Positions 1 to 64,000 of a DNA stretch of 64,000 nt are shown one piece after another (positions within the stretch are counted from its first letter, which is position 1; every line of letters starts with the position of its first letter). Origin of the DNA: Gemmatimonadetes bacterium T265 (GTDB lineage: Bacteria > Gemmatimonadota > Gemmatimonadetes > Gemmatimonadales > Gemmatimonadaceae). The translations under genes were made by a program, and so were the position numbers. The stretch lies in assembly GCA_019973575.1 (NCBI GenBank), contig BPUI01000002.1, positions 620,001 to 684,000 on the forward strand, given 5' to 3'. The notes below the pieces were generated by a model that saw nothing but the letters and a program-made list of their open reading frames with translations, had not been told where the DNA came from and did not search any database.

Positions 1-1
1 C

Positions 2-1195
2 GAAGGGCGCACCGCGGTCGCGATCGTCGGCGCGGGGCCTGCGGGGCTGCTGCTCGGCCGGTTGCTCGACCAGGCCGGCGTCGATTCGGTGATCCTCGAG
101 CGGCGCGACCGTGCGTACGTCGAGCGGCGGCTGCGCGCGGGGGTGTTGGAGCAGGGCACCGTAGACCTCCTGCGCGCGGCCGGCGCGGGGGAGCGCATGG
201 ACCGCGAGGGGCTCGTGCACGAGGGCTTCTTCCTGCAGTTCGACGGCGTGCGCCACCGCATCCCGATGACCGAGCTGACCGGCGGGCGCTCGATCACGGT
301 CTACGGGCAGCACGAAGTGGTGAAGGACCTCGTCGCGGCGCGGTTGGGCGAGGGCGGCCACGCGGGCGGTGGGCCGCTCCACTTCGAGGTCGGCGACCTC
401 TCGGTGCACGGCGTCGACGCCGACGGGCCGACGGTGCGCTTCACGCGCGGCGGGGAGGCGCACGCGTTGCGCTGCGACTACATCGCGGGGTGCGACGGAT
501 TCCACGGCGTGTGCCGCCGTGCGGTCCCGGCCGACGCGGTCCGGACTTACGAGCGCGCGTACCCGTTCGGCTGGTTAGGCATCCTCGCGGCCTCGCCGCC
601 CGCGACGCACGAGCTGGTCTACGCGTACCACGACCGCGGCTTCGCACTCTCCAGCATGCGCTCGGCGACGGTGAGCCGGCTGTACGTGCAGTGCGCGCCG
701 GACGACGCGGTGGCGGCGTGGCCCGACGAGCGGGTGTGGGCGGAGCTTCACGCGCGCCTCGACACCGCCGACGGCCCGCCGCTCGCGGAGGGGCCGGTGC
801 TGGAGAAGGGGGTGACGGCGATGCGGAGCTTCGTGACCGAGCCGATGCGGTACGGGCGGCTGTTCTTGGCCGGGGACGCGGCGCACGTCGTGCCGCCGAC
901 GGGGGCGAAGGGGATGAACCTCGCGGTCGCGGACGTGCGGGTGCTGGCCGAGGGCCTCGTGGCCTGCTACCGCGAGGGGCGTACGGACCTGCTCGACGCG
1001 TACTCCGAGACCTGCCTGCGGCGCGTGTGGCGGGCCGAACACTTCTCGTGGTGGATGACGAGCATGCTGCACCGCTTCCCGGGGGACGACGCGTTCGGGC
1101 AGCGGCTGCAGCTCTCGCAGCTCCGCTACACGTGCGCGTCGGTCGCCGCGGCGACGAGCCTGGCGGAGAACTACGTGGGGCTGGACCGTGTCTGA
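2..1195 (+). CDS. pobA: 4-hydroxybenzoate 3-monooxygenase, 5' end just outside window
   Basis: FAD-dependent cytoplasmic monooxygenase that hydroxylates 4-hydroxybenzoate to protocatechuate with NADPH and O2. The frame is open from the second base, so the start codon lies to the left. About 397 residues are present against roughly 394 for the whole family, so only a few are missing. Seen: the dinucleotide-binding motif GAGPAG near residue 10, the PobA-typical RAGVLEQG, IAGCDGFHG in the middle, and GDAAHVVPPTGAKGMNLA, the second FAD contact, near residue 290. The end SWWMTSMLHRFP also matches PobA. The stop codon overlaps the GTG of pcaC by 8 nt, so translation is probably coupled. Its product is the substrate of PcaHG encoded downstream. 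The function is secure. Confidence 0.95.
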   Translation, partial: EGRTAVAIVGAGPAGLLLGRLLDQAGVDSVILERRDRAYVERRLRAGVLEQGTVDLLRAAGAGERMDREGLVHEGFFLQFDGVRHRIPMTELTGGRSITVYGQHEVVKDLVAARLGEGGHAGGGPLHFEVGDLSVHGVDADGPTVRFTRGGEAHALRCDYIAGCDGFHGVCRRAVPADAVRTYERAYPFGWLGILAASPPATHELVYAYHDRGFALSSMRSATVSRLYVQCAPDDAVAAWPDERVWAELHARLDTADGPPLAEGPVLEKGVTAMRSFVTEPMRYGRLFLAGDAAHVVPPTGAKGMNLAVADVRVLAEGLVACYREGRTDLLDAYSETCLRRVWRAEHFSWWMTSMLHRFPGDDAFGQRLQLSQLRYTCASVAAATSLAENYVGLDRV

Positions 1196-1739
1196 GCGAT
1201 CGCCTAACACGGACGGCGCGGCCGAGTCGCGGTTCGACGCCGGGACGCGGGTCCGGCGGGCCGTGCTCGGCGACGCGCACGTGGACCGGGCGCAGGCAGC
1301 GCAGACGGCGTTCGACGCGCCGTTCCAACGCTTCATCACCGAAACCGCGTGGGGGACGCTCTGGGCCGGGGACGCGCTCGACCGGCGCACGCGGAGTCTC
1401 GTCACGATCGCCGTCCTCGCGGCGTTGGGCCGGCACGAGGAGCTGGCGCTGCACCTCCGCGCGACGCGCAACACGGGGGCGACGCCCGAGGAGGTGCGCG
1501 AGGCGCTGATGCACGTGGCGGTGTACGCGGGCGTGCCCGCCGCGAACAGCGCGGTCGCGCTGGCCAAGCGCATCTTCGCGCCCGAAGCGGTCACCCCCGC
1601 GCAGGCGGGCGTCCACCCGCCCGAGGCGGGGGGGACCGCACGTCACGAGGGAGAGGTGGACCCCCGCGCGAACTCCCCGTCGCCCACACCCGGTGGACCC
1701 CCACTGTCGCGGGGTGACGACTCACCGCCGACCGAGTAG
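1188..1739 (+). CDS. pcaC: 4-carboxymuconolactone decarboxylase with a repeat-derived tail
   Basis: Decarboxylates 4-carboxymuconolactone to 3-oxoadipate enol-lactone in the protocatechuate branch of the beta-ketoadipate pathway. The GTG at 1188 gives the family core: TAWGTLWAGDALDRRTRSL, then ALGRHEELALH with the conserved H, and EEVREALMHVAVYAGVP. The family is normally about 125-135 residues, and here the core ends near residue 132 at AKRIFAP. The remaining 50 residues (from AVTPAQAGVHPPEAGG) are read from an intergenic-type inverted repeat that has entered the frame and moved the stop codon. They are Pro/Gly-rich and resemble no domain. The core looks complete, so the enzyme is probably active with a disordered tail. 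Second gene of the pob/pca operon. Confidence 0.9.
   Translation: MSERSPNTDGAAESRFDAGTRVRRAVLGDAHVDRAQAAQTAFDAPFQRFITETAWGTLWAGDALDRRTRSLVTIAVLAALGRHEELALHLRATRNTGATPEEVREALMHVAVYAGVPAANSAVALAKRIFAPEAVTPAQAGVHPPEAGGTARHEGEVDPRANSPSPTPGGPPLSRGDDSPPTE
1590..1718. repeat. Inverted repeat of the 'VTPAQAGVH' intergenic type
   Basis: The left end GTCACCCCCGCGCAGGCGGG and the right end, reading GTGGACCCCC...CGGGGTGAC, are inverted copies, so the unit can fold into a long hairpin. The same family occurs at 5373-5465. Such repeats normally lie between genes; this copy is translated as the tail of pcaC. Confidence 0.7.
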
Positions 1740-1743
1740 CCCG

Positions 1744-2496
1744 ATGAGTATCACCACGACGATCGGTGAGATCGTGCGCGGGGACGCGAGCGTCTTCCCG
1801 CCGTACCTGTATGAGGCGTACCGCTCGACGGTGCGGCGCGCGCCGCGCCTGCCGCTCGTCGAGGTGCCACTCACGCTCTCGGAACTGACCGGCCCCGGGC
1901 CCGCGGTCAGCGAGATCACGCCCGAAGACGCCGACCTGACGCGCAACGCCGGCACGGGCGGCGAGGCGGTCGGGCAGCGCATCATCGTCACGGGGCGCGT
2001 GCTCGACGAGCGCGGGGCGCCGGTGCCGCACGCGCTGGTCGAGGTGTGGCAGGCGAACGCGGCCGGGCGCTACGTCCACCGCCGCGACCAGTGGCCCGCG
2101 CCGCTCGACCCGCACTTCCTCGGCATCGGCCGGTGCCGCACGAACGCGCGCGGCGAGTACCGATTCGTCACCGTGCGGCCCGGCGCCTACCCCTGGGGGA
2201 ACCACCCGAACGCGTGGCGCCCCGCGCACATTCACTTCTCGCTGTTCGGCCCCGCGTGGGGCGCGCGGCTCGTGACGCAGATGTACTTCGCCGACGACCC
2301 GCTGCACGCGCTCGACCCGATCTTCAACGCGGTGCCGACGGAGGACGCGCGGCGGCGCCTGGTCGCGGCCTACGCCCACGACGTGACCGAGCCGTCGTGG
2401 GCGTTAGGCTGGCGTTGGGACGTCGTGCTCGCCGGGGAGGTCGCGACGCCGTTCGAGCCGGCGCGCGGGGCGGACCCCCGCGGGGGGGCGGCGTGA
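1744..2496 (+). CDS. pcaH: Protocatechuate 3,4-dioxygenase beta subunit
   Basis: Iron-bearing subunit of the intradiol dioxygenase that opens protocatechuate to 3-carboxy-cis,cis-muconate. The 250-residue protein starts at ATG 1744, 4 nt after pcaC. The non-haem Fe(III) ligands are visible as Tyr110 (AAGRYVH), Tyr149 (PGAYPWG), His162 and His164 (RPAHIHF), in the order and spacing of the family. An N-terminal arm of about 75 residues before the beta-sandwich, with PPYLYEAYRSTV, is normal for PcaH and absent from PcaG. Its stop TGA overlaps the GTG of pcaG (GTGA), as expected for two subunits made in equal amount. Identification is secure. Confidence 0.96.
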   Translation: MSITTTIGEIVRGDASVFPPYLYEAYRSTVRRAPRLPLVEVPLTLSELTGPGPAVSEITPEDADLTRNAGTGGEAVGQRIIVTGRVLDERGAPVPHALVEVWQANAAGRYVHRRDQWPAPLDPHFLGIGRCRTNARGEYRFVTVRPGAYPWGNHPNAWRPAHIHFSLFGPAWGARLVTQMYFADDPLHALDPIFNAVPTEDARRRLVAAYAHDVTEPSWALGWRWDVVLAGEVATPFEPARGADPRGGAA

Positions 2497-3158
2497 CGGC
2501 GCGCGCGGCGACGCCCGGCCTCACGGGCTCGCAGACCGTCGGGCCGTTCTTCCACGACTGCCTGATGCGCGCGGACGCGCGGCGCGACGTGCTCGCGCCG
2601 GGTGGCACGCCGGGGACCCGCATCCGCGTCGAGGGGCGGGTGCTCGACGGCGACGGCGTCGGCGTGGAGGACGCGATGCTCGAGGTCTGGCAGGCCGACC
2701 ACCTCGGGCGGTACCACCACCCTGCGGACCCGCGCGTGGGCCCGCTGCTCGACCAGTCGATGGAAGGCGCGTTCACGGGGTTCGGGCGGGTGGCGACGGA
2801 CGCCGCGGGGCGCTTCGAGCTGACGACCGTGAAGCCCGGCGCGGTGCCGTTCGACGCCGCGGTCGACGGCACGCGGGCGCAGGCGCCGCACCTCAATCTG
2901 GCGGTGTTCGCGCGCGGGCTGCTCAACCATCTCTTCACGCGCGTCTACTTCGACGACGAGGCGGCGAACGCGGACGACCCCGTACTGGCGCTCGTGCCCG
3001 CGGGCCGGCGGGGCACGCTCGTCGCGCAACTCGTCGAGGGTCGCGCGAGCGAGCCGGCCGTCGACCGCGCGTACCGGTTCGACGTGGTGCTGCAGGGGTC
3101 CGACGCGGCGGCGGAGACGGTGTTCTTCGACGTGCCGGGCGCGGCGAGTCGGGGGTGA
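2493..3158 (+). CDS. pcaG: Protocatechuate 3,4-dioxygenase alpha subunit
   Basis: Structural partner of PcaH in the (alpha-beta)n intradiol dioxygenase. The GTG at 2493, overlapping the pcaH stop by 4 nt, gives 221 residues. Family features are LTGSQTVGPFFHD at the start, MLEVWQADHLGRYHHP, the FGRVATDAAGRFELTTVKPG turn, and APHLNLAVFARGLLNHLFTR. Where PcaH has the HxH iron ligands this protein has HLN, consistent with an alpha subunit that binds no iron. A longer reading frame is open upstream through pcaH in another frame, but the overlap start is supported by the family N-terminus. Same operon as its neighbours. Confidence 0.95.
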   Translation: MTARAATPGLTGSQTVGPFFHDCLMRADARRDVLAPGGTPGTRIRVEGRVLDGDGVGVEDAMLEVWQADHLGRYHHPADPRVGPLLDQSMEGAFTGFGRVATDAAGRFELTTVKPGAVPFDAAVDGTRAQAPHLNLAVFARGLLNHLFTRVYFDDEAANADDPVLALVPAGRRGTLVAQLVEGRASEPAVDRAYRFDVVLQGSDAAAETVFFDVPGAASRG

Positions 3159-3174
3159 CCGCGGTGCGACGCCC

Positions 3175-5337
3175 GTGAACGATTCCGCGCCCGCGCTGTT
3201 CACGACCCCGGCGATGGCGGCGGTGTTCTCGCCGCGCACGTTCGTCGCGCAGATGCTGCGCGTCGAGGCGGCGCTGGCCCGCGCGGGCGCGCGCGCCGGG
3301 CTCGTGCCGCCCGCGGCGGCGGAGGCGATCGCGGCGGCGTGCGACGTCGACCGCTTCGACGTCGCGGCGCTGTACACGGAGGTCGCGACGGCCGGGACGC
3401 CGGCGATCCCGCTCGTGCGGCGCCTAACAGAGATCGTCGCCGCGCCGGGGCGCGGCCACGTGCACCAGGGGGCGACGAGCCAGGACGTCGTCGACACGGC
3501 GGTGGTCCTGCAGATGCGCGATGGGCTCGACCTGCTCGTCGCCGACCTCGGCGCGCTGTGCGACGCGGCGGCCGGGCTGGCCGAGCGGCACCGCACGACG
3601 CTCATGGCCGGGCGGACGCTGTTGCAGCAGGCGCTGCCGATCACCTTCGGGCTCAAGGCGGCGCGCTGGCTCGCGCTCGGCGCGCGTCAGCGACAAGCGC
3701 TGCGCCTCGTGCGCCGCGACGCGCTCGCCGTGCAGTTGGGCGGCGCCGCCGGCACGCTCGCCGCGTTCGGGGACCGCGGGCTCGCGGTCGCCGAGTCCCT
3801 GGCCGACGAGCTCGGGCTTCCGCTGCCGGAGCTGCCGTGGCACGCCGAGCGGGACCGCGTGGCGGCCGTGGTCGCCGCGCTCGGCGTCGTGGCGGGTTCG
3901 ATGGGCAAGATCGCGCTCGACGTGGCGCTGCTCGCCCAGACCGAGGTGGGCGAGGCGGCGGAGGCGGCCGCGCCGGGCAAGGGCGGGTCGTCGGCGCTGC
4001 CGCAGAAGCGGAACCCGGTGGACGCGGTGGGCGCGCTCGCCGCCGCGCGCCTAACAATCGGCGCCGTGCCGGTGGTGCTCGGGGCGATGGCGCAGGAGCA
4101 CGAGCGCGCGGTCGGCGGCTGGCAGGCGGAGTGGGTGGCGGTGCCGGACGCGTTCCGGCACGCGGCGGGCGCGGTCGCCCGCACGCGGCAGGCGCTCGAC
4201 GGCCTGGAGATCGACGCGGCGCGCATGCGCGAGAACCTCGACCGAGGGGGCGGCGCGGTGATGGCCGAGTCGCTCGCGGTCGCGCTCGCGGGGCCGCTCG
4301 GCCGCGGCGAGGCGACGCGCGTCGCCGAAGAGGTGAGTCGCGCGGCTGCCCGCGCGCGGGTCACGCTCCGGGAAGCGGCCCTCGGGGACGCGCGGGTGCG
4401 CGGGGCACTGTCCGAGGCCGACGTCGCGCGCGCGCTCGACCCGGGCGCGTACCTCGGCAGCACCGACGCGCTGATCGACCGGGCGCTCGACGCGTACCGC
4501 GCGGCGTGGGGAGGACGCGCGATGCGCGCCGACGCCGCCGGCCCGCACGTGACGGGTACCCACGTGACCGTCGGCGACGGCTGCCGCCTCGCGTACCGGC
4601 TCGACGGGCCGGCCGGCGCGCCGGTCCTGCTGCTCGTCAACTCGCTCGGCACGACGCTCGACGCGTGGGCGCCGCAGGCGGCGGCGTTCGCCGGCCGGTT
4701 CCGCGTGCTGCGCTACGACGCGCGGGGGCACGGCGCGTCCGACGTGCCGCCCGGCGCGTACTCGCTCGACCGGCTCGGGCGCGACGCGGTGGAGCTGCTC
4801 GACGCGTTAGGTATCGCGCGCGCGCACGTCTGCGGCCTCTCGCTCGGCGGGATGGTCGGCCAGTGGCTCGGCGCGCGCGCGCCGGCGCGGGTCGGCCGCC
4901 TCGTGCTCGCGTGCACCGCGCCGTACATGGGCCCGCCCGCCGGCTGGCAGGAGCGGATCGACGCCGTGCTCCGCGAGGGGATGGGCGCCGTGGTCGACGG
5001 CGTGCTCGGGCGCTGGTTCACCCCCGGCTTCCGCGCCCGGTCGCCCGGGGCGGTGGCGCCCGTGCGCGCGATGCTGCTCTCGGCCGCGCCCGCGGGCTAC
5101 GCCGGTTGCTGCGCCGCGATCCGTGACATGGACCTGCGCCCGACCGCGCCGCTCGTCACGGTCCCCGTGCGGCTCGTCGCCGGCGTGCACGACCCGGTGA
5201 CGCCGCCCGAGCAGGCCGCGGCGATCGCGCGCGCGCTGCCCGGCGGCGCCGAAGTCGTGCGGCTCGACGCGGCCCACCTCGCCAACGTCGAGCAGCCGGA
5301 GGCGTTCGCGCGGGCCGTGCTCGACTTTCTGACGTGA
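3175..5337 (+). CDS. Fusion of 3-carboxymuconate cycloisomerase (PcaB) and 3-oxoadipate enol-lactonase (PcaD)
   Basis: Two pathway steps in one 720-residue chain. Residues 1 to about 445 are a fumarase/aspartase-superfamily cycloisomerase (PcaB). QGATSQDVVDT is near residue 100 and the superfamily signature GSSALPQKRNP near 275, with Q in place of the more usual M/H positions. After a linker rich in Ala and Arg (AAWGGRAMRADAAGP), residues 465-720 form an alpha/beta-hydrolase. It has the nucleophile elbow GLSLGGM, an acid in VAGVHDPVTPP and the catalytic His in LDAAHLANVEQPEAF (PcaD). PcaC, which acts between the two, is a separate upstream gene. GTG 3175 follows pcaG by 16 nt with no frame break between the halves. 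PcaD is more familiar as a fusion to PcaC; the PcaB-PcaD order is unusual. Confidence 0.92.
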   Translation: MNDSAPALFTTPAMAAVFSPRTFVAQMLRVEAALARAGARAGLVPPAAAEAIAAACDVDRFDVAALYTEVATAGTPAIPLVRRLTEIVAAPGRGHVHQGATSQDVVDTAVVLQMRDGLDLLVADLGALCDAAAGLAERHRTTLMAGRTLLQQALPITFGLKAARWLALGARQRQALRLVRRDALAVQLGGAAGTLAAFGDRGLAVAESLADELGLPLPELPWHAERDRVAAVVAALGVVAGSMGKIALDVALLAQTEVGEAAEAAAPGKGGSSALPQKRNPVDAVGALAAARLTIGAVPVVLGAMAQEHERAVGGWQAEWVAVPDAFRHAAGAVARTRQALDGLEIDAARMRENLDRGGGAVMAESLAVALAGPLGRGEATRVAEEVSRAAARARVTLREAALGDARVRGALSEADVARALDPGAYLGSTDALIDRALDAYRAAWGGRAMRADAAGPHVTGTHVTVGDGCRLAYRLDGPAGAPVLLLVNSLGTTLDAWAPQAAAFAGRFRVLRYDARGHGASDVPPGAYSLDRLGRDAVELLDALGIARAHVCGLSLGGMVGQWLGARAPARVGRLVLACTAPYMGPPAGWQERIDAVLREGMGAVVDGVLGRWFTPGFRARSPGAVAPVRAMLLSAAPAGYAGCCAAIRDMDLRPTAPLVTVPVRLVAGVHDPVTPPEQAAAIARALPGGAEVVRLDAAHLANVEQPEAFARAVLDFLT

Positions 5338-5372
5338 GCGGGTTGCGTACGAGATCCCGACCGCCCTTTGCC

Positions 5373-5465
5373 GTCACCCCCGCGAAGGCGGGGGGCCATC
5401 GATCCTTGCGGGGAGCCGTGCGTCGCCGGCGCGGACGCGTGGACCCCCGCGTTTGCGGGGGTGAC
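5373..5465. repeat. Second copy of the GTCACCCCCGCG inverted repeat
   Basis: It starts GTCACCCCCGCGAAGGCGGG and ends with the inverted GCGGGGGTGAC, with a variable middle. It is the same family as 1590-1718 and sits between the PcaB-PcaD fusion and the CoA-transferase gene. It may act as a hairpin attenuator within the operon, but nothing here proves that. Confidence 0.7.
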
Positions 5466-5508
5466 GGAAATGCGTGCCGCCCGCGAAGCACCCTCCACGA
5501 CGACCCGC

Positions 5509-6858
5509 ATGCGTGACGTTCCGCAGATCACCGCCGCCGAGGCGGCCCGCCTCGTGAAGGACGGCGACGTGCTCATGGCCGGCGGGTTCGGCATGACCGG
5601 CAACCCGGTGCACCTGCTGCACGCGCTCGCCGAGACGGGGGTGCGCGGGCTCACCTACGTCGGCAACAACGTCGGCGAGCCGGGGTTAGGCGGGGGGCGG
5701 CTGCTGCGCAACGGGCAGATCGCGCGCGCGATCGGCTCGTTCTTTACGAGCAACCCCGAGGCGGTCGCGGCGGCGCAGTCGGGGGCGATGCGGGTGGAGC
5801 TGCTGCCGCAGGGGTCGCTGGCCGAGGCGATCCGGGCGGGCGGCGCGGGGATCGGCGGGTTCTACACGCCGACCGCGGTCGGGACGGTCGTCGCGGAGGG
5901 GGGCGACGTGCGCGAGATCGGCGGCGTGCCGCACGTCTTCGTGCGCGGGCTGCGGGCGAACGTCGCGTTCGTGCGCGCGTGGCGCGCGGACGCCGCGGGG
6001 AACCTCGTCTACCGCATGACGGAGCAGAACTTCAACCGCGCGATGGCCGCCGCGGCGGACCTCGTCGTGGCCGAGGTGGAGGAGATCGTGCCCGTCGGCG
6101 CGCTCGACCCGGACGCGGTGCACACGCCGGGGATCTACGTCGACTACCTCGTGCGGGCGCATACCACGCTCGCGGAGCTCGGCTCGTCGGCGTCGGTGGA
6201 GGCGAGCGGGCGGCGGGCGGACGCGACGCGCATGCACATGGCGCGGCGTGCGCTCGCGGAGCTGCGCCGCGGGGACGTGGTGAACCTCGGGATCGGGATC
6301 CCGACGCTCGTCGCCGACCTGATCGGGCCCGCGGACGGGATCATCTTGCACACCGAGAACGGCATGTTAGGCGTCGGGCCGTCGCCGGCCGATGGCGGGG
6401 CGCTGGACTACCCGGTGAACGCGGGCAAGGTGCCGGTGACCGCGCTGCCGGGGAGCAGCTACTTCGACAGCGCGGACTCGTTCGCGATGATCCGCGGCGG
6501 GCACGTGGACGTGGCGGTCATGGGCGGGCTGCAGGTGGACGAGGCGGCGGACCTCGCGAACTGGGCCGTGCCGGGGAGGCCGCTGTTAGGCGTGGGGGGC
6601 GCGATGGACCTCGCGACCGGGGCGAAGCGGCTCGTCGTGATGATGACGCACGCCGCGCCGGGCGGCGAGCCGAAGGTCGTGCCCGCGTGCACGCTGCCGC
6701 TCACGGCGCGCGGCGCGGTGGACGTGCTGATCACCGACCTCGCGGTGTTCACGTTCGACGGCGGGAGGCTCGCGCTGGTGGAGCTCATGCCCGGCGCGAC
6801 GCTGGACGAGGTGCGCGCGAAGACTTCGGCGGCGTTCGTCGAGCGGCTGGCGGGCTGA
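5509..6858 (+). CDS. Single-chain 3-oxoacid (3-oxoadipate) CoA-transferase, alpha and beta subunits fused
   Basis: Family I CoA-transferase that would move CoA from succinyl-CoA to 3-oxoadipate, the PcaIJ step. The start ATG 5509 ([20 protein letters not shown]) was chosen because residues encoded further upstream come from the repeat at 5373-5465. Residues 1-220 form the alpha half, with the glycine loop [11 protein letters not shown] and [11 protein letters not shown]. Residues 240-449 form the beta half, with [12 protein letters not shown] and the catalytic-glutamate motif [10 protein letters not shown]. The two halves are separate genes (pcaI, pcaJ) in many bacteria; here they are one frame without a break. 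Substrate is inferred from operon position, because acetoacetate or other 3-oxoacid transferases look alike. No thiolase (pcaF) gene is in the window. Confidence 0.88.
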
Positions 6859-6907
6859 TCGCGCGCGCGGACGCGCGCGGGTCCGCCGCCGGGCGGGCCG
6901 GGCGCCT

Positions 6908-6936
6908 TGACAGCGCCGCGTCCCGGTTCGTAGCGT
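6908..6936 (+). promoter_or_regulatory. Probable sigma70-type promoter of the rhamnosidase operon
   Basis: A perfect -35 TTGACA (6908-6913) is followed after 17 bp by TAGCGT (6931-6936). It lies in the AT-richer gap after the CoA-transferase gene and about 65 bp before the first hydrolase gene, with a palindromic operator just downstream. Confidence 0.6.
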
Positions 6937-6955
6937 GTTCGGGTCGGTTCACGTC

Positions 6956-6980
6956 TGTTCGATAACGCACATTTGTTCAC
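6956..6980. promoter_or_regulatory. Operator for the SorC-type regulator, copy 1
   Basis: TGTTCGATAA (6956-6965) is followed by CGCACATTTGTTCA (6966-6979). It aligns with 17391-17416 upstream of the regulator gene at 20 of 25 positions. The site lies roughly +13 to +37 from the predicted start of transcription, a position that suits repression. Confidence 0.55.
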
Positions 6981-7002
6981 TCACGAGCGGAGCTGCCGTC
7001 CA

Positions 7003-9858
7003 GTGGGCGACCGTCTTCTTACCGCTCGGCGTCGGGGTCGCGTCGCGGGCGCGGCCGCGCTCGCCGCCCTGGCCGGCGCGGTCCCCGCCGCCGGGCAGGC
7101 GCTGCGCGTCGGTGAGCTCCGGACGGAGTACCACGCGAACCCGGTCGGGATCGGCGAGCCGACGCCCCGCCTGAGTTGGACGCTCACCGCCGAGCGGCGC
7201 GGGGCCGCGCAGCGCGCGTACGAGATCCGCGTCGCGGAGGAGGCGCCCGACCTCGCGCGTCGTCCGCTCTGGGATTCGGGGAAGGTGCCCTCCGACGCGT
7301 CCGTGCTCCGCCCGTACGCGGGGCCCGCGCTGCAGTCCCGCCGCCGCTACTTCTGGCAGGTCCGCGCGTGGGACGCCGACGGGCGGCCGTCCGCGTGGAG
7401 CGCGCCGGCGTTCTGGGAAATGGGCATGCTGAGTCCGAGCGACTGGTCGGCGCAGTGGATCAGCCCCGACCTGCCCGAGGACACTACGCGGTCGAACCCG
7501 AGCCCGGTGCTCCGCGCCGCGTTCACGCTCGGCGGGCCGATCGCGTCGGCGCGCGCGTACGTGACGAGCCTGGGGCTCTACGAGATGGAGATCAACGGCC
7601 GCCGCGTCGGCGACCGCCTGTTCACGCCCGGGTGGACCGACTACGCGAAGCGCGTGCAGTACCAGACGTACGACGTCACGCCGCTGCTCAGGCCCGGGGC
7701 GAACGCGGTCGGGGTCACGTTAGGCGACGGGTGGTACCGCGGGCGGCTCGGCTTTACCAGGCAGCGCAACACGTACGGGACGCGGCTCGCGCTCCTCGCG
7801 CAGGTCGTCGTGCGCTACGCCGACGGCCGCGAGCAGGTGATCACCACCGGCCCGGGGTGGAAGGCGTCGACGGGCCCGATCCGCTTCTCGGACATCTACG
7901 ACGGCGAGCGCTACGACGCGCGGCTCGAGGCGCCCGGGTGGAGCGGGCCGGGCTACGACGACGCCGGGTGGCGCGGCGTGCGGGTCGTCGACCTGCCGAA
8001 GGACGTCCTGGTCGCCCCGGCCGGCCCGCCGGTGCGCCGGATCGAGGAGCGCACGCCCGTGCGCGTCTTCCGCACGCCCGCGGGCGAGACCGTGTTCGAC
8101 ATGGGGCAGAACATGGTCGGCTGGGTGCGCCTCCGCGCGCGGGGGCCGCGCGGCACCGTCGTGCGTCTGCGCCACGCCGAGGTGCTCGACGCGGCGGGGA
8201 ACGTGTACACGGCCAACCTGCGGACGGCGAAGGCGACCACCGAGTTCGTCCTGAAGGGGAGCGGCGCCGACGAAGTCTACGAGCCGCACTTCACCTTCCA
8301 GGGCTTCCGCTACGTCGCCGTGGAGGGCTACCCGGGCCTGCCGAACGGGTCCCTGCCGCCCGCCGACGCGCTCGCGGGCGTCGTCATCCACTCGGACATG
8401 CCGCGCACGGGGACGTTCGCCACGTCCGACACGATGCTCGACCGGCTCCAGCAGAACATCACCTGGGGCTAGCGGGGCAACTTCCTCGACGTGCCGACCG
8501 ACACGCCGGCGCGCGACGAGCGGCTGGGGTGGATCGGCGACGCCGAGGCGTTCGCGCCGACGGCGGCGTTCAACTACGAAGTCGCGCCCTTTTTCACGAA
8601 GTGGCTCGGCGACCTCGCCGCCGACCAGAAGGCGAGCGGCTCGGTGCCCGACGTGATCCCCGACGTGCTCACGCGCGCCCGGCCGGACGGCGGGGGCTCG
8701 TCGGGGTGGGCCGACGCCGCGACGATCGTCCCGTGGCAGCTGTATCTCTCGTACGGCGACGCGCGCCTCCTCGAGCGGCAGTACCCGAGCATGCGGCGCT
8801 GGGTGGAGTACGAGCGCGGCGCCGCGGGCCCCGCCCTGATCTGGACCACGGGGCACCACTACGGCGACTGGCTCGACTTCGCGTCGACGCAGCCCGGCGG
8901 CGACCCCGGGCGCGCGGCCACGCCGAAGGACCTCGTCGCCACCGCCTTCTTCGCACACTCGGCCGACCTCGTCGCCCGCGCCGCCGCCGTGTTAGGCAAC
9001 GCGGACGACGCGCGCGCGTACCGCGACCTCTTCGAGCGGGTCCGCGCGGCGTTCCAGCACACGTACGTTGCCGGCGACGGCCGGCTCTCGCCCGAGACGC
9101 AGACCGCGTACGCGCTCGCGCTCGAGTTCGACCTGCTGCCCGGCGGCCTGCGCCAGGCCGCGGGCGACCGGCTCGCCGCGGCCGTGAAGCAGTCCGGCCA
9201 CCTTACGACCGGCTTCCTCGGCACCCCGCACCTCACCGACGCGCTGGTCCACACCGGGCACGTTCCCGAGGCGTACGGGCTGCTGTTGCGGCGCGACTAC
9301 CCGTCGTGGCTCTACCCGATCACGCGCGGCGCGACGACGATGTGGGAGCGGTGGGACGGGGTGAAGCCCGACGGCACGTTCGAGGACGTCGGGATGAACT
9401 CGTTCAACCACTACGCCTACGGCGCGGTCGGCGACTGGATGTACCGCACGGTGGCCGGCCTCACGCTCGACCCCTCCGCGCCGGGCTACAAGCACGTGCT
9501 CGTCCAGCCGCACCCCGGCGGCCGCCTCACGTCGGCGAGCGCGACGCTCACCACGCCCTACGGCCCGGTCGGTTCGGCGTGGACGCTCGCCGGCGACACG
9601 TTCCGGCTCGCCGTGCGCGTGCCCGCGAACACGCGCGCGACCGTTCGGCTGCCGTTCGCGACGCTCGCCCGGGTGGCGGAGGGCGGCCGGCCGGTCGCGG
9701 CCGCCGCGGGCGTCACGCGGGCCGTGCAGGACGGCGAGGCCGTCCGCGTCGACGTCGGGTCGGGCGACTACCGCTTCACCTACCCGGCGCCGCGCCTCGC
9801 GGCGGTCGTCCGGACTCCCCCCGCCACCCCGCCCGCCGACGGAGGTCGGCACCCATGA
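7003..9858 (+). pseudogene. Secreted GH78 alpha-L-rhamnosidase, interrupted by an in-frame amber codon
   Basis: Glycoside hydrolase that would release L-rhamnose from rhamnosides outside the inner membrane. GTG 7003 gives a signal peptide with Arg residues followed by AGAAALAALAGAVPAAGQA. The chain runs for 951 codons through the N-terminal beta domains (WTLTAERRG..., GWTDYAKRVQYQTYDV) into the catalytic barrel. A TAG stands at 8470-8472 (codon 490), exactly where relatives carry Gln in WGQRGNFL. The frame resumes at once with RGNFLDVPTDTPARDERLGW, the acidic catalytic motif. The reading frame is otherwise whole to TGA 9858, so a single C-to-T change explains the break. Without readthrough only a catalytic-domain-less 489-residue product is made. 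First gene of the rhamnose locus; the next gene overlaps by 4 nt. Confidence 0.85.
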
Positions 9859-12800
9859 CCCACTCCCGCCGCCTCGCCGCGCGCGCGGCCGCCGCCCTGC
9901 TCGCGGCCTGCGTCCACGCGTCCCGCGTCCGTCCGCTCGCCGCCCAGCCCGCCGCGCCCCGCGACCCCGCCGCGCGCGCCGCGACGCGCTCCTCGACGGC
10001 TTCCGCACTCCGCCCAACGCCGCCATGCCGCGCGTGTGGTGGCACTGGATGAACGGCAACGTCACGAAGGAGGGCATCACCGCCGACCTCGAGTGGATGC
10101 ACCGCGTCGGGATCGGCGGGATGCAGATGTTCGACGGGTCGTTAGGCACGCCGCGGTTCGTCGAGAACCGCCTCGTCTGGATGACGCCCGGCTGGAAGGA
10201 CGCCTTCCGCCACGCGGCGGCCGAGGCGGACCGGCTCGGGCTCGAGATGACGATGACCGCGAGCGGCGGCTGGAGCGAGAGCGGCGGCTGGAGCGAGAGC
10301 GGCGGCCCGTGGGTCACGCCGCAGCAGGCGATGAAGAAGGTCGTCTGGAGCGAAACCCGGGTGAGCGGCCCGCGGCGCTTCGCCGGCGTGCTCCCCACGC
10401 CGCCGTCGGTCAACGGCCCCTTCCAGGGCATGCAGAACGGTCCCGACCTCGCCTTCCCGGGCGACACCGGCCTGCCTGGCGCCAAGCCGCTGCCGGCGGA
10501 GCGGCCGGCCGGGCCCGACCCGACGGTCTACGCCGACACGAAGGTGCTCGCCTACCGCCTGCCCGACGCGGATGTGCGCATGGCCGACCTCAAGCCCGCG
10601 GTGACGAGCGCCGCGGGCGCGGTCGACGCGGCCACGCTCATGGACGGCGACTTCGGGAAGACGGTTTCGGTCGCGTTGCCCGAGGGCGCGCCGGAAACGT
10701 GGGTGCAGTTCGCGTTCGCGCGCCCCTTCCGCGCGCAGGCCTTCACCTTCGGGGGCGCGCCCGGGTTGCAGTTCGTCGGCGGGCCGCCGGTCCCGGACGG
10801 GCGCGTCGAGGCGAGCCAGGACGGGCGCACGTGGACGACGCTCGTCGCGCTGCCGGGGCCGGGGCACCCGACGGCCAACTTCGCGGCGCGCACCTACACG
10901 TTCCCGGCGACGAGCGCGCGCTTCTACCGCGTGGTGATGAAACGGCCCGCGCCGAACCCCTTCGGCGCCGCGTTCGGTATCGGTCCGGCGAAGGCGATCA
11001 CGATCTTGGAGCTGGAGTTCAGCGCCGCGCCGCGCGTCAACCGGTGGGAGGAAAAGGCGCAGTACGGCAACATGACCGACTACGGCCCCGCGGTCGCGAC
11101 GCCGGCGGCGCCGGGCGCGGTGCCCGTCCGCGACGTCGTCGACCTCACGTCGCGCCTGCGCCCCGACGGAACGCTCGACTGGCAGGTCCCGGCGGGGCGG
11201 TGGGCCGTGCTGCGCATGGGCTACTCGCTCGAGGGCACGAAGAACCACCCCGCCTCCCCCGAGGCGACCGGCTACGAGGTCGACAAGCTCAACCGCGCCC
11301 ACGTCGCCGCGTACATCCAGCACTACACCGACCAGATCAAAGGCGCGTTAGGCAGCTACTACGGCAGGAGCTTCCGCTACCTGCTGACCGACAGCTACGA
11401 GGCCGGCATGGAGAACTGGACGGACGACATGGTCGCCCAGTTCCGCGCCCGGCGCGGCTACGACCCCACGCCGTACCTGCCGGTGCTCGCCGGGCGCGTG
11501 ATCGGCAGCGCCGCGGCCAGCGACAAGTTCCTCTGGGACTTCCGCCGCACGATCGCCGACCTGTTCGCCGACCACCACTACGGTACCATCAACGAGGCCC
11601 TCAAGAAGGACGGGGTCGGCCTGGACGCGGAGGCAATGGGCGCCGACTTCCCGACGAGCGGGGAAGGCTTGCAGGACAAGGGGCGCGTGACGATCCCGAT
11701 GGGCGAGTTCTGGACGCCCGGGCCGGGGCAGGACGACGGGGCCAGCCACATGGCCGACATGAAGGAGGCCGCGTCGGCGGCGCACATCTAGGGGCAGAAC
11801 ATCGCCGCGGCGGAGTCGTTCACGACGATGCCGTCGCCGCTGGTCCCCGCGTTCGCGCAGTCGCCGTACTACCTCAAGCGGCTTGCCGACCGGGCGCTCG
11901 CGCACGGCATCAACCGCTTCGTGATCCACACGTCGGTCCACCAGCCGTTCGTCGACAGCACGCACAAGCCGGGGATGACGTTAGGCTTCTTCGGCCAGCA
12001 CTTCACGCGCAACAACACCTGGGCCGAGCAGTCGCGGGCGTGGCTGGGCTACCTGGGGCGCGCGTCGCACCTGCTGCAGCAGGGGCGGTTCGCCGCCGAC
12101 CTCGCGTACTTCTACGGCGAGGGCGCGCCCAACGCGGTGCCGTTCTGGAAGCCGGTCGACCCGGCGCCGCCGGCCGGGTACGACTACGACTGGGTGAACG
12201 CCGAGGTGCTGCTCGGGCGGATGCGCGTCGAGGACGGGCAGCTCGTGCTGCCGACGGGGATGCGCTACCGGGCGCTCGTGCTCCCGGCGGACGTGAACCA
12301 GCTCACGCTGCCGATGGCGCGCAAGCTCCGCGACCTCGTGCAGGCCGGCGCGACGGTGATCGCGCCGCCGCCCAACGGCACGCCGAGCCTGGCGGACGGC
12401 CCCGCGGGGGACGATAGCGTGCGCGCCGTCGCCCGGCAGGTGTGGGGCGCGGCCGACGGCCGGGGCGTCACCGAGCACGCGTACGGCAAGGGGAAGGTCT
12501 CCTGGGGCGTGCCGGTGGCGCAGGTGCTGGGCGCCGCCGGCGTCGCGCCCGACGTGACCGTCGACGGCCGGGGGCCCGACGCGCGGCACGCGTGGATCCA
12601 CCGCTCGGCCGGCGACGCCGAGGTCTACTTCGTCGCAAATCAGCAGGAAAAGGCGGAGGACGTGACGGCGAGCTTCCGCGTCTCGGGGCGGGACGTCGAG
12701 CTCTGGGACGCGGCCACGGGCGAGACCGCGCCGGCCGCGTACACGACCGCGAACGGGCGCACCGAGGTGCCGCTGCACCTCGACCCGTACGGCTCGACGT

Positions 12801-13408
12801 TCGTCGTCTTCCGGCGTTCCGCGGCGGCGGCGCCGTCGCGCACGGTCGCGGCGCCGGCGCGCGCGACGCTCGCCACCGTCGCGGGCCCGTGGCAGGTGCG
12901 CTTCCAGCCCGGCCGCGGCGCGCCGGCCGCGGTGCGCGTGGACAGCCTGGCGTCGTGGACGACCTCGGCCGGCGCGGGGGTGAAATACTTCTCCGGGACC
13001 GCGACCTACGCCAAGGACGTCACCGTGCCGGCCGAGTGGCTGCGCGCGGGTGGGCGGGTCGAGCTCGACCTGGGCCGGGTGAAGGAGATCGCCGAGGTGC
13101 TCGTGAACGGGCAGCCGGCGGGCGGCATTTTGTGGAAGCCGCCGTTCCGCGCCGGCGTCACGAGCGCCCTCAAGCCCGGCGCGAACCGCGTCGAGGTGCG
13201 GGTGACGAACCTGTGGTCGAACCGGATGATCGGCGACCTGCAGCCGGGCGCGACCCAGCGCTTCACGTTCACCGACTTCCGGCCGTTCACGAAGGATTCG
13301 CCGCTCATGGAGTCGGGGCTGCTCGGCCCCGTAGCCTTCGTACGCGTCTCGGGAGCGGCCGAGGGCACGCGCGGCCCGGTAGTGGCCCGCCCGGCGCGCG
13401 CCGTCTAG
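9855..13408 (+). pseudogene. Secreted GH106-like rhamnosidase/glycosyl hydrolase, one frameshift and one in-frame amber codon
   Basis: Large secreted hydrolase of the PRVWWHWMNGNVTKEGI type, related to GH106 alpha-L-rhamnosidases. ATG 9855 overlaps the preceding stop and encodes a signal peptide (RLAARAAAALLAACVHA). The frame is lost near 9980 in a GC-alternating run, and the conserved protein continues in another frame from DALLDGFRTPPNAAMPRVW. A TAG at 11789-11791 replaces a codon in AAHI-x-GQNIAAAESF, where an aromatic residue (Tyr) is usual. The frame then continues to the TAG at 13406. The N-terminal half has WSESGG repeated through an 18-bp duplication. The C-terminal part (TWGRVKEIAEVLVNG-like, 12.9-13.3 kb) is a galactose-binding-type beta-sandwich. 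Two independent lesions make this a pseudogene. Confidence 0.8.
10265..10300 (+). repeat. 18-bp perfect tandem duplication inside the GH106-like gene
   Basis: The unit GGCGGCTGGAGCGAGAGC occurs twice in a row, adding one extra GGWSES to the protein. It is in frame, so not disabling by itself, but it looks like a recent slippage product. Confidence 0.85.
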
Positions 13409-13465
13409 GCTGCGTCCCAACACCGGGCACGTCCGTCCCACCCTCTCGTCCGCGGAGATTCTTTC

Positions 13466-13858
13466 ATGCTGTTCCCGCTCGCGCTGCTCGCCGCCCTGCA
13501 CGCCGCCCCCGCCAGCGCCGCCGACTCGGTCACCGGCACGTGGCGCATCAGCGGGGACGTGGTCGGAAACCCCGTGAACGAGCTCTGCACGCTCAAGCAG
13601 GCGGGTGCCGCGGTCACGGGCAGCTGCAAGAACGCCGACGCCGCCGACGCCAAGCCGTACGACGTCACGGGCGAGGTGAAAGGCGACACGGTCACCTTCC
13701 GGCACGGCGGCGACTACCAGGGCACCGCGATCACGCTCACCTACACCGGCACGACGGCCACGCCCAAGGCGCTCAAGGGCACCATCGACGTCCAGCCGTT
13801 CGGCGTCAACGGTACGTTCTCTGCCGCCCCCGCCCCGGCGGCCCCCGCGAAGCCATGA
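13466..13858 (+). CDS. Small secreted protein of unknown function
   Basis: A 130-residue protein with a clear signal peptide (MLFPLALLAALHAAPASAA) and then a compact beta-rich domain of about 100 residues: SVTGTWRISGDVVGNPVNEL, an isolated Cys pair (CTLKQAG...GSCKN), repeated VTGEVKGDTVTFRH and GTAITLTYTGT strands. The tail is Ala/Pro-rich. The alternating strands resemble small periplasmic domains that report 'extra sum of squares'-like beta barrels, but I do not recognise a family and assign no activity. ATG 13466 follows a short GGAG-containing leader. Its stop overlaps the ATG of the GH3 gene by 4 nt, so the two are co-translated and the protein may serve the glycosidase. Confidence 0.65.
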   Translation: MLFPLALLAALHAAPASAADSVTGTWRISGDVVGNPVNELCTLKQAGAAVTGSCKNADAADAKPYDVTGEVKGDTVTFRHGGDYQGTAITLTYTGTTATPKALKGTIDVQPFGVNGTFSAAPAPAAPAKP

Positions 13859-16374
13859 TCGACGTCCGTCCTCCGTCGCGCCCGGTCCTCCCCCGCATGC
13901 GCCGTCAGCTCGCCGTCCCGCTCGCGCTCGCCGCACTCGCCGTGGGCGGTGCCCGCCCCGCGGCGGCCCAGAACCCCGCCGCGGTCCCGCCCGCGGGGGG
14001 GCCCCCCCAGCTCGGCCGCGCTCCGCTGCGCGACGTCGTGGCCGCGCTCACCGACTCGGAGAAGGTGCGGCTCGTCGTCGGCACGGGCATCATCCTGCCG
14101 GCGGAAATGGGGGCGGGCCCGGGTGCGTCCATGTTCCCCCCGGCCATGCGCGGCCCGGCGCCCACCGCCGACGACTCCGCGACCCGGGTGCCCGGCGCGG
14201 CGGGGAGCACGCACGCGGTCCGCCGGCTCGGCATCCCGTCGATCGTCGTCTCCGACGGCCCGGCGGGCGTGCGGATCGACCCGATCCGCCGCGGGCCCGA
14301 CGGGCGCCCCGACAGCTCGCGCACGTACTACGCGACCGCCTTCCCGGTCGGGACGCTGCTCGCCTCGTCGTGGGACACCGCGCTCGTCCGCCGCGTGGGC
14401 GTGGCCTTCGGCGAGGAGGTGCGCGACTACGGCGTCGACGTGCTGCTCGGCCCGGGGATGAACATCCACCGCAATCCGTTAGGCGGGCGCAACTTCGAGT
14501 ACTACTCGGAGGACCCGCTCGTGACGGGCTCGATGGCCGCGGCGATCGTCGACGGCATCCAGTCGAACGGCGTCGGCACCTCGATCAAGCACTTCGCCGC
14601 CAACGAGCAGGAGTTCAACCGCATGCGGCTGAATTCGGCGGTCGGCGAGCGGGCCCTGCGCGAGCTCTACCTGAAAGGATTTCAGATCGCCGTACGGCGC
14701 GCGCAGCCGTGGACCGTGATGTCGTCGTACAACCTCGTCAACGGCACGCACACGGCGGAGAGCCGCGAGCTGCTGACCGACCTCTTGCGCGGCGAGTTCG
14801 GCTTCCGCGGGCTCGTGATGAGCGACTGGTTCGGCGGCGAGGACCCGGCGGCGATGGTGAACGCGGGGAACGACCTCGTGATGCCGGGGACGGGCGGGCA
14901 GGAACAGGCGCTGCGCGCCGCGCTCGCGGCGGGGACGCTCTCGCGCGCCGCGCTCGACTCGAGTGTGACGCGGGTGCTGGCGCTCGTGCTCAAGTCGCCG
15001 ACCTTCCGCGGCGTCCCGCACTCCGACCGCCCGGACCTCCGCGCGCACGCGGCCGTCGCGCGCACGGCGGCGGCGGAGAGCATGGTGCTGCTGCGCGACC
15101 AGGCGTTCGGCGGGTCCGCCGCGCGCCGCGCGCTGCCGCTCGCCGCGGGGAGTGCGGTGGCCGTGTTCGGCAACACCTCGTACGACCTGATCGCCGGGGG
15201 TACGGGGAGCGGCAACGTGAACCGCGCCTACACCGTGTCGCTTACCGACGGGCTCGCGGGGGCGGGGATGCGCGTGGATTCGTCCCTCGCGGGCGCCTAC
15301 CGCGGCTACCTGGCCGCGGAGCGGGCGCGGGCGCCGAAGCGCACGCTGATGCAGGACCTGTTCGCGCCCCGGCCGGTGATCGCCGAGCTCGCGCCCGACC
15401 CGGCCGCCGTTCGGCAGGCGGCCGAGCGCGACGCGGCCGCCGTCGTCACGCTCGGTCGGATCGCGGGCGAGGGGCTCGACCGCAAGGTCGCGGACGACTT
15501 CGAGCTGCGCGCGCCGGAGCGCGCGCTCCTGCGGCAGGTGTCGGCGGCGTTCCACGCACGCCGCAAGCCGGTGGTAGTCGTTCTCAACGTGGGCGGCCCC
15601 GTCGAGGTGGTGAGCTGGCGCGACCAGGCCGACGCGATCCTCCTCGCCTGGCAGCCCGGGCAGGAGGGCGGGCACGCGATCGCCGACGTGTTGGGCGGGC
15701 GCGTGAACCCGTCGGGGAAGCTCGCGACGACGTTCCCGGCCCGCTACGCGGACGTGCCCTACGGGGCCGACTTCCCGGGGCGCGTGCGCGCGGACGCGCC
15801 GCCGGCGGCCAGCCCGCTCGCGGGGCGGGCGTCGGAGAACACGTACGCGGAGGGGATCTACGTCGGGTACCGCTACTACCGCACGTTCGGCAGGGCGCCC
15901 GCGTACGCGTTCGGCCACGGGCTGAGCTACACCACGTTCCGCTACGGCGGGCCGCGGCTCTCTGGAGTGCCTAACGGCGCCGCCGATTCGATAACCGTGA
16001 CGGCGACCGTGACCAACACCGGCCGCGTCGCGGGGCGCGAGGTGGCCGAGCTCTACGTGAGCGCGCCCTCGACGGCGGCACTGCCCAAGCCCGAGCGCGA
16101 GCTGCGGGCGTTCGCCAAGACGGGCGTACTCCCGCCGGGGCGGTCGGAGACGGTCACGTTCCGCCTCGGGGCGGCGGACCTCGCGTCGTTCGACCCGGCG
16201 CAGTCGGCGTGGGTCGCCGACGCCGGGACCTACACCGTGCGGGTCGCGGGCTCGTCGGCGGACGACGGGGTGCGCGGGACGTTTGCGCTGCCCCAGCGGA
16301 TCGTGACCGAGCGGAGCCGCCCGCTGCTCGCGCCGCGCGCTCCGGTCGCGGAGCTGAAGGCGGCGGCGCGGTGA
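13855..16374 (+). CDS. Secreted GH3 beta-glucosidase-type hydrolase
   Basis: Intact 839-residue glycoside hydrolase family 3 enzyme that would remove terminal beta-linked sugars from oligosaccharides or glycosides in the periplasm or outside. The N-terminus has a twin-Arg-containing leader and AVPLALAALAVGGARPAAAQ as the signal peptide. The barrel shows VSDGPAGVRID, GPGMNIHRNPLGGRNFEYYS, SIKHFAANEQEFNR (substrate-binding KH) and VMSDWFGG with the nucleophile Asp near residue 324. The alpha/beta sandwich follows (ESMVLLRD near 400), then PSGKLATTFPARYADVPY and a C-terminal FnIII-like domain (VTVTATVTNTGRVAGREVAELY). Start overlaps the small upstream gene. Sitting among rhamnosidases, it could trim the glucose left after rhamnose removal from plant glycosides; this is inference. 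Confidence 0.9.
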   Translation: MIDVRPPSRPVLPRMRRQLAVPLALAALAVGGARPAAAQNPAAVPPAGGPPQLGRAPLRDVVAALTDSEKVRLVVGTGIILPAEMGAGPGASMFPPAMRGPAPTADDSATRVPGAAGSTHAVRRLGIPSIVVSDGPAGVRIDPIRRGPDGRPDSSRTYYATAFPVGTLLASSWDTALVRRVGVAFGEEVRDYGVDVLLGPGMNIHRNPLGGRNFEYYSEDPLVTGSMAAAIVDGIQSNGVGTSIKHFAANEQEFNRMRLNSAVGERALRELYLKGFQIAVRRAQPWTVMSSYNLVNGTHTAESRELLTDLLRGEFGFRGLVMSDWFGGEDPAAMVNAGNDLVMPGTGGQEQALRAALAAGTLSRAALDSSVTRVLALVLKSPTFRGVPHSDRPDLRAHAAVARTAAAESMVLLRDQAFGGSAARRALPLAAGSAVAVFGNTSYDLIAGGTGSGNVNRAYTVSLTDGLAGAGMRVDSSLAGAYRGYLAAERARAPKRTLMQDLFAPRPVIAELAPDPAAVRQAAERDAAAVVTLGRIAGEGLDRKVADDFELRAPERALLRQVSAAFHARRKPVVVVLNVGGPVEVVSWRDQADAILLAWQPGQEGGHAIADVLGGRVNPSGKLATTFPARYADVPYGADFPGRVRADAPPAASPLAGRASENTYAEGIYVGYRYYRTFGRAPAYAFGHGLSYTTFRYGGPRLSGVPNGAADSITVTATVTNTGRVAGREVAELYVSAPSTAALPKPERELRAFAKTGVLPPGRSETVTFRLGAADLASFDPAQSAWVADAGTYTVRVAGSSADDGVRGTFALPQRIVTERSRPLLAPRAPVAELKAAAR

Positions 16375-16406
16375 GCGCGGCGGGCCCCGCGCCCGCCGCC
16401 CGTTGC

Positions 16407-17375
16407 TCAGCGCCCCCGCGCCGCCAGCTCCCGCGCCGTCCGCTGGTCGGTGATCAGCACGTGGAGGATCCCCGCCTTGAGTGCCGCGTGGATGGCGTTG
16501 GCCTTCTCCGCCCCGCCCGCGACCGCGACGACGCGCCGCACCCGGCGCAGTTGCTCGGCGGAGATGCCGAGCAGGCGGTCGTCGAGCGAGGTGTGCACGA
16601 ACTGGCCGGCGGCGTCGAAGAAGCGTAGCGCGACGTCGCCGACCGCGCCCGCCGCGCGCAACTCCTCCACGGTGCCCGGCGGGAACGAGGCGCCGTCGTT
16701 GAGGACGGGGTTCGAGGCGAGCGAGCCGACGCCGACGAAGAGCGTGTCGATCGCGCCCAGGCGGCTGAGCGCCGGGCGCAGGTGCGGGTCGTCGCGCAGG
16801 GCGTCGCGCACGGCGGCGCTCGCGACCACGCCGGGGGCGGGGAGGAGGACGGGCGTGGCGCCTAACAGCCCGGCCAGGCGCCGCACGACCGAGGCGGCGT
16901 AGGCGGTGGCGTCGGCCGGGCCGATCCCGCCCAACGTCTGCACGACGTGCACCCCCTCGGTCGGGATCGGGGTCAGGGCCCGCACCATCGCGTCGAGCGT
17001 GGTCCCCCACGCGAGGCCGATCGTCTCGCCCGGCGCGACCGAGCGGGCGAGGTAGGCGGCCGCGGCGCCGCCGACCTGGCGGCGCAGCTCGGCCCCGCCG
17101 CGGCCGCCGCCGCCGTCCGCGCCGACGACGAGCGCCTCCTCGAGGCCGAAGCGGGACTCGAGCTTGCTCTCGAGCTCCGTGTGCAGCCCGACGGGCGGGG
17201 CGACGGTGATCTGCACGATGCCGTGCACCTGCGCCTCCTGGAGCAGGCGCGAGACCCGCGGGCGCGAGATGCGCAGGCGCTCGGCGATCCGCTGCTGCGT
17301 CTGCGCCCGCAGGTAGTAGAGCGTGCTGACCTTGCTGAGCAGGTAGAGGTCGGGCGCGGAGCGTGGGCGGGCCAT
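16407..17375 (-). CDS. SorC-family sugar-responsive transcriptional regulator
   Basis: DNA-binding regulator of about 322 residues, convergent with the GH3 gene and divergent from the TonB receptor. Residues 10-60 hold a helix-turn-helix (TQQRIAERLRISRPRVSRLLQEA). The rest is the DeoR/SorC sugar-phosphate binding domain, with GLAWGTTLDAMVRAL, VVQTLGGIGP and the GVGSLASNPVL loop. ATG 17375 was chosen because the residues upstream run through the operator region. Two palindromes (17391-17416, 17473-17486) lie between it and the receptor gene and a related site precedes the rhamnosidase operon, so it most likely represses both and itself. The effector is probably a rhamnose pathway sugar or sugar phosphate. 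The gene is intact although much of its regulon is not. Confidence 0.85.
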   Translation of the reverse strand: MARPRSAPDLYLLSKVSTLYYLRAQTQQRIAERLRISRPRVSRLLQEAQVHGIVQITVAPPVGLHTELESKLESRFGLEEALVVGADGGGGRGGAELRRQVGGAAAAYLARSVAPGETIGLAWGTTLDAMVRALTPIPTEGVHVVQTLGGIGPADATAYAASVVRRLAGLLGATPVLLPAPGVVASAAVRDALRDDPHLRPALSRLGAIDTLFVGVGSLASNPVLNDGASFPPGTVEELRAAGAVGDVALRFFDAAGQFVHTSLDDRLLGISAEQLRRVRRVVAVAGGAEKANAIHAALKAGILHVLITDQRTARELAARGR

Positions 17376-17390
17376 TGCCGGGAGGATAAG

Positions 17391-17416
17391 TGTTCGATCG
17401 CGCACAGATGTGCACG
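17391..17416. promoter_or_regulatory. Operator for the SorC-type regulator, copy 2
   Basis: TGTTCGATCG (17391-17400) is followed by CGCACAGATGTGCACG (17401-17416), whose core GCACA-GA-TGTGC is a perfect palindrome. It lies 16 bp upstream of the regulator start and matches the site at 6956-6980, suggesting autoregulation. Confidence 0.6.
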
Positions 17417-17472
17417 ATCGGGGCCGAATGTGACAAAACCGGTACGGGCGCGACGTTCCGCTCACATGTTAA

Positions 17473-17486
17473 CGCACATGTGTGCG
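17473..17486. promoter_or_regulatory. Operator for the SorC-type regulator, copy 3
   Basis: CGCACATGTGTGCG is a perfect 14-bp palindrome, flanked by GTTAA and TAAC. A further half site (ACATATGTGC) follows at about 17494. It lies 85 bp upstream of the TonB receptor start, on the other side of the divergent promoter region. Confidence 0.6.
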
Positions 17487-17570
17487 TAACAAAACATATG
17501 TGCAATAACGGGTGCCGTCCCGCCGCCCCGCGCGCTCGGGGCGCGCCTCCCTTCTCCCCGGATCCCTGCG

Positions 17571-20430
17571 ATGAAGAGACCGTCCGCCCCCCGCGCCGCC
17601 GCGGCCGTCCTCGCCGCGTGTGCGCTCGGCGCCGCCGCCCCCGCCGCCGGCGGCCTCGCCGCCCGCGCGCAGAGCGCGGTGCAGACCACGACCATCCGCG
17701 GCACCGTCACCGACGCGACGGGCACGCCGGTCCCGGGCGTGGCGGTCGTCGTCGTCGGCACGCGGCTCGGGGCGCAGACGAACGACGAGGGCGCCTACCG
17801 CATCGTCGGCGCGCCGTCGGGCGCCGTCCAAGTCCGGGCGACGCGCATCGGCTACAGCCCCGCCACGCTCGCCGTGACCGCGACCGGCGCCGACGCGACG
17901 GCGGACCTGCGCATCATGAAGACGGCGGCGACGCTCTCCAGCGTGGTCGTCACCGGCGTCTTCGACGCGCGCACCACGCGCCAGGCGTCGGTCGCGATCA
18001 CGACGCTCGACACCAACGCGCTCCGCGTGCAGGTGCCGGTCTCCAGCGCCGACGTGCTCAAGAAGGTCCCCGGCGTGTTCGTCAACTCGGCGTTAGGCGA
18101 GATCCGCAACATCGTCTACTCGCGCGGCGTGTCGGCCGGGTCGGTCGAGGCCGCCCAGGGCTACTTCTACGTCTCGATGCAGGAGGACAACCTCCCGGTC
18201 ACGAGCCTCACCGGCGCCAACTACGGCCCGGATTACTTCTTCCGCGCCGACGCGACAGTAGCGCGCGTCGAGGCCGTGCGCGGCGGCTCCGCCTCGATCA
18301 CCTCGGCCAACGCGCCGGGCGGCATCTTCAACTACCGCTCGCAGATCGGCGGCGACGAGGGGCGCGGCACGGTCAGCCTGCGCGGCGGCGCGCAGGGCGC
18401 CGCACTCCCCTACGGGCGCCTCGACCTCAACTACGGCGGGCCGGTCTCGAACAGCTGGACGTACGACGTCGGCGGCTTCTACCGCGACGACCGCGGGCAG
18501 CGCGACGCCGGATACCCGATGAACGTCGGCGGCCAACTCAAGGCCAACGCGACGCACGAGTTCGCGGGCGGCGGCTCGATCCGCTTCTACGGCAAGTTCC
18601 TCGACGACCGCAACGGCTGGTACGAGTTCATCCCCGCGGTGAACTTCTCCAACCCGACCTACGCGCCGGGCTTCGGCCCGAACTCGTCGGTGCTCATGCC
18701 CCGCACGCACACCACGGTCTACTCGGGGATCCGCGGCGAGAACGTCACGATCGACCCCTCGCGCCTCGTCCGCTCGCAGGACCGCGGCCGTCGGCTCGTC
18801 CTTTTCCAAGGAGATCGGCGGCATCGAGGTCACGAACGACGTCAAGTACTCCAACAAGAACCGCAACTGGGAGTCGAGCGCGGTGATCTTCACCTCGTCG
18901 CTCACCGACATCCTGCCGTACGCGTTCAACGGCGTGGTCGCGAGCCCGGGCGTCTACACGTTCGCCAACGCCAACACGGGGCAGGTCGTCGCGACCGTCG
19001 ACCGCAGCAGCCCGTTCGCGCCGACCGTCACCTTTAACGCGCTCGGCACCGCCAACACGATTTCATCGCTCGCGCTCTACCAACAGGACTACGTGAGCGA
19101 GGTGATGGACCAGCTCCGCCTCTCCAAGAAGATCGGCAGCCAGCGCTTCACCGTCGGCGGCTACTTCTCGAACGCCGGGCTCCGCAACTACTCGCTGCTC
19201 GGCGGGTTCGGCCAGATGACCTTCCAGCCGCGCCCGCAGATGCTCGCGATCTCGTACACCGACCCGACGGGCAAGGTGTACCAGGTCACCGCGCCCAACG
19301 GCGCCGGCTCGGCGCGCGCCGACAACGAGGCGCGGCTCACCTGGCGCAACGCGTCGCTCTTCTTCGGCCACAGCTGGGAGATCACGCCCAAGCTGAACTT
19401 CGACTGGGGCGCGCGCGGCGAGTTCGTGACGGTCAACGGGGCGAACACGATCGACTCGACGCTGGCCGGGTCGTCGGGCGGGACGGGCACGGCCGCGGAC
19501 CCGATCCGGCTCTACAACGGCACCGCGCACGTCCTGTACAACCACTACGGCTACGACAAGACGATGCGCACGCTGTCCTTGTCGGGCGGCCTCAACTACC
19601 TGGTGAACGACGAGGTCGCGGCGTACGTCCGCGGGTCGAGGGGCCAGAAGACCCCGGACGCCGCCTACTTCACGGGCCTCAACACGGCCTTCCTCGCCTC
19701 GAACGTCAACCCGGTGAACCAGAAGGTCGACCAGGTCGAGGAGAGCGTGAAGTTCCAGCGCGGCACGTTCGCCGCCGTCGTGACGCCGTTCTACAGCTTC
19801 CTGCACGACGTCTTCCTGCAGTCGGCGTTCGTGAACTCGAGCACGGGGACGCTCTACAACAGCCTTTCCGCGCTCAACGCGATCAAGACCGTCGGCGTCG
19901 AGCTCGAGACGCACGGCTCGCTGTCGAACGGCCTCGGCCTGCAGACGGCCGCGACGCTGCAGAACGCGAAGGCCGTGACGTGGAAGCTCCCCGTGCAGGG
20001 GAGCGGCGGCCCCTCGACTGACTACCTCGTCGACTACTCCGGGGGCGAGGCGGAGAACAACGCGAAGCTGATGTTCGACGTCACGCCGAACTACACGCAC
20101 GGGCCGCTCTCCGCGTTCGTGACGTGGCACTTTCTGGGCAAGCGCCCGGCGAACGTCCCGCACGCCTTCGACCTGCCGGCGTTCAGCCAGTTCAACGCGG
20201 GGCTCGACGTCGCGGTCGTGCACCAGACGCGGCTCGGCCTCTCGGTCAACAACCTCTTCAACGGCCAGGGGATCATGAGCTGGACGCCGCCGGGGCTGCT
20301 GCAGGCGCGCCAGTACTTCTCGCCGGCCCAGGTGAGCGGCAACCCGAACGCGATCTTCGGCGTAATCCCGATCCAGCCGCGCTCCGTGTACCTCACGCTC
20401 TCGCGCTCGCTTGCTCTGTTGAAACGTTGA
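17571..20430 (+). pseudogene. TonB-dependent outer-membrane receptor (frameshifted, 3' end replaced by an IS)
   Basis: Outer-membrane transporter presumed to import rhamnosides. The signal peptide is followed by a carboxypeptidase-regulatory-like domain (IRGTVTDATGTPVPGVAVVV, GAYRIVGAPSG), a plug with VLKKVPGVFV and VEAVRGGSASITSANAPGG, and a long beta-barrel ending in SVYLTLSRSL. The frame breaks near 18790, after RLVRSQ. The barrel continues in another frame from TAAVGSSFSKEIGGIEVTND to the end. The last residues LALLKR come from an IS inserted after TCGCGCTCGCT. Removing the IS and one 9-bp duplication restores SRSL and a TAA at 21403-21405. The IS alone is nearly harmless; the frameshift is what destroys the receptor. 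Divergent from the regulator gene, with two operators between them. Confidence 0.82.
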
Positions 20431-21392
20431 CGGGCCGGCGCGGCTGATGCGGGGCTGGGCCGCCCCGTTCGGAGGTGGCGTGATGCGCGCGATGACGAAG
20501 TCGGCCGTGCGGCTGGCCCGGGTGGCGCTGGCGGTCGGCGCGGAGGCGCTGCCGCGGTACGCGGCGCGCACGAGCCGGCACGACTACACGCAGGCCCAGC
20601 TCTTCGCCCTGCTGGTCGTCAAGCACTTTCTGCGGACCGACTACCGCGGCGTGGTCGCCCTCGCGGCCGAGTGGGGCGAGCTGCGCCGGGCGCTCCGGCT
20701 GACGCACGTGCCGCACTACTCGACCCTGTGCTACGCCGCCCGCCGCCTCGACGCGGCCACGTTCACCGCCCTGCAGCGCGCGTGCTTTCGTCACGCCCGC
20801 GCGGCGGGGCTCACCGCGCCGGGCGGGGTCGTCACGGCCGACGCGACGGGGCTCGAGCGGCGCCACGTGAGCGCCCACTTCGTCGATCGCCGCGGCCCAC
20901 TGCGCGGCCGGAAGCGCCGCCACTGGCCGAAGCTGACGGCAGTCGCTGACGTCGACACGCACCTGATCGCCGGGGCCGTCGTCAGCCGCGGGCCGAGCCG
21001 GGACTCGCCCCAGCTCCCGGACGCCCTGCGCCAGGCCGCACGGCTGCTCGCCCCGGGCACGCTGCTCGGCGACGCGGGCTACGATGCGGAGCACAACCAC
21101 CGCCTCTGCCGCGTGTTAGGCATCGCGACGTCCGTGATCGCGCTCGACCCACGCAACATGGGCCGGCGCTGGCCGCTGACGCCCGAGCGCCGTGCCCTGC
21201 GCCGGCGCTTCCCGCGCGCGTTGTACCACCAGCGCTGGCACGCGGAGAGCGTGTTCTCGCGCCACAAACGCCGTCTCGGTTCCGCGCTCACGGCCCGCCG
21301 TCCCCCGGCGCAACGCCGCGAGACGCTCCTGCGCGTGCTCACGCACAACTTGATGATCCTCCGACGCAGCGGCTGAAGGTTTCAACGGAGCA
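20412..21392 (+). mobile_element. IS5/IS903-like insertion sequence with 9-bp target duplication
   Basis: The 981-bp element has terminal inverted repeats TGCTCTGTTGAAAC and (reversed) TGCTCCGTTGAAAC, 13 of 14 matching. It is flanked by perfect 9-bp direct repeats GCGCTCGCT at 20403-20411 and 21393-21401. Length and 9-bp duplication fit the IS903 group of the IS5 family. It sits one codon before the original stop of the TonB receptor. With its single intact transposase gene it may still be mobile. Confidence 0.85.
20483..21376 (+). CDS. DDE transposase of the IS5/IS903-like element
   Basis: A 297-residue cut-and-paste transposase. ATG 20483 is chosen over ATG 20447 because GGAGG stands 7 nt before it. 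DDE landmarks are VVTADATGLERR (first Asp), LLGDAGYDAEHN (second Asp) and the C-terminal RWHAESVFSRHKRRLGS with the catalytic Glu in the YREK-like region. The N-terminal YTQAQLFALLVVKHFLRTDYRG is typical of IS5-like proteins. It fills almost the whole element between the inverted repeats and is complete. Confidence 0.85.
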   Translation: MRAMTKSAVRLARVALAVGAEALPRYAARTSRHDYTQAQLFALLVVKHFLRTDYRGVVALAAEWGELRRALRLTHVPHYSTLCYAARRLDAATFTALQRACFRHARAAGLTAPGGVVTADATGLERRHVSAHFVDRRGPLRGRKRRHWPKLTAVADVDTHLIAGAVVSRGPSRDSPQLPDALRQAARLLAPGTLLGDAGYDAEHNHRLCRVLGIATSVIALDPRNMGRRWPLTPERRALRRRFPRALYHQRWHAESVFSRHKRRLGSALTARRPPAQRRETLLRVLTHNLMILRRSG

Positions 21393-21427
21393 GCGCTCGC
21401 TCTAAACCGCCCCACGCCGCGTCCCCG

Positions 21428-22236
21428 ATGAGCACTCTCCTCGACCACGCCGTCGATGCCCCGACCGACACCGCGTTCCGCGACCACGCGCGCGACTACG
21501 ACGCGCTCGCCGAGCGGCTCGACCGCCGCGGGGCGCGCGCCGAGGCCGCGCGGGCATCTCGGGGGCGGGCCCGGTGGTCGGGCTCGGCGCGGACATGACC
21601 GACCGCGAGGCCGTGAGGCGCGCGCTCGAGGATGTCACGCTCGCCTACGGCGGCGTGGACCACGTGATCGTCACGGCCGGCTACTATCCCACCCCAGACG
21701 AGCGCGGGAACGTCGCCGACCGGGACTGGGTGCGGGCGTTCGCGATCAACGTCACGGGGCCGTTCCTCGTCGCGGACGAGGCGTGGCGCGTGTGGCAGGC
21801 GCAGGGGCTGCCGGGCTCGATGGTGATCACGACGAGCGTGAACGGCGCGATGGCCAAGGCCGGCTCGCTCGCCTACGACACGAGCAAGGCGGCGGCGAAC
21901 CACCTTGTGCGCGAGCTGGCGATCACGTACGCGCCGCGGGTGCGGGTGAACGCCGTCGCGCCGGCCACGGTGGTCGAGGGGTCGTCGATGTTCCCGCGCG
22001 ACCGCGCGATCGCCTCGCTCGCCAAGTACGGGCTGCCCTACGACGAGGGCGAGGACACGGAGGCGTTGCGCGCGCGGCTGTCGGCGTACTACGCCCGGCG
22101 CACGCTCACCGGGCGGCCGATCACGCTCGACGACCAGGTGCGCGCGATCGTGGCGTTCACGACCGAGCAGTTCCGCAACACGACGGGGCAGATCGTGAAC
22201 GTGGACGGCGGGCTCGCGGGGGCGTTCCTGCGGTGA
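21428..22236 (+). pseudogene. Deletion fusion: start of rhamnose isomerase joined to the end of lactaldehyde dehydrogenase (RhaW-like SDR)
   Basis: From ATG 21428 about 35 residues (RDHARDYDALAERLDRRG) resemble the beginning of the L-rhamnose isomerase RhaI. That frame then ends at a TGA near 21600. From about 21550, in another frame, comes a short-chain dehydrogenase tail: GADMTDREAVRRAL, VDHVIVTAGYYPTPDERG, the SVNGAMAKAGS serine region, AYDTSK with the catalytic Tyr and Lys, and NTTGQIVNVDGGLAG. The glycine-rich Rossmann start of the SDR is missing. In rhamnose pathways of several phyla this SDR is the C-terminal half of the bifunctional RhaEW (rhamnulose-phosphate aldolase plus lactaldehyde dehydrogenase) encoded just after rhaI. 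The simplest reading is a deletion of roughly 3 kb that removed most of rhaI, the aldolase and the SDR start. The RhaI assignment is tentative. Confidence 0.6.
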
Positions 22237-23775
22237 GCGCGGCCCCCCTCCTCCTCCGGGCCACCGACGTCACCAAGTCGTACGCCGGCGTGCCGGCGCT
22301 CAGGCGCGCCTCATTCGACCTGCGCGCCGGCGAGGTGCACGCACTGGTCGGGGAGAACGGGGCGGGGAAGAGCACGCTCATCAAGATCCTGACCGGCGCC
22401 GTGCGCCCCGACGGGGGCGAGGTCCGCGTCGCCGGCGCGTTAGTCACCGACCACTCGCCGGGCGCGGCCAAGGCGCGCGGGATCGCCGCGATCTACCAGC
22501 CGCCCGCGCTCTTCCCCGAGCTGACCGTCGCGGAGAACCTCGCCCTCGGCGTCGAGCCGCCCGGCGGCGGGTGGCCGCGCGGGCGCTGGGGGCGCGTCGA
22601 CTGGCCGGCGCGGCGGGCGCGCGCGGCCGCGCTCCTCGAACGCGTGGGGGGCCGCATCTGCCCCGACGCCGAGGCGGGCTCGCTCTCGATACCCGAGCAG
22701 CAGCTGGTCGAGATCGCGCGGGCGTTAGGCGCCGACGCGCGGGTGCTGGTGCTCGACGAGCCCACCGCGTCGCTGGGCGACGAGGACGCCCAGAACCTGC
22801 TCCGCGTCGTGCGCGAGCTGCGGGCGCGGGGCGTCGGGATGATCTACATCTCCCACCGCCTCGACGAACTCCCGGCGGTCGCGGACCGCGTCACGGTGCT
22901 CCGCGACGGGCGCACGATCGAGACGCGCCCCATGGCCGAGGTGAGCCGGCGGCAGCTCGTCGGGCTCATGGTGGGGCGCGAGCTCTCGGCCGTGTTCCCC
23001 AAGCGCCCCGTCGCGTTAGGCAAGCCGGTGCTCGAGCTGCGCGGGCTCGGCTGCGCGGCGGCGGGGGGTGCGCGACGTCGACCTCACGGTGTGCGCCGGG
23101 GAGATCGTCGGGCTCGCCGGGCTGGTGGGGGCGGGGCGGACCGAGCTCGCGCGGACGGTCTTCGGCATCACGCCCGCGGACCGCGGCGAGATCCGGCTGC
23201 GCGGGCGCCCGATCGTGATCCGCAGCCCGGCCGCGGCGATCGCGCGCGGGATCGCCTACGTGCCCGAGGACCGCCGCCGCCACGGCGTCGTCCCGGAGCT
23301 GTCGATCAGCGCCAACGTCACGCTCGCCTCGCTCGGGCGGCTCACGGAGGGGCGACGCTTCGGCGCGCTCGACTTCGCTCGCGAGCGCGACGTGTCGGCG
23401 GACTACGTGCGGCGCCTCGGGGTCAAGACGCCGAGTATTCGCACCCCCGCCGCGGCGCTCTCGGGCGGGAACCAGCAGAAGGTCGCGCTCAGCCGCTGGC
23501 TCATGACACGGCCGTCGGTGCTCATCCTCGACGAGCCCACGCAGGGGATCGACGTCGGCGCGAAGTCGGAGATCCACGCGCTGATGACCGACCTCGCCGA
23601 GCAGGGCGTGGCGGTGTTGATGATCTCCTCGGAGCTGCCCGAGGTGCTCGGGATGAGCGACCGCGTCGCGGTGATGCACGCGGGGACGATCGTCGACGTC
23701 TGCGACCGGGCGGAGGCGACGCAGGAGCGCATCCTGCAGGGCGCGCTGGGGCATGGGGCGGGGGTGGCGGCGTGA
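22233..23775 (+). pseudogene. Sugar ABC transporter ATP-binding protein (RbsA type, two ATPase domains), frameshifted
   Basis: Energising subunit of a ribose-type importer, here probably for rhamnose. GTG 22233 overlaps the preceding stop. The first ATPase domain is complete: VGENGAGKSTLIKILTG (Walker A), SLSIPEQQLVEIARAL, VLVLDEPTASLG (Walker B). The frame shifts at about 23060 inside a run of six G. The second domain, from VRDVDLTVCAGEIVGLAGLVG, is in another frame with GAGRTELAR, ALSGGNQQKVALSRWL and VLILDEPTQGIDVGAKSEI. One base gained or lost in the G run accounts for it, so a sequencing slip is possible, but the neighbouring genes carry lesions of other kinds. Confidence 0.82.
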
Positions 23776-23803
23776 AGTGCGGGAGGCGGGCCGTGCGGCA
23801 GGG

Positions 23804-23929
23804 TGTCATCCTGAGCGCAGCGGAGGATCGCCGTCCCCGGGCTGATGCACCCTCGGGCGGCGTTTCCGGGACATGGTCGCCTCCGACAGCGATCCTTCGC
23901 CTCCGCTGCGCTGCGGCTCAGGATGACAC
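23804..23929. repeat. Dispersed inverted repeat, 'GTCATCCTGAGCGCAGCG' family
   Basis: About 126 bp whose ends TGTCATCCTGAGCGCAGCG and (inverted) CGCTGCGGCTCAGGATGACA can pair into a long stem. A nearly identical copy lies at 57329-57453 between atpG and atpD, and a diverged relative at 27842-27982. Here it separates the ATPase gene from the first permease gene. Confidence 0.8.
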
Positions 23930-23944
23930 GGGGCGCGACACGCC

Positions 23945-24948
23945 ATGACCGCCGCCCACCTCCTCGCCCGCTACAAGCGCGAGGGCGCGGCCCTGGTCGC
24001 GCTCCTCCTGCTGCTCGCCGTTGTCGCGGTCGCCGCGCCCGGGTTTTTTGCGCCCGGCAACCTGCGCGACCTCGCCCTCAACAACGCCCCGGTGCTGCTC
24101 GTCGCCGTCGGGATGACGCTCGTCATCCTGGTCGGCGAGATCGACATCTCGGTCGGCTCGCAGTTCGCGGTGTGCAGCGTCGCCGCGGGCGTGCTGGCCA
24201 AGGCGGGCGTGCCAATCGCGCTCCTCCCGCCCCTCGTCGTCGTGTTAGGCGCCGCGATGGGCGCGATCAACGGCGTGCTCGTTGGCCGGCTCGGGCTGCC
24301 GTCGATCATCGTCACGCTCGCCATGCTCGTCGCCTGGCGCGACGGGCTGCGCTGGGCCACCGAGGGCGCGTGGGTGCAGGGGCTCCCGGCGAGCTTCCAG
24401 TCGTTCGGGCTGGGGCAAGGCCCGGCCGAGTGGCTCATCGTCGGCGCAGCACTCGGCGTGCTCGCCGCGGCCGCATGGGCGCTCCGCAACTTGCAGGCGG
24501 GGCGGGCGGTCTACGCCGTCGGCTCCGACGCCGAGGCGGCGCGCCTCGCCGGGATCGAGCCGCGGCGGGTGGTCGCGCGGGTGTTCGCGCTGACCGGCGC
24601 GCTCGTCGGGCTCGCGGCCGTGCTCAACGCGGTCCGCTTCACCGCGGTGCCGAGCAACGCGGGGGTGGGGCTCGAGCTCAAGGCGGTGGCCGCGACCGTG
24701 GTCGGCGGCGCCGCGATCACGGGCGGGCGCGGCACGCTCGCCGGCACGTTCGTCGGCGTGGTCCTGCTCGCCGCGGTGGGCCCGGCGCTCACCTTCCTCG
24801 GCGTCAACCCGTTCTGGGAGCGAGCCGTCCAGGGCGCGAGCCGTCCAGGGCGCGATCATCCTCGCCGCGCTCGGCTCCGACGCCGCGCTCGGCCGCCTCG
24901 CGCACCATGTCCGCCGGCTCGGCGTCGCTCGCCCCGCCCGCGCCTAAC
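23945..24948 (+). pseudogene. Sugar ABC transporter permease 1 (RbsC type), frameshifted by a 16-bp duplication
   Basis: Inner-membrane permease of the importer, with about nine hydrophobic segments, the first being GAALVALLLLLAVVAVAAPGF. The family motif GMTLVILVGEIDISVGSQ is present, as is the cytoplasmic loop VYAVGSDAEAARLAGI. From ATG 23945 the frame is correct to NPFWERAVQGA. There a 16-bp unit is repeated (24821-24852), which throws translation into a basic, Pro/Arg-rich frame. Removing one copy gives IILAALGSDAALGRLAHHV and a TAA at 24946-24948, lying in GCCTAAC and overlapping the next permease start. A tandem duplication is a real mutation type rather than a base-calling error. Confidence 0.85.
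24821..24852 (+). repeat. 16-bp perfect tandem duplication that breaks permease 1
   Basis: CGAGCCGTCCAGGGCG is present twice back to back (24821-24836, 24837-24852). Sixteen is not a multiple of three, so the second copy shifts the frame. Confidence 0.9.
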
Positions 24949-26164
24949 GGCACGGCGGCCGCCGCGGCAGACCCGGGCGCGGCGCCGCTCGCGGTCGACG
25001 CGCCGTGGCGCGAGCGCCTCTTCCCGAACGGGGAGTGGGTGCTCCTGCTCGTGGTGCTCGCCGAATGCGCGGTGTTCGCCGTGACCGGGCCACTTCCTCA
25101 CGGCGGGGAACGCGTTCGAGCTCGCCCGCCTGAGCGTCGAGGTCGGGCTGCTCGCGCTCGCGCTCACGCCGGTCATCATCACCGGCGGGATCGACCTCTC
25201 GGTCGGGTCGATGATGGGCCTCGCGGCCGTGGTGACGGGCGCGCTGTGGCGGGACGCGGGCGTGCCGCTGCCACTCGCCGTCGCCGCGGCGCTGGGCGTC
25301 GGCCTCGCGGGCGGCGCGCTCAACGCGGCGATGGTCACGCGGCTCAAGTTCCCGCCGCTCATCGTCACGTTAGGCACGCTGTCGCTCTTCCGCGGGGTGG
25401 CGGAGGGGGTGACGCGCGGGGTCGAGAACTACTCGGGGTTCCCGGCGGGTTTCTTGTGGCTGGGCCAGGGCTACGTGGCGGGCGTCGTGCCCGTGCAGCT
25501 CTTCCTGCTCGCCGCGGCCGCGGCGGCCTGCGCGTGGTGGCTGCACCGCACGGCGTTCGGCCGCACGCTCTACGTGATCGGCTACTCGGCCGAGGGGGCG
25601 CGATACGCGGGCGTCCCGGTCGGGCGGCGGCTCGGCGCGGTGTACGTGCTCTCGGGGTTCGCGGCGAGCCTCGCCGCGGTGGTCTACGTCGCCCACCTGG
25701 GCCAGGCCAAGTCCGACGCCGGTACGGGCTACGAGCTCACCGCGATCACCGCCGTCGTGCTCGGCGGCGCGTCGATCTTCGGCGGGCGGGGTACGGTGTT
25801 GGGCACGCTCCTGGGCCTGCTCGGCATCGTCGTGCTGCAGAACGGCCTGCGGCTGAGCGGGCAGCCCGCGGAGCTGGCCGGCGTCCTCACCGGCGCGCTC
25901 CTCGTCGCGACGATCCTCCTCGACCACCTCTCGCGCCGCGCGCGTCCCGCGGGCGCGCCGGTCCCGGCCGCCGCCGCGATCACTCCTGAACTCGACAGCG
26001 TGCGCAACTCGCAGGTCGCGGTCCTGAGCGGCGTCATCCTCGCCTCCGCCCTCGTCGTGGCAGGGAGCAACTGGTACCTCGTCCGCTCGCTGCGGGACGA
26101 GCGGCGGGGCGGCGGGGCGGCGTCGGCCGCGGCGCCGGGCACGCCGGGGGGCGCAAGCCCGTGA
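24907..26164 (+). pseudogene. Sugar ABC transporter permease 2 (RbsC type), frameshifted
   Basis: Second RbsC-like membrane subunit. ATG 24907 lies inside the end of permease 1 (MSAGSASLAPPAPNGT, then ERLFPNGEWVLLLVVLAECAVF as first membrane helix). The frame changes near 25090, where one extra base in GGGCCACTTCC separates this start from HFLTAGNAFELARLSVEVG. The body follows with TPVIITGGIDLSVGSMMGL, VTLGTLSLFRG, VIGYSAEGARYAGV and GGASIFGGRGTVLGTLLGL. The shifted frame stays open past the expected permease end (about 25990) and on to 26164. It takes in QVAVLSGVILASALVVAGSNWY, which is probably the membrane anchor of the following binding protein. The exact 3' limit is therefore uncertain. 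Confidence 0.75.
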
Positions 26165-27057
26165 TCGCGCTGATGCCCAAGGCCAAGGGCGACCCGTACT
26201 TCGTCTCCGCCCACGCCGGCGCCGACTCCGCCGCCAAGGCGTTAGGCGTCGAGCTGCTCTGGGACGGCCCGACCGACCTCGACCCGGCCAAGCAGAACGA
26301 GGTGGTCGAGGCGTGGATCACGCGCGGCGTCGACGCGATCGCGGTGAGCGTCGAGAACAAGCCCGCGATCTCGACCGTGCTGCGCAAGGCGTGCGAGCGC
26401 GGCATCGAGGTCGTGACGTGGGACGCCGACGCGGACACCAACGCGCGCGACTTCTTCGTCAACCAGGCGACGCCGCAGGGCATCGGCTACGCGCTGACCG
26501 ACGAAGCCGCGCGCATCATGGGCGGCCGCGGCGAGTTCGCGATCATCACGGCGAGCCTGAGCGCGGCCAACCAGAACGAGTGGATCCGGTACATCCGCGA
26601 GCGGCTCGCCGCGAAGTACCCGGGGATGCGGCTCGTGGCCGTGCAGCCGAGCGAGGGGGATCGCGACCGCGCCTTCGCGGAGACGCAGACCGTGCTCAAG
26701 GTGCACCCGAACGTCAGGGTGGTGATGGCGATCGCCGCGCCCGCGGTGCCCGGCGCGGCGGAGGCGGTGAAACAGTCGGGGCGCACGGACGTGAAGGTGA
26801 CGGGGCTCTCGCTGCCCAACATGGTCAAGCCGTACGTGCACGACGGCGTGGTCGAGAGCATCGTGCTCTGGAACACGCTCGACCTCGGCGCGCTGACGGT
26901 GGACGTCGCGGACGCGCTCAGCACGGGGCGGCTCAAGCGCGGGGACTCGGTGCTCGTCGCGGGGCGGCTCGGGCGGCTGCGCGTGGTGGGCGACGAGGTG
27001 CGGCTCGGGGCGCCGTTCGTCTTCGACAAGTCGAACATTGACCGCTTCAACTTCTGA
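26161..27057 (+). CDS. Sugar-binding protein of the ABC importer (RbsB/RhaS-like), N-terminal anchor out of frame
   Basis: Periplasmic-binding-protein fold for a sugar, probably rhamnose: VIALMPKAKGDPYFVSAHAG at the start, ELLWDGPTDLDPAKQNEVVE, GVDAIAVSVENKPAIS, EVVTWDADAD, GEFAIITASLSAANQNEW and AGRLGRLRVVGDEVRLG at the end. As read from GTG 26161 it has no signal peptide. A suitable membrane anchor plus a Gly/Ala linker is encoded just upstream (GTG 26000, VRNSQVAVLSGVILASALV) in a different frame, ending in GGGGGGCGCAAGCCC. One base gained or lost in that G run near 26150 would join them. The mature domain is intact, but export is doubtful unless the slip is a sequencing error. Overlaps lutA by 20 nt. 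Confidence 0.75.
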   Translation: MIALMPKAKGDPYFVSAHAGADSAAKALGVELLWDGPTDLDPAKQNEVVEAWITRGVDAIAVSVENKPAISTVLRKACERGIEVVTWDADADTNARDFFVNQATPQGIGYALTDEAARIMGGRGEFAIITASLSAANQNEWIRYIRERLAAKYPGMRLVAVQPSEGDRDRAFAETQTVLKVHPNVRVVMAIAAPAVPGAAEAVKQSGRTDVKVTGLSLPNMVKPYVHDGVVESIVLWNTLDLGALTVDVADALSTGRLKRGDSVLVAGRLGRLRVVGDEVRLGAPFVFDKSNIDRFNF

Positions 27058-27808
27058 GCGCGCCGCGCGAACCGTCGGCGCGGTCGGACGCGTCGCGCTG
27101 TTCGTGCCGTGCTTCGTCGACCAGTTCTACCCGCGGGTCGCGATCGCGGCGCTGACCGTGCTCGAGCGGCTCGGCTTCGCGGTCGACGTCCCGGAGTCGG
27201 CGGTGTGCTGCGGCCAGCCCGCGGCGAACGCGGGGTTCGCGCGGGCCGGCGACGCGGCGCTCGGGGCGCTCGCGAGCGCGTACGCGCGGGCGGACCGGGT
27301 CGTCGTGCTCTCCGGGAGCTGCGCGGCGCACGTGCGCGCCCACGCGGCGGGCCGCGTCGCCGGGCGCGCGGTCGAGTTCGCGGCGTTCCTCCACGACGAC
27401 ATCGGCGTCGACGCGGTCGCCGCGTTAGGCGCCCGCCTCCCGCGCCGCGTCGGGCTCCACATCGGCTGCCACGGCCTGCGCGGGCTCGGCCTCGCGCGCC
27501 CGACCGAGCTCCAGGTCCCGCCCTTCAACAAGCTGCGCGCGCTGCTCGAGACCGTGCGCGGCGTCGAGTTCGCCGACCTCGCACGGCCGGACGAGTGCTG
27601 CGGCTTCGGCGGGACGTTCGCCGTCGCACAGCCCGCGCTCTCCGCCAAGATCGGGCGCGACCGGCTGCGCGACTACACGGCGAGCGGCGCCGACGTGGTG
27701 GTGTCGACCGACATGTCGTGCATGATGCACCTGGGCGGGCTCGCGCACCGGGCCGGTGTGTCGCTGCCGATGGTGCACCTGGCGGAAGTCATCGCGGGGG
27801 ACTCGTGA
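27038..27808 (+). CDS. lutA: L-lactate oxidation complex subunit LutA (cysteine-rich Fe-S oxidoreductase)
   Basis: Subunit of the LutABC complex that oxidises L-lactate to pyruvate. The 256-residue protein carries two CCG-type cysteine domains: FVPCFVDQFYP...ESAVCCGQPAANAG in the first half, then IGCHGLRGLG and RPDECCGFGGTFAV, with TDMSCMMHLGG near the end, as in LutA/YkgE. The most likely start is TTG 27038, which overlaps the binding-protein gene. No ATG lies nearby. Rhamnose breakdown gives lactaldehyde and then lactate, so a Lut complex next to the rhamnose transporter makes metabolic sense. The gene is intact, unlike most of the operon before it. Confidence 0.88.
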   Translation: MTASTSERAARTVGAVGRVALFVPCFVDQFYPRVAIAALTVLERLGFAVDVPESAVCCGQPAANAGFARAGDAALGALASAYARADRVVVLSGSCAAHVRAHAAGRVAGRAVEFAAFLHDDIGVDAVAALGARLPRRVGLHIGCHGLRGLGLARPTELQVPPFNKLRALLETVRGVEFADLARPDECCGFGGTFAVAQPALSAKIGRDRLRDYTASGADVVVSTDMSCMMHLGGLAHRAGVSLPMVHLAEVIAGDS

Positions 27809-27841
27809 CGCGTGTCGCACACCAGCCGCGATACGTGCGGC

Positions 27842-27982
27842 CCTGTCACGCCGAGTGCAGCGAGGGATCTGGGGTCCGTGGTGACGGGCGTGGCCCCTGC
27901 GCGCCTACACTCGGCCTGGTCACCCGGGACAGTAGATCCCTCGCTGCGCTCGGGACGGCAACGTCTGCTCAGGATGACATGG
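27842..27982. repeat. Diverged relative of the dispersed inverted repeat
   Basis: The stretch begins GTCACGCCGAGTGCAGCGAG and ends with GCTGCGCTCGGGACGGC...CTCAGGATGACA. GAGTGCAGCGAGGGATCT pairs with AGATCCCTCGCTGCGCTC. It fills most of the 237-bp gap between lutA and lutB, so the two genes may be transcribed through a hairpin or separated by it. Confidence 0.65.
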
Positions 27983-28045
27983 GACGGACGACCCGGGGCG
28001 GCCGCTGAGCACCCTCGTCGGAATACACCACGAATACAGGCCTAC

Positions 28046-29518
28046 ATGCCCGTCGCCACGCCGACCCGCCGCGCCGCGCTCCCCGTTGTCGACGCCCACG
28101 CGCCGAACGGTGCCCCGGTCGATCACGCCGCCGCGGCGGCGCGCTTCACCGCCGACGAGCCGCGCACCGACTGGCACGACGGTGCGCTCTGGTTCGTGCG
28201 CGAGAAGCGCGACCGCCAGGCCGCGTCGCTTCCCGAGTGGGAGCAGCTGCGCGAGCTCGCCTCACAGATCAAGGAGCACACGCTCTCGCACCTCGACGAG
28301 TACCTGATCCGGTTCGAGGAGCGGGCGACGGCTAACGGCATCCGCGTGCACTGGGCACGCGACGCCACGGAGCACAACCGCGTGGTCCACGGGATTCTGA
28401 CCGCGGCCGGGTCGCGGCGCCTCGTCAAGAGCAAGAGCATGCTCACCGAGGAGTGCCGCCTCAATTCGTACCTCGCCGAGCGCGACATCGACGTCATCGA
28501 CTCGGACTTGGGCGAGCGCATCGTGCAGCTCCGGGGCGAGCCGCCGAGCCACATCGTGCTTCCGGCGATCCACCTCAAGAAGGAAGAGGTGGGCGAGACG
28601 TTCCACACGCACCTCGGCACCGAGCGCGGGCTCGCCGACCCGCAGGCGCTCACGGCCGCGGCGCGCGCGCACCTGCGCGAGCACCTCCTCGCCGGCGACG
28701 CCGCGCTCACGGGCGTGAACTTCGCGGTCGCGGAGACGGGCGGCTTCGTCGTCTGCACCAACGAGGGGAACGCCGACCTCGCCGCGGCGCTCGCCCCGGT
28801 GCACATCGCGTCGATGGGGATCGAGAAGCTGATCCCTCGCGCCGAGGACCTCGGCGTGTTCACGCGGCTGCTCACGCGCAGCGCGACGGGGCAGCCCGTG
28901 ACCGTGTACACGTCGCATTTCCACGGCCCGCGTCGTGGGCAGGAGATGCACCTGGTCCTCGTCGACAACGGGCGCAGCGTGCAGCTCGGGCGCGAGGGGT
29001 TCTGGCGCTCCCTCAAGTGCATCCGCTGCGCGGCCTGCATCAACACCTGTCCGGTGTACCGCCGCTCGGGCGGGCACAGCTACGGGTCGACGATCCCGGG
29101 GCCGATCGGCTCGGTGCTCACGCCCGGGATGGACCTCAAGCGCTACGGCGCCCTTCCCTTCGCGAGCACGCTCTGCGGCTCGTGCGCGGCCGTCTGCCCG
29201 GTGAAGATCGACCTCGACGCGCAGCTCTACCGCTGGCGGCAGCTCGTGGCGGACGCGGGGCACGCGGGGGTGAGCAAGGCGGCGGCGATGAAAACGACCG
29301 GGTGGCTGCTCGCGCGGCCGCGGCTCTTCCGCGCGGCCGGGGCGTTCGGCCGGCTGGCGCTGCGCGTGCTCCCCGCCCGCGCGCGGCGCCTCGCCGCGGG
29401 CCCGTGGGGGCGCGCCCGCGACCTGCCGCCCGCGCCGGCGCAGAGCTTCCACGCGTGGTACGCCGCGCGCGAGCGCGCGGGCGGCGCCGCCGGGCGCGGC
29501 GAGGGGCCGGGCGCGTGA
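28046..29518 (+). CDS. lutB: L-lactate oxidation iron-sulfur protein LutB
   Basis: Electron-transferring subunit of the LutABC lactate oxidase complex. The 490-residue protein starts at ATG 28046 (MPVATPTRRAA); codons further upstream belong to the repeat. The LUD-type domain shows LVKSKSMLTEECRLN, DSDLGERIVQL, PAIHLKKEEV and GVNFAVAETGG. Two ferredoxin-type clusters follow: CIRCAACINTCP near residue 325 and CGSCAAVCPVKID near 376. The C-terminal tail is Ala/Arg-rich. Its stop overlaps the GTG of lutC (GTGA). Intact and secure. Confidence 0.94.
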   Translation: MPVATPTRRAALPVVDAHAPNGAPVDHAAAAARFTADEPRTDWHDGALWFVREKRDRQAASLPEWEQLRELASQIKEHTLSHLDEYLIRFEERATANGIRVHWARDATEHNRVVHGILTAAGSRRLVKSKSMLTEECRLNSYLAERDIDVIDSDLGERIVQLRGEPPSHIVLPAIHLKKEEVGETFHTHLGTERGLADPQALTAAARAHLREHLLAGDAALTGVNFAVAETGGFVVCTNEGNADLAAALAPVHIASMGIEKLIPRAEDLGVFTRLLTRSATGQPVTVYTSHFHGPRRGQEMHLVLVDNGRSVQLGREGFWRSLKCIRCAACINTCPVYRRSGGHSYGSTIPGPIGSVLTPGMDLKRYGALPFASTLCGSCAAVCPVKIDLDAQLYRWRQLVADAGHAGVSKAAAMKTTGWLLARPRLFRAAGAFGRLALRVLPARARRLAAGPWGRARDLPPAPAQSFHAWYAARERAGGAAGRGEGPGA

Positions 29519-30144
29519 GCGACGACGTGCAGCCGGGCGCAGCCCGCACGGCCATCCTCCGTGCGGTGCGGGCCGCGCGCCCCGCGCCCGTCGCGCGTCC
29601 CGACGTCGGAGCGGCGGTACGGCGCTTCGCGGAGAGGAGAGACGGAGCGCCGGACGACTCGGCGCTGCTCGCGCAGTTCGTCGCCGCCGCGCGCGCCGGC
29701 GGCTCGGCGGTGGTCGAGGGCACCCGCGCCGACGTGCCGCGGCTCGTGGCCGCGGCGGTGCCGGTGGCGCGGCGCGTCGTGTCGCAGGTCGCGGGGGTGG
29801 TCGGCCTGGTGCCGATGCCCGACATGCCGCACGGCCTCGCCGACGCCGAGCTCTTCGTGTGCGAGGCCGTGTTCGGCGTTGCGGAGAACGGGGCCGTCTG
29901 GCTCCCCCTCTCGCGGCTCGGCGAGCGCGCGGCCGTGTTCATCGCCGCGCATGTGGCGGTGGTGCTCGACCGCCGGGCGATCGTGTCCGACATGCACGCG
30001 GCCTACGTACGGACCGACGTCGCGGCCGAGCCGTTCGGGGCGTTCTTCGCGGGGCCGTCGAAGACGGCGGACATCGAGCAGTCGCTCGTCGTCGGGGCGC
30101 ACGGGCCCAAGGAGTTCACGGTGGTTCTGGTCGGCGACGGCTGA
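29515..30144 (+). CDS. lutC: L-lactate oxidation protein LutC (LUD domain)
   Basis: Third subunit of the lactate oxidation complex. GTG 29515 overlaps the lutB stop by 4 nt and gives 209 residues. The LUD domain shows LVPMPDMPHGLADAELFVCE, FGVAENGAVWLP, AAVFIAAHVAVVLD and, near the end, GPSKTADIEQSLVVGAHGPK, which is the signature of LutC/YkgG. It closes the gene run; the next gene is on the other strand. No terminator-like hairpin is evident in the 114 bp that follow. Confidence 0.92.
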   Translation: MSDDVQPGAARTAILRAVRAARPAPVARPDVGAAVRRFAERRDGAPDDSALLAQFVAAARAGGSAVVEGTRADVPRLVAAAVPVARRVVSQVAGVVGLVPMPDMPHGLADAELFVCEAVFGVAENGAVWLPLSRLGERAAVFIAAHVAVVLDRRAIVSDMHAAYVRTDVAAEPFGAFFAGPSKTADIEQSLVVGAHGPKEFTVVLVGDG

Positions 30145-30258
30145 CCGCGGGCCCGGCAATCCGGGAGCACTACTCGAAACGCAAGGCGGCGCAAGTCGCG
30201 GCCGACGCAGAACGGGACGCCGCGAGTGCGCGGAGGCGCGGGAAGTGGCGACGCATGG

Positions 30259-30834
30259 TCAGGGCCCCGGCGAGGCGATCTGGCGCGACGGCAGCCGCGG
30301 GTCGAGCACCTTGCGCGCGCTCTCCGCGCCGCTCACCGGCAGCCCGGCGGGGTCGAGCAGGCCGAGCTGCACGAGCACCGACGCCTGGTCCCAGTAGATG
30401 CGCTCGAAGGCGATCCGCTCGCCGGCGAAGCCGACGACGACGACCACGGCCGCCTCGACCCGCCGGCCGGTCGGCGCGAGGCCGGGGAGCATCCAGTCGA
30501 CCGGTACGGTGTGCGTGAAGGTGATCACGAGCTCGTCGACGACGCGGTCCACCCCGACCGTGCGCGCCACCTGCTCGATCGCGACGTCGGGCGGCATGAA
30601 GCGCCCGACGAGGTGGTCGCGGTAGAACGCGAGGACGCCCTCACGCCCCACGCCGCCGGTGCCGACGGGCACGTGGTTGACGTACGGCGCGTCGGTCATC
30701 GTCGCCATCGTCGTGTCGAGATCGCCGGCCAGCTCGGCCGCCATGTGCCGGTCGAAGGTGGCGAGCATTGCGGCCGCGTCGGGCGGCGTCGCGGGCGTCG
30801 CGTCGGGCGCTGAGTCGAGTGTGGCGGGAGTCAT
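30259..30834 (-). CDS. SnoaL/NTF2-like domain protein of unknown function
   Basis: A 191-residue soluble protein with an NTF2-like fold: MLATFDRHMAAELAGDLDTT as the opening helices, then PYVNHVPVGTGGVGREGVLAFY and FGERIAFERIYWDQASVLVQLGLL-type strands (here VVGFAGERIAFERIYWDQ). Such domains serve as polyketide cyclases, small isomerases or binding proteins, and the sequence alone does not choose. ATG 30834 gives the first conserved helix after a short Ala/Pro/Asp-rich lead. It is convergent with lutC and stands alone, so context gives no further clue. Confidence 0.7.
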   Translation of the reverse strand: MTPATLDSAPDATPATPPDAAAMLATFDRHMAAELAGDLDTTMATMTDAPYVNHVPVGTGGVGREGVLAFYRDHLVGRFMPPDVAIEQVARTVGVDRVVDELVITFTHTVPVDWMLPGLAPTGRRVEAAVVVVVGFAGERIAFERIYWDQASVLVQLGLLDPAGLPVSGAESARKVLDPRLPSRQIASPGP

Positions 30835-31055
30835 GAAAACACCGAGAGGTCGCAGGAGACCCGTAGGAGCGGGGACTACCTTGTCAGTCGACACGCCGCC
30901 GCGAATCGGCTCACACGCCCGGCCCAGTAGTCCGGCCCAGTAGTCCGGCCGTCTCCGCACAGCCGAGCTCGTGAGCCGCCGCAGGGCGTGATCGCGACGT
31001 CCCGGGTGCGGCCCGGACGCGCCGCGGTCCTGCCGTCGCCGTCCCTCATCGATCA

Positions 31056-31943
31056 ATGCCACCGCCCGCGCAGGCACCCCTCCGGCGGCTCTGGCGCGGG
31101 CACCGCCGCGCGCTCGGCCTCACCTACGCCCTCACGGGCGTCGAGAACGGGTGCGAAGTGTTCTACCCGCTGGCGACGGGCCACGCCATCGACGGCCTGC
31201 TCGCCGGCCGCCCGGCGCGCCTCGCGCTGTTAGGCGCGCTCTGGGCCTTCCACCTCGCCGTGGGGCTCGGCCGCCACCTCTACGACACGCGCGTGTTCAC
31301 CGCCGTGTACGCCGAGCTCGCGGCGGACATGGTGGCGCGCCAGCGGGCGGCCGGCGTCGCGCCGGAGCAGGTCGTCGCGCGCGTCGCCCTCTCGCGCGAG
31401 CTGGTCGACTTCTTCGAGTCCGAGGTGCCGGCCGTGGGCAGCGCCGCGGTCCGCTTCGCGGGCGCGGTCGGGATGCTGTTCACGTACGACGCGCGGATCG
31501 GCGCGTACGCGCTCGCCACGCTCGCGCCGGCGCTCGCCGTCACGCGCTGGTTCGCGCGGCGCGTCGCGCGCCTTCACCGCGCGCTCAACGACCAGCTCGA
31601 GCGTCAGGGTGCGGTCGTGACCGCGCGGCCGCCCGCGGCCGTGGCGCGGCACTTCGCGCGGCTCGCCAGATGGCGCGTCCAGATCTCCAACGCCGAGGCG
31701 CTCACGTGGGGGGTGGTGGAGCTGGCCGCGATCGGGCTCACGCTCGCCGCCCTGCTGCGCCTCACGGTCGGGGGCCGGGCCGCCGCGGCGGGCGGCACCG
31801 CGGGGGTGACGGCCGGGACGATCTACGCGGTGCTCTCGTACGTGTACAGCTTCTACGACGGCGTGATCAGCCTTCCCGCGACGGTCCAACGTGTCGTGCG
31901 CGTGCGCGACATCGGGGTGCGGGTGGCGGACGCCGGCCGATGA
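31056..31943 (+). CDS. ABC-transporter six-helix membrane-domain-like protein without ATPase
   Basis: Membrane protein of 295 residues resembling the transmembrane half of an exporter-type ABC protein. The pattern is LTYALTGVENGCEVFYPLAT, LALLGALWAFHLAVGLGRHLYDTRVFT, then a long loop with the amphipathic helix ARVALSRELVDFFESEVP. Further helices are FAGAVGMLFTYD, GAYALATLAPALAV, VVELAAIGLTLAALL and GTIYAVLSYVYSFYDGVISLP. No nucleotide-binding domain follows or is encoded nearby, so it belongs to the group of solitary six-helix domains. Its role is unknown. ATG 31056 is preceded by a weak purine stretch. The short gap to the next gene (40 nt) suggests the two may be co-transcribed. Confidence 0.7.
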   Translation: MPPPAQAPLRRLWRGHRRALGLTYALTGVENGCEVFYPLATGHAIDGLLAGRPARLALLGALWAFHLAVGLGRHLYDTRVFTAVYAELAADMVARQRAAGVAPEQVVARVALSRELVDFFESEVPAVGSAAVRFAGAVGMLFTYDARIGAYALATLAPALAVTRWFARRVARLHRALNDQLERQGAVVTARPPAAVARHFARLARWRVQISNAEALTWGVVELAAIGLTLAALLRLTVGGRAAAAGGTAGVTAGTIYAVLSYVYSFYDGVISLPATVQRVVRVRDIGVRVADAGR

Positions 31944-31983
31944 CCCGGCGCCCGCTCCTCGGGCGCCAACACCCCATCCAACG

Positions 31984-32337
31984 ATGACACACTCGCCGTT
32001 TCGAATCCTCGTCGTGCTCGCCGCGGCGGCCGCCGGCTGCCGACGCGCTCCGGCCCCGTCCGCGACACCGTCCCCGCTGCCGGAATACGTGTTCCGCTGC
32101 CCCGACGGCGGCGCGGAGCTCCGCGCGCGGTACGTGGCCGACAGCGTGGTGCTGCAACTGCCGGCCGGCACGGCCACGCTCCCGTTGGCCCCGTCGGGCA
32201 GCGGCGCGCGGTACGCGAACGACACGCTCGAGTTCTGGGAGCACGCGGGCGCGGTGCGGGTCGCACAGCGCGGCCGGGCGCGCTACGAGGGGTGCCGTCG
32301 GGTCACGGCGGCGGACGGCGGCGGGCGGACGCCCTGA
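31984..32337 (+). CDS. Lipoprotein with MliC-like (lysozyme inhibitor) domain
   Basis: A 117-residue lipoprotein. ATG 31984 gives the signal FRILVVLAAAAAGC with a lipobox-type Cys at residue 19. The domain that follows has the MliC/PliC pattern: YVFRCPDGGAELRARY, a central LPAGTATLPLAPSGSGARYA, then LEFWEHAGAVRVAQRGR and the second Cys in RARYEGC, which should pair with the first. MliC proteins protect the cell wall from C-type lysozymes on the outer face of the cell. The Ser/Gly-Ala-Arg-Tyr stretch that contacts lysozyme in the family is present. Function is inferred from the family. Confidence 0.75.
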   Translation: MTHSPFRILVVLAAAAAGCRRAPAPSATPSPLPEYVFRCPDGGAELRARYVADSVVLQLPAGTATLPLAPSGSGARYANDTLEFWEHAGAVRVAQRGRARYEGCRRVTAADGGGRTP

Positions 32338-32383
32338 GGCGCCCTGAGGCGGAAGCTCATCCCGCCGGACGCCCGCGGTCCCG

Positions 32384-32812
32384 TCACTGCTTCTGGTAGG
32401 TTTTGGTGAGGTTGGAGGCGGTGACGGTGAGCACCGATCCCTGCAGCGCGACTTGGGCGGTGCCGCCGCCGAACCAGTTGGAGAACTGGCCCGTGTTGCC
32501 GCTCCCCGACCAGTTGCTGCCCACGCTGTCGACCTTGGCGCTGCCGTCGGAGCCCGTCGACTGCTCGCCGGCGTCGTAGGTGGCGTCGCTGTGCACGAGG
32601 ACGCCGCCGCTGACGAGCTGGTCGCCGTTGGACTTCGTGTAGGGCAGCGGCGAGCCGTTCACGGCCTGCAGCTGGTACGTGCCGACGAGCGCGTTGCTCG
32701 TCGGGCCGGTGGAGTCGCTGCTGCCGCACGCCGCGACAGCGGTGGCGACGACGAGGGCGAGGGCGGCCTGGCGTGCGTCGCGCGCACGCCGGACGGGATG
32801 GAGGAACGGCAT
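32384..32812 (-). CDS. Small lipoprotein of unknown function
   Basis: A 142-residue lipoprotein. ATG 32812 begins MPFLHPVRRARDARQAAL, then the hydrophobic segment LALVVATAVAACGSSDSTGP with a lipobox Cys; such a CGSSDSTGP start is frequent in Gemmatimonadota lipoproteins. The mature part is Ser/Gly/Thr-rich with YQLQAVNGSPLPYTKSNGDQ, VDSVGSNWSGSGNTGQFSNW and VALQGSVLTVTASNLTKTY. It looks like a small beta-barrel related to lipocalin-like domains, but I cannot name a family. It is convergent with the MliC-like gene. Confidence 0.6.
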   Translation of the reverse strand: MPFLHPVRRARDARQAALALVVATAVAACGSSDSTGPTSNALVGTYQLQAVNGSPLPYTKSNGDQLVSGGVLVHSDATYDAGEQSTGSDGSAKVDSVGSNWSGSGNTGQFSNWFGGGTAQVALQGSVLTVTASNLTKTYQKQ

Positions 32813-33182
32813 ACGAAAGGTTGGGCGGGGGAAGGGAACATGCGGCGAGTCGCCGGGCGGGAGCGTCTCATCACGGGAACGTCTCATCTGAATGAATCGC
32901 CAATCGGCGCCGGATCGGCTCATCGGCGCCCGGCGCCCGGCGCGCGGTCGGCGGCGCGGTCGCAGGCGACGGGTGACCGCGAGGCGGAACGGGTGAACAG
33001 GGCGGCGCGCGTGCGACGTGACATGGGCGCCGGTCGAGCCGCCGGTCGAGCCGCCGGTCGATGGGCGTGTGCGCGCGTGGCCGCGGCGGTACGGATGTTG
33101 GGCGTGGCGCGGCACGCGCCGTATCTTCCCGATCGCCGTCCCGGCCGCGTTCGGCTCACGCGCGGCCCCCTCCGCGATCTGC
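32813..33182. other. Gene-poor stretch with a short tandem repeat
   Basis: Upstream regions of the lipoprotein gene (left) and the kinase operon (right). At about 33033-33066 a 12-bp unit, CCGGTCGAGCCG, is repeated almost three times. I see no convincing protein-coding frame, RNA gene or strong promoter here. Confidence 0.5.
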
Positions 33183-33326
33183 GTGACTTTCCCCCCGTCC
33201 GACTCGGTCGACGAGCTGCTCGCCGCGTGGTGCCGCCGCGACCGTGCGGCGCTCGTGCGCGAGACGTGCGTCCGCCTCGTCGACCACGCGCGCGCCTGGC
33301 TCCGGCGCGAGCTCGCCGCCGGCTGA
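33183..33326 (+). pseudogene. Possible N-terminal remnant of an ECF sigma factor
   Basis: From GTG 33183 a 47-residue frame reads SVDELLAAWCRRDRAALVRE, then LVDHARAWLRRELAAG and a stop. This resembles the opening of ECF sigma factors of the type ELLAAWRAGDxxAL...LRRLARRYLRRE. In this phylum such sigma genes often stand directly before a Ser/Thr kinase gene. All of regions 2 and 4 are missing. It ends 13 nt before the kinase start. Weak evidence; it could also be a short leader frame. Confidence 0.3.
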
Positions 33327-33339
33327 GGCGCGGCCGCGC

Positions 33340-36300
33340 GTGCTGCGTCGCCACGTGCCGCTGAGCGCCGAGCGCTGGGACGCGGTCATGGCGCTGTTCG
33401 AGGCCGCGCTCGACCGGCCGGCCGGCGACCGGCCGGCGTTCGTGGCCGCCGCGTGCGGCGGCGACGCCGCGCTCCGGGCGGAGGTCGAGTCGCTCCTCGC
33501 GGCCGACGCGGGCGCGGCGGACTTCCTCGAGCCGCCGGCCGCCCCCGCGCCCGACGACGCGGCGCCCGACCTCCCGGCGCGGCTGCAGGCGACGTTAGGC
33601 CGTGCGTACCGCGTCGAGCGCGAGCTCGCCGGCGGCGGGATGAGCCGCGTGTTCGTGGCCGAGGAGGTGCGGCTCGGCCGGCGCGTGGTGGTCAAGGTGC
33701 TGCCGCCGGGCCCGCGGCCCGGGCCCGGCGCCGAGCGCTTCCTGCGCGAGGCGCGGCTCATCGCGTCGCTCCGGCATCCGCACATCGTCCCGCTGCTCGC
33801 CGCGGGCGAGTCGGCCGACGGGCTGCTGTACTACACGATGCCCTACGTCGAGGGCGAGTCGCTCCAGCGGCGGCTCGAGCGCGACGGGCCGCTGCCGCCC
33901 GGCGAGGTGGCCGCGATCGTGCGCGAGGTCGCCGGCGCCCTCGCGTACGCGCACGCCCACGGCGTGATCCACCGCGACGTCAAGCCGGCCAACGTGCTGA
34001 GGGACGGCGTGCACGCGCTCGTGGCCGATTTCGGGATCGCGAAGGCCGGCCCGACGCACGCGGGCGACTCCGCGGCGGGCACCGGCCCCGAGGTCCCGGC
34101 GGGCGCTCCCCCAGCGGGCACGACGCTCACCACCGCGGGCCTCGTCCTCGGCACGCCGGCATACATGAGCCCCGAGCAGGCGCGCGGCGAGCCGGTCGAC
34201 GCCCGGAGCGACGTGTACTCGCTCGGCTGCGTGACGTTCGAGCTGCTCACCGGGCGTCGGCCCTTCGCCGACGCGGACGCGGCGGCGCTCGCGCGCCGCG
34301 CCGTCGACCGGCCCCCGGCCGCGTCGTCGTACCGCCCTGACCTGCCCGCGGCGCTCGACTCGGTGCTGGCCCGCGCGTTCGCCCCCCGCCCCGACGCGCG
34401 CTACGCGGGCGCGGTCGAATTCGCCGAGGCGCTCGCGCCGCTCGCCGTCGGGCCGTACGGGCCGGCCGTCCTCCCGGCGGCCCCGGGCGAGGGCGGCGCG
34501 GTCGGCGCCCCCGCCCGGAGGTGGCGCCAGTGGTCGCCCCGGCGGCGTGCCGCGGCCGTGCTGGCGGTCGCCGGCGCCGCCGTGGTCGCCGCGGCGGCCG
34601 CGCGCGCAACGTTAGGCACACCGGCGGCGGACGACCGTCTGACGAACGCCGGGGTGGCGGCCGCGGGCGGCCCGGCCGCCGCGCGCCGCACCGTGGCGGT
34701 GCTGCCCTTCGACAACGTCGGCCCGCCCGGCGACGCGTACTTCGCCGACGGCGTGACCGACGAGCTCGCGAGCCGGCTCACGAGCCTGGCGGGGCTGCGC
34801 GTGATCTCGCCGCGCAGCACGCGCGAGTACCGGAACGCGGCGAAACCCCCCGCGCAGATCGGCCGCGAGCTCGGCGCCGACTACCTGCTCCAGGGGCGCG
34901 CGCGGTGGGAGCGGGCGGGCGCCGGAGACGGCGACGCCGGGGCGGGGCGGGTACGCGTGAGCGCGGAACTCGTGAGCGTGCGTGACGGCAGCATGGTGTG
35001 GGCGGACCGCTACGCCGCCGACGCCGGCGACGTGGTCGCGGTCGAGGGGGCGATCGGGGAGCGTGTCGCAGCCGCGCTGGAACTCGCGCTCGGCGCGCGG
35101 GCGCGCGAGACGCTCGCGGCCCGCCCCACGGCGGACTTCGAGGCCTACACCCACTTCTTGCGCGGCGAGGCGCTCCGCACGGCGCCGACGGCGGAGGCGG
35201 GCGAGAAGTTGGAGGCGATCGCCGAATACGAGTGGGCCGTCGCGCGCGACCCCACGTTCGCGCTCGCGTACGCGCGCCTCTCGCAGGTGCACAGCCGGGT
35301 CGCCCACGACAACGTCGACCCCAGCGCCGCCCGTCGCGCCCTCGCGCGCGCCACCGCCGACACGGCCGTGCGGCTCGCCCCCGCGCTCTCCGAGGCCCAC
35401 CTCGCGCTCGGGTATTCCCTCTACTACGGGCGCCGCGACCTCGACGGCGCCCTCGGCGAGTTCACGCGCGCGCTCGCCCTGCACCCCGGCGCCGAACAGC
35501 TCGAAGCGCGGGGGTACGTGCTCCGGCGCCAGGGTCGCTTCGCCGAGGCGGTCGCGGACCTCGAGCGCGCCGTCGAGCTGGAGCCGCGGTCGGCGCTGGT
35601 CGCGTGGGACCTCGCGAGCACGTACGCGCCGATGCGCGCGTTCGCCGAGGCACTGCGCTACGAGGCGCGCGCGATCGCGCTCGACCCGGCCTGGAGCGGC
35701 GCGTACGCCGACCAGGCAATGTTGCTCGTCGCGTCGCGGGGCGACACGACGGCGGCCCGGGCGGCCGTGCGCGCCGGACTCGCGCGGAGCGATCCCGCGC
35801 GGGTGGTGGCGCGCCTCGGCGTGCACGCGGCCATGCTCCTCGGCACGGACTCGGCCGCGCGCGCGGCGCTACGGCGGACCACGCTGGACGCGTTCGGCCG
35901 CGATACTGCCGAATACCTGCTCTGGCAGGCCGACTGGGCGCGCCGACACGGCGACCCCCGGCGGGGCCGCGCCTACGCCGGGTCGGCGCGGCGGCGGCTC
36001 GAGGCCCTCGTCGCCGCGACGCCCGACGACGGCGGCCCGCACATGGCGCTGAGCCGCGCGTTCGCCGAGTTGGGCCGGCGCGACGACGCGCTCCGTGAGG
36101 GGAGGCGGGCGGTCGCGCTCCTACCGGTGTCCCGCGACGCGATCGACGGGGCGAGCCTCCTCGTCGACCTCGCCTACGTGGAAACCATCGTCGGCGCGCA
36201 CGAGGCGGCCGTCGCGCACCTCGCCGAGTTGCTCGCCATCCCGTCCGGCATCACGGTCCCGCTGCTGCGTGCCGACCCGATGTGGGACCCGCTGCGGGGC

Positions 36301-36342
36301 GACCTGCGCTTCCAACGACTCGTCGACCTGTCGGCCCGGTGA
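33340..36342 (+). CDS. Membrane Ser/Thr protein kinase with TolB-like domain and TPR repeats
   Basis: A receptor-like kinase of about 1000 residues. An N-terminal helix region (LSAERWDAVMALFEAALDRP, typical of this family) precedes the kinase domain, residues 90-360. That domain has GGGMSRVFVAEE (glycine loop), VVVKVL (ATP-binding Lys), HRDVKPANVL (catalytic loop), DFGIAK (Mg-binding) and GTPAYMSPEQARG (activation segment), so it should be active. A single membrane helix (AAAVLAVAGAAVVAAAAARA, about 405-425) follows. The external part has a TolB/adenylate-cyclase-associated domain (VAVLPFDNVGPPGDAYFADG, about 450-585) and then a row of TPR-like helices to the end. GTG 33340 is preferred; GTG 33355 is possible. 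Target unknown. Its last 220 bp are overlapped on the other strand by the RND pump frame. Confidence 0.9.
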   Translation: MLRRHVPLSAERWDAVMALFEAALDRPAGDRPAFVAAACGGDAALRAEVESLLAADAGAADFLEPPAAPAPDDAAPDLPARLQATLGRAYRVERELAGGGMSRVFVAEEVRLGRRVVVKVLPPGPRPGPGAERFLREARLIASLRHPHIVPLLAAGESADGLLYYTMPYVEGESLQRRLERDGPLPPGEVAAIVREVAGALAYAHAHGVIHRDVKPANVLRDGVHALVADFGIAKAGPTHAGDSAAGTGPEVPAGAPPAGTTLTTAGLVLGTPAYMSPEQARGEPVDARSDVYSLGCVTFELLTGRRPFADADAAALARRAVDRPPAASSYRPDLPAALDSVLARAFAPRPDARYAGAVEFAEALAPLAVGPYGPAVLPAAPGEGGAVGAPARRWRQWSPRRRAAAVLAVAGAAVVAAAAARATLGTPAADDRLTNAGVAAAGGPAAARRTVAVLPFDNVGPPGDAYFADGVTDELASRLTSLAGLRVISPRSTREYRNAAKPPAQIGRELGADYLLQGRARWERAGAGDGDAGAGRVRVSAELVSVRDGSMVWADRYAADAGDVVAVEGAIGERVAAALELALGARARETLAARPTADFEAYTHFLRGEALRTAPTAEAGEKLEAIAEYEWAVARDPTFALAYARLSQVHSRVAHDNVDPSAARRALARATADTAVRLAPALSEAHLALGYSLYYGRRDLDGALGEFTRALALHPGAEQLEARGYVLRRQGRFAEAVADLERAVELEPRSALVAWDLASTYAPMRAFAEALRYEARAIALDPAWSGAYADQAMLLVASRGDTTAARAAVRAGLARSDPARVVARLGVHAAMLLGTDSAARAALRRTTLDAFGRDTAEYLLWQADWARRHGDPRRGRAYAGSARRRLEALVAATPDDGGPHMALSRAFAELGRRDDALREGRRAVALLPVSRDAIDGASLLVDLAYVETIVGAHEAAVAHLAELLAIPSGITVPLLRADPMWDPLRGDLRFQRLVDLSAR

Positions 36343-38365
36343 CCGGCGTGTGTGCGCCCCACTGCCCGCGGGTGCCGCGCGTGTGTCGCCCGCACGCCGG
36401 CGCTCCTGCCACCCCACCACGGCACGGTATAGCACCGGCAGCAGGGACAGGGTGAGCAGCGTCGAGGTGAGGAGCCCGCCGATCACCACTGTCGCGAGCG
36501 GCCGCTGCACCTCGCTCCCCGGCGTCGTCGACACGGCCATCGGCACGAACCCGAGGCTCGCGACGAGCGCCGTCATGAGCACCGGGCGCACGCGGTCCGC
36601 CGCCCCCTCCCGCACCGCCCGGTCGACGTCGCGGCCGGGGGCGCCGTCGGCGTCCTGACGTAGCGCGTTCACGTGCGTGACGAGCACGAGCCCGTTCAGG
36701 ACCACGATCCCGAACAGGGCGATGAACCCCACGCTCGCCGAGAGGCTCAGGTTGAGCCCGCGGAGCCACAGGGCCGCGACGCCGCCGGCCAGCGCGAACG
36801 ACACGTTCGTCAGCACCAGCGCGGTCTGCACGGCCGAGCGGATCGAGGCGTAGAGCAGCACGACGATCAGGCCTAACGCGATCGGCACGACCACCCGGAG
36901 CCGCCCCGCCGCGCGCCGCTGGTTCTCGTACTGCCCGCCCCACTCGAGGAACGTCCCGGCCGGCAGCGGCACCTCGCGCGCCACCCGCGCCCGGACCTCC
37001 GCGACGAAGCCCCCGAGGTCGCGCCCGCGCACGTTGCTCAGCACGAGCGTGCGCCGCTGCGCGTCCTCGTGCCCGATCAGCTCGGGCCCGGTCTCGGCGA
37101 CCACGTCGGCCACCGCCGAGAGCGGCACCGCCGCGCCCGTGGCGGGCGCGCGGATCGCGAGCGCGCCTAACGTGGTCGGGTCCGCCCGGCGCAGCGCGGG
37201 GTAGCGCACCGCCACGCCGATCCGCCGCGGCCCGTCGACCATCTCGGTGGCGACCTCGCCGCCCAGCGCCATGTTGACGGCGTCGCGCACGTCGGCCACG
37301 GAGAGCCCGTAGCGCGCCAGGTCCGGGCGCCGGACCGCGAGCGGCAGCTGCCCCGTCCCCTCGCTCACCTCGACCGCGACGTCGGCCGCGCCGGGCACGC
37401 CCGCCACGACGCCGCGGATGCGCCCGGCCAGCCGCGCGTTCCGCTCGAGGCTCGGGCCGACGACCTTGATGCCGAGGTCGGTCTTGATGCCGCTCTCCGC
37501 CTCGTCGAGGCGCATCGCCATCGGCTGCGTGAAGCTCACCCACAGCCCGGGCACGTTCTCGAGTGCCGAGTCGAACGCGGCCACGAGCCCCTCGCGGTCG
37601 TCGGCCGTCCGCCACGCCCTCCGGTCCTTGAGGATTACGTACTGGTCGCCCTCGTACAGCCCCATCGCCTCGGTGGCGAGGTCCGGCCGCCCCTCCTTGG
37701 TCACCACCGTCGCGACCTCGGGGAAGCGCCGCACGACGCACTCCGCCTCCGTCGACAGCTTGGTCGCGTCGGCCAGCGACACGCTCGGCAGGCGCCGCGT
37801 CTCGATCAGGATCGCGCCCTCGTCGAGCTTGGGCATGAACTCGGTGCCGATCTTCGTCATCGACCAGACCGCGGCGACGGCGACGAGCGCGGCCGCGGCG
37901 GCGATGGGCTTGCCGTGCGCGATCGTCCACTCGAGCGCGCGGGCGTAGCCGGCGCGGAGGCGGGCTTCGAGGCCGGTCGCGCCGCCGTCCTTTTTCTGCC
38001 GCGGCGCCTTGAGCACCGCCGCCGACACCGCCGGCACGTAGGTGAGCGCGAGCAGGAGCGACCCCAGCACCGCGCACACCACGGTGAACGCCATCGGCTT
38101 GAACATCCGCCCCTCCATCCCCTCGAGCGTGAAGATCGGGAGGTAGACGGCGACGATGATCGCGATCCCGAACAGGACCGGGCGCCCGACCTCGACCGCC
38201 GCGTCGCGAAAGAGCGTCGTCTGCGCCGCCGCGTCGTCCGCCGGCACCAGACGCTCCTCCAGCCGGCGCACGAAGTTTTCGACCATCACGATCGCGCCGT
38301 CGACGATCAGCCCGAAGTCGAGTGCGCCTAACGACATCAGGTTGGCCGAGTAGCCGAACAGGTAC
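36121..38365 (-). pseudogene. CusA/CzcA-type heavy-metal RND efflux pump, 5' part lost to an IS
   Basis: Inner-membrane proton-driven pump subunit for metal ions. Only the part from LFGYSANLMSLGALDFGLIVDGAIVMVEN onward (about 710 family residues of roughly 1040) remains. The frame is open through the junction with the IS3 element at 38365/38366, and no start codon of its own is evident. Visible are IAIIVAVYLPIFTLEGMEGRMF, EFMPKLDEGAILIE, and the second membrane bundle LSLSASVGFIALFGIVVLNGL with EVQRPLATVVIGGLLTSTLLT. After LLPVLYRAVVGWQERRR the frame runs on for about 95 basic residues antisense to the kinase gene, so the true stop may have been lost to a shift. The missing 5' part is nowhere to the right, so a deletion accompanied the IS. 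Confidence 0.85.
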
Positions 38366-38419
38366 TGGAGTTGACCCGTTTCGATGGAGTCCTACCCTCA
38401 GTGGAGAGGAGGACCCACC

Positions 38420-38758
38420 ATGCCCCGCACTCGCCCCCCCTACCCGCCGGAGTTCCGCGCGCAGCTCGTCGCGCTGCACCGGGCTGGGCGCACCATCGAG
38501 GAAGTCGCGCAGGAGTTCGAGCCCGCCGAGCAGACAATCCGCACGTGGGTCGCGCAGGCCGCGGTCGATGAGCGCGCCGCGGCGGCCACGCCGCGCACCG
38601 AGCGCGCCGGCGCGCTGAGCACGGCCGAGCGCGAGGAGCTCGCGCGCCTGCGTCGCGAGAACCGGCAGCTCAAAGTGGAGCGCGACATCTTGGGAAAAGC
38701 CGCGGCCTGGTTCGCGCGCGAGACCGGCACGATTCCGACCGCTGCTTCCGGTTCGTGA
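38420..38758 (+). CDS. IS3-family transposase OrfA (element A)
   Basis: 112-residue DNA-binding protein: YPPEFRAQLVALHRAGRTIEEVAQEFEPAEQTIRTWVAQ-type helix-turn-helix, then a leucine-zipper helix (REELARLRRENRQLKVERDI). ATG 38420 follows a strong GGAGAGGAGG. The stop overlaps the start of OrfB by 4 nt. The slippery heptamer GGGAAAA at 38692-38698, read G-GGA-AAA, would allow the -1 frameshift that makes the OrfAB transposase. Confidence 0.88.
   Translation: MPRTRPPYPPEFRAQLVALHRAGRTIEEVAQEFEPAEQTIRTWVAQAAVDERAAAATPRTERAGALSTAEREELARLRRENRQLKVERDILGKAAAWFARETGTIPTAASGS
38692..38698 (+). promoter_or_regulatory. Programmed -1 frameshift signal GGGAAAA in IS3 element A
   Basis: In the orfA frame the codons are GGA AAA. 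Slipping back one base gives GGG AAA and then SRGLVRARDRHDSDRCFRFV running straight into OrfB, the usual junction of IS3 OrfAB proteins. The same heptamer is at the orfA/orfB junction of the IS3 fragment on the minus strand at about 41775. Confidence 0.7.
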
Positions 38759-39639
38759 GCGCACACCAGGCCACCTTCCCCGTCGTCGCGATGTGCCGCG
38801 TGCTCGGCGTCTCGGAGAGCGGCTACTACGCATGGTCAAAACGCACGCCCTCGGCGCACGCCCAACGCGACGCCGAGCTGCTCCCCCTGATTCGCGCGAG
38901 CCACGCGCGCTCGGACGGCACCTACGGCGCGCCGCGCGTGCGTGAGGACCTCGCCGAGGCGGGGGAGCAGGTGGGCCGCAAGCGCGTCGCGCGCCTCATG
39001 CGCGAGGGCGGCCTCGCGGGCGTGAGCCGGCGCAAGGGCCCGCCCGGCCCGAAGCGCACGACTCCCGAGGCGCCGCAGGCGCCCGATCTGGTGCGGCGCG
39101 ACTTCACGGCCGACGCGCCGGACAAACTCTGGGTGGCGGACATCACGTACGTACCATCCTACGCCGGGTTCCTCTATCTCGCGGTGGTGCTCGACGCCTT
39201 CAGCCGCCGGGTGGTCGGCTGGGCGATGAGCAGCACCCTGCACACCGCGGTCGTACTCGATGCGCTGCAGATGGCCGCCACGCAGCGGCGCCCGGCCGGG
39301 GTGATTCACCACTCCGACCAGGGGTCGCAATATGGTGCGTTGGCGTTCGGGCAGCGGTGCAAAGCGTTAGGCGTGCGCCCCTCGATGGGGTCGCGCGGCG
39401 ATGCCTACGACAACGCGATGGCCGAGGCGTTCTTCGCCACGCTCGAGTGCGAGCTGCTGGCGCGGCGCCGCTTCGCGACGCACGCCGAGGCGCGGCTCGC
39501 CATCTTCCGCTACGTCGAGGGGTCGTACAACCCGCACCGGCGCCACTCGGCCCTCGACCACCAGTCCCCGCTCGCCTTCGAGCGCGCCTACGCCGCGCGC
39601 TCAGCGAGCGCCTCAACCCCGACCCGCATCGCGGCTTGA
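38755..39639 (+). CDS. IS3-family transposase OrfB, DDE catalytic part (element A)
   Basis: Integrase-core transposase. The frame gives 294 residues from GTG 38755, although the functional product is probably the OrfAB fusion. It has HTH_21-like YGAPRVREDLAEAGEQVGRK, KLWVADITYV with the first catalytic Asp, VIHHSDQGSQYGA with the second, and YDNAMAEAFFATLECE with the Glu. YVEGSYNPHRRHSALDHQSP closes it. All catalytic residues are present and the frame is intact, so the element could move if its ends are still recognised. Confidence 0.92.
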   Translation: MSAHQATFPVVAMCRVLGVSESGYYAWSKRTPSAHAQRDAELLPLIRASHARSDGTYGAPRVREDLAEAGEQVGRKRVARLMREGGLAGVSRRKGPPGPKRTTPEAPQAPDLVRRDFTADAPDKLWVADITYVPSYAGFLYLAVVLDAFSRRVVGWAMSSTLHTAVVLDALQMAATQRRPAGVIHHSDQGSQYGALAFGQRCKALGVRPSMGSRGDAYDNAMAEAFFATLECELLARRRFATHAEARLAIFRYVEGSYNPHRRHSALDHQSPLAFERAYAARSASASTPTRIAA

Positions 39640-39669
39640 CTCGCAAGCCCTGACCACTCCACCAAAGCG

Positions 39670-41476
39670 ACACTGCTGGCGAATCCACGGCAGACGGCAG
39701 ACTGAGCGGTGAGACGGGCGGGCCCTCAGCTTGCGGCGGCTCCGGAGTCCCATCCTGGAGTCCCGCGTGTCACTCCATCCAACTACGCCGCCGGCCGTGC
39801 CCGTCGTCACGGCGGCGGTGGCCCGCACGGCGTTCCCGCGCGGCAATCCGTACCTGACACTCCGCGACGAACTCGGACCGCTGTTCACGGACGCGCAGTT
39901 CGCCCCGCTCTTCGCGCGCCGCGGCCAGCCCGCGGAGGCACCCTGGCGACTCGCCCTCGTCACGGTGCTGCAGTACGCCGAGGACCTCTCCGACCGCGTG
40001 GCGGCGGACGCTGTGCGCGGCCGGATCGACTGGAAGTACCTGCTCGGCCTGGAGCTGACGGACGCGGGCTTCGACGCGTCGGTGCTCAGCGAGTTCCGCA
40101 CGCGGCTCGTCGCGGGCGGGGCCGAAGAGCAGCTGCTCGCGACGCTGTTGACGGTCTGCCGCGAGAAGCAGGTGCTCAAGCGCCACGCGCGGCAGCGCAC
40201 GGACTCCACGCATGTGTTAGGCGCGGTGCGGGCCCTCAACCGCCTCGAGTGCGTGGGCGCGACGCTGCCTCCGGCAGCTTGCCGGGCGGCGCCGAACGCG
40301 CTCGCCGTGGCGGCCCCCGATTGGCTGCGGTCCCACAGCGACCCGGCGTGGGTGGAGCGATACGCGCGCACGGTGGACGACTACCGCCTGCCGGCGGGCG
40401 AGGCCGCCCTCCAGGCGTACGCCGAGCAGATCGGGCGCGACGGGCACGCGCTGCTGGCCGCGGTGGCTGCCCCCGGCGCGCCGACGTGGCTGCGCGAGTT
40501 GCCGGCCGTCGAGACCCTGCGGCGCGTGTGGGTGCAGAACTTCGCCGCGGAGCATACCGGTCGGAGCGGCAGGACGCCGGGCGGTAGCACGGTCGTGTGG
40601 CGCACCACGGCGGAGGGCTTCCCGCCGTCCCTGCTCTACGTCGCCTCCCCGCACGACGCCGACGTGCACTTCGCGAAGAAGCGCACCACGGAGTGGATCG
40701 GGTACAAGGTGCACCTCACCGAGGTGTGCGAGGACGACCAGCCGCACTTGATCACGCATGTCGAGACGACGCCCGCGCCGGTCGTCGACCGCGACGTGGT
40801 CAGCCGCATCCACGCCGCGCTGCGGGCCGACGACCTCCTGCCGGCCGAGCATCTGGTGGACGCGGGCTACGTCGACGCCGACCAGCTGCTCGCGAGCACG
40901 CGGGACTACGGCGTCGCCCTTGTGGGGCCGGCGCCGAAGGACCAGCAATGGCAGGCGAAGGCGAGGGAGGGCTTCGCGACCGGCGACTTCGCCCTCGACT
41001 GGGACCGGCAGGTCGCGACGTGCCCCGCAGGACACGCGAGCACCAGTTGGACGGTGGACCACAACCAGGGCCGCGAGGTCGTGCACATCCGCTTCTCGGT
41101 CACCGACTGCCAGCCATGTCCGCTGAAGGCGCGCTGCACGCGCGGGGCGCGGCGCGTCCTCACGCCACGGCGGCGCGACGCCTACGCCGCGCTCGTGGCG
41201 GCGCGAGCGCGCGAGACGACGGCCGACTTCAGGGCCCTCTATCACCGGCGCGCCGGGATCGAGGGCACGATCTCGCAAGGCGTGCGGGCGATGCACCCGC
41301 GCCAAGCCCGCTATATCGGGCTCGCGAAGACGCATCTGCAGCACGTCCTCACCGCCGCCGCGCTCAACCTCGTCCGCCTCGGCGCGTGGCTCGGCGGTGC
41401 GCCCCTCGCGCGCACGCGGCAGTCCGCGTACGCGCGGCTCATGGCCGCGGCCGCTTAACGGATTCGCCAGCAGTGT
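39670..41476 (+). mobile_element. IS1182-like insertion sequence with 8-bp target duplication
   Basis: Perfect terminal inverted repeats ACACTGCTGGCGAATCC (39670) and its inverse ending at 41476. The flanking direct repeat CCAAAGCG is at 39662-39669 and 41477-41484. The insertion lies in the non-coding tail of IS3 element A, so it is younger than that element. One intact transposase gene is inside. Confidence 0.85.
39767..41458 (+). CDS. IS1182-family DDE transposase
   Basis: A 563-residue transposase filling its element. GTG 39767 is chosen; a TTG at 39731 is possible. N-terminal DUF772-like region: FARRGQPAEAPWRLALVTVL and VRGRIDWKYLLGLEL. Catalytic part: RTDSTHVLGAVRAL (first Asp), HLVDAGYVDADQLL (second Asp), then ARCTRGARRVLTPRRRDAY and HRRAGIEGTISQGVR with the Glu. 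A Cys cluster (CPAGHAS, CQPCPLKARC) before the last motif is normal for IS1182 proteins. No lesion seen. Confidence 0.88.
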   Translation: MSLHPTTPPAVPVVTAAVARTAFPRGNPYLTLRDELGPLFTDAQFAPLFARRGQPAEAPWRLALVTVLQYAEDLSDRVAADAVRGRIDWKYLLGLELTDAGFDASVLSEFRTRLVAGGAEEQLLATLLTVCREKQVLKRHARQRTDSTHVLGAVRALNRLECVGATLPPAACRAAPNALAVAAPDWLRSHSDPAWVERYARTVDDYRLPAGEAALQAYAEQIGRDGHALLAAVAAPGAPTWLRELPAVETLRRVWVQNFAAEHTGRSGRTPGGSTVVWRTTAEGFPPSLLYVASPHDADVHFAKKRTTEWIGYKVHLTEVCEDDQPHLITHVETTPAPVVDRDVVSRIHAALRADDLLPAEHLVDAGYVDADQLLASTRDYGVALVGPAPKDQQWQAKAREGFATGDFALDWDRQVATCPAGHASTSWTVDHNQGREVVHIRFSVTDCQPCPLKARCTRGARRVLTPRRRDAYAALVAARARETTADFRALYHRRAGIEGTISQGVRAMHPRQARYIGLAKTHLQHVLTAAALNLVRLGAWLGGAPLARTRQSAYARLMAAAA

Positions 41477-41495
41477 CCAAAGCGGGGCAACTCCA

Positions 41496-41765
41496 ACTCC
41501 AGGGCACGAGCTTGTGGTTCCGCACGTGCCCCTCGCGCGCCAGGAGCACGGCCAGGCGCCGGTAGCCCCAGCGCGGCCGCTCGCCGGCCAGCGCCCGCAG
41601 GCGCTCGCGCAGCACGGCGTGCGTCGGCCGGCGCCCCGCGTAGCGGTGCGTGGCCCGCGGCACGCCCACGAGCCGGCACGCGTGGCGCTCGCTCATGGTT
41701 GCCCCCAACGCCTCGGCGGTCTCCTGCGCCACCTTGACGGCCGTCCGCCGGTGCGCGGCCGTCAC
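41496..41765 (-). pseudogene. Truncated IS3-family OrfB (fragment B)
   Basis: Only about 85 residues of OrfB remain: ETAEALGATMSERHACRLVG, PTHAVLRERLRALAGERPRW, GYRRLAVLLAREGHVRNHK. The reading frame then enters the end of element A. The DDE core is absent. Confidence 0.8.
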
Positions 41766-42028
41766 CAGGGTTTTCCCAGTAGCTCCTTCAGCACGCGGTT
41801 GTCGAGCGCCTGCTCCGCCACGAGCTGCTTCAGGCGCCGGTTCTCCTCCTCCAGCACCTTCAGCCGCTTGGTCTCGCTGACTTCCAGGCCGCCGTACTTC
41901 CGCTTCCCGCGGTAGAACGTCGGCTCGGTGATCCCGTGCTTGCGGCAGAGGTCCGGGACCTTCGCGCCCCGCTCGTGTTCCTGGAGCACGCCCACGATCT
42001 GGGCGTCACTGAATCGGCTCTTCTTCAT
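41762..42028 (-). CDS. IS3-family transposase OrfA (fragment B)
   Basis: An 88-residue DNA-binding protein, MKKSRFSDAQIVGVLQEHER, followed by PDLCRKHGITEPTFYRGKRK (helix-turn-helix) and the zipper LKVLEEENRRLKQLVAEQAL. It ends LLGKPW with GGGAAAA just before the stop, again suited to -1 frameshifting into OrfB. The gene is whole, but its OrfB partner is truncated, so the element cannot move by itself. Confidence 0.85.
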   Translation of the reverse strand: MKKSRFSDAQIVGVLQEHERGAKVPDLCRKHGITEPTFYRGKRKYGGLEVSETKRLKVLEEENRRLKQLVAEQALDNRVLKELLGKPW

Positions 42029-42176
42029 CAGTCCTCATCGGGCAAGGACTGTCAGTTTACGTGGCTCAACTTCGTGGGAGCAGGTCATACCGCACCCGGT
42101 ACGCCGGCCCGAAGCGGCGCGCGGCGTCGGCGACGCCCGGCATGGCGGCGCGCGGCGGTGGTGCCGGGTATGGGCC

Positions 42177-43149
42177 TTACAGCTCGGCCATCAGCGTGTC
42201 GACCGTGACGTGGAGGGCGCTGGTGATCGTCGGCGTAGTGTGCGTGCAGATCGCCGTCGTCGCGGGGCTGCGGTGGCCTAACACCTCCTGGATCACCCGC
42301 AGGTGCACGCCCGCCTCCAGCAGCTGCGTCGCGTACGAGTGCCGGAGCGTGTGGATCGAGGCGTGCTTCGGCAGCTGGCTCTCGCGGACCACGGCGGCGA
42401 AGAGCTTCTGCAGGCTCGTCGGCCCGAGCGGCGCCTGCCCGCCCGCGCGGGAAGAGCCAGCCCGACGGGGGGGGCGGCACCCGGACGCCGCCTGCCCCCC
42501 ACGACGCGCGGCGCGGCTGCCGATGCCACGCGCGCCAGTACGCGCGCAACAGATCGAGCGGGCGGGCGGGCAGCGGGACGTAGCGGTCCTGCCCGCCCTT
42601 GCCGCGCTGGACCCGCACGAGCATGCGCCCGCTGTCGACGTCCGTCGTCCGCAGCTGCAGGCCCTCGCTCAGCCGCAGCCCGCACGAGTAGATCACGGTC
42701 AGGCACATCCGGGCGCGGGGGTCGCGCACGAGGCCGAGCAGGAGGCGGACCTCCGCGAGCGTGAGCACCACGGGCAGCACGCGGCGCTTCGCCGGGCGCA
42801 CCAGGTCGAGCACGGGGAACGTGCGCCCGAGCGTCGTCTCGACGAAGAACCGGACGCCGCCGCGGTACACGGTGAGGGTGCTGCGGGCGACGTGGCGCTC
42901 GCCGACCAGGTGCAGGAAGTACGCGCGGAGCTCGGCCTCGGTGAGCGTGGCGAGCGCCTCCACCGGGCGCCCGACGAACGTGGCGAGCCCCATGACTGCA
43001 TTCACATACGAGTCCTGGGTGCGCACGGCGTACCCGCGCAACTGCAGGTCCTCGCGCAGCCGGGTGGACAGGGGGGCGTCAGGGGGCGCCGGCGCGACCG
43101 GCGCGAGCACGGGCGACGACGAGGGGGTGAGCAGCGCGGGCGTCGACAT
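42177..43149 (-). pseudogene. Tyrosine recombinase (not an integron integrase), frameshifted and lacking the catalytic Tyr
   Basis: Site-specific recombinase of about 310 residues in the XerC/D-like or IS91-companion group. N-terminal core-binding domain: LREDLQLRGYAVRTQDSYVN and YFLHLVGERHVARSTLTVYR. Catalytic domain: [15 protein letters not shown] (Arg I) and [12 protein letters not shown] (Lys), then GWLFP. The frame is lost near 42450, beside a run of eight G. The last part, in another frame, has [31 protein letters not shown] (H-x-x-R) and [15 protein letters not shown]. The nucleophile position, normally Tyr in AIYTH, is Cys (TGC). The alpha-I2 insertion that defines IntI is not present. 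Two lesions mean it is dead. ATG 43149 is chosen as start. Confidence 0.75.
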
Positions 43150-43274
43150 CACGACCTCCAGCGGAGGGGGGACCACCGAGACCAGCCGTGGCCCTACACT
43201 ACGCCTCCACCCGACGCCGGCCAGGACCCCGCGCGCCTAACGCGGACCCACGCCCACTACCGCGCAGCGGTTTA

Positions 43275-43383
43275 GTTCAACGCCACAGTTAAGCTGCGGG
43301 TTTTCCAGGCGAGGTAGACCGCCCCTGCGATGAAGACGGCGGAGGAGCGGAGCGTCCGTGCATACCCGACAGCTTCAACGCCT
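43275..43383 (-). other. Integron attC site of cassette 4, main part
   Basis: Read on the minus strand: GTTGAAGCTGTC (L''), a hairpin arm, GCAGCTTAACTG (L'), TGGC and GTTGAAC (R', fitting GTTRRRY). L'' has one extra G relative to L', the usual extrahelical base. The R'' end was separated by IS110-type element 1 and lies at 44740-44747. Rejoined length is 117 bp. Confidence 0.8.
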
Positions 43384-43441
43384 TGATGTTTCCCGAGAGT
43401 CGCCGGCGCCCTACGATCCGGCACCCTCTCCAGGAGACCTC

Positions 43442-44467
43442 ATGCTGCACTCCGGCCTCGACCTGCACAAGCGGACGCTCGCCATCAGCACTGTCGACGC
43501 GGAGGGCCGCCCCGTGCGCGACGTGCAGCTGCCGACGAAGCGCGCCGCGATCACGGCCTACTTCGCCGCGCTGCCCGGTGGACCGGGCGCGCAGCGCGCG
43601 GTCGTCGAGTCCACCTCGAACTGGTACTGGCTCCGCGACCTGCTCGGGGCTCAGGGTGTTGATCTCCGGCTCGCGCACTCTAAGCATGTGAAGGCGATCA
43701 GCTACGCCAAGGTGAAGACCGACGCTGTCGATGCGGCGACCCTGGCCCAACTGCTCCGCGGCGATCTGGTCCCAGAGGCCCACATGGTGAGTGCGGAGTG
43801 GCGTGAGGCGCGCGATCTGCTGCGCGCCCGCCTGCAGCTCGTGCGACAGCAGGTCCGAGTGAAGAACACGGTCACCGGTCTGCTCGCGCAGTACAACGTG
43901 ACCGACCCGGACGCGCTGCCGCCGCTCGTGCAGCTGCGAGTGCGGCTGCTCGGCGAGCAGTTCGTGCTCTTGAGCGATCAAGCCAAGCGACTCGCCGCGG
44001 AGCTCAACCCGGTGCTCGTCCCGACGCCCGATGTACAACGGCTGCTCTGGATCCCTGGCATCGGCCGCGTGGTCGCGTTCACGATCTGGCTCGAGGTCGA
44101 CGGCGTCGCGCGCTTCCCGAGTGCCCGCGACTTCGTCAGCTACTGCCGGCTCGTGCCGGGAGCGGGCAACTCCGGCGGGAGGACGCGCCACAAGCGGACC
44201 AAGGACGGCAACCGCTACCTGAAGCTCGCCTTCAGCCACGCCGCCGTGCGTGCCATCCAGTACTTCCCCGAGATCCGCGCGTTCTACCAGCGGCTGTGTC
44301 GCCGCAAGCCGCCGGTCGTCGCGCGTGCGGTCGTCGCCAAGGAACTCGCGCGCATCGTCTACTACGTCCTCGCCAAGCAGGAGGCATTCAACGGCACATT
44401 CAAGGGCGCGCCCCTGAGTCGCACGAAGAAGCCGAAGTGGCCCCGCCTGGCCAGCCCCGCCGTCTAA
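43442..44467 (+). CDS. IS110-superfamily (IS1111-like) transposase
   Basis: A 341-residue DEDD recombinase. The RuvC-like N-terminal part has SGLDLHKRTLAISTVDAEGR (first Asp), AVVESTSNWYWLRDLL (Glu) and AYAKVKTDAVDAATLAQLL (the DxxD pair; seen here as YAKVKTDAVDA). The C-terminal Transposase_20 part has VQRLLWIPGIGRVVAFTIWL, FPSARDFVSYCRLVPGAGNSG and NRYLKLAFSHAAVRAIQY, with the serine nucleophile region around GAGNSG. ATG 43442 follows an AGGAG (CCAGGAGACCTC). It is intact and could be active on attC targets. Confidence 0.9.
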   Translation: MLHSGLDLHKRTLAISTVDAEGRPVRDVQLPTKRAAITAYFAALPGGPGAQRAVVESTSNWYWLRDLLGAQGVDLRLAHSKHVKAISYAKVKTDAVDAATLAQLLRGDLVPEAHMVSAEWREARDLLRARLQLVRQQVRVKNTVTGLLAQYNVTDPDALPPLVQLRVRLLGEQFVLLSDQAKRLAAELNPVLVPTPDVQRLLWIPGIGRVVAFTIWLEVDGVARFPSARDFVSYCRLVPGAGNSGGRTRHKRTKDGNRYLKLAFSHAAVRAIQYFPEIRAFYQRLCRRKPPVVARAVVAKELARIVYYVLAKQEAFNGTFKGAPLSRTKKPKWPRLASPAV

Positions 44468-44739
44468 CTGGAGCCCGCTCTCCGGAGCGGCGCCTCTCCG
44501 CCGTCTTTGATTGGGCGCCAGGCGGCGCTGCCGCCGCTGTACCTCTGAGACCAGCCTCCGGGCTGTGAACTCGCAATGGTGTGTGGCCGCCACGGAGGCA
44601 TCCGGGCGAGACCGGCACGAGGTAACCACGGCAGCTCCCCACCGTCGGTCGCACGGCACTACACACCCTCACCGGTCGATGGCGTAACCCGCCATCGTCA
44701 GCGCGAGCTATCCCCTCTTGCGCCCGAACTCTCGAATGG
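44468..44739 (+). ncRNA. Candidate bridge-RNA region of IS110-type element 1
   Basis: 272 bp of non-coding IS DNA after the transposase gene. It holds several inverted repeats, for example GAGCCCGCTCTCCGGAGCGG and GGCGCCAGGCGGCGCTGCCG. IS1111-group elements encode the RNA that pairs with target and donor DNA in this 3' region; that this one does so is inferred from the layout. Boundaries are the whole gap, not a mapped RNA. Confidence 0.4.
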
Positions 44740-44747
44740 CGTTAGGT
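44740..44747 (-). other. Displaced R'' end of the attC of cassette 4
   Basis: On the minus strand ACCTAACG, fitting the R'' core RYYYAAC. It follows the stop codon of the cassette 4 gene by 12 nt and continues, after the 1356-bp IS, in the attC body at 43383. Confidence 0.7.
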
Positions 44748-44759
44748 GGCTGCGCTCGG

Positions 44760-45452
44760 TTACAAGCTCGGCGGAAGGGCCGGAGAGCCGACAATCGCTT
44801 GCAGCGCGACCCCAGCAGCATCCATAATGACACGTGCCACCTCGGGCTGCACCGCCGCTGCGAGGAGCGTGGATACGAGCGCGCCGACGAAGATCATCAC
44901 CCAGTCTTTCTTCCCAACTCGATCGGCCGCCGACCGGATGTCGGCGACTGCGGCTAATAATTGTTGAGTTTGGGAGGCGTCAAGCGATCGGTTTTGCTGA
45001 ATCTCGGCTCGAAGGCGGTCGAGACCGGTCTCAAGGACTTGTATCTCAGCCCCGGTGAGGGGGAAGTTGTCGAACGTCGAGCTGGCCACCGCTAGCGGCC
45101 CCGCCACGCCGGTGATCTGCGCCCAGAGGTCGACTTGGCTTACCTCGCGTCGGACGGCGTGCGCCCAATCTCGGATCTGGACCTCTACCGCATCCCAGAT
45201 GAGCTGCGTTAGCCGCACCGTCCGGGTCTGCTTCCCCGGCGAGTAGGCGATGTTGTAGCCACCGTACGGGTTGTCAGCGACGGCGAAGTAGAACGGCTCC
45301 GAGCGGTGCGCCAGCGTCGGTACATCCGAGGCAGGCCATCCAACGTCGTCGCCACGGCGTGACGTCCAATCGAAGTCGTTCGGGTTCAGCGACACGCCGC
45401 GGAGCGCAGTGAATAGGGCATTCCGTTGGCTTGTGAGCAGCTCGAAAGACAT
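44760..45452 (-). CDS. Integron cassette 4 protein, unknown, C-terminal membrane helix
   Basis: A 230-residue protein I do not recognise. The frame is open further upstream, but those codons lie inside the attC of the preceding cassette, so ATG 45452 (MSFELLTSQRNALFTALRG) is taken as the start. The first half has SLNPNDFDWTSRRGDDVGWP, HRSEPFYFAVADNPYGGYNI and RTVRLTQLIWDAVEVQIRDW. The second has a helical segment (EIQVLETGLDRLRAEIQQNR) and a membrane helix WVMIFVGALVSTLLAAAV near residue 195. Base composition is lower in GC than the surrounding core genes, as often in cassettes. It ends 12 nt before R''. No homologue-based function can be offered. Confidence 0.65.
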   Translation of the reverse strand: MSFELLTSQRNALFTALRGVSLNPNDFDWTSRRGDDVGWPASDVPTLAHRSEPFYFAVADNPYGGYNIAYSPGKQTRTVRLTQLIWDAVEVQIRDWAHAVRREVSQVDLWAQITGVAGPLAVASSTFDNFPLTGAEIQVLETGLDRLRAEIQQNRSLDASQTQQLLAAVADIRSAADRVGKKDWVMIFVGALVSTLLAAAVQPEVARVIMDAAGVALQAIVGSPALPPSL

Positions 45453-45491
45453 CGATCGCGATTGGCCTGTCAGAAGTGGAAGTGTGTGGCC

Positions 45492-45611
45492 GTCTAACGC
45501 CAGAGTTAAGCTGCGGGCTCTCACAGCGCAGAGCCGGCCGCGGTACGATCCAGACGGAAGGCGAGCCAGGAGCGTCCCCGCGTACCCGACAGCTTCAACG
45601 TCTCGTTAGGC
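45492..45611 (-). other. Integron attC site of cassette 3, intact
   Basis: 120 bp. Minus strand: R'' GCCTAAC, spacer GAGAC, L'' GTTGAAGCTGTC, a 70-bp variable arm, L' GCAGCTTAACTC, spacer TGGC, R' GTTAGAC. L'' and L' pair except for one extra G in L''. The R'' lies 2 nt after the toxin stop codon. This is the clearest attC of the array. Confidence 0.88.
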
Positions 45612-45612
45612 G

Positions 45613-45918
45613 TCAGCGGCGCGACTGCCAGCGCCGCGGGTGCCGCCGCCCGTGCACGACCGCGATCACGGTCGGCCCCTCGGGCAGCGCGACGTAGTAG
45701 ACCACGTACGGGAACCGGGCCACCACCGCCTTCCGGACGTCATCGAGCGCGACCGGGAACCGCTCGGGCTCGCGGTCGACCGCGGCGAAGACCACCGCCA
45801 CCGCGCGCAGGAACTCGTGCCCGAGCCCGGGCGTCTTCCCCTCGTACCACCGGAACGCCTCGGCCACGTCGCGCCGGACGAGCCGGCGGACCGCGAGCCG
45901 CCCCGGCGCGGGAATCAC
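45613..45918 (-). CDS. ParE/RelE-family toxin of a cassette-borne toxin-antitoxin pair
   Basis: A 101-residue mRNA-interferase- or gyrase-poison-type toxin fold. GTG 45918 overlaps the antitoxin stop (GTGTGA). The sequence runs LVRRDVAEAFRWYEGKTPGL, then GHEFLRAVAVVFAAVDREPE, RFPVALDDVRKAVVARFPYV, VYYVALPEGPTVIAVVHGRR and HPRRWQSRR. The EAFxWYE helix, the FPYxVYY strand and the final HxRRxP-type basic tail are classic for RelE/ParE. The stop TGA lies directly before the attC R''. Such pairs stabilise large cassette arrays in other chromosomal integrons. Target not determinable from sequence. Confidence 0.85.
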   Translation of the reverse strand: MIPAPGRLAVRRLVRRDVAEAFRWYEGKTPGLGHEFLRAVAVVFAAVDREPERFPVALDDVRKAVVARFPYVVYYVALPEGPTVIAVVHGRRHPRRWQSRR

Positions 45919-46130
45919 ACCCCGCGCTCGGCGATCTCGGCCAGCACGACCTCCCACGGCTCGCCCCGGTCGCCGTCGGCGGCCAGCTCGGCCCGTCGGC
46001 GGCGCAACTCCGCCGCCTGCTCGTCGTCCGGCCCGACGGCGGCGGCATCCAGGCTGTCCCAGAGCTGCTCGGCGAGCTCGATCCGCTCGTCGGGCGTGAG
46101 GTGGCTGAAGTCGAGGACGGGGGTCGGCAT
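45915..46130 (-). CDS. Antitoxin of the cassette-borne pair (addiction-module component family)
   Basis: 71 residues: MPTPVLDFSHLTPDERIELA, EQLWDSLDAAAVGPDDEQAA, ELRRRRAELAADGDRGEPWE, VVLAEIAERGV. The pattern LTxxERxELxExLWDSL ... LxRRxAEL ... G..PWEEV is that of the short unstable antitoxins that partner RelE/ParE toxins. It precedes and overlaps the toxin by 4 nt. The 120 bp between its start and the R' of the previous attC should hold its own promoter, but no clear -35/-10 pair is visible. Confidence 0.85.
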   Translation of the reverse strand: MPTPVLDFSHLTPDERIELAEQLWDSLDAAAVGPDDEQAAELRRRRAELAADGDRGEPWEVVLAEIAERGV

Positions 46131-46249
46131 GCCCCGAATCTGGGGCCCGGCCGGCGCGCCGGCAACCGGCGCGGGGACGGGGCGTTACGGTCCCCGCGGC
46201 GCGGGCGGCGGCCGCGCGACCTCCCGGCCGAGCCTCGGGGCGTGTTGAC

Positions 46250-46350
46250 GCCTAACGCCCAAGTTAAGCTGCAAGCCTTCGGGGCGGGATGACGGCGGCG
46301 TACGGTGGAGCACGCCGGGGCGCACGGGCGTCCCCGCATACTTGGCAGCT
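46250..46350 (-). other. Integron attC site of cassette 2, main part
   Basis: Minus strand: AGCTGCCAAG (remaining L'' side), hairpin arm, GCAGCTTAACTTGGGC (L' and spacer), R' GTTAGGC at 46250-46256. The R'' end (47830-47846) has been separated by IS110-type element 2. Rejoined length 118 bp. Confidence 0.8.
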
Positions 46351-46561
46351 GGTATGCTCGGTGGCACGGGCGGGCGCCGCCGCGGTAATCTGCGGGGCGG
46401 GCCGGGGCTTCGCTGCCTGACAGCCGAGGGCCCCTCCTCTTGTTGAAGACTGCGCGTCCGGCTCCCCTGCGCTTTTGGCTCGAGACGGCGCCGTCCGTTG
46501 ATCTGGCGACCCGCAGGCGCGGGGGCCGGCGCGCCCCGCCCCTCACCCGGCGGGACGTCAC
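46351..46561 (+). ncRNA. Candidate bridge-RNA region of IS110-type element 2
   Basis: 211 bp between the left end and the transposase ATG. IS110-group elements encode in this position the bridge RNA whose loops pair with the target and the element ends. The region shows short inverted repeats (GGGCGGGCCGGGGCTTCG area and GAGGGCCCCTCCTC). Identity is inferred from position only; I could not fold it. Confidence 0.4.
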
Positions 46562-47812
46562 ATGCTGTACCTCGGGATCGACGTCGGCAAGCGGCACCAC
46601 GAGGCCGCGCTCCTCGACGACGCCGGCGCGCTGGTCTGGCGCCAGCGGCTCGGCGCCGGGCGTGACGGGTTCGCCGTCTCGGGCGAGCGCCTAACGGCCG
46701 CCGACCCGGCGCAGCTCACGGTCGCGCTGGAGGCGACGGGCGTGTACTGGCTCGCGCTCCACGCGTGGCTGACCGAGCGCGGGGCCGCGCGGGTCGTGGT
46801 GCTCAATCCGCTCCAGACCCGGGCCTTCCGCACCGCGAACCTGCGCGGTAGCAAGACCGACCGGATCGACGCCGTCGCGCTCGCGCGGCTCGTGCGCTGG
46901 ATGGGAGCGTCGCTTTCCGGCCATGTCCGCCCCGAGGAGCGCCGGGCCGCCGCGCGCGACGTCGCCCGGCTCCGCACGGAGCTCGTCGAGCTGCGCGCCC
47001 GGCAGCTCGTCAAGCTCGGGGCGCTCCTGGACCGCACCTTCCCGGAGTTCCGCCCCGCGTTCGGCAAGCTCGGGAGCACGAGCGCGCTCGCCGTGCTCGC
47101 CCGCTGGGCGACGCCGGCAGCGTGAGGCGCCGCGGACGAGGCCGAGGTCGCGGCCGTGCTCGCCCGCGCGAGCCGCGGCATGCTCGGCGCGGCGAAGGCG
47201 GCCGAGCGGCGCGCGGCCGCGGCCGGCTCGTTGGGCACGCCCGACCCGCTCGACGCCGCGGCGGTCGCGGTGCGCACCCTCGTCGGCCACGTCGAGCACC
47301 TCGACGGCCAGGTCGCCGCCCTGGGCGCGCGGCTCGGCGAGCTGCTCGCGCCCGACGCCGCGCTGGAGGTGCTCCTGCGCTCGTGCCCCGGCGTCGGCGT
47401 CGACACGGCGCGCACGGTCACGCCGCTGGCGTGGCTCGCGGAGGCCCCGCCGGTCGCGCGCGTGCGGGGCAAGGACGGCGCCGACAAGCTCGTCGCGCTC
47501 ATCGGCCTCGACGCCCGGGTCGCAGAGTCGGGGGCGTCGGCCGGGCGGCCGCGGATGAGCAAGCGCGGCAACCGCTACCGGCGCCGCGCGCTGATGCTCG
47601 CCGCCGAGGTCGCGGCCCGCACCGACCCGCAGTGCAAGGCCATCCTCGCCAAGCAGCGCGCGCGGGGCAAGCACTACCGGGTGGCGGTCAGCCACGTCGC
47701 CCGGAAGCTGGTGCACATCCTCTACGCCGTGCGCGCGCACGAGCGGCCCTACGCCCTCCCGGCCGCGTACGCGCCGCCTACCCCCAGCCCGGAGGTGCTC
47801 GCCGGGGCTTGA
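46562..47812 (+). pseudogene. IS110-family transposase with an in-frame TGA
   Basis: ATG 46562 opens a DEDD recombinase: LYLGIDVGKRHHEAALLDDA (first Asp), TVALEATGVYWLALHAWL (Glu) and NLRGSKTDRIDAVALARLV (Asp pair), then helices to LAVLARWATPAA. A TGA stands at 47123-47125. The same frame goes on with AADEAEVAAVLARASRGMLG, GVGVDTARTVTPLAWLAEAP, MSKRGNRYRRRALMLAAEVA and HYRVAVSHVARKLVHILYAV, the C-terminal half. Only one codon is wrong over 417. The product is therefore split unless TGA is read through. A single substitution in an otherwise complete gene suggests recent inactivation. Confidence 0.85.
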
Positions 47813-47829
47813 CGTCGCTTAGCTCGTCT

Positions 47830-47846
47830 TCAACGCCTCGTTCGGC
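47830..47846 (-). other. Displaced R'' end of the attC of cassette 2
   Basis: Minus strand GCCGAAC (R'', one mismatch to RYYYAAC), GAGGC and GTTGA, the start of L''. It follows the TAA of the cassette 2 gene directly and joins the attC body at 46350 when the IS is removed. Confidence 0.75.
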
Positions 47847-47847
47847 G

Positions 47848-48339
47848 TTATGTGCGCCGCCGCTCGCCCGCGCGGGCCCGGCGAGCCGCGCCCCCGAGCG
47901 CGATCTCCCACACCATCAACCCGCCGGTCACGCCCTGGAGGGCCAACGCGTACACGCGCGCCGCGACCTCGGCCGACGACGCGGTCGTCCACCAAGCCCC
48001 GTCGAGCGCTGCCCCGACCACGAGGTAGTACGCGGCCATCCCCGCGCACCCGAGCACCGCAGCCCCCAGCGGCAACCGGAACAGGAGCGCGGCGGCGACC
48101 GGCTCTTCCCCCGCCGGACGTGCGCGCGGCCTCCGCGCGTACCGGGCCAGCGGCTGGAGCCCGAGCAGGAGCCAGCCGAGCAGGGCGACCCAGGGGAGGG
48201 CGTACGGTGCGCGCCCGAGCCCGGGCGCGTGGTCCGCGCACACGGCCGCCGCGAACACGCCGCCGAGGGCGAGCGCCGGCGGGACGAAAGCGTGCGGACT
48301 CCGGCGCCACGCCCGGGCGAGGGTTTCGAAGCGGCCCAT
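47848..48339 (-). CDS. Integron cassette 2 protein, small four-helix membrane protein
   Basis: A 163-residue membrane protein of unknown function. ATG 48339 lies 20 nt after the attC of cassette 1, the usual spacing in cassettes. Hydrophobic segments: FVPPALALGGVFAAAVCADH, LPWVALLGWLLLGLQPLA, LPLGAAVLGCAGMAAYYLVV and YALALQGVTGGLMVWEIALG. The ends are Arg-rich, the C-terminus being RRARAGERRRT. The TAA stop touches the attC R''. It resembles the cassette 1 product only in size and membrane character. No family recognised. Confidence 0.65.
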   Translation of the reverse strand: MGRFETLARAWRRSPHAFVPPALALGGVFAAAVCADHAPGLGRAPYALPWVALLGWLLLGLQPLARYARRPRARPAGEEPVAAALLFRLPLGAAVLGCAGMAAYYLVVGAALDGAWWTTASSAEVAARVYALALQGVTGGLMVWEIALGGAARRARAGERRRT

Positions 48340-48358
48340 GAGACCTCAGGTGGATGAC

Positions 48359-48476
48359 GCCGAACGCCCAAGTTCAGCAGCGGGCTTTCGGGGCGCAACA
48401 CCGGTCGCGTATGACGGACCACACGGCCGCGCTGCGACGTCCCCGCATGCCCGACTCCTGCAACGCATCGTTAGGC
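48359..48476 (-). other. Integron attC site of cassette 1, intact
   Basis: 118 bp. Minus strand: R'' GCCTAAC, GATGC, L'' GTTGCAGGAGTC, arm containing GCATGCGGGGACGTC, L' GCTGCTGAACTTGGGC, R' GTTCGGC (one mismatch to GTTRRRY). The stop codon of the cassette 1 gene is the TAA inside R''. Confidence 0.82.
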
Positions 48477-48962
48477 GACAGCGGTGCCGGTCACCGCTTG
48501 CGCGTATCGTCCACGCGCGAGCATGAGACAGAGCGCGAGCGAAACGGCACACCAAACGGCCGAGATCACGCGGAGGATCGCGCGATCGAACGCCGCCGCC
48601 TCGTTCGGGCGCAGGTCCCGCACGATCTGGCCAGCGCGGACCCACACCTCCCGCCCGTCCCGGTATTCGGGGCTGCCCTCCCCAACGACGACGGCAACGT
48701 AGACGACCAGCAGGACGACGTAGAGGCCACCGCCAATCGCCGCGCGCACCAAGCTCCGCGGTAGCGGTGCATGCGGACCGCCCCAAGCTGCGTCGTCCGC
48801 GGCGTCGCGTTGTGCCCGGCGCCACGCGTGACTGCCCGGTGGCGGTACGTAAGCGGGGCCCTGAACCGCGTCACGGGCACGCTGCGCAGCCCACCGGTCG
48901 AGAACGAGGCGGATCATCGCGGCGGCTATGAGCAGCATCACGGCGCCGTGGAGGATGAGCAC
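48471..48962 (-). CDS. Integron cassette 1 protein, small membrane protein, 5' end touching an IS
   Basis: 163 residues as read from a GTG at 48962, which is the last base before the IS3 element C, so the true start may have been removed. Three hydrophobic segments: LILHGAVMLLIAAAMIRLVL, AAIGGGLYVVLLVVYVAVVV and ILRVISAVWCAVSLALCLML. Between the first two is a hydrophilic part with PPPGSHAWRRAQRDAADDAA. After the second is EYRDGREVWVRAGQIVRDLR. It ends GTAVA with the TAA lying inside the attC core, a hallmark of cassette genes. No family recognised. Confidence 0.6.
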   Translation of the reverse strand: MLILHGAVMLLIAAAMIRLVLDRWAAQRARDAVQGPAYVPPPGSHAWRRAQRDAADDAAWGGPHAPLPRSLVRAAIGGGLYVVLLVVYVAVVVGEGSPEYRDGREVWVRAGQIVRDLRPNEAAAFDRAILRVISAVWCAVSLALCLMLARGRYAQAVTGTAVA

Positions 48963-49027
48963 TGGAGTTGCCCCGCTGAAACGGACGCCTCGATAAGCTC
49001 TGCTATGCTGCAGGGCGGAGGTGGACG

Positions 49028-49354
49028 ATGGCGGGAGAGCCGAAGACGCGGCGCGCGTTCAGTGCCGAATTCAAGATCGAAGCGTTGCGCCGGATGGCGG
49101 AGCGGCGCGCAGCCGGGGTGTCGCTGAAGCAGATCGGCCGCGAGCTGGATGTACGAGACGACCTGCTGCGGAAGTGGCAGCGCCAAGCCAAGGAGCGCGC
49201 CGGGGCGCCGCCCGCCGACGTGTTCCCCGGGCAGGGGCGGTTGCCGGCGGACGAGGCCGAGTTGAAGCGCCTGGAACGGGAGAACGCGCGGCTGAAGCAG
49301 GAGGTCGCGTTTCTAAAAACCGCGGCGGTGTACTTCGCGAGGGAGTCGCGGTGA
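49028..49354 (+). CDS. IS3-family transposase OrfA (element C)
   Basis: 108 residues: MAGEPKTRRAFSAEFKIEAL, RRMAERRAAGVSLKQIGREL, DVRDDLLRKWQRQAKE (helix-turn-helix). The zipper LKRLERENARLKQEVAFLKT closes it. ATG 49028 follows GGCGGAGGTGG. An A-rich run (CTAAAAAC, about 49312-49320) near its end may promote the -1 shift into orfB, which overlaps by 4 nt in the -1 frame. Confidence 0.9.
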   Translation: MAGEPKTRRAFSAEFKIEALRRMAERRAAGVSLKQIGRELDVRDDLLRKWQRQAKERAGAPPADVFPGQGRLPADEAELKRLERENARLKQEVAFLKTAAVYFARESR

Positions 49355-50241
49355 GCGACAAGTACGCCGTGATCGCGGCCGAGCGCGGGACGTACCCCGT
49401 GCGATGGATGTGCGCGCTGTTGGGCGTGAGCGTGGCCGGCTTCTACGGCGCACAGCGCCGGCCGCCGGGCACGCGCGCCGCCGCGGACGAGCGGGTGCGG
49501 GTGGAGGTGCGCGCCGCACACGCGAAGAGTCACCGGCGCTACGGGGCGCCGCGAGTGCATCGCGAGCTGCGCGCGGCCGGCGTACGCGTCGCCAAGAAGC
49601 GCGTCGCGCGGCTCATGCGCGAGGACGGCCTCGTGGCGCGCCGCGCGCAGCGCCGCGTACGCACGACCGACTCGGCGCATGCGCACCCGGTCGCGCCGAA
49701 CGTGGTGGCGCGCGACTTCGCGGTCGCGGACCAGCCCGGGCTCGACCGCGTTTGGGTCGCCGATTTCACGTACATCCCCACGCGCGAGGGCTGGCTGTTC
49801 CTGGCGGTCGTGCTCGACCTGGCGAGCCGCCGCGTGGTGGGGTGGGCGGTGCGCGAGACGATGGAGACCGAGCTCGTGCTCGCGGCCCTGCATGCGGCGC
49901 TCGCCGACCGGCGCCCCGCGCCCGGGCTCGTGTGTCACTCGGATCGTGGGTCGCAATACGCGAGCGCGGCCTACCAGGTGCTGCTCGCTGCGTCTGGCGC
50001 GGTGCCGAGCATGAGCGCAAAAGGCGATTGCTACGATAATGCTGTTGCCGAGGCCTTCTTCGCGACGCTCGAACACGAGCTACTGGCTGATGTCACCTTC
50101 GTGTCGCGCGCGGCGGCGCGGCCCGCGATCTTCGACTTCCTCTTCTGGTACAACGGCGAGCGGCGCCACTCGAGCCTCGACTACGTGAGTCCCGTCGCCT
50201 ATGAGCAGCACCTGACCGCGCGCCCCGCGCGAGCAGCCTAA
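49351..50241 (+). CDS. IS3-family transposase OrfB (element C)
   Basis: 296-residue catalytic part: YPVRWMCALLGVSVAGFYGA, HRRYGAPRVHRELRAAGVRV, VWVADFTYIPTREGWLFLAV (first Asp), VCHSDRGSQYASAAYQ (second), and DCYDNAVAEAFFATLEHELL with the catalytic Glu. It ends WYNGERRHSSLDYVSPVAYE. GTG 49351 overlaps the orfA stop. Intact and probably functional as the OrfAB fusion. It is related to, but clearly different from, element A. Confidence 0.92.
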   Translation: MSDKYAVIAAERGTYPVRWMCALLGVSVAGFYGAQRRPPGTRAAADERVRVEVRAAHAKSHRRYGAPRVHRELRAAGVRVAKKRVARLMREDGLVARRAQRRVRTTDSAHAHPVAPNVVARDFAVADQPGLDRVWVADFTYIPTREGWLFLAVVLDLASRRVVGWAVRETMETELVLAALHAALADRRPAPGLVCHSDRGSQYASAAYQVLLAASGAVPSMSAKGDCYDNAVAEAFFATLEHELLADVTFVSRAAARPAIFDFLFWYNGERRHSSLDYVSPVAYEQHLTARPARAA

Positions 50242-50272
50242 ACTCCGCGTCCGTTCCTCGGGGTCAGCTCCA

Positions 50273-50776
50273 GCTGGCGCGCCTCCAGCAAGCGGAGTCC
50301 GGCCCCGTAGAGCACCGTCCCGACCAAGCCGTACGGCGGCCATCCCGAGACGGAGAGCCGACCCAAGGCCGCGAGCACGGCCTGCACCTCGGCGCGCGCC
50401 AACACCGTCGGTAGCCCGCGCGGGCGCTTCGCGCGAGTCACGTCGGCGAGCCGCGGCAGCGGCGCCCCGAGGACCGGGCCGTAGAGGAAGAGCAACGCCG
50501 CGAGCGCCTGATTCTGCGTCGACGCGCTCACCCCCCGGGCGGTGGCCAGGTGCGACAGGAACGCCTCCACCGCGGGGGTGCCGAGAGTCTCGGGTGCCGA
50601 CCGCCGGCGTGGTGCACGAAGCGGCGGACCCACCCGGCGTAGGCGTCCTCGGTCCGGCGGCTGTAGTGCCGGACGCGTGCGGCGGCGCGCACGCGCGCGA
50701 GCAGGCGCGGGGCGCCCGGGGCAGGTGCGGACGCGGCGACACCGGACGCGCGTAACGGCACGGACGTGACGTGCAT
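50273..50776 (-). pseudogene. intI: Integron integrase intI, N-terminal half only, frameshifted
   Basis: The first half of an integron tyrosine recombinase. From ATG 50776: RVRHYSRRTEDAYAGWVRRF and VHHAGGRHP. After a one-base loss near 50595 it continues in another frame: ETLGTPAVEAFLSHLATARG, VSASTQNQALAALLFLYGPV, then RPRGLPTVLARAEVQAVLAA and VLYGAGLRLLEARQ. The HYSxRTExAYxxWVRxF opening, the STQNQALxALLFLY helix and YGAGxRLLE (first catalytic Arg) are those of IntI proteins, not of phage or Xer recombinases. IS3 element C begins at LLEARQ, removing the IntI-specific insertion, the Lys, the HxxR and the catalytic Tyr. It cannot be active. Confidence 0.85.
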
Positions 50777-51112
50777 CTGGGAGGGCGGTGGCGCGGTCGA
50801 CACGCCGCCAACCTGGGCGGGGCCCACCCAACCCGCCTACACCCAAATGTTGCGCGCGGGGCCGTTTCGTTGCATGACCCGCGTCGGCTCGCTGAGCCGG
50901 TGCGCCTGGCAGATTGTCACGCGCTCGGCCGCGCCGCGCTATCAGCTACGATGAATGCCGCAATCGAGCACCCACAGGCCGCATAACTATTGGATGCTTA
51001 TGCAGCATTTGGCGATGGGGGACGGCGCACACCGACGTGCCAGGGTACTCTCGTCCTGTATGTGGCCCCACGGTGGCCCCAGGTCTCTCCACGGCTGGAC
51101 CAGCCACCACGA
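50777..51112. other. Region between the integron and the tRNA cluster
   Basis: 336 bp without a supported gene. It would contain the intI promoter. GTGGCCCCACGGTGGCCCCA at 51062-51081 is a direct repeat of GTGGCCCCA. AT content is higher around 50960-51000 (GCATAACTATTGGATGCTTA). I found no attC, attI or tRNA-end copy here. Confidence 0.4.
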
Positions 51113-51156
51113 ACGCAAAACGGCGTAAGCCACTGCCAAAGCAGAGCTTACGCCGT
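51113..51156 (-). terminator. Rho-independent terminator of the tRNA operon
   Basis: An 11-bp perfect stem (ACGGCGTAAGC at 51120-51130 with GCTTACGCCGT at 51146-51156). On the minus strand it is followed by TTTTGCG. It lies just after the 3' end of the last tRNA gene. Confidence 0.75.
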
Positions 51157-51168
51157 GATGAGTGGTAG

Positions 51169-51242
51169 TCGGGGCGACTGGATTCGAACCAGCGACCTCC
51201 TGCTCCCGAAGCAGGCGCTCTACCGGGCTAAGCTACGCCCCG
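51169..51242 (-). tRNA. tRNA-Pro (CGG)
   Basis: Minus strand begins CGGGGCGTAGCTTAGCCCGG. The acceptor CGGGGCG pairs with CGCCCCG, the anticodon arm is CCTGCTTCGGGAGCAGG with anticodon CGG, and the T arm is GGTTCGAATCC. CCA is not encoded directly after the discriminator A. Last gene of the five-tRNA run. Confidence 0.95.
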
Positions 51243-51322
51243 TTGGGTAATGCCGAACTGGTGTGGCGGTGGTGCCGGGATGTTGCTGATACGACAACGG
51301 GTCCGGTGGGACCGGACCCGTA

Positions 51323-51396
51323 CGCGCCCGAGAGGACTCGAACCTCTAACCTTCTGATCCGTAGTCAGATGCTCTATCCAATTGAGCTACGGGCGC
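51323..51396 (-). tRNA. tRNA-Arg (ACG)
   Basis: Begins GCGCCCGTAGCTCAATTGGA. The acceptor pairs with CGGGCGC, the anticodon loop CTACGGA has anticodon ACG (A34 normally edited to inosine), and the T arm is GGTTCGAGTCC. CCA not encoded. Confidence 0.95.
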
Positions 51397-51477
51397 AAAC
51401 CGGATCGCGAAGCTAGCCGGCGCCGAACCGGCCCGTCAAGCGGCCGGTGCGGTCGGCCGGCGCGGCGGACCGGCGAG

Positions 51478-51551
51478 TGAGCGGTACAAGACTCGAACTT
51501 GTGACCTCCACGATGTCAACGTGGCGCTCTAACCAACTGAGCTAACCGCCC
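51478..51551 (-). tRNA. tRNA-Val (GAC)
   Basis: Begins GGGCGGTTAGCTCAGTTGGT. The acceptor pairs with ACCGCTC with one G-U pair, the anticodon loop TTGACAT gives GAC, and the T arm is AGTTCGAGTCT. CCA not encoded. Confidence 0.95.
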
Positions 51552-51607
51552 GGATTGTCAAAGAGAGGTGCCGACCGACCGTGCCGGCTGCCGATCACGG
51601 TCGTGCA

Positions 51608-51680
51608 AGCGGGAAACGGGACTCGAACCCGCGACCCCAACCTTGGCAAGGTTGTGCTCTACCAACTGAGCTATTCCCGC
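51608..51680 (-). tRNA. tRNA-Gly (GCC)
   Basis: Begins GCGGGAATAGCTCAGTTGGT. The acceptor pairs with TTCCCGC, the anticodon arm CAACCTTGCCAAGGTTG gives GCC, and the T arm is GGTTCGAGTCC. Discriminator U, as common for glycine. Confidence 0.95.
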
Positions 51681-51754
51681 GCGTGAGATCGTACGTCCGC
51701 GCGCCCGACGGTCGCGCTACCGATCCAGGGTCACCCCGCCGTCGTGGCCGGGGA

Positions 51755-51827
<73 letters not shown>

Positions 51828-51906
51828 GGGCATCCCTGGCGCATCAGCGGCTACACGTTGCAGTACCTGCCTGCGTGGCGGCCGCCCCGGGCGTCAGGAA
51901 CGAAAG

Positions 51907-51935
51907 ATCATAGCCGCGGGTATGCCGAGTGTCAA
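51907..51935 (-). promoter_or_regulatory. Strong sigma70-type promoter of the tRNA operon
   Basis: Minus strand TTGACA (51930-51935), 17 bp, TATGAT (51907-51912). A near-consensus promoter in a very GC-rich genome, directed at the five tRNA genes. Confidence 0.85.
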
Positions 51936-52156
51936 GCGATTTCGGTGCTGTGCGCGCGCTGCTCTAGCGCCCCGGGTCTTGACTCGTATGTTGCCCGACC
52001 AGCCCAACGCGTGCCGCACATCCCGCGTAGTGGCACCGCTCTAGCGGTCTATGCTGGCGGCCGATCATGGAGCGCGCCCGGAGTCCCGGGGGCCACCGCC
52101 GGCCGCCCGGTCCGTCCATTCGACGCATTGCGTTCTCTATACACGGAAAAATCACT
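51936..52156 (+). promoter_or_regulatory. Upstream region of the sigma factor gene
   Basis: 221 bp divergent from the tRNA promoter. TTGACT at 51979-51984 is a good -35, but the expected -10 (about 52002) is poor. TATGCT at 52049-52054 is a good -10 without a matching -35. No riboswitch or RNA gene is evident. An ATG at 52067 is in frame with the sigma factor but encodes residues unlike the family. Confidence 0.4.
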
Positions 52157-53044
52157 ATGACCGACGTCAAGCGGAAGCGTCGTCGCGCTGCCCCGGCGGG
52201 CATCGCGCCGAGCGAGCCCGAACGGGACATCCTCGACCAGTACCTCTACGAGGTCAGTACCTATCCCCTGCTCAAGGGCGACGAGGAGATCCAGCTCGCG
52301 CGCAAGATCCGCGCGGGCGACCCGGACGCGCTGCAGGAGCTCGTCAAGCGCAACCTCCGCTTCGTCATCTCCGTCGCCAAGAAGTACCAGAACCGCGGCC
52401 TCCCGCTCATCGACCTCATCGGCGAGGGGAACGTCGGGCTGCTCACCGCCGCCCGGAAGTTCGATCCCGACCAGGGCGTGAAGTTCATCTCCTACGCCGT
52501 GTGGTGGATCCGTCAGGCGATCCTCTCGTCGCTCGCGCGGCAGGGGCGCACCGTGCGCGTGCCGCTCAACCGCACCGCGGACCTCTCGCGCATCATCAAG
52601 GCCTCGGAGATCCTCCGCCAGAAGCTCCGCCGCGAGCCGAGCCCCGAAGAGCTCTCGCAGCTCACCGGGCTCTCGGTCGACGTCGTGCAGTCGCTCGCCG
52701 CGCTCAACACGGGCGACGTGCGCCTCGACGCGCCGATGGACCCCGAGGGCGACCGCTCGCTCATCGAGCGCTTCGTCGCCGACGAGATGCCCGACACCGA
52801 AGAGGAGGCGATGAACCGCTTCCTCACCGACGAGATCGACGCGGCGCTCAACACACTCCCGCCGCGCGACGCGAAGGTGCTCCGGCTCTACTTCGGCCTC
52901 GAAGGCGGCCGCGAGCACACGCTCGAAGAGATCGGCTCGCTCCTCGGCGTCACGCGCGAGCGCGTGCGTCAACTGCGCGACCGCGCGCTCAAGCGCCTCC
53001 GCGAGGGCGACGTCGGCCGCGCGCTCGGCTCCTTCGCGGCATAA
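52157..53044 (+). CDS. Primary-type RNA polymerase sigma factor (RpoD/SigA family)
   Basis: Sigma-70 group protein of 295 residues that directs RNA polymerase to promoters. ATG 52157 begins MTDVKRKRRRAAPAGI; no region 1.1 is present. Region 1.2: PERDILDQYLYEVSTYPLL, KGDEEIQLARKIRAGDPDAL. Region 2: RNLRFVISVAKKYQNRGLPL, IDLIGEGNVGLLTAARKFDP, KFISYAVWWIRQAILSSL (2.3-2.4, -10 recognition). Region 3: PLNRTADLSRIIKASEILRQ. Region 4: DAKVLRLYFGLEGGREHTLE, EIGSLLGVTRERVRQLRDRA (-35 recognition helix). Short acidic loops suggest a compact housekeeping or close group 2 factor. A purine-rich GGAAAAA precedes the start. The consensus promoters seen in this window fit such a factor. Confidence 0.93.
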   Translation: MTDVKRKRRRAAPAGIAPSEPERDILDQYLYEVSTYPLLKGDEEIQLARKIRAGDPDALQELVKRNLRFVISVAKKYQNRGLPLIDLIGEGNVGLLTAARKFDPDQGVKFISYAVWWIRQAILSSLARQGRTVRVPLNRTADLSRIIKASEILRQKLRREPSPEELSQLTGLSVDVVQSLAALNTGDVRLDAPMDPEGDRSLIERFVADEMPDTEEEAMNRFLTDEIDAALNTLPPRDAKVLRLYFGLEGGREHTLEEIGSLLGVTRERVRQLRDRALKRLREGDVGRALGSFAA

Positions 53045-53217
53045 CGATCTGGGCGGTAGCACGCGAGGGCGGGGGCCGGCAGACGCGGCGCCCGCCCTCG
53101 CGTGCGTTTGACCGCGGTGCGTAAGCCGTTCGTGGGCTTTCGGTTCCGCACCCCGGACGATTAGTTCCGCGGTCGACCACTGTCCGCCGCCGTCGCGGCG
53201 CACTCCGCCCCCCGCGC

Positions 53218-54072
53218 ATGATCCAGCTCAAGAACGTCTACAAGGCCTTCGGCCCGAAAGAGATCCTGCGCGGCTTCACGCTCGACGTGGCCGACAACGA
53301 GACGGTCGTCATCATCGGCTACTCGGGGACGGGCAAGAGCGTCGCGATCAAGCACATCGTCGGCCTGCTGCTGCCGGACCGCGGCGAGGTGTGGGTCGAC
53401 GGGCAGCGCGTCGACACGCTCCCGCGCAAGCAGCTGTACGCGCTCCGGGCCAAGATCGGCTACGTCTTCCAGTTCGCCGCGCTCTTCGACTCGCTCTCGA
53501 TCGGCGAGAACGTCGCGATGGGGCTCCGCAAGCAGGGCGGCCTGACCGAGGGCGAGATCGGCAAGCGGGTGGCCGAAGCCCTGGAGCTCGTCGACCTGCC
53601 GGGCGTCGAGAATCGGTTCCCGGCCGAGCTGTCGGGCGGCATGCGCAAGCGGGTCGGGATCGCGCGCTCGATCGCGCTCCGGCCCAAGTACCTGCTCTAC
53701 GACGAGCCGACGACGGGGCTCGACCCGGTGACGAGCGCGGTCATCGACCAGCTGATGGTCCGCATGCGCGAAAAACTCGGCGTCACCGGCGTCGTGATCA
53801 CGCACGACATGCGGAGCGCGTACACCGTGGGCACGCGCATCGCGATGCTCTACGAGGGGCGCGTCCGGTGGCAGGGGACGATCGACGAAATCCAGCACAC
53901 GACCGACCCCGTCGTGCGGCAGTTCATCGAGGGGAAGCCGACGCTCGACGAGGGCGACGCGGACCCGGACGCGCCGTCGTCGGGGCCGACGGGCATCTCG
54001 GGCGACGACGCGCTCGCGGACACGGACGGCGCGGGGCAGGCGGACCGCGAAGCCGACCGCGCCGCGGCGTGA
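53218..54072 (+). CDS. ABC transporter ATPase of the MlaF (phospholipid/sterol transport) type
   Basis: 284-residue cytoplasmic ATPase of the Mkl/MlaF family, which powers lipid movement between membranes. MIQLKNVYKAFGPKEILRGF opens it. Walker A is IGYSGTGKSVAIKHIVGLL near residue 34, which has the SGTGKS form typical of MlaF. YVFQFAALFDSLSIGENVAM holds the Q loop. The signature is LSGGMRKRVGIARS near 137, and Walker B is LLYDEPTTGLDPVTSAVID. VITHDMRSAYTVGTRIAMLY has the H loop. The C-terminal 40 residues are acidic and Ala/Asp-rich. The permease and MCE subunits are not next to it here. The next gene follows after 7 bp. Confidence 0.88.
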   Translation: MIQLKNVYKAFGPKEILRGFTLDVADNETVVIIGYSGTGKSVAIKHIVGLLLPDRGEVWVDGQRVDTLPRKQLYALRAKIGYVFQFAALFDSLSIGENVAMGLRKQGGLTEGEIGKRVAEALELVDLPGVENRFPAELSGGMRKRVGIARSIALRPKYLLYDEPTTGLDPVTSAVIDQLMVRMREKLGVTGVVITHDMRSAYTVGTRIAMLYEGRVRWQGTIDEIQHTTDPVVRQFIEGKPTLDEGDADPDAPSSGPTGISGDDALADTDGAGQADREADRAAA

Positions 54073-54079
54073 GCGGCCG

Positions 54080-54631
54080 ATGAGCATCTGCGGCGGCGCG
54101 CGCGAGGAGGTGTCGGCGGGGGGGATCGTCTTCCGCTACGAGCGGACCGCCGACGGGACGTTCCGGCCGCTCTTCCTGCTCATCCGCGACAGCTACCGGA
54201 ACTGGGGCTTCCCGAAGGGCCACCTCGAGGCCGGCGAGGGCCCGGAGTGCGCGGCCGTGCGCGAGGTCGCCGAAGAGACCGGGCTCGACGGGCTCGTGGT
54301 GCACGGCGCGATCGCGACGATCGACTGGTACTTCCGCTTCCGCGGGCGGCTCGTGCACAAGGTGTGTCATTTTTTCCTCATGCGCACCGAATGTGCGGCG
54401 ACGTGCCCGCAGCGCGAGGAGGGGATCACGGCGTGCCGCTGGGCGCCGTTCGAGGAGGCGGTCACGCTCGTGAGCTACGCGAATGCGCGCATCGTGCTGC
54501 AGCGCGCGCACGCGCTGGTGCAGGCGCTCGCCGCGCCGGGTCCGTGCGACGGGGCCGTGGACGGGGCCGTGCACGCGGCGGGCGCGTCGGCCGAGCCGCC
54601 GTCGAGCGTTGTCTCGTCCCTGCGCTTGTGA
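54080..54631 (+). CDS. Nudix hydrolase
   Basis: 183-residue pyrophosphohydrolase for nucleoside diphosphate-type substrates. The Nudix box is complete: GHLEAGEGPECAAVREVAEE followed by TGL, fitting Gx5Ex7REUxEExGU. Before it is SAGGIVFRYERTADGTFRPL and the WGFPK strand; after it IDWYFRFRGRLVHKVCHFFL. This resembles the Ap4A-/diadenosine-type and MutT-like group without choosing between them. The last 40 residues (ALAAPGPCDGAVDGAVHAAG...) are low complexity. ATG 54080 follows the ABC gene by 7 bp. The stop TGA lies in a palindrome (54622-54647). Confidence 0.88.
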   Translation: MSICGGAREEVSAGGIVFRYERTADGTFRPLFLLIRDSYRNWGFPKGHLEAGEGPECAAVREVAEETGLDGLVVHGAIATIDWYFRFRGRLVHKVCHFFLMRTECAATCPQREEGITACRWAPFEEAVTLVSYANARIVLQRAHALVQALAAPGPCDGAVDGAVHAAGASAEPPSSVVSSLRL

Positions 54632-54647
54632 TAATTTTCACAAGCGC
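54622..54647. terminator. Perfect 9-bp hairpin at the end of the Nudix gene
   Basis: GCGCTTGTG, loop ATAATTTT, CACAAGCGC. The stem includes the Nudix stop codon and stands 110 bp before atpA. It lacks a following T run, so it may be a weak terminator, an mRNA-stabilising hairpin or an operator. Confidence 0.45.
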
Positions 54648-54756
54648 CCCGGGTGCCCGCTAGCGCGCGTCGCACCACGCCCCGGTCCCGCGCCCCGGTC
54701 CGGCGTAACTCCGCCACCCTCATTCGACGCCCCGCTCCGGGGCTTTTCGCTCCGTC

Positions 54757-56400
<1,644 letters not shown>

Positions 56401-56429
56401 CGGCCGCGACCGCCTAACGGGAGCGCGGC

Positions 56430-57302
56430 ATGGCGAAGGGCCGGGAGCTGAAAGGGCGCATCAAGTCCGTCGAGAACACGCGCAAGATCACGCGCACGAT
56501 GGAGATGGTCGCCACCTCGAAGATGAAGCGCGCGCAGGACCGCGTCGTCGCGGCGCGCCCCTACGCGGCCGCGCTCGGCGAGGTGCTGTCGCGCCTCTAC
56601 TCGCCCGACCTGGCCGAGCGCTTCCCGCTGCTGCGGCAGCCGGCGCGCGTGCGGCGGGCGGCGGTGCTACTGCTCACGGGCAACCGCGGGCTGGCGGGCG
56701 CGTTCAACACGAACCTCATCCGCGAGGCGCGCACCCGCGTCGCCGAGCTGGAGGGGCGGGGCACCGAGGTCGAGCTGCACGTCGCCGGCCGCAAGGGGAT
56801 CGGCTACTTCCGCTACGTCGGCCGCGCGCTCGCCACACAGCGCACCGACCTCGGCGACCGGCCGAGCGCGGCCGACGCCGCGTCGCTCGTCGACGACCTG
56901 ATGGCGCGCTTCACGGCGGGCGGGCTCGACGCGGTGTACGTGATCTACGCGAAGTTCAACTCCGCGCTGTCGACGCCAGCGACCACCGTGCAGGTGCTGC
57001 CGGTCGAGCCGCCCAAGGCGGAAGCCGCGACCGCGCGGCAACACGACTACATCCTCGCGCCCTCGCCCGAGGCGATTCTCACCGAGCTCCTGCCGAGCTA
57101 CGTGCGGAACACCGCGTACCGCGCGCTCGCCGAGACCACGGCGGCGTTCTACGGCGCGCAGCGCACGGCGATGAAGAGCGCGACCGACAACGCGGGCGAG
57201 ATGCTCACGACGTACAAGCGGGCGTATAACCGCGCGCGCCAGGCGCAGATCACGCAGGAGATCGCGGAGATCGTCGGCGGGGCGAGCGCGCTGCAGGGGT
57301 AA
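56430..57302 (+). CDS. atpG: F1F0 ATP synthase subunit gamma
   Basis: Rotor shaft of F1, 290 residues. ATG 56430: AKGRELKGRIKSVENTRKIT, RTMEMVATSKMKRAQDRVVA (the conserved N-terminal coiled helix). In the middle LLTGNRGLAGAFNTNLIREA, and the C-terminal helix ATDNAGEMLTTYKRAYNRAR, QAQITQEIAEIVGGASAL. All regions are intact. It is separated from atpD by a 182-bp gap mostly filled by a dispersed inverted repeat. Confidence 0.96.
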   Translation: MAKGRELKGRIKSVENTRKITRTMEMVATSKMKRAQDRVVAARPYAAALGEVLSRLYSPDLAERFPLLRQPARVRRAAVLLLTGNRGLAGAFNTNLIREARTRVAELEGRGTEVELHVAGRKGIGYFRYVGRALATQRTDLGDRPSAADAASLVDDLMARFTAGGLDAVYVIYAKFNSALSTPATTVQVLPVEPPKAEAATARQHDYILAPSPEAILTELLPSYVRNTAYRALAETTAAFYGAQRTAMKSATDNAGEMLTTYKRAYNRARQAQITQEIAEIVGGASALQG

Positions 57303-57328
57303 GAAGCAGGATTCAGTAGGCCGGAGCT

Positions 57329-58918
<1,590 letters not shown>

Positions 58919-58922
58919 CCCG

Positions 58923-59177
58923 GTGCTGCGCGTCTCGGTGATCTCCCCGGAGCGGGTGCTCTACGAGGGGGAAGCGAGCGGGCTCGTGGCCCCGGCGTTC
59001 GACGGCGAGGTCGGCATCCTCACGGGGCACGCGCCGATGATGACGCTGCTCGGCCGCGGGGAGCTGCGGCTGAACGGCGGTGGGGCGGGGCCGCAGCGGT
59101 TCCGCGTCGCGGGCGGGTTCCTGCAGGTGGTCGACGACCAGGTGCGGGTCGTGACGGAGCAGGCCGAGGCCGCCTAA
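58923..59177 (+). CDS. atpC: F1F0 ATP synthase subunit epsilon, short form
   Basis: 84 residues from GTG 58923: LRVSVISPERVLYEGEASGL, VAPAFDGEVGILTGHAPMMT, LLGRGELRLNGGG, then FRVAGGFLQVVDDQVRVVTE. Only the N-terminal beta-sandwich is present; the C-terminal two-helix domain (about 45 residues), which inhibits ATP hydrolysis in many bacteria, is absent. Similar short forms exist in other phyla, so this is not a truncation by mutation. The stop is the TAA of a GCCTAAC 7-mer. A strong terminator follows. Confidence 0.92.
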   Translation: MLRVSVISPERVLYEGEASGLVAPAFDGEVGILTGHAPMMTLLGRGELRLNGGGAGPQRFRVAGGFLQVVDDQVRVVTEQAEAA

Positions 59178-59218
59178 CGCGTTGCGGGCGGCGGCGGTCC
59201 CGCCGCGGGCGTACGAAA

Positions 59219-59258
59219 CACGAAGCGGGGCGCCTGACCATGGGCGCCCCGCTTCGTG
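59219..59258. terminator. Bidirectional terminator between atpC and susD
   Basis: A 16-bp perfect stem (CACGAAGCGGGGCGCC with GGCGCCCCGCTTCGTG) and an 8-nt loop, between convergent genes. No long T run, but the stem is exceptionally stable. Confidence 0.8.
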
Positions 59259-59281
59259 CTCTTCGTGACCCGCCGAAAGGC

Positions 59282-60778
59282 TTACGGCGTCGTCGTCGAG
59301 CAGGACGCGGCGGTGAAGCTCGGGTTGTTCGCCTCGTTGTACGGCAGCGGGTACGCGACGTCGTCCCCGTAGGTGCCGCCGCGGAAGAACGCGCCGCTCG
59401 GGAACACTTGGTTGGTTGGCAGGCTGTACGGCCCGCGCGCGAGTCGGCGCAGGTCGCCCTGCCGGTGCCCGGTGAGGTAGAGCCAGTACGCCCGTTCCGC
59501 AAAGAGCGTGGCGCGCGCGGTCGCCGCGTCGACGACCGCACTCGCGGGGAGCGCGGCGAGCGTCGTGCCGAAGGTCTGCTTCTGCTGCGGGTAGAGCGTG
59601 GTGATCAGCGACGCGGCGTTCGCGCGCAACGCGTTGAGCGTGTCGAGCATCGCCGCGTACTGGGTGGTCTGGTAGAGCGCTTCCGCCTGGATCAGGCGCG
59701 CCTCGACGCCGGACGCGACCGGGACGGCCGACGCGTACGTCGGGTAGTTGTCGTCGAGAAAGCAGTTTACCGACGCACTGAAGCACGTGCCCTGTGGCGG
59801 GTTCGCTTCGAACGGAATCCGCGGGTCCTGGATCGCGCGGAACGGGAGACCCGAGGCGCTCAGGCTGGTGAGGATCGGCTTCGTGGCGTCGGGACGGGTG
59901 AGGACGGTCGCGCCCGTCGTGTCCTTCGTCGTCCCGCCTTCGAGGTTCGACACGCCGTACCGCCCGTTCGACTGGAGCGAGAAGATCGGGTTGTACTCGG
60001 ACGCCGAGTTCGCGGAGTGCTGCAGGAGGAAGACGTAGTTCATCGGCACGCCGGCGACCGCCGCGGCCGCCTCGGTGAAGCGCGCTTCGTTGAGGAGCGC
60101 GCGCGCCTGCCCGATCTGCGCGAGTCGGTTGGTCGGGTCGTACTGGAGCGCCTCGGTGAACCGGGCGATCGCCGTGTCGTTCATCGCCGTCGTGCTGATC
60201 GGCGACCCGTACTTGAGTTGGGTCGGGTCGATGGTGCCGACGTCGGGCACGATCGTGAACGGCACCGCGCCGCACCATCCCTCGCTCAGGGTCACGTACG
60301 CGTAGCCTTCGATCGCGCGCATCTGCGCGGCGGTCGCCGAGTCGGCCGTCGCGGTCGACTTGGTCGTGAAGCGGAGCACCTGGGCGAAGGCGCGCCGGGC
60401 CTGCACGCGCGCGGCCTGCAGGCGCGCGAAGGCGACGTCGGACACGTTGCCGAGCGCGGGCGGCTGCAGGTTGCGGCTGTCGGCCGCGTTGCGCGTCGTG
60501 AACGTGTCGCCGTAGTAGAACTCGTCGGTGATCACGGCGGACGACGTGAGGAACGCGTCGTCGCCGAAGCCGCTGTAGCCGCCCTGGAACTGGTAGATCG
60601 CGCCCTGGACGAGGGACGCCGTGGTGCCGGCGGAGGCGACCGCCCCCGGCGTGAGGTTGTTGGGGTCCGTGACCGAGACGGCGTTGTCGGTGTTACAGCC
60701 GGCGGCGGCCGCGGCGAGGCCGGTCAGCGCGACGCCGGAGAGTACGCGGGCGCGCGTCGCACGAGTGCGGAGAAACAT
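59282..60778 (-). CDS. SusD/RagB-like outer-membrane lipoprotein
   Basis: Nutrient-binding lid of a SusCD transporter, 498 residues. ATG 60778 gives MFLRTRATRARVLSGVALTG and LAAAAAGCNTDNAVSVTDPN with the lipobox Cys; DPNNLTPGAV is typical of Gemmatimonadota and Bacteroidota SusD proteins. TPR-like helices follow (AFARLQAARVQARRAFAQVL, AAQMRAIEGYAYVTLSEGWC), then EALQYDPTNRLAQIGQARAL and VEARLIQAEALYQTTQYAAM. The end is AERAYWLYLTGHRQGDLRRL and the PYNEANNPSF close, a SusD hallmark. It lies 15 bp after the SusC gene in the same operon. Substrate unknown. Confidence 0.9.
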   Translation of the reverse strand: MFLRTRATRARVLSGVALTGLAAAAAGCNTDNAVSVTDPNNLTPGAVASAGTTASLVQGAIYQFQGGYSGFGDDAFLTSSAVITDEFYYGDTFTTRNAADSRNLQPPALGNVSDVAFARLQAARVQARRAFAQVLRFTTKSTATADSATAAQMRAIEGYAYVTLSEGWCGAVPFTIVPDVGTIDPTQLKYGSPISTTAMNDTAIARFTEALQYDPTNRLAQIGQARALLNEARFTEAAAAVAGVPMNYVFLLQHSANSASEYNPIFSLQSNGRYGVSNLEGGTTKDTTGATVLTRPDATKPILTSLSASGLPFRAIQDPRIPFEANPPQGTCFSASVNCFLDDNYPTYASAVPVASGVEARLIQAEALYQTTQYAAMLDTLNALRANAASLITTLYPQQKQTFGTTLAALPASAVVDAATARATLFAERAYWLYLTGHRQGDLRRLARGPYSLPTNQVFPSGAFFRGGTYGDDVAYPLPYNEANNPSFTAASCSTTTP

Positions 60779-60793
60779 GGAGGGCGACACCGC

Positions 60794-63700
60794 TCAGGGT
60801 TGGACGTTGACGCGGAACGTGATCGTGCGGACCGGCGGCTGGGTGTTGAACTCGCCTTGTGCGAAGCTCCCCTGCGAGCCGTACGTGTTGACCTCCGGGT
60901 CGATGCCCGTGTAAGGCGTCCACGTCTTCAGGTTGCGGCCGGAGGCCGAGAACGAGAGGCCGTTGCGCACGCGGAAGTACCGGCTCGCGATGCCCTGCGG
61001 AACGTCGAAGCGGAGCGTCAGCTCGCGCCACCGCACGAACCGCGCGTCCTCGACGTAGCCGGCCGTCGTCGCGCCGAAGCGCGAGTACTGCGAGCCGATG
61101 TACGCGGCCTGCGACGCGAGCGACGCGTTCGGGTTCGACAGCGCGCCGCACTCGCTGAAGTACGGGGCGGAGTTCTGCGTGCGGCAGCGGAAGTACTCCG
61201 TGAAGTTCAGCTGCTTGTTCCCGGCGCGGCGCTCGAAGAGCGTCGAGAGGTGGAAGTTGCGCAGGAAGCCGACGTCGAACGACAGCCCCTGCGTGTTGGT
61301 CGGCAGCGCCGGCCCGAGGTAGGCGAAGTTCTCGCCCTTGATCAGTCGGGCCGAGTCGACGCTCACCTCGCTGACCGACAGCTTCCCGTCGTGGTTCGCG
61401 TCGTTGTACTTGATCGGCGTCGCGAAGAAGCCGCCCGCCGTGTAGCCGACCCGGACCTGTTGCGCGCCGGCGAAGCCGAGCACGATCGGCGGCACGCCGT
61501 TGCCGAGCGTGACGACGTGGTTCGAGAGCGTCGTCGCGGTCAGCCGGGTCGAGAGGCTGAAGTTCCGCGTGTTGACGATGTTGGCGCCGAGCCCGAACTC
61601 GTTACCCTTGTTCGTGACCGCGCCGAGGTTCTCGAAGACCTGCCCGATGTTGGCGTTGCTCGAGCTGCCGAGTGCGGCGTTCGGACCCGTGTAGAGGCCC
61701 GAAGACGGCGGCAGGGGGCGCGCGATGAGTTCGTTGCGCGTGCGCCGCCCGTAGTACGTGTACTCGATCGTGACGCGGTCGCCGCCGAAGCCGGCGTCGA
61801 AGCCCGCCTCCGTCTCGGTCGTGCGCTCGAGCTGGAGCGACGGGTTCCCGATGTTGTTGAGCAGGAGCGCGGACGCCTCGGCGTTCCCGGTGAGCGAGCC
61901 GTAGTTGCTGTACGACGTCAGCGCCTGGCCGTAGCCCGGGCGCTGCCCGGCCTGCCCGTACGCGGTGCGCAGGCGCAACAGGCTGAGCGTCGGGACGCGC
62001 GGAAAGAACCGCTCGCGCGAGATCACCCACGACGCCTGCGCCTGCGGGAAGTAGCTCAGGCCGCCCGAGAGCCCGCTGTTGTTGTCAGCGCGGAGGGCGC
62101 CGGAGAGGAAGAGCTTGTCCGCGTACGCGAACTCCTGCCGTGCGAACCCACCGACCGTCTTGAAATCGGAGAACGGCTCCTGCACGGCGAACTGCGTCGC
62201 GGTCGCACTGCACGACGAGAGCCCGGAGGGGATCGCGACGCCGTAGCAGTACACGCCGGTGAGCGCGTCCTCCTGGTAGATCGTGCCGACGGTCGACGTC
62301 GACTGGAGGTCGTGCGCCAGGGTGAAGGTCCCCGTCGCCGACGCGTTCGCCGTGTAGACGTGCTCCGAGCTGCGCTGCGCCTGGCGGAAGCCGCGGATGT
62401 AGTCCTGCGTCAGCGGGATCTGGAACTTCGGGTCGAGCGTCTGCTGGTCGAGGGTGTTGACGTTGTCCAGCCCGACGTTGCCGTTGATCCGCAGCCAGCT
62501 CAGCGGCGTGTAGTTCCCCTGCGCGCTGACGATGAAGCGGTCGATGCCCTGGTTGACAGTGACGTTGCGGAAGTCGGGGTTGCTGTAACCGAAGAACGCG
62601 CCCAGGCGGTTGCCGGGGGTGCCGACGGTGTCGGACTCCATGCCCGTGATGTACTGCGCGGGCCCGAAGTATCCGCTGAGGATGGGGCTGAAGAGGCTGT
62701 TGTCGTTGTTGATCCGGACCGTGCTACTCGTGACGTAGTTCGCCTGCACCGTCACGTTCGCGTTCGGGCCGACGCGCGCCGTGAGGTTCGTGCGCAGGTT
62801 GGTCCGGTCGACGTCGTTAGGCCGGAGCACGCCGAAGTTGCGGGCCTTGTCGGCGCTCAGGAAGTACGTGAGGGCGTTGTTGCCGCCCGACACGCTCAGC
62901 CCGGCGGTCGACAGGCTCCCCGTCTGGAACGGCGTCGTGCGCGAGTCGCGCAGCTGGTTAAAGGTGAGCACGACGTCCTGCTTGCACGCGCCCGTCGCCG
63001 CCTTGTAGTTGGGGCAGATGTCGTACGGTGCGCTCGAGCCGAGAATCGAGCGGATGTTCAGGATCCCACCATCCGGGACGTCGTAGTACGGCTGCCCGGC
63101 CGTGTACGTCGTCAGCGCGGCGTAGTTGATCGGGTAGGTGTTCTTGTCGCTGACCGGGCCGCCCTCGAGGAACGCGCGGTACTGCGGGGCGCCGTCCCGG
63201 CCGTGCTTGGTCGTGATGAGGATGACGCCGTTCGCCGCGGCGCTCCCGTAGATGGCCGAGGCGGCGGGGCCCTTCAGGACCTCGACGTTGTCGACGTCCT
63301 CGAAGTTGATGTCGTTGAGCCGCGTGTAGTCCTGCCCGCCGACGTCGAAACCGGTCTTGTTGTTGGACGCGAGCACGCCGTCGATGTAGATCAGCGGCTC
63401 GTTGGAGAGCGAAAGGCTGTTCGCGCCGCGGATCTGGATGCGCTGCCCGGTGCCCACGCTGCCCGAGGCGTCCTGCAGGTTCACGCCCGCGACCTTACCC
63501 TGGAGGACGTCGCTGAACTGCGTGATCGGGCCCTTGGGAAGGCTGTCGACGTTCACGCGACCGACGTTCGTCCCCGTCTCCAGGCGCTGCTGCCGCTCGC
63601 CGGTGATCGCGTTGACCGTCACTTCCTGGAGCTGCGTCGCCGCGGCCGCGACGGAAAGGTTCGCCGTGGCCGGCTCGGCTGCGGTCACGGCCACCGAGAC

Positions 63701-63964
63701 CGTCGTCGACGTGAATCCGACGCGCCGCACGCGCACCTGCTGCGTGCCCGCCGGCACGCCGACGATCCGGTAGCGTCCCTGCTGATCGGTGATCGCGCCC
63801 CGCTGTGTGCCGACGACCGAGACCTGCGCCTCCGCCACCGGGCGCCCGCTCGAGCGGTCCGTGACGACGCCGGTGATCACCCCGGCCGTCTGCTGTGCCG
63901 ACCCGAGTGCGGGCGTGATGGCGGCGACGAGAATCGCCGCGGCAGCTCCAACCTTCCTGGCCAT
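60794..63964 (-). CDS. SusC/RagA-family TonB-linked outer-membrane transporter
   Basis: 1056-residue transporter partner of SusD. ATG 63964 with GGAGGAG 7 nt upstream. The signal peptide is VGAAAAILVAAITPALGSAQ. A carboxypeptidase-like domain follows: GVITGVVTDRSSGRPVAEAQ, QGRYRIVGVPAGTQQVRVRR. The plug has QFSDVLQGKVAGVNLQDASG, GQRIQIRGANSLSLSNEPLI, YIDGVLASNN and VEVLKGPAASAIYGSAAANG, the SusC signature. The rest is the barrel, ending FNTQPPVRTITFRVNVQP. An intact counterpart of the broken receptor at 17.6 kb. Substrate cannot be told; protein fragments or glycans are common for this family. Confidence 0.93.
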   Translation of the reverse strand: MARKVGAAAAILVAAITPALGSAQQTAGVITGVVTDRSSGRPVAEAQVSVVGTQRGAITDQQGRYRIVGVPAGTQQVRVRRVGFTSTTVSVAVTAAEPATANLSVAAAATQLQEVTVNAITGERQQRLETGTNVGRVNVDSLPKGPITQFSDVLQGKVAGVNLQDASGSVGTGQRIQIRGANSLSLSNEPLIYIDGVLASNNKTGFDVGGQDYTRLNDINFEDVDNVEVLKGPAASAIYGSAAANGVILITTKHGRDGAPQYRAFLEGGPVSDKNTYPINYAALTTYTAGQPYYDVPDGGILNIRSILGSSAPYDICPNYKAATGACKQDVVLTFNQLRDSRTTPFQTGSLSTAGLSVSGGNNALTYFLSADKARNFGVLRPNDVDRTNLRTNLTARVGPNANVTVQANYVTSSTVRINNDNSLFSPILSGYFGPAQYITGMESDTVGTPGNRLGAFFGYSNPDFRNVTVNQGIDRFIVSAQGNYTPLSWLRINGNVGLDNVNTLDQQTLDPKFQIPLTQDYIRGFRQAQRSSEHVYTANASATGTFTLAHDLQSTSTVGTIYQEDALTGVYCYGVAIPSGLSSCSATATQFAVQEPFSDFKTVGGFARQEFAYADKLFLSGALRADNNSGLSGGLSYFPQAQASWVISRERFFPRVPTLSLLRLRTAYGQAGQRPGYGQALTSYSNYGSLTGNAEASALLLNNIGNPSLQLERTTETEAGFDAGFGGDRVTIEYTYYGRRTRNELIARPLPPSSGLYTGPNAALGSSSNANIGQVFENLGAVTNKGNEFGLGANIVNTRNFSLSTRLTATTLSNHVVTLGNGVPPIVLGFAGAQQVRVGYTAGGFFATPIKYNDANHDGKLSVSEVSVDSARLIKGENFAYLGPALPTNTQGLSFDVGFLRNFHLSTLFERRAGNKQLNFTEYFRCRTQNSAPYFSECGALSNPNASLASQAAYIGSQYSRFGATTAGYVEDARFVRWRELTLRFDVPQGIASRYFRVRNGLSFSASGRNLKTWTPYTGIDPEVNTYGSQGSFAQGEFNTQPPVRTITFRVNVQP

Positions 63965-64000
63965 GCTGTCTCCTCCGTGGGTACGACGGGGTACGCCGGA

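What the first reader, a model, noticed from the sequence alone, without database searches (positions are those of the whole stretch)
46250..47846. IS110-group element split an attC exactly at a CT core
The other attC sites read GACAGCTTCAACG. Here the site reads GGCAGCT, then 1477 bp of IS, then CTTCAACG, so the IS is bounded by CT on both sides. CT cores are known for IS110-group bridge-RNA recombination. The 211-bp leader before the transposase is where an IS110 bridge RNA would be. The element would then have been guided to an attC by its RNA.
Basis: partly seen in the sequence, partly recalled or inferred. Interest (0 to 1): 0.75.

Follow-up and report, generated by a model that had tools for sequence, protein, structure and literature searches.

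The report
RNA-guided insertion element targeting integron sites
A jumping DNA element of the RNA-guided IS110 kind has inserted into an integron's gene-shuffling site (attC), and the guide letters in its own RNA, and in a cousin lineage that uses the opposite arm of the same site, spell out exactly those attC arms.

Summary
A 1477-bp IS110-group element (46351-47827) splits the attC at 46250-47846, leaving CT on both sides. Its 211-nt leader holds two target guides at the positions an IS110 bridge/seek RNA predicts: CTGACAG (left) and GTTGAAG, the exact reverse complement of CTTCAAC (right), plus donor-guide candidates. Four more copies in the same genome all sit at attC CT cores. One (81% DNA identity) is at the same L' arm. 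Three identical copies (59% protein identity) are at the opposite L'' arm (AAGTTAAG-CT-GC), and their guides have changed to match (AAGTTAAG / CCTGCAG). Used as genome-wide probes, the guides pick attC sites at 7 of 9 (window type) and 4 of 4 (cousin type) best places. The circular form would create a promoter with a 17-bp spacer in both lineages. The window copy is probably dead: in-frame TGA in its transposase, mismatch in one donor guide. attC targeting by RNA-guided elements is already known, but for the IS1111 group. An IS110-group lineage with an upstream RNA, cutting the L boxes and with guides exchanged between the two arms, is a new variant. A second, IS1111-type element sits in another attC of the same array.

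The parts
46250..46350 (+). left part of the split attC: R''-L'' arm (46250-46272), spacer, start of the L' box, ending in core CT (46349-46350)
   Evidence: 0 mismatches to the genome's attC 5' arm; sequence
46351..47827 (+). IS110-group insertion sequence, 1477 bp between the CT cores
   Evidence: relatives with the same ends
46351..46561 (+). left end (LE), 211-nt leader carrying the putative bridge/seek RNA
   Evidence: alignment A3 with the relatives' leaders; guides
46353..46358 (+). TATGCT, -10 half of the promoter formed when the ends join in the circle
   Evidence: 9/12 match with a 17-bp spacer across the joined ends; the same in the cousin element
46417..46423 (+). left target guide CTGACAG (6/7 to the attC consensus CCGACAG, 5/7 to the actual left flank TTGGCAG)
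46442..46448 (+). right target guide GTTGAAG, reverse complement of CTTCAAC (7/7)
46475..46482 (+). left donor guide candidate TTGGCTCG (right IS end reads TTAGCTCG-T-CT)
   Evidence: changes with the IS end in the cousin lineage
46508..46513 (+). right donor guide candidate GACCCG (4/6 to TACCAG, reverse complement of CTGGTA; the 81% relative reads GACCAG)
46562..47812 (+). IS110 transposase/recombinase gene (DEDD + Transposase_20) with in-frame TGA at 47123-47125
47809..47814 (+). TTGACG, -35 half of the circle-junction promoter
47813..47827 (+). short right end (RE), 15 nt
   Evidence: LE much longer than RE, as in the IS110 group
47828..47846 (+). right part of the split attC: core CT, rest of the L' box, R' box (GTTCGGC)
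45492..45611 (+). neighbouring intact attC, a best-scoring target for both guide sets (L' and L'' arms)
48359..48476 (+). neighbouring intact attC
43275..43383 (+). attC split at its R' side by a second, IS1111-type element
43384..44739 (+). second IS110-family element (IS1111 type: short left end, long right end, short subterminal inverted repeat); four copies in the genome, all at the same attC position

Best explanation
The feature is an IS110-group insertion sequence whose leader RNA guides its recombinase to integron attC sites. Steps read from sequence: the ends, the CT core, the leader guides, and the match of guides to attC arms. [quoted passage not shown] The RuvC-like recombinase then exchanges strands at CT and inserts the element without loss of bases. 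Two lineages in this genome use this scheme on the two complementary L boxes of attC: the window's lineage on L' and the cousin on L''. The guides are in effect exchanged between sides (GTTGAAG/AGTTAAG and TGACAG/CTGCAG), as expected because L' and L'' are inverted copies. Insertion separates the attC arms and should lock the cassette junction, reversibly if the element can leave precisely. The window copy looks dead.
For: Five of five copies lie at an attC CT core. Guides sit at aligned positions in both lineages and differ exactly as the targets differ: window type 13/14 to attC L', cousin type 13/14 to L''. Among 16,460 CT sites scored with the guides at fixed register, the 7 best for the window type are all attC L' arms and the 9 best for the cousin are all attC L'' arms. 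Genome-wide at most one mismatch: 7 of 9 and 4 of 4 places are attC. Guide order (left/bottom strand first, right/top strand second) is that of IS110-type ISEc21 (PMC11187229). Donor guides also track the IS ends. A junction promoter with a 17-bp spacer occurs in both lineages, scoring 9/12, a score reached at 3 of about 64,000 window positions. The transposase matches the NCBIfam IS110 RNA-guided transposase model and the IS621 structure.
Against: The predicted fold is no more stable than shuffled sequence (z +1.78), and only three leader sequences exist, so structure is poorly tested; the unconstrained minimum-energy fold partly pairs the guides. With guide position left free, each guide match alone is modest: 28, 21 and 17 of 3000 random CT sites do as well, and the window copy's own degenerate flank (12/14) is matched by 310 of 3000. 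The guides were first found by inspection. No close relative was found outside this genome, so the set is small. No RNA or transposition data.
Confidence: 0.87

Rival explanations
1. The recombinase (or the element) recognises the folded attC hairpin or single-stranded attC rather than an RNA-matched sequence, as attC-targeting group IIC introns do; the leader matches are secondary.
For: attC is a structured site targeted by unrelated elements.
Against: The two lineages insert in different arms and the guide letters switch accordingly; protein recognition of the hairpin predicts no such letter-by-letter tracking. IS110-family members tested so far need their RNA (PMC11187229, PMC11208160).
Confidence: 0.06
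2. The copies were spread passively as parts of gene cassettes moved by the integron integrase, not by repeated targeted insertion.
For: Two of the three identical C3 copies share about 3.3 kb including downstream cassettes, so at least one copy may have arisen by duplication of a block; integron integrase genes are present.
Against: The remaining copies have different flanking cassettes on both sides and use different attC arms and positions; integrase exchange occurs at R' (own knowledge), not inside L boxes. At least four separate attC insertions are needed.
Confidence: 0.05
3. Chance: an IS110 element with another specificity hit an attC because attCs are common repeats here.
For: A single insertion alone would be weak evidence.
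Against: 5/5 copies at attC in a genome where attC occupies a tiny fraction of sequence; guides point to attC genome-wide.
Confidence: 0.02

Closest known systems
IS1111-attC group (ISKpn4, ISPst6, ISPa21, ISPa25; [quoted passage not shown] seekRNA shown in Siddiquee 2024, PMC11187229)
   Same: DEDD transposase, RNA with short matches to both target strands, specific insertion into integron attC sites, disruption of attC
   Different: Those are IS1111 type: RNA downstream of the gene, subterminal inverted repeats, guide order reversed, target at one end of attC. Here the RNA is upstream, the right end is 15 nt, the guide order is IS110-like, and the target is the L' or L'' box. The second element in this window (43384-44739) does resemble the IS1111-attC type.
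IS110-group bridge RNA elements, IS621 / ISEc21 (PMC11208160, PMC11187229)
   Same: Leader-encoded guide RNA, left then right target guide then donor guides, 2-bp CT core (IS621), circle-junction promoter, DEDD plus Transposase_20 recombinase
   Different: Natural target is attC rather than REP elements (IS621) or IS3-family transposase genes (ISEc21); recombinase longer (about 420 aa, like the 395-455 aa branch that includes IS110 itself)
Natural reprogramming pairs ISEc11/ISXne4 and ISEc21/ISMch6 (PMC11187229)
   Same: Related elements whose guide letters differ exactly as their targets differ
   Different: Here both lineages stay on attC but use opposite arms, so left and right guides are in effect exchanged

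Membership tests
IS110 group (bridge RNA in the left end) | DEDD RuvC-like domain plus Transposase_20 domain | tested here: met
   PF01548 1.1e-32 and PF02371 6.6e-13; NF033542 over its cut-off for the intact cousin; IS621 chain hit 3e-13
IS110 group (bridge RNA in the left end) | long non-coding left end, short right end | tested here: met
   LE 211 nt, RE 15 nt; the cousin LE is 226 nt
IS110 group (bridge RNA in the left end) | leader RNA with left then right target guide matching the actual target, and donor guides matching the IS ends | tested here: met
   sequence level only, with one donor guide mismatched in the window copy
IS110 group (bridge RNA in the left end) | stable leader RNA structure with two internal loops | tested here: inconclusive
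   consensus fold of three leaders shows two stem-loops, but energy is not better than shuffles
IS110 group (bridge RNA in the left end) | circular intermediate with junction promoter | tested here: inconclusive
   promoter predicted across the joined ends in both lineages; the circle itself was not observed
IS1111-attC group | insertion into integron attC | tested here: met
IS1111-attC group | non-coding RNA region downstream of the transposase gene | tested here: not met
   only 15 nt after the stop codon
IS1111-attC group | top-strand match 5' to bottom-strand match in the RNA | tested here: not met
   the order is the reverse, as in ISEc21
IS1111-attC group | subterminal inverted repeats | not tested
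   none seen when the two ends were read; no systematic search of the ends was run

The most novel reading that the evidence does not exclude
An IS110-group lineage has specialised on integrons: through leader RNAs whose left and right guides are exchanged between lineages it can occupy either L box of any attC, alongside an IS1111-type element that occupies the R' side. Together these act as RNA-programmed, reversible locks on cassette shuffling, and the attC-resident elements ride along with cassette blocks.
Probability: 0.3. Interest if true: 0.7.

Novelty: new variant of a known kind. Interest (0 to 1): 0.55.

Why it matters
As far as the literature searched here shows, only IS1111-group elements have been described at attC, so this would be the first IS110-group (leader-RNA) lineage aimed there. 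It gives a clean natural experiment in guide reprogramming within one genome, where related recombinases changed both guides together to read the opposite arm of one palindromic site. It shows that an integron cassette array can be parasitised at three distinct attC positions by two classes of RNA-guided element, which bears on why some integrons become static.

Tried and rejected
Close relatives elsewhere: none at E<=1e-40 in 288 genomes of the order or E<=1e-60 in 395 of the phylum; the scan of 84,980 species genomes and of viral contigs and the plasmid search gave only 26-44% identical relatives, so no deep alignment of the leader was possible. Rfam: no family match in the leader. Fold energy as evidence: rejected. 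IS110 piece on C6:92266 near an attC: about 1.4 kb away and not in it. RNA guides of the IS1111-type neighbour: a search for short target matches in its right end gave nothing clear.

Full report
What is there. It holds a small integron cassette array with attC sites at 43275, 45492, 46250 and 48359, next to decayed integron-integrase pieces; three better-preserved integrase genes lie elsewhere in the genome. The attC at 46250 is interrupted: GGCAG-CT, 1477 bp, CT-TCAACG. Only the two letters CT are shared by both junctions, so the core is CT. The joined flanks form an attC of 120 bp whose L boxes pair.

The element. It encodes an IS110-family transposase with both diagnostic domains and conserved DEDD positions, a 211-nt left leader and a 15-nt right end. 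The gene has an in-frame TGA at 47123, while its relatives are open there, so this copy is probably dead. It is the IS110 type, not the IS1111 type, by position of the non-coding region.

Other copies. A DNA search of the genome found one 81% copy with a truncated right end (C1:365022) and three identical 1514-bp intact copies (C3), 59% identical in protein. The 81% copy follows CCCGACAG-CT, the same attC arm, next to an integron integrase. The three intact copies lie in AAGTTAAG-CT | CT-GC(G/C)GGTTG, the opposite attC arm. So five of five copies are at attC and all read in the attC direction. Two of the three intact copies share about 3.3 kb of sequence and so may represent one insertion that was later duplicated.

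Guides. Aligned leaders share a scaffold (CCGAGGG...TCCTCT, CCGGCTCCCCTGCGCT) interrupted by blocks that differ. These blocks are the guides. Window type: CTGACAG and GTTGAAG, against the attC L' target (C)CGACAG-CT-TCAAC. Cousin: AAGTTAAG and CCTGCAG, against AAGTTAAG-CT-GCGGG (one G-U pair). The order, left guide 5' and right guide 3', is that reported for IS110-type ISEc21 and opposite to IS1111 types. Donor-guide candidates also differ in step with the IS ends: GGCTCG/AGCTTG against AGCTCG/AGCTTG, and GACCAG/CACGAG against TACCAG/TACGAG; the window copy carries one further mismatch there.

Statistics. With guide position left free, each match is notable but not overwhelming (28, 21 and 17 of 3000 random CT sites reach it; 310 of 3000 for the window copy's own flank). 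With the register fixed and used as a predictor, the result is strong. Over the fetched stretches plus the window, with 16,460 CT sites, the seven best sites for the window-type guides are all attC L' arms, and the nine best for the cousin are all attC L'' arms. These stretches were chosen because they hold attCs, so the whole genome was also searched with the guide-derived 14-mers: at most one mismatch gives nine places, seven of them attC, and four places, all attC.

Circle promoter. Joining right end to left end gives TTGACG-17 bp-TATGCT in the window type and TTGATC-17 bp-TATAGT in the cousin; a score of 9/12 occurs at 3 of about 64,000 window positions. This fits the junction promoters reported for IS110 and IS1111 circles (PMC11187229).

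Relation of the two targets. L' and L'' are inverted copies, so the two lineages read the same box from opposite sides, and the guide sequences are correspondingly exchanged (GTTGAAG with AGTTAAG; TGACAG with CTGCAG). This is inference from the sequences, not a reconstructed history.

Novelty. RNA-guided attC targeting is known for IS1111-group elements (PMC11187229 and references therein), and ISPa21 disrupting attC has been suggested to freeze cassette arrays (PMC11616780). Searches of the held literature found no IS110-group element at attC; of the two founding papers of the IS1111-attC group, one was looked up and is not held and the other was not read, so what they say is taken from citing papers. 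The window also carries an IS1111-type element in another attC, at its R' side, with four copies at the same attC position.

Limits. There are only three distinct leaders. Fold energies give no support. No experiment was possible, and close relatives were not found outside this genome.

Noticed in passing
43384-44739: A second IS110-family element, IS1111 type (tnp 43442-44467, long right end, CGAGAGT/ACTCTCG subterminal repeat), sits in an attC between GCCT and CGTTAG; four copies in the genome are all at this exact attC position. Its RNA guides were not resolved.
   Followed up: partly
42225-43062 and 50268-50701: Decayed integron-integrase fragments (minus strand) on both sides of the cassette array; three better-preserved intI genes at C3:115000, C1:366680 and C3:192486 (one with a TGA).
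   Followed up: partly
L121 (C3:115000-129410) and L123 (C1:365022-367612): The integrase gene faces the array rather than diverging from it, with attC sites pointing towards the integrase, an inverted integron arrangement.
   Followed up: no
L120 (C3:17566-20862) and L121 (C3:116907-120205): A 3.3-kb block (IS110 element plus downstream cassettes, 99.8% identical) is duplicated; one edge lies at the attC L'' arm holding the IS, the other in the R''/L'' arm of a downstream attC.
   Followed up: partly
45613-46133: The cassette before the split attC carries a minus-strand toxin-antitoxin pair (Unstab_antitox PF09720 1.3e-15; weak ParE-like hit 0.0015, below its cut-off).
   Followed up: partly
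49021-50241: An IS3-type transposase pair (HTH_Tnp_1 and rve domains) lies just beyond the last attC and before the second integrase fragment.
   Followed up: no
51168-51827: A cluster of five tRNA genes (Pro, Arg, Val, Gly, Ala) on the minus strand beside the integron.
   Followed up: no
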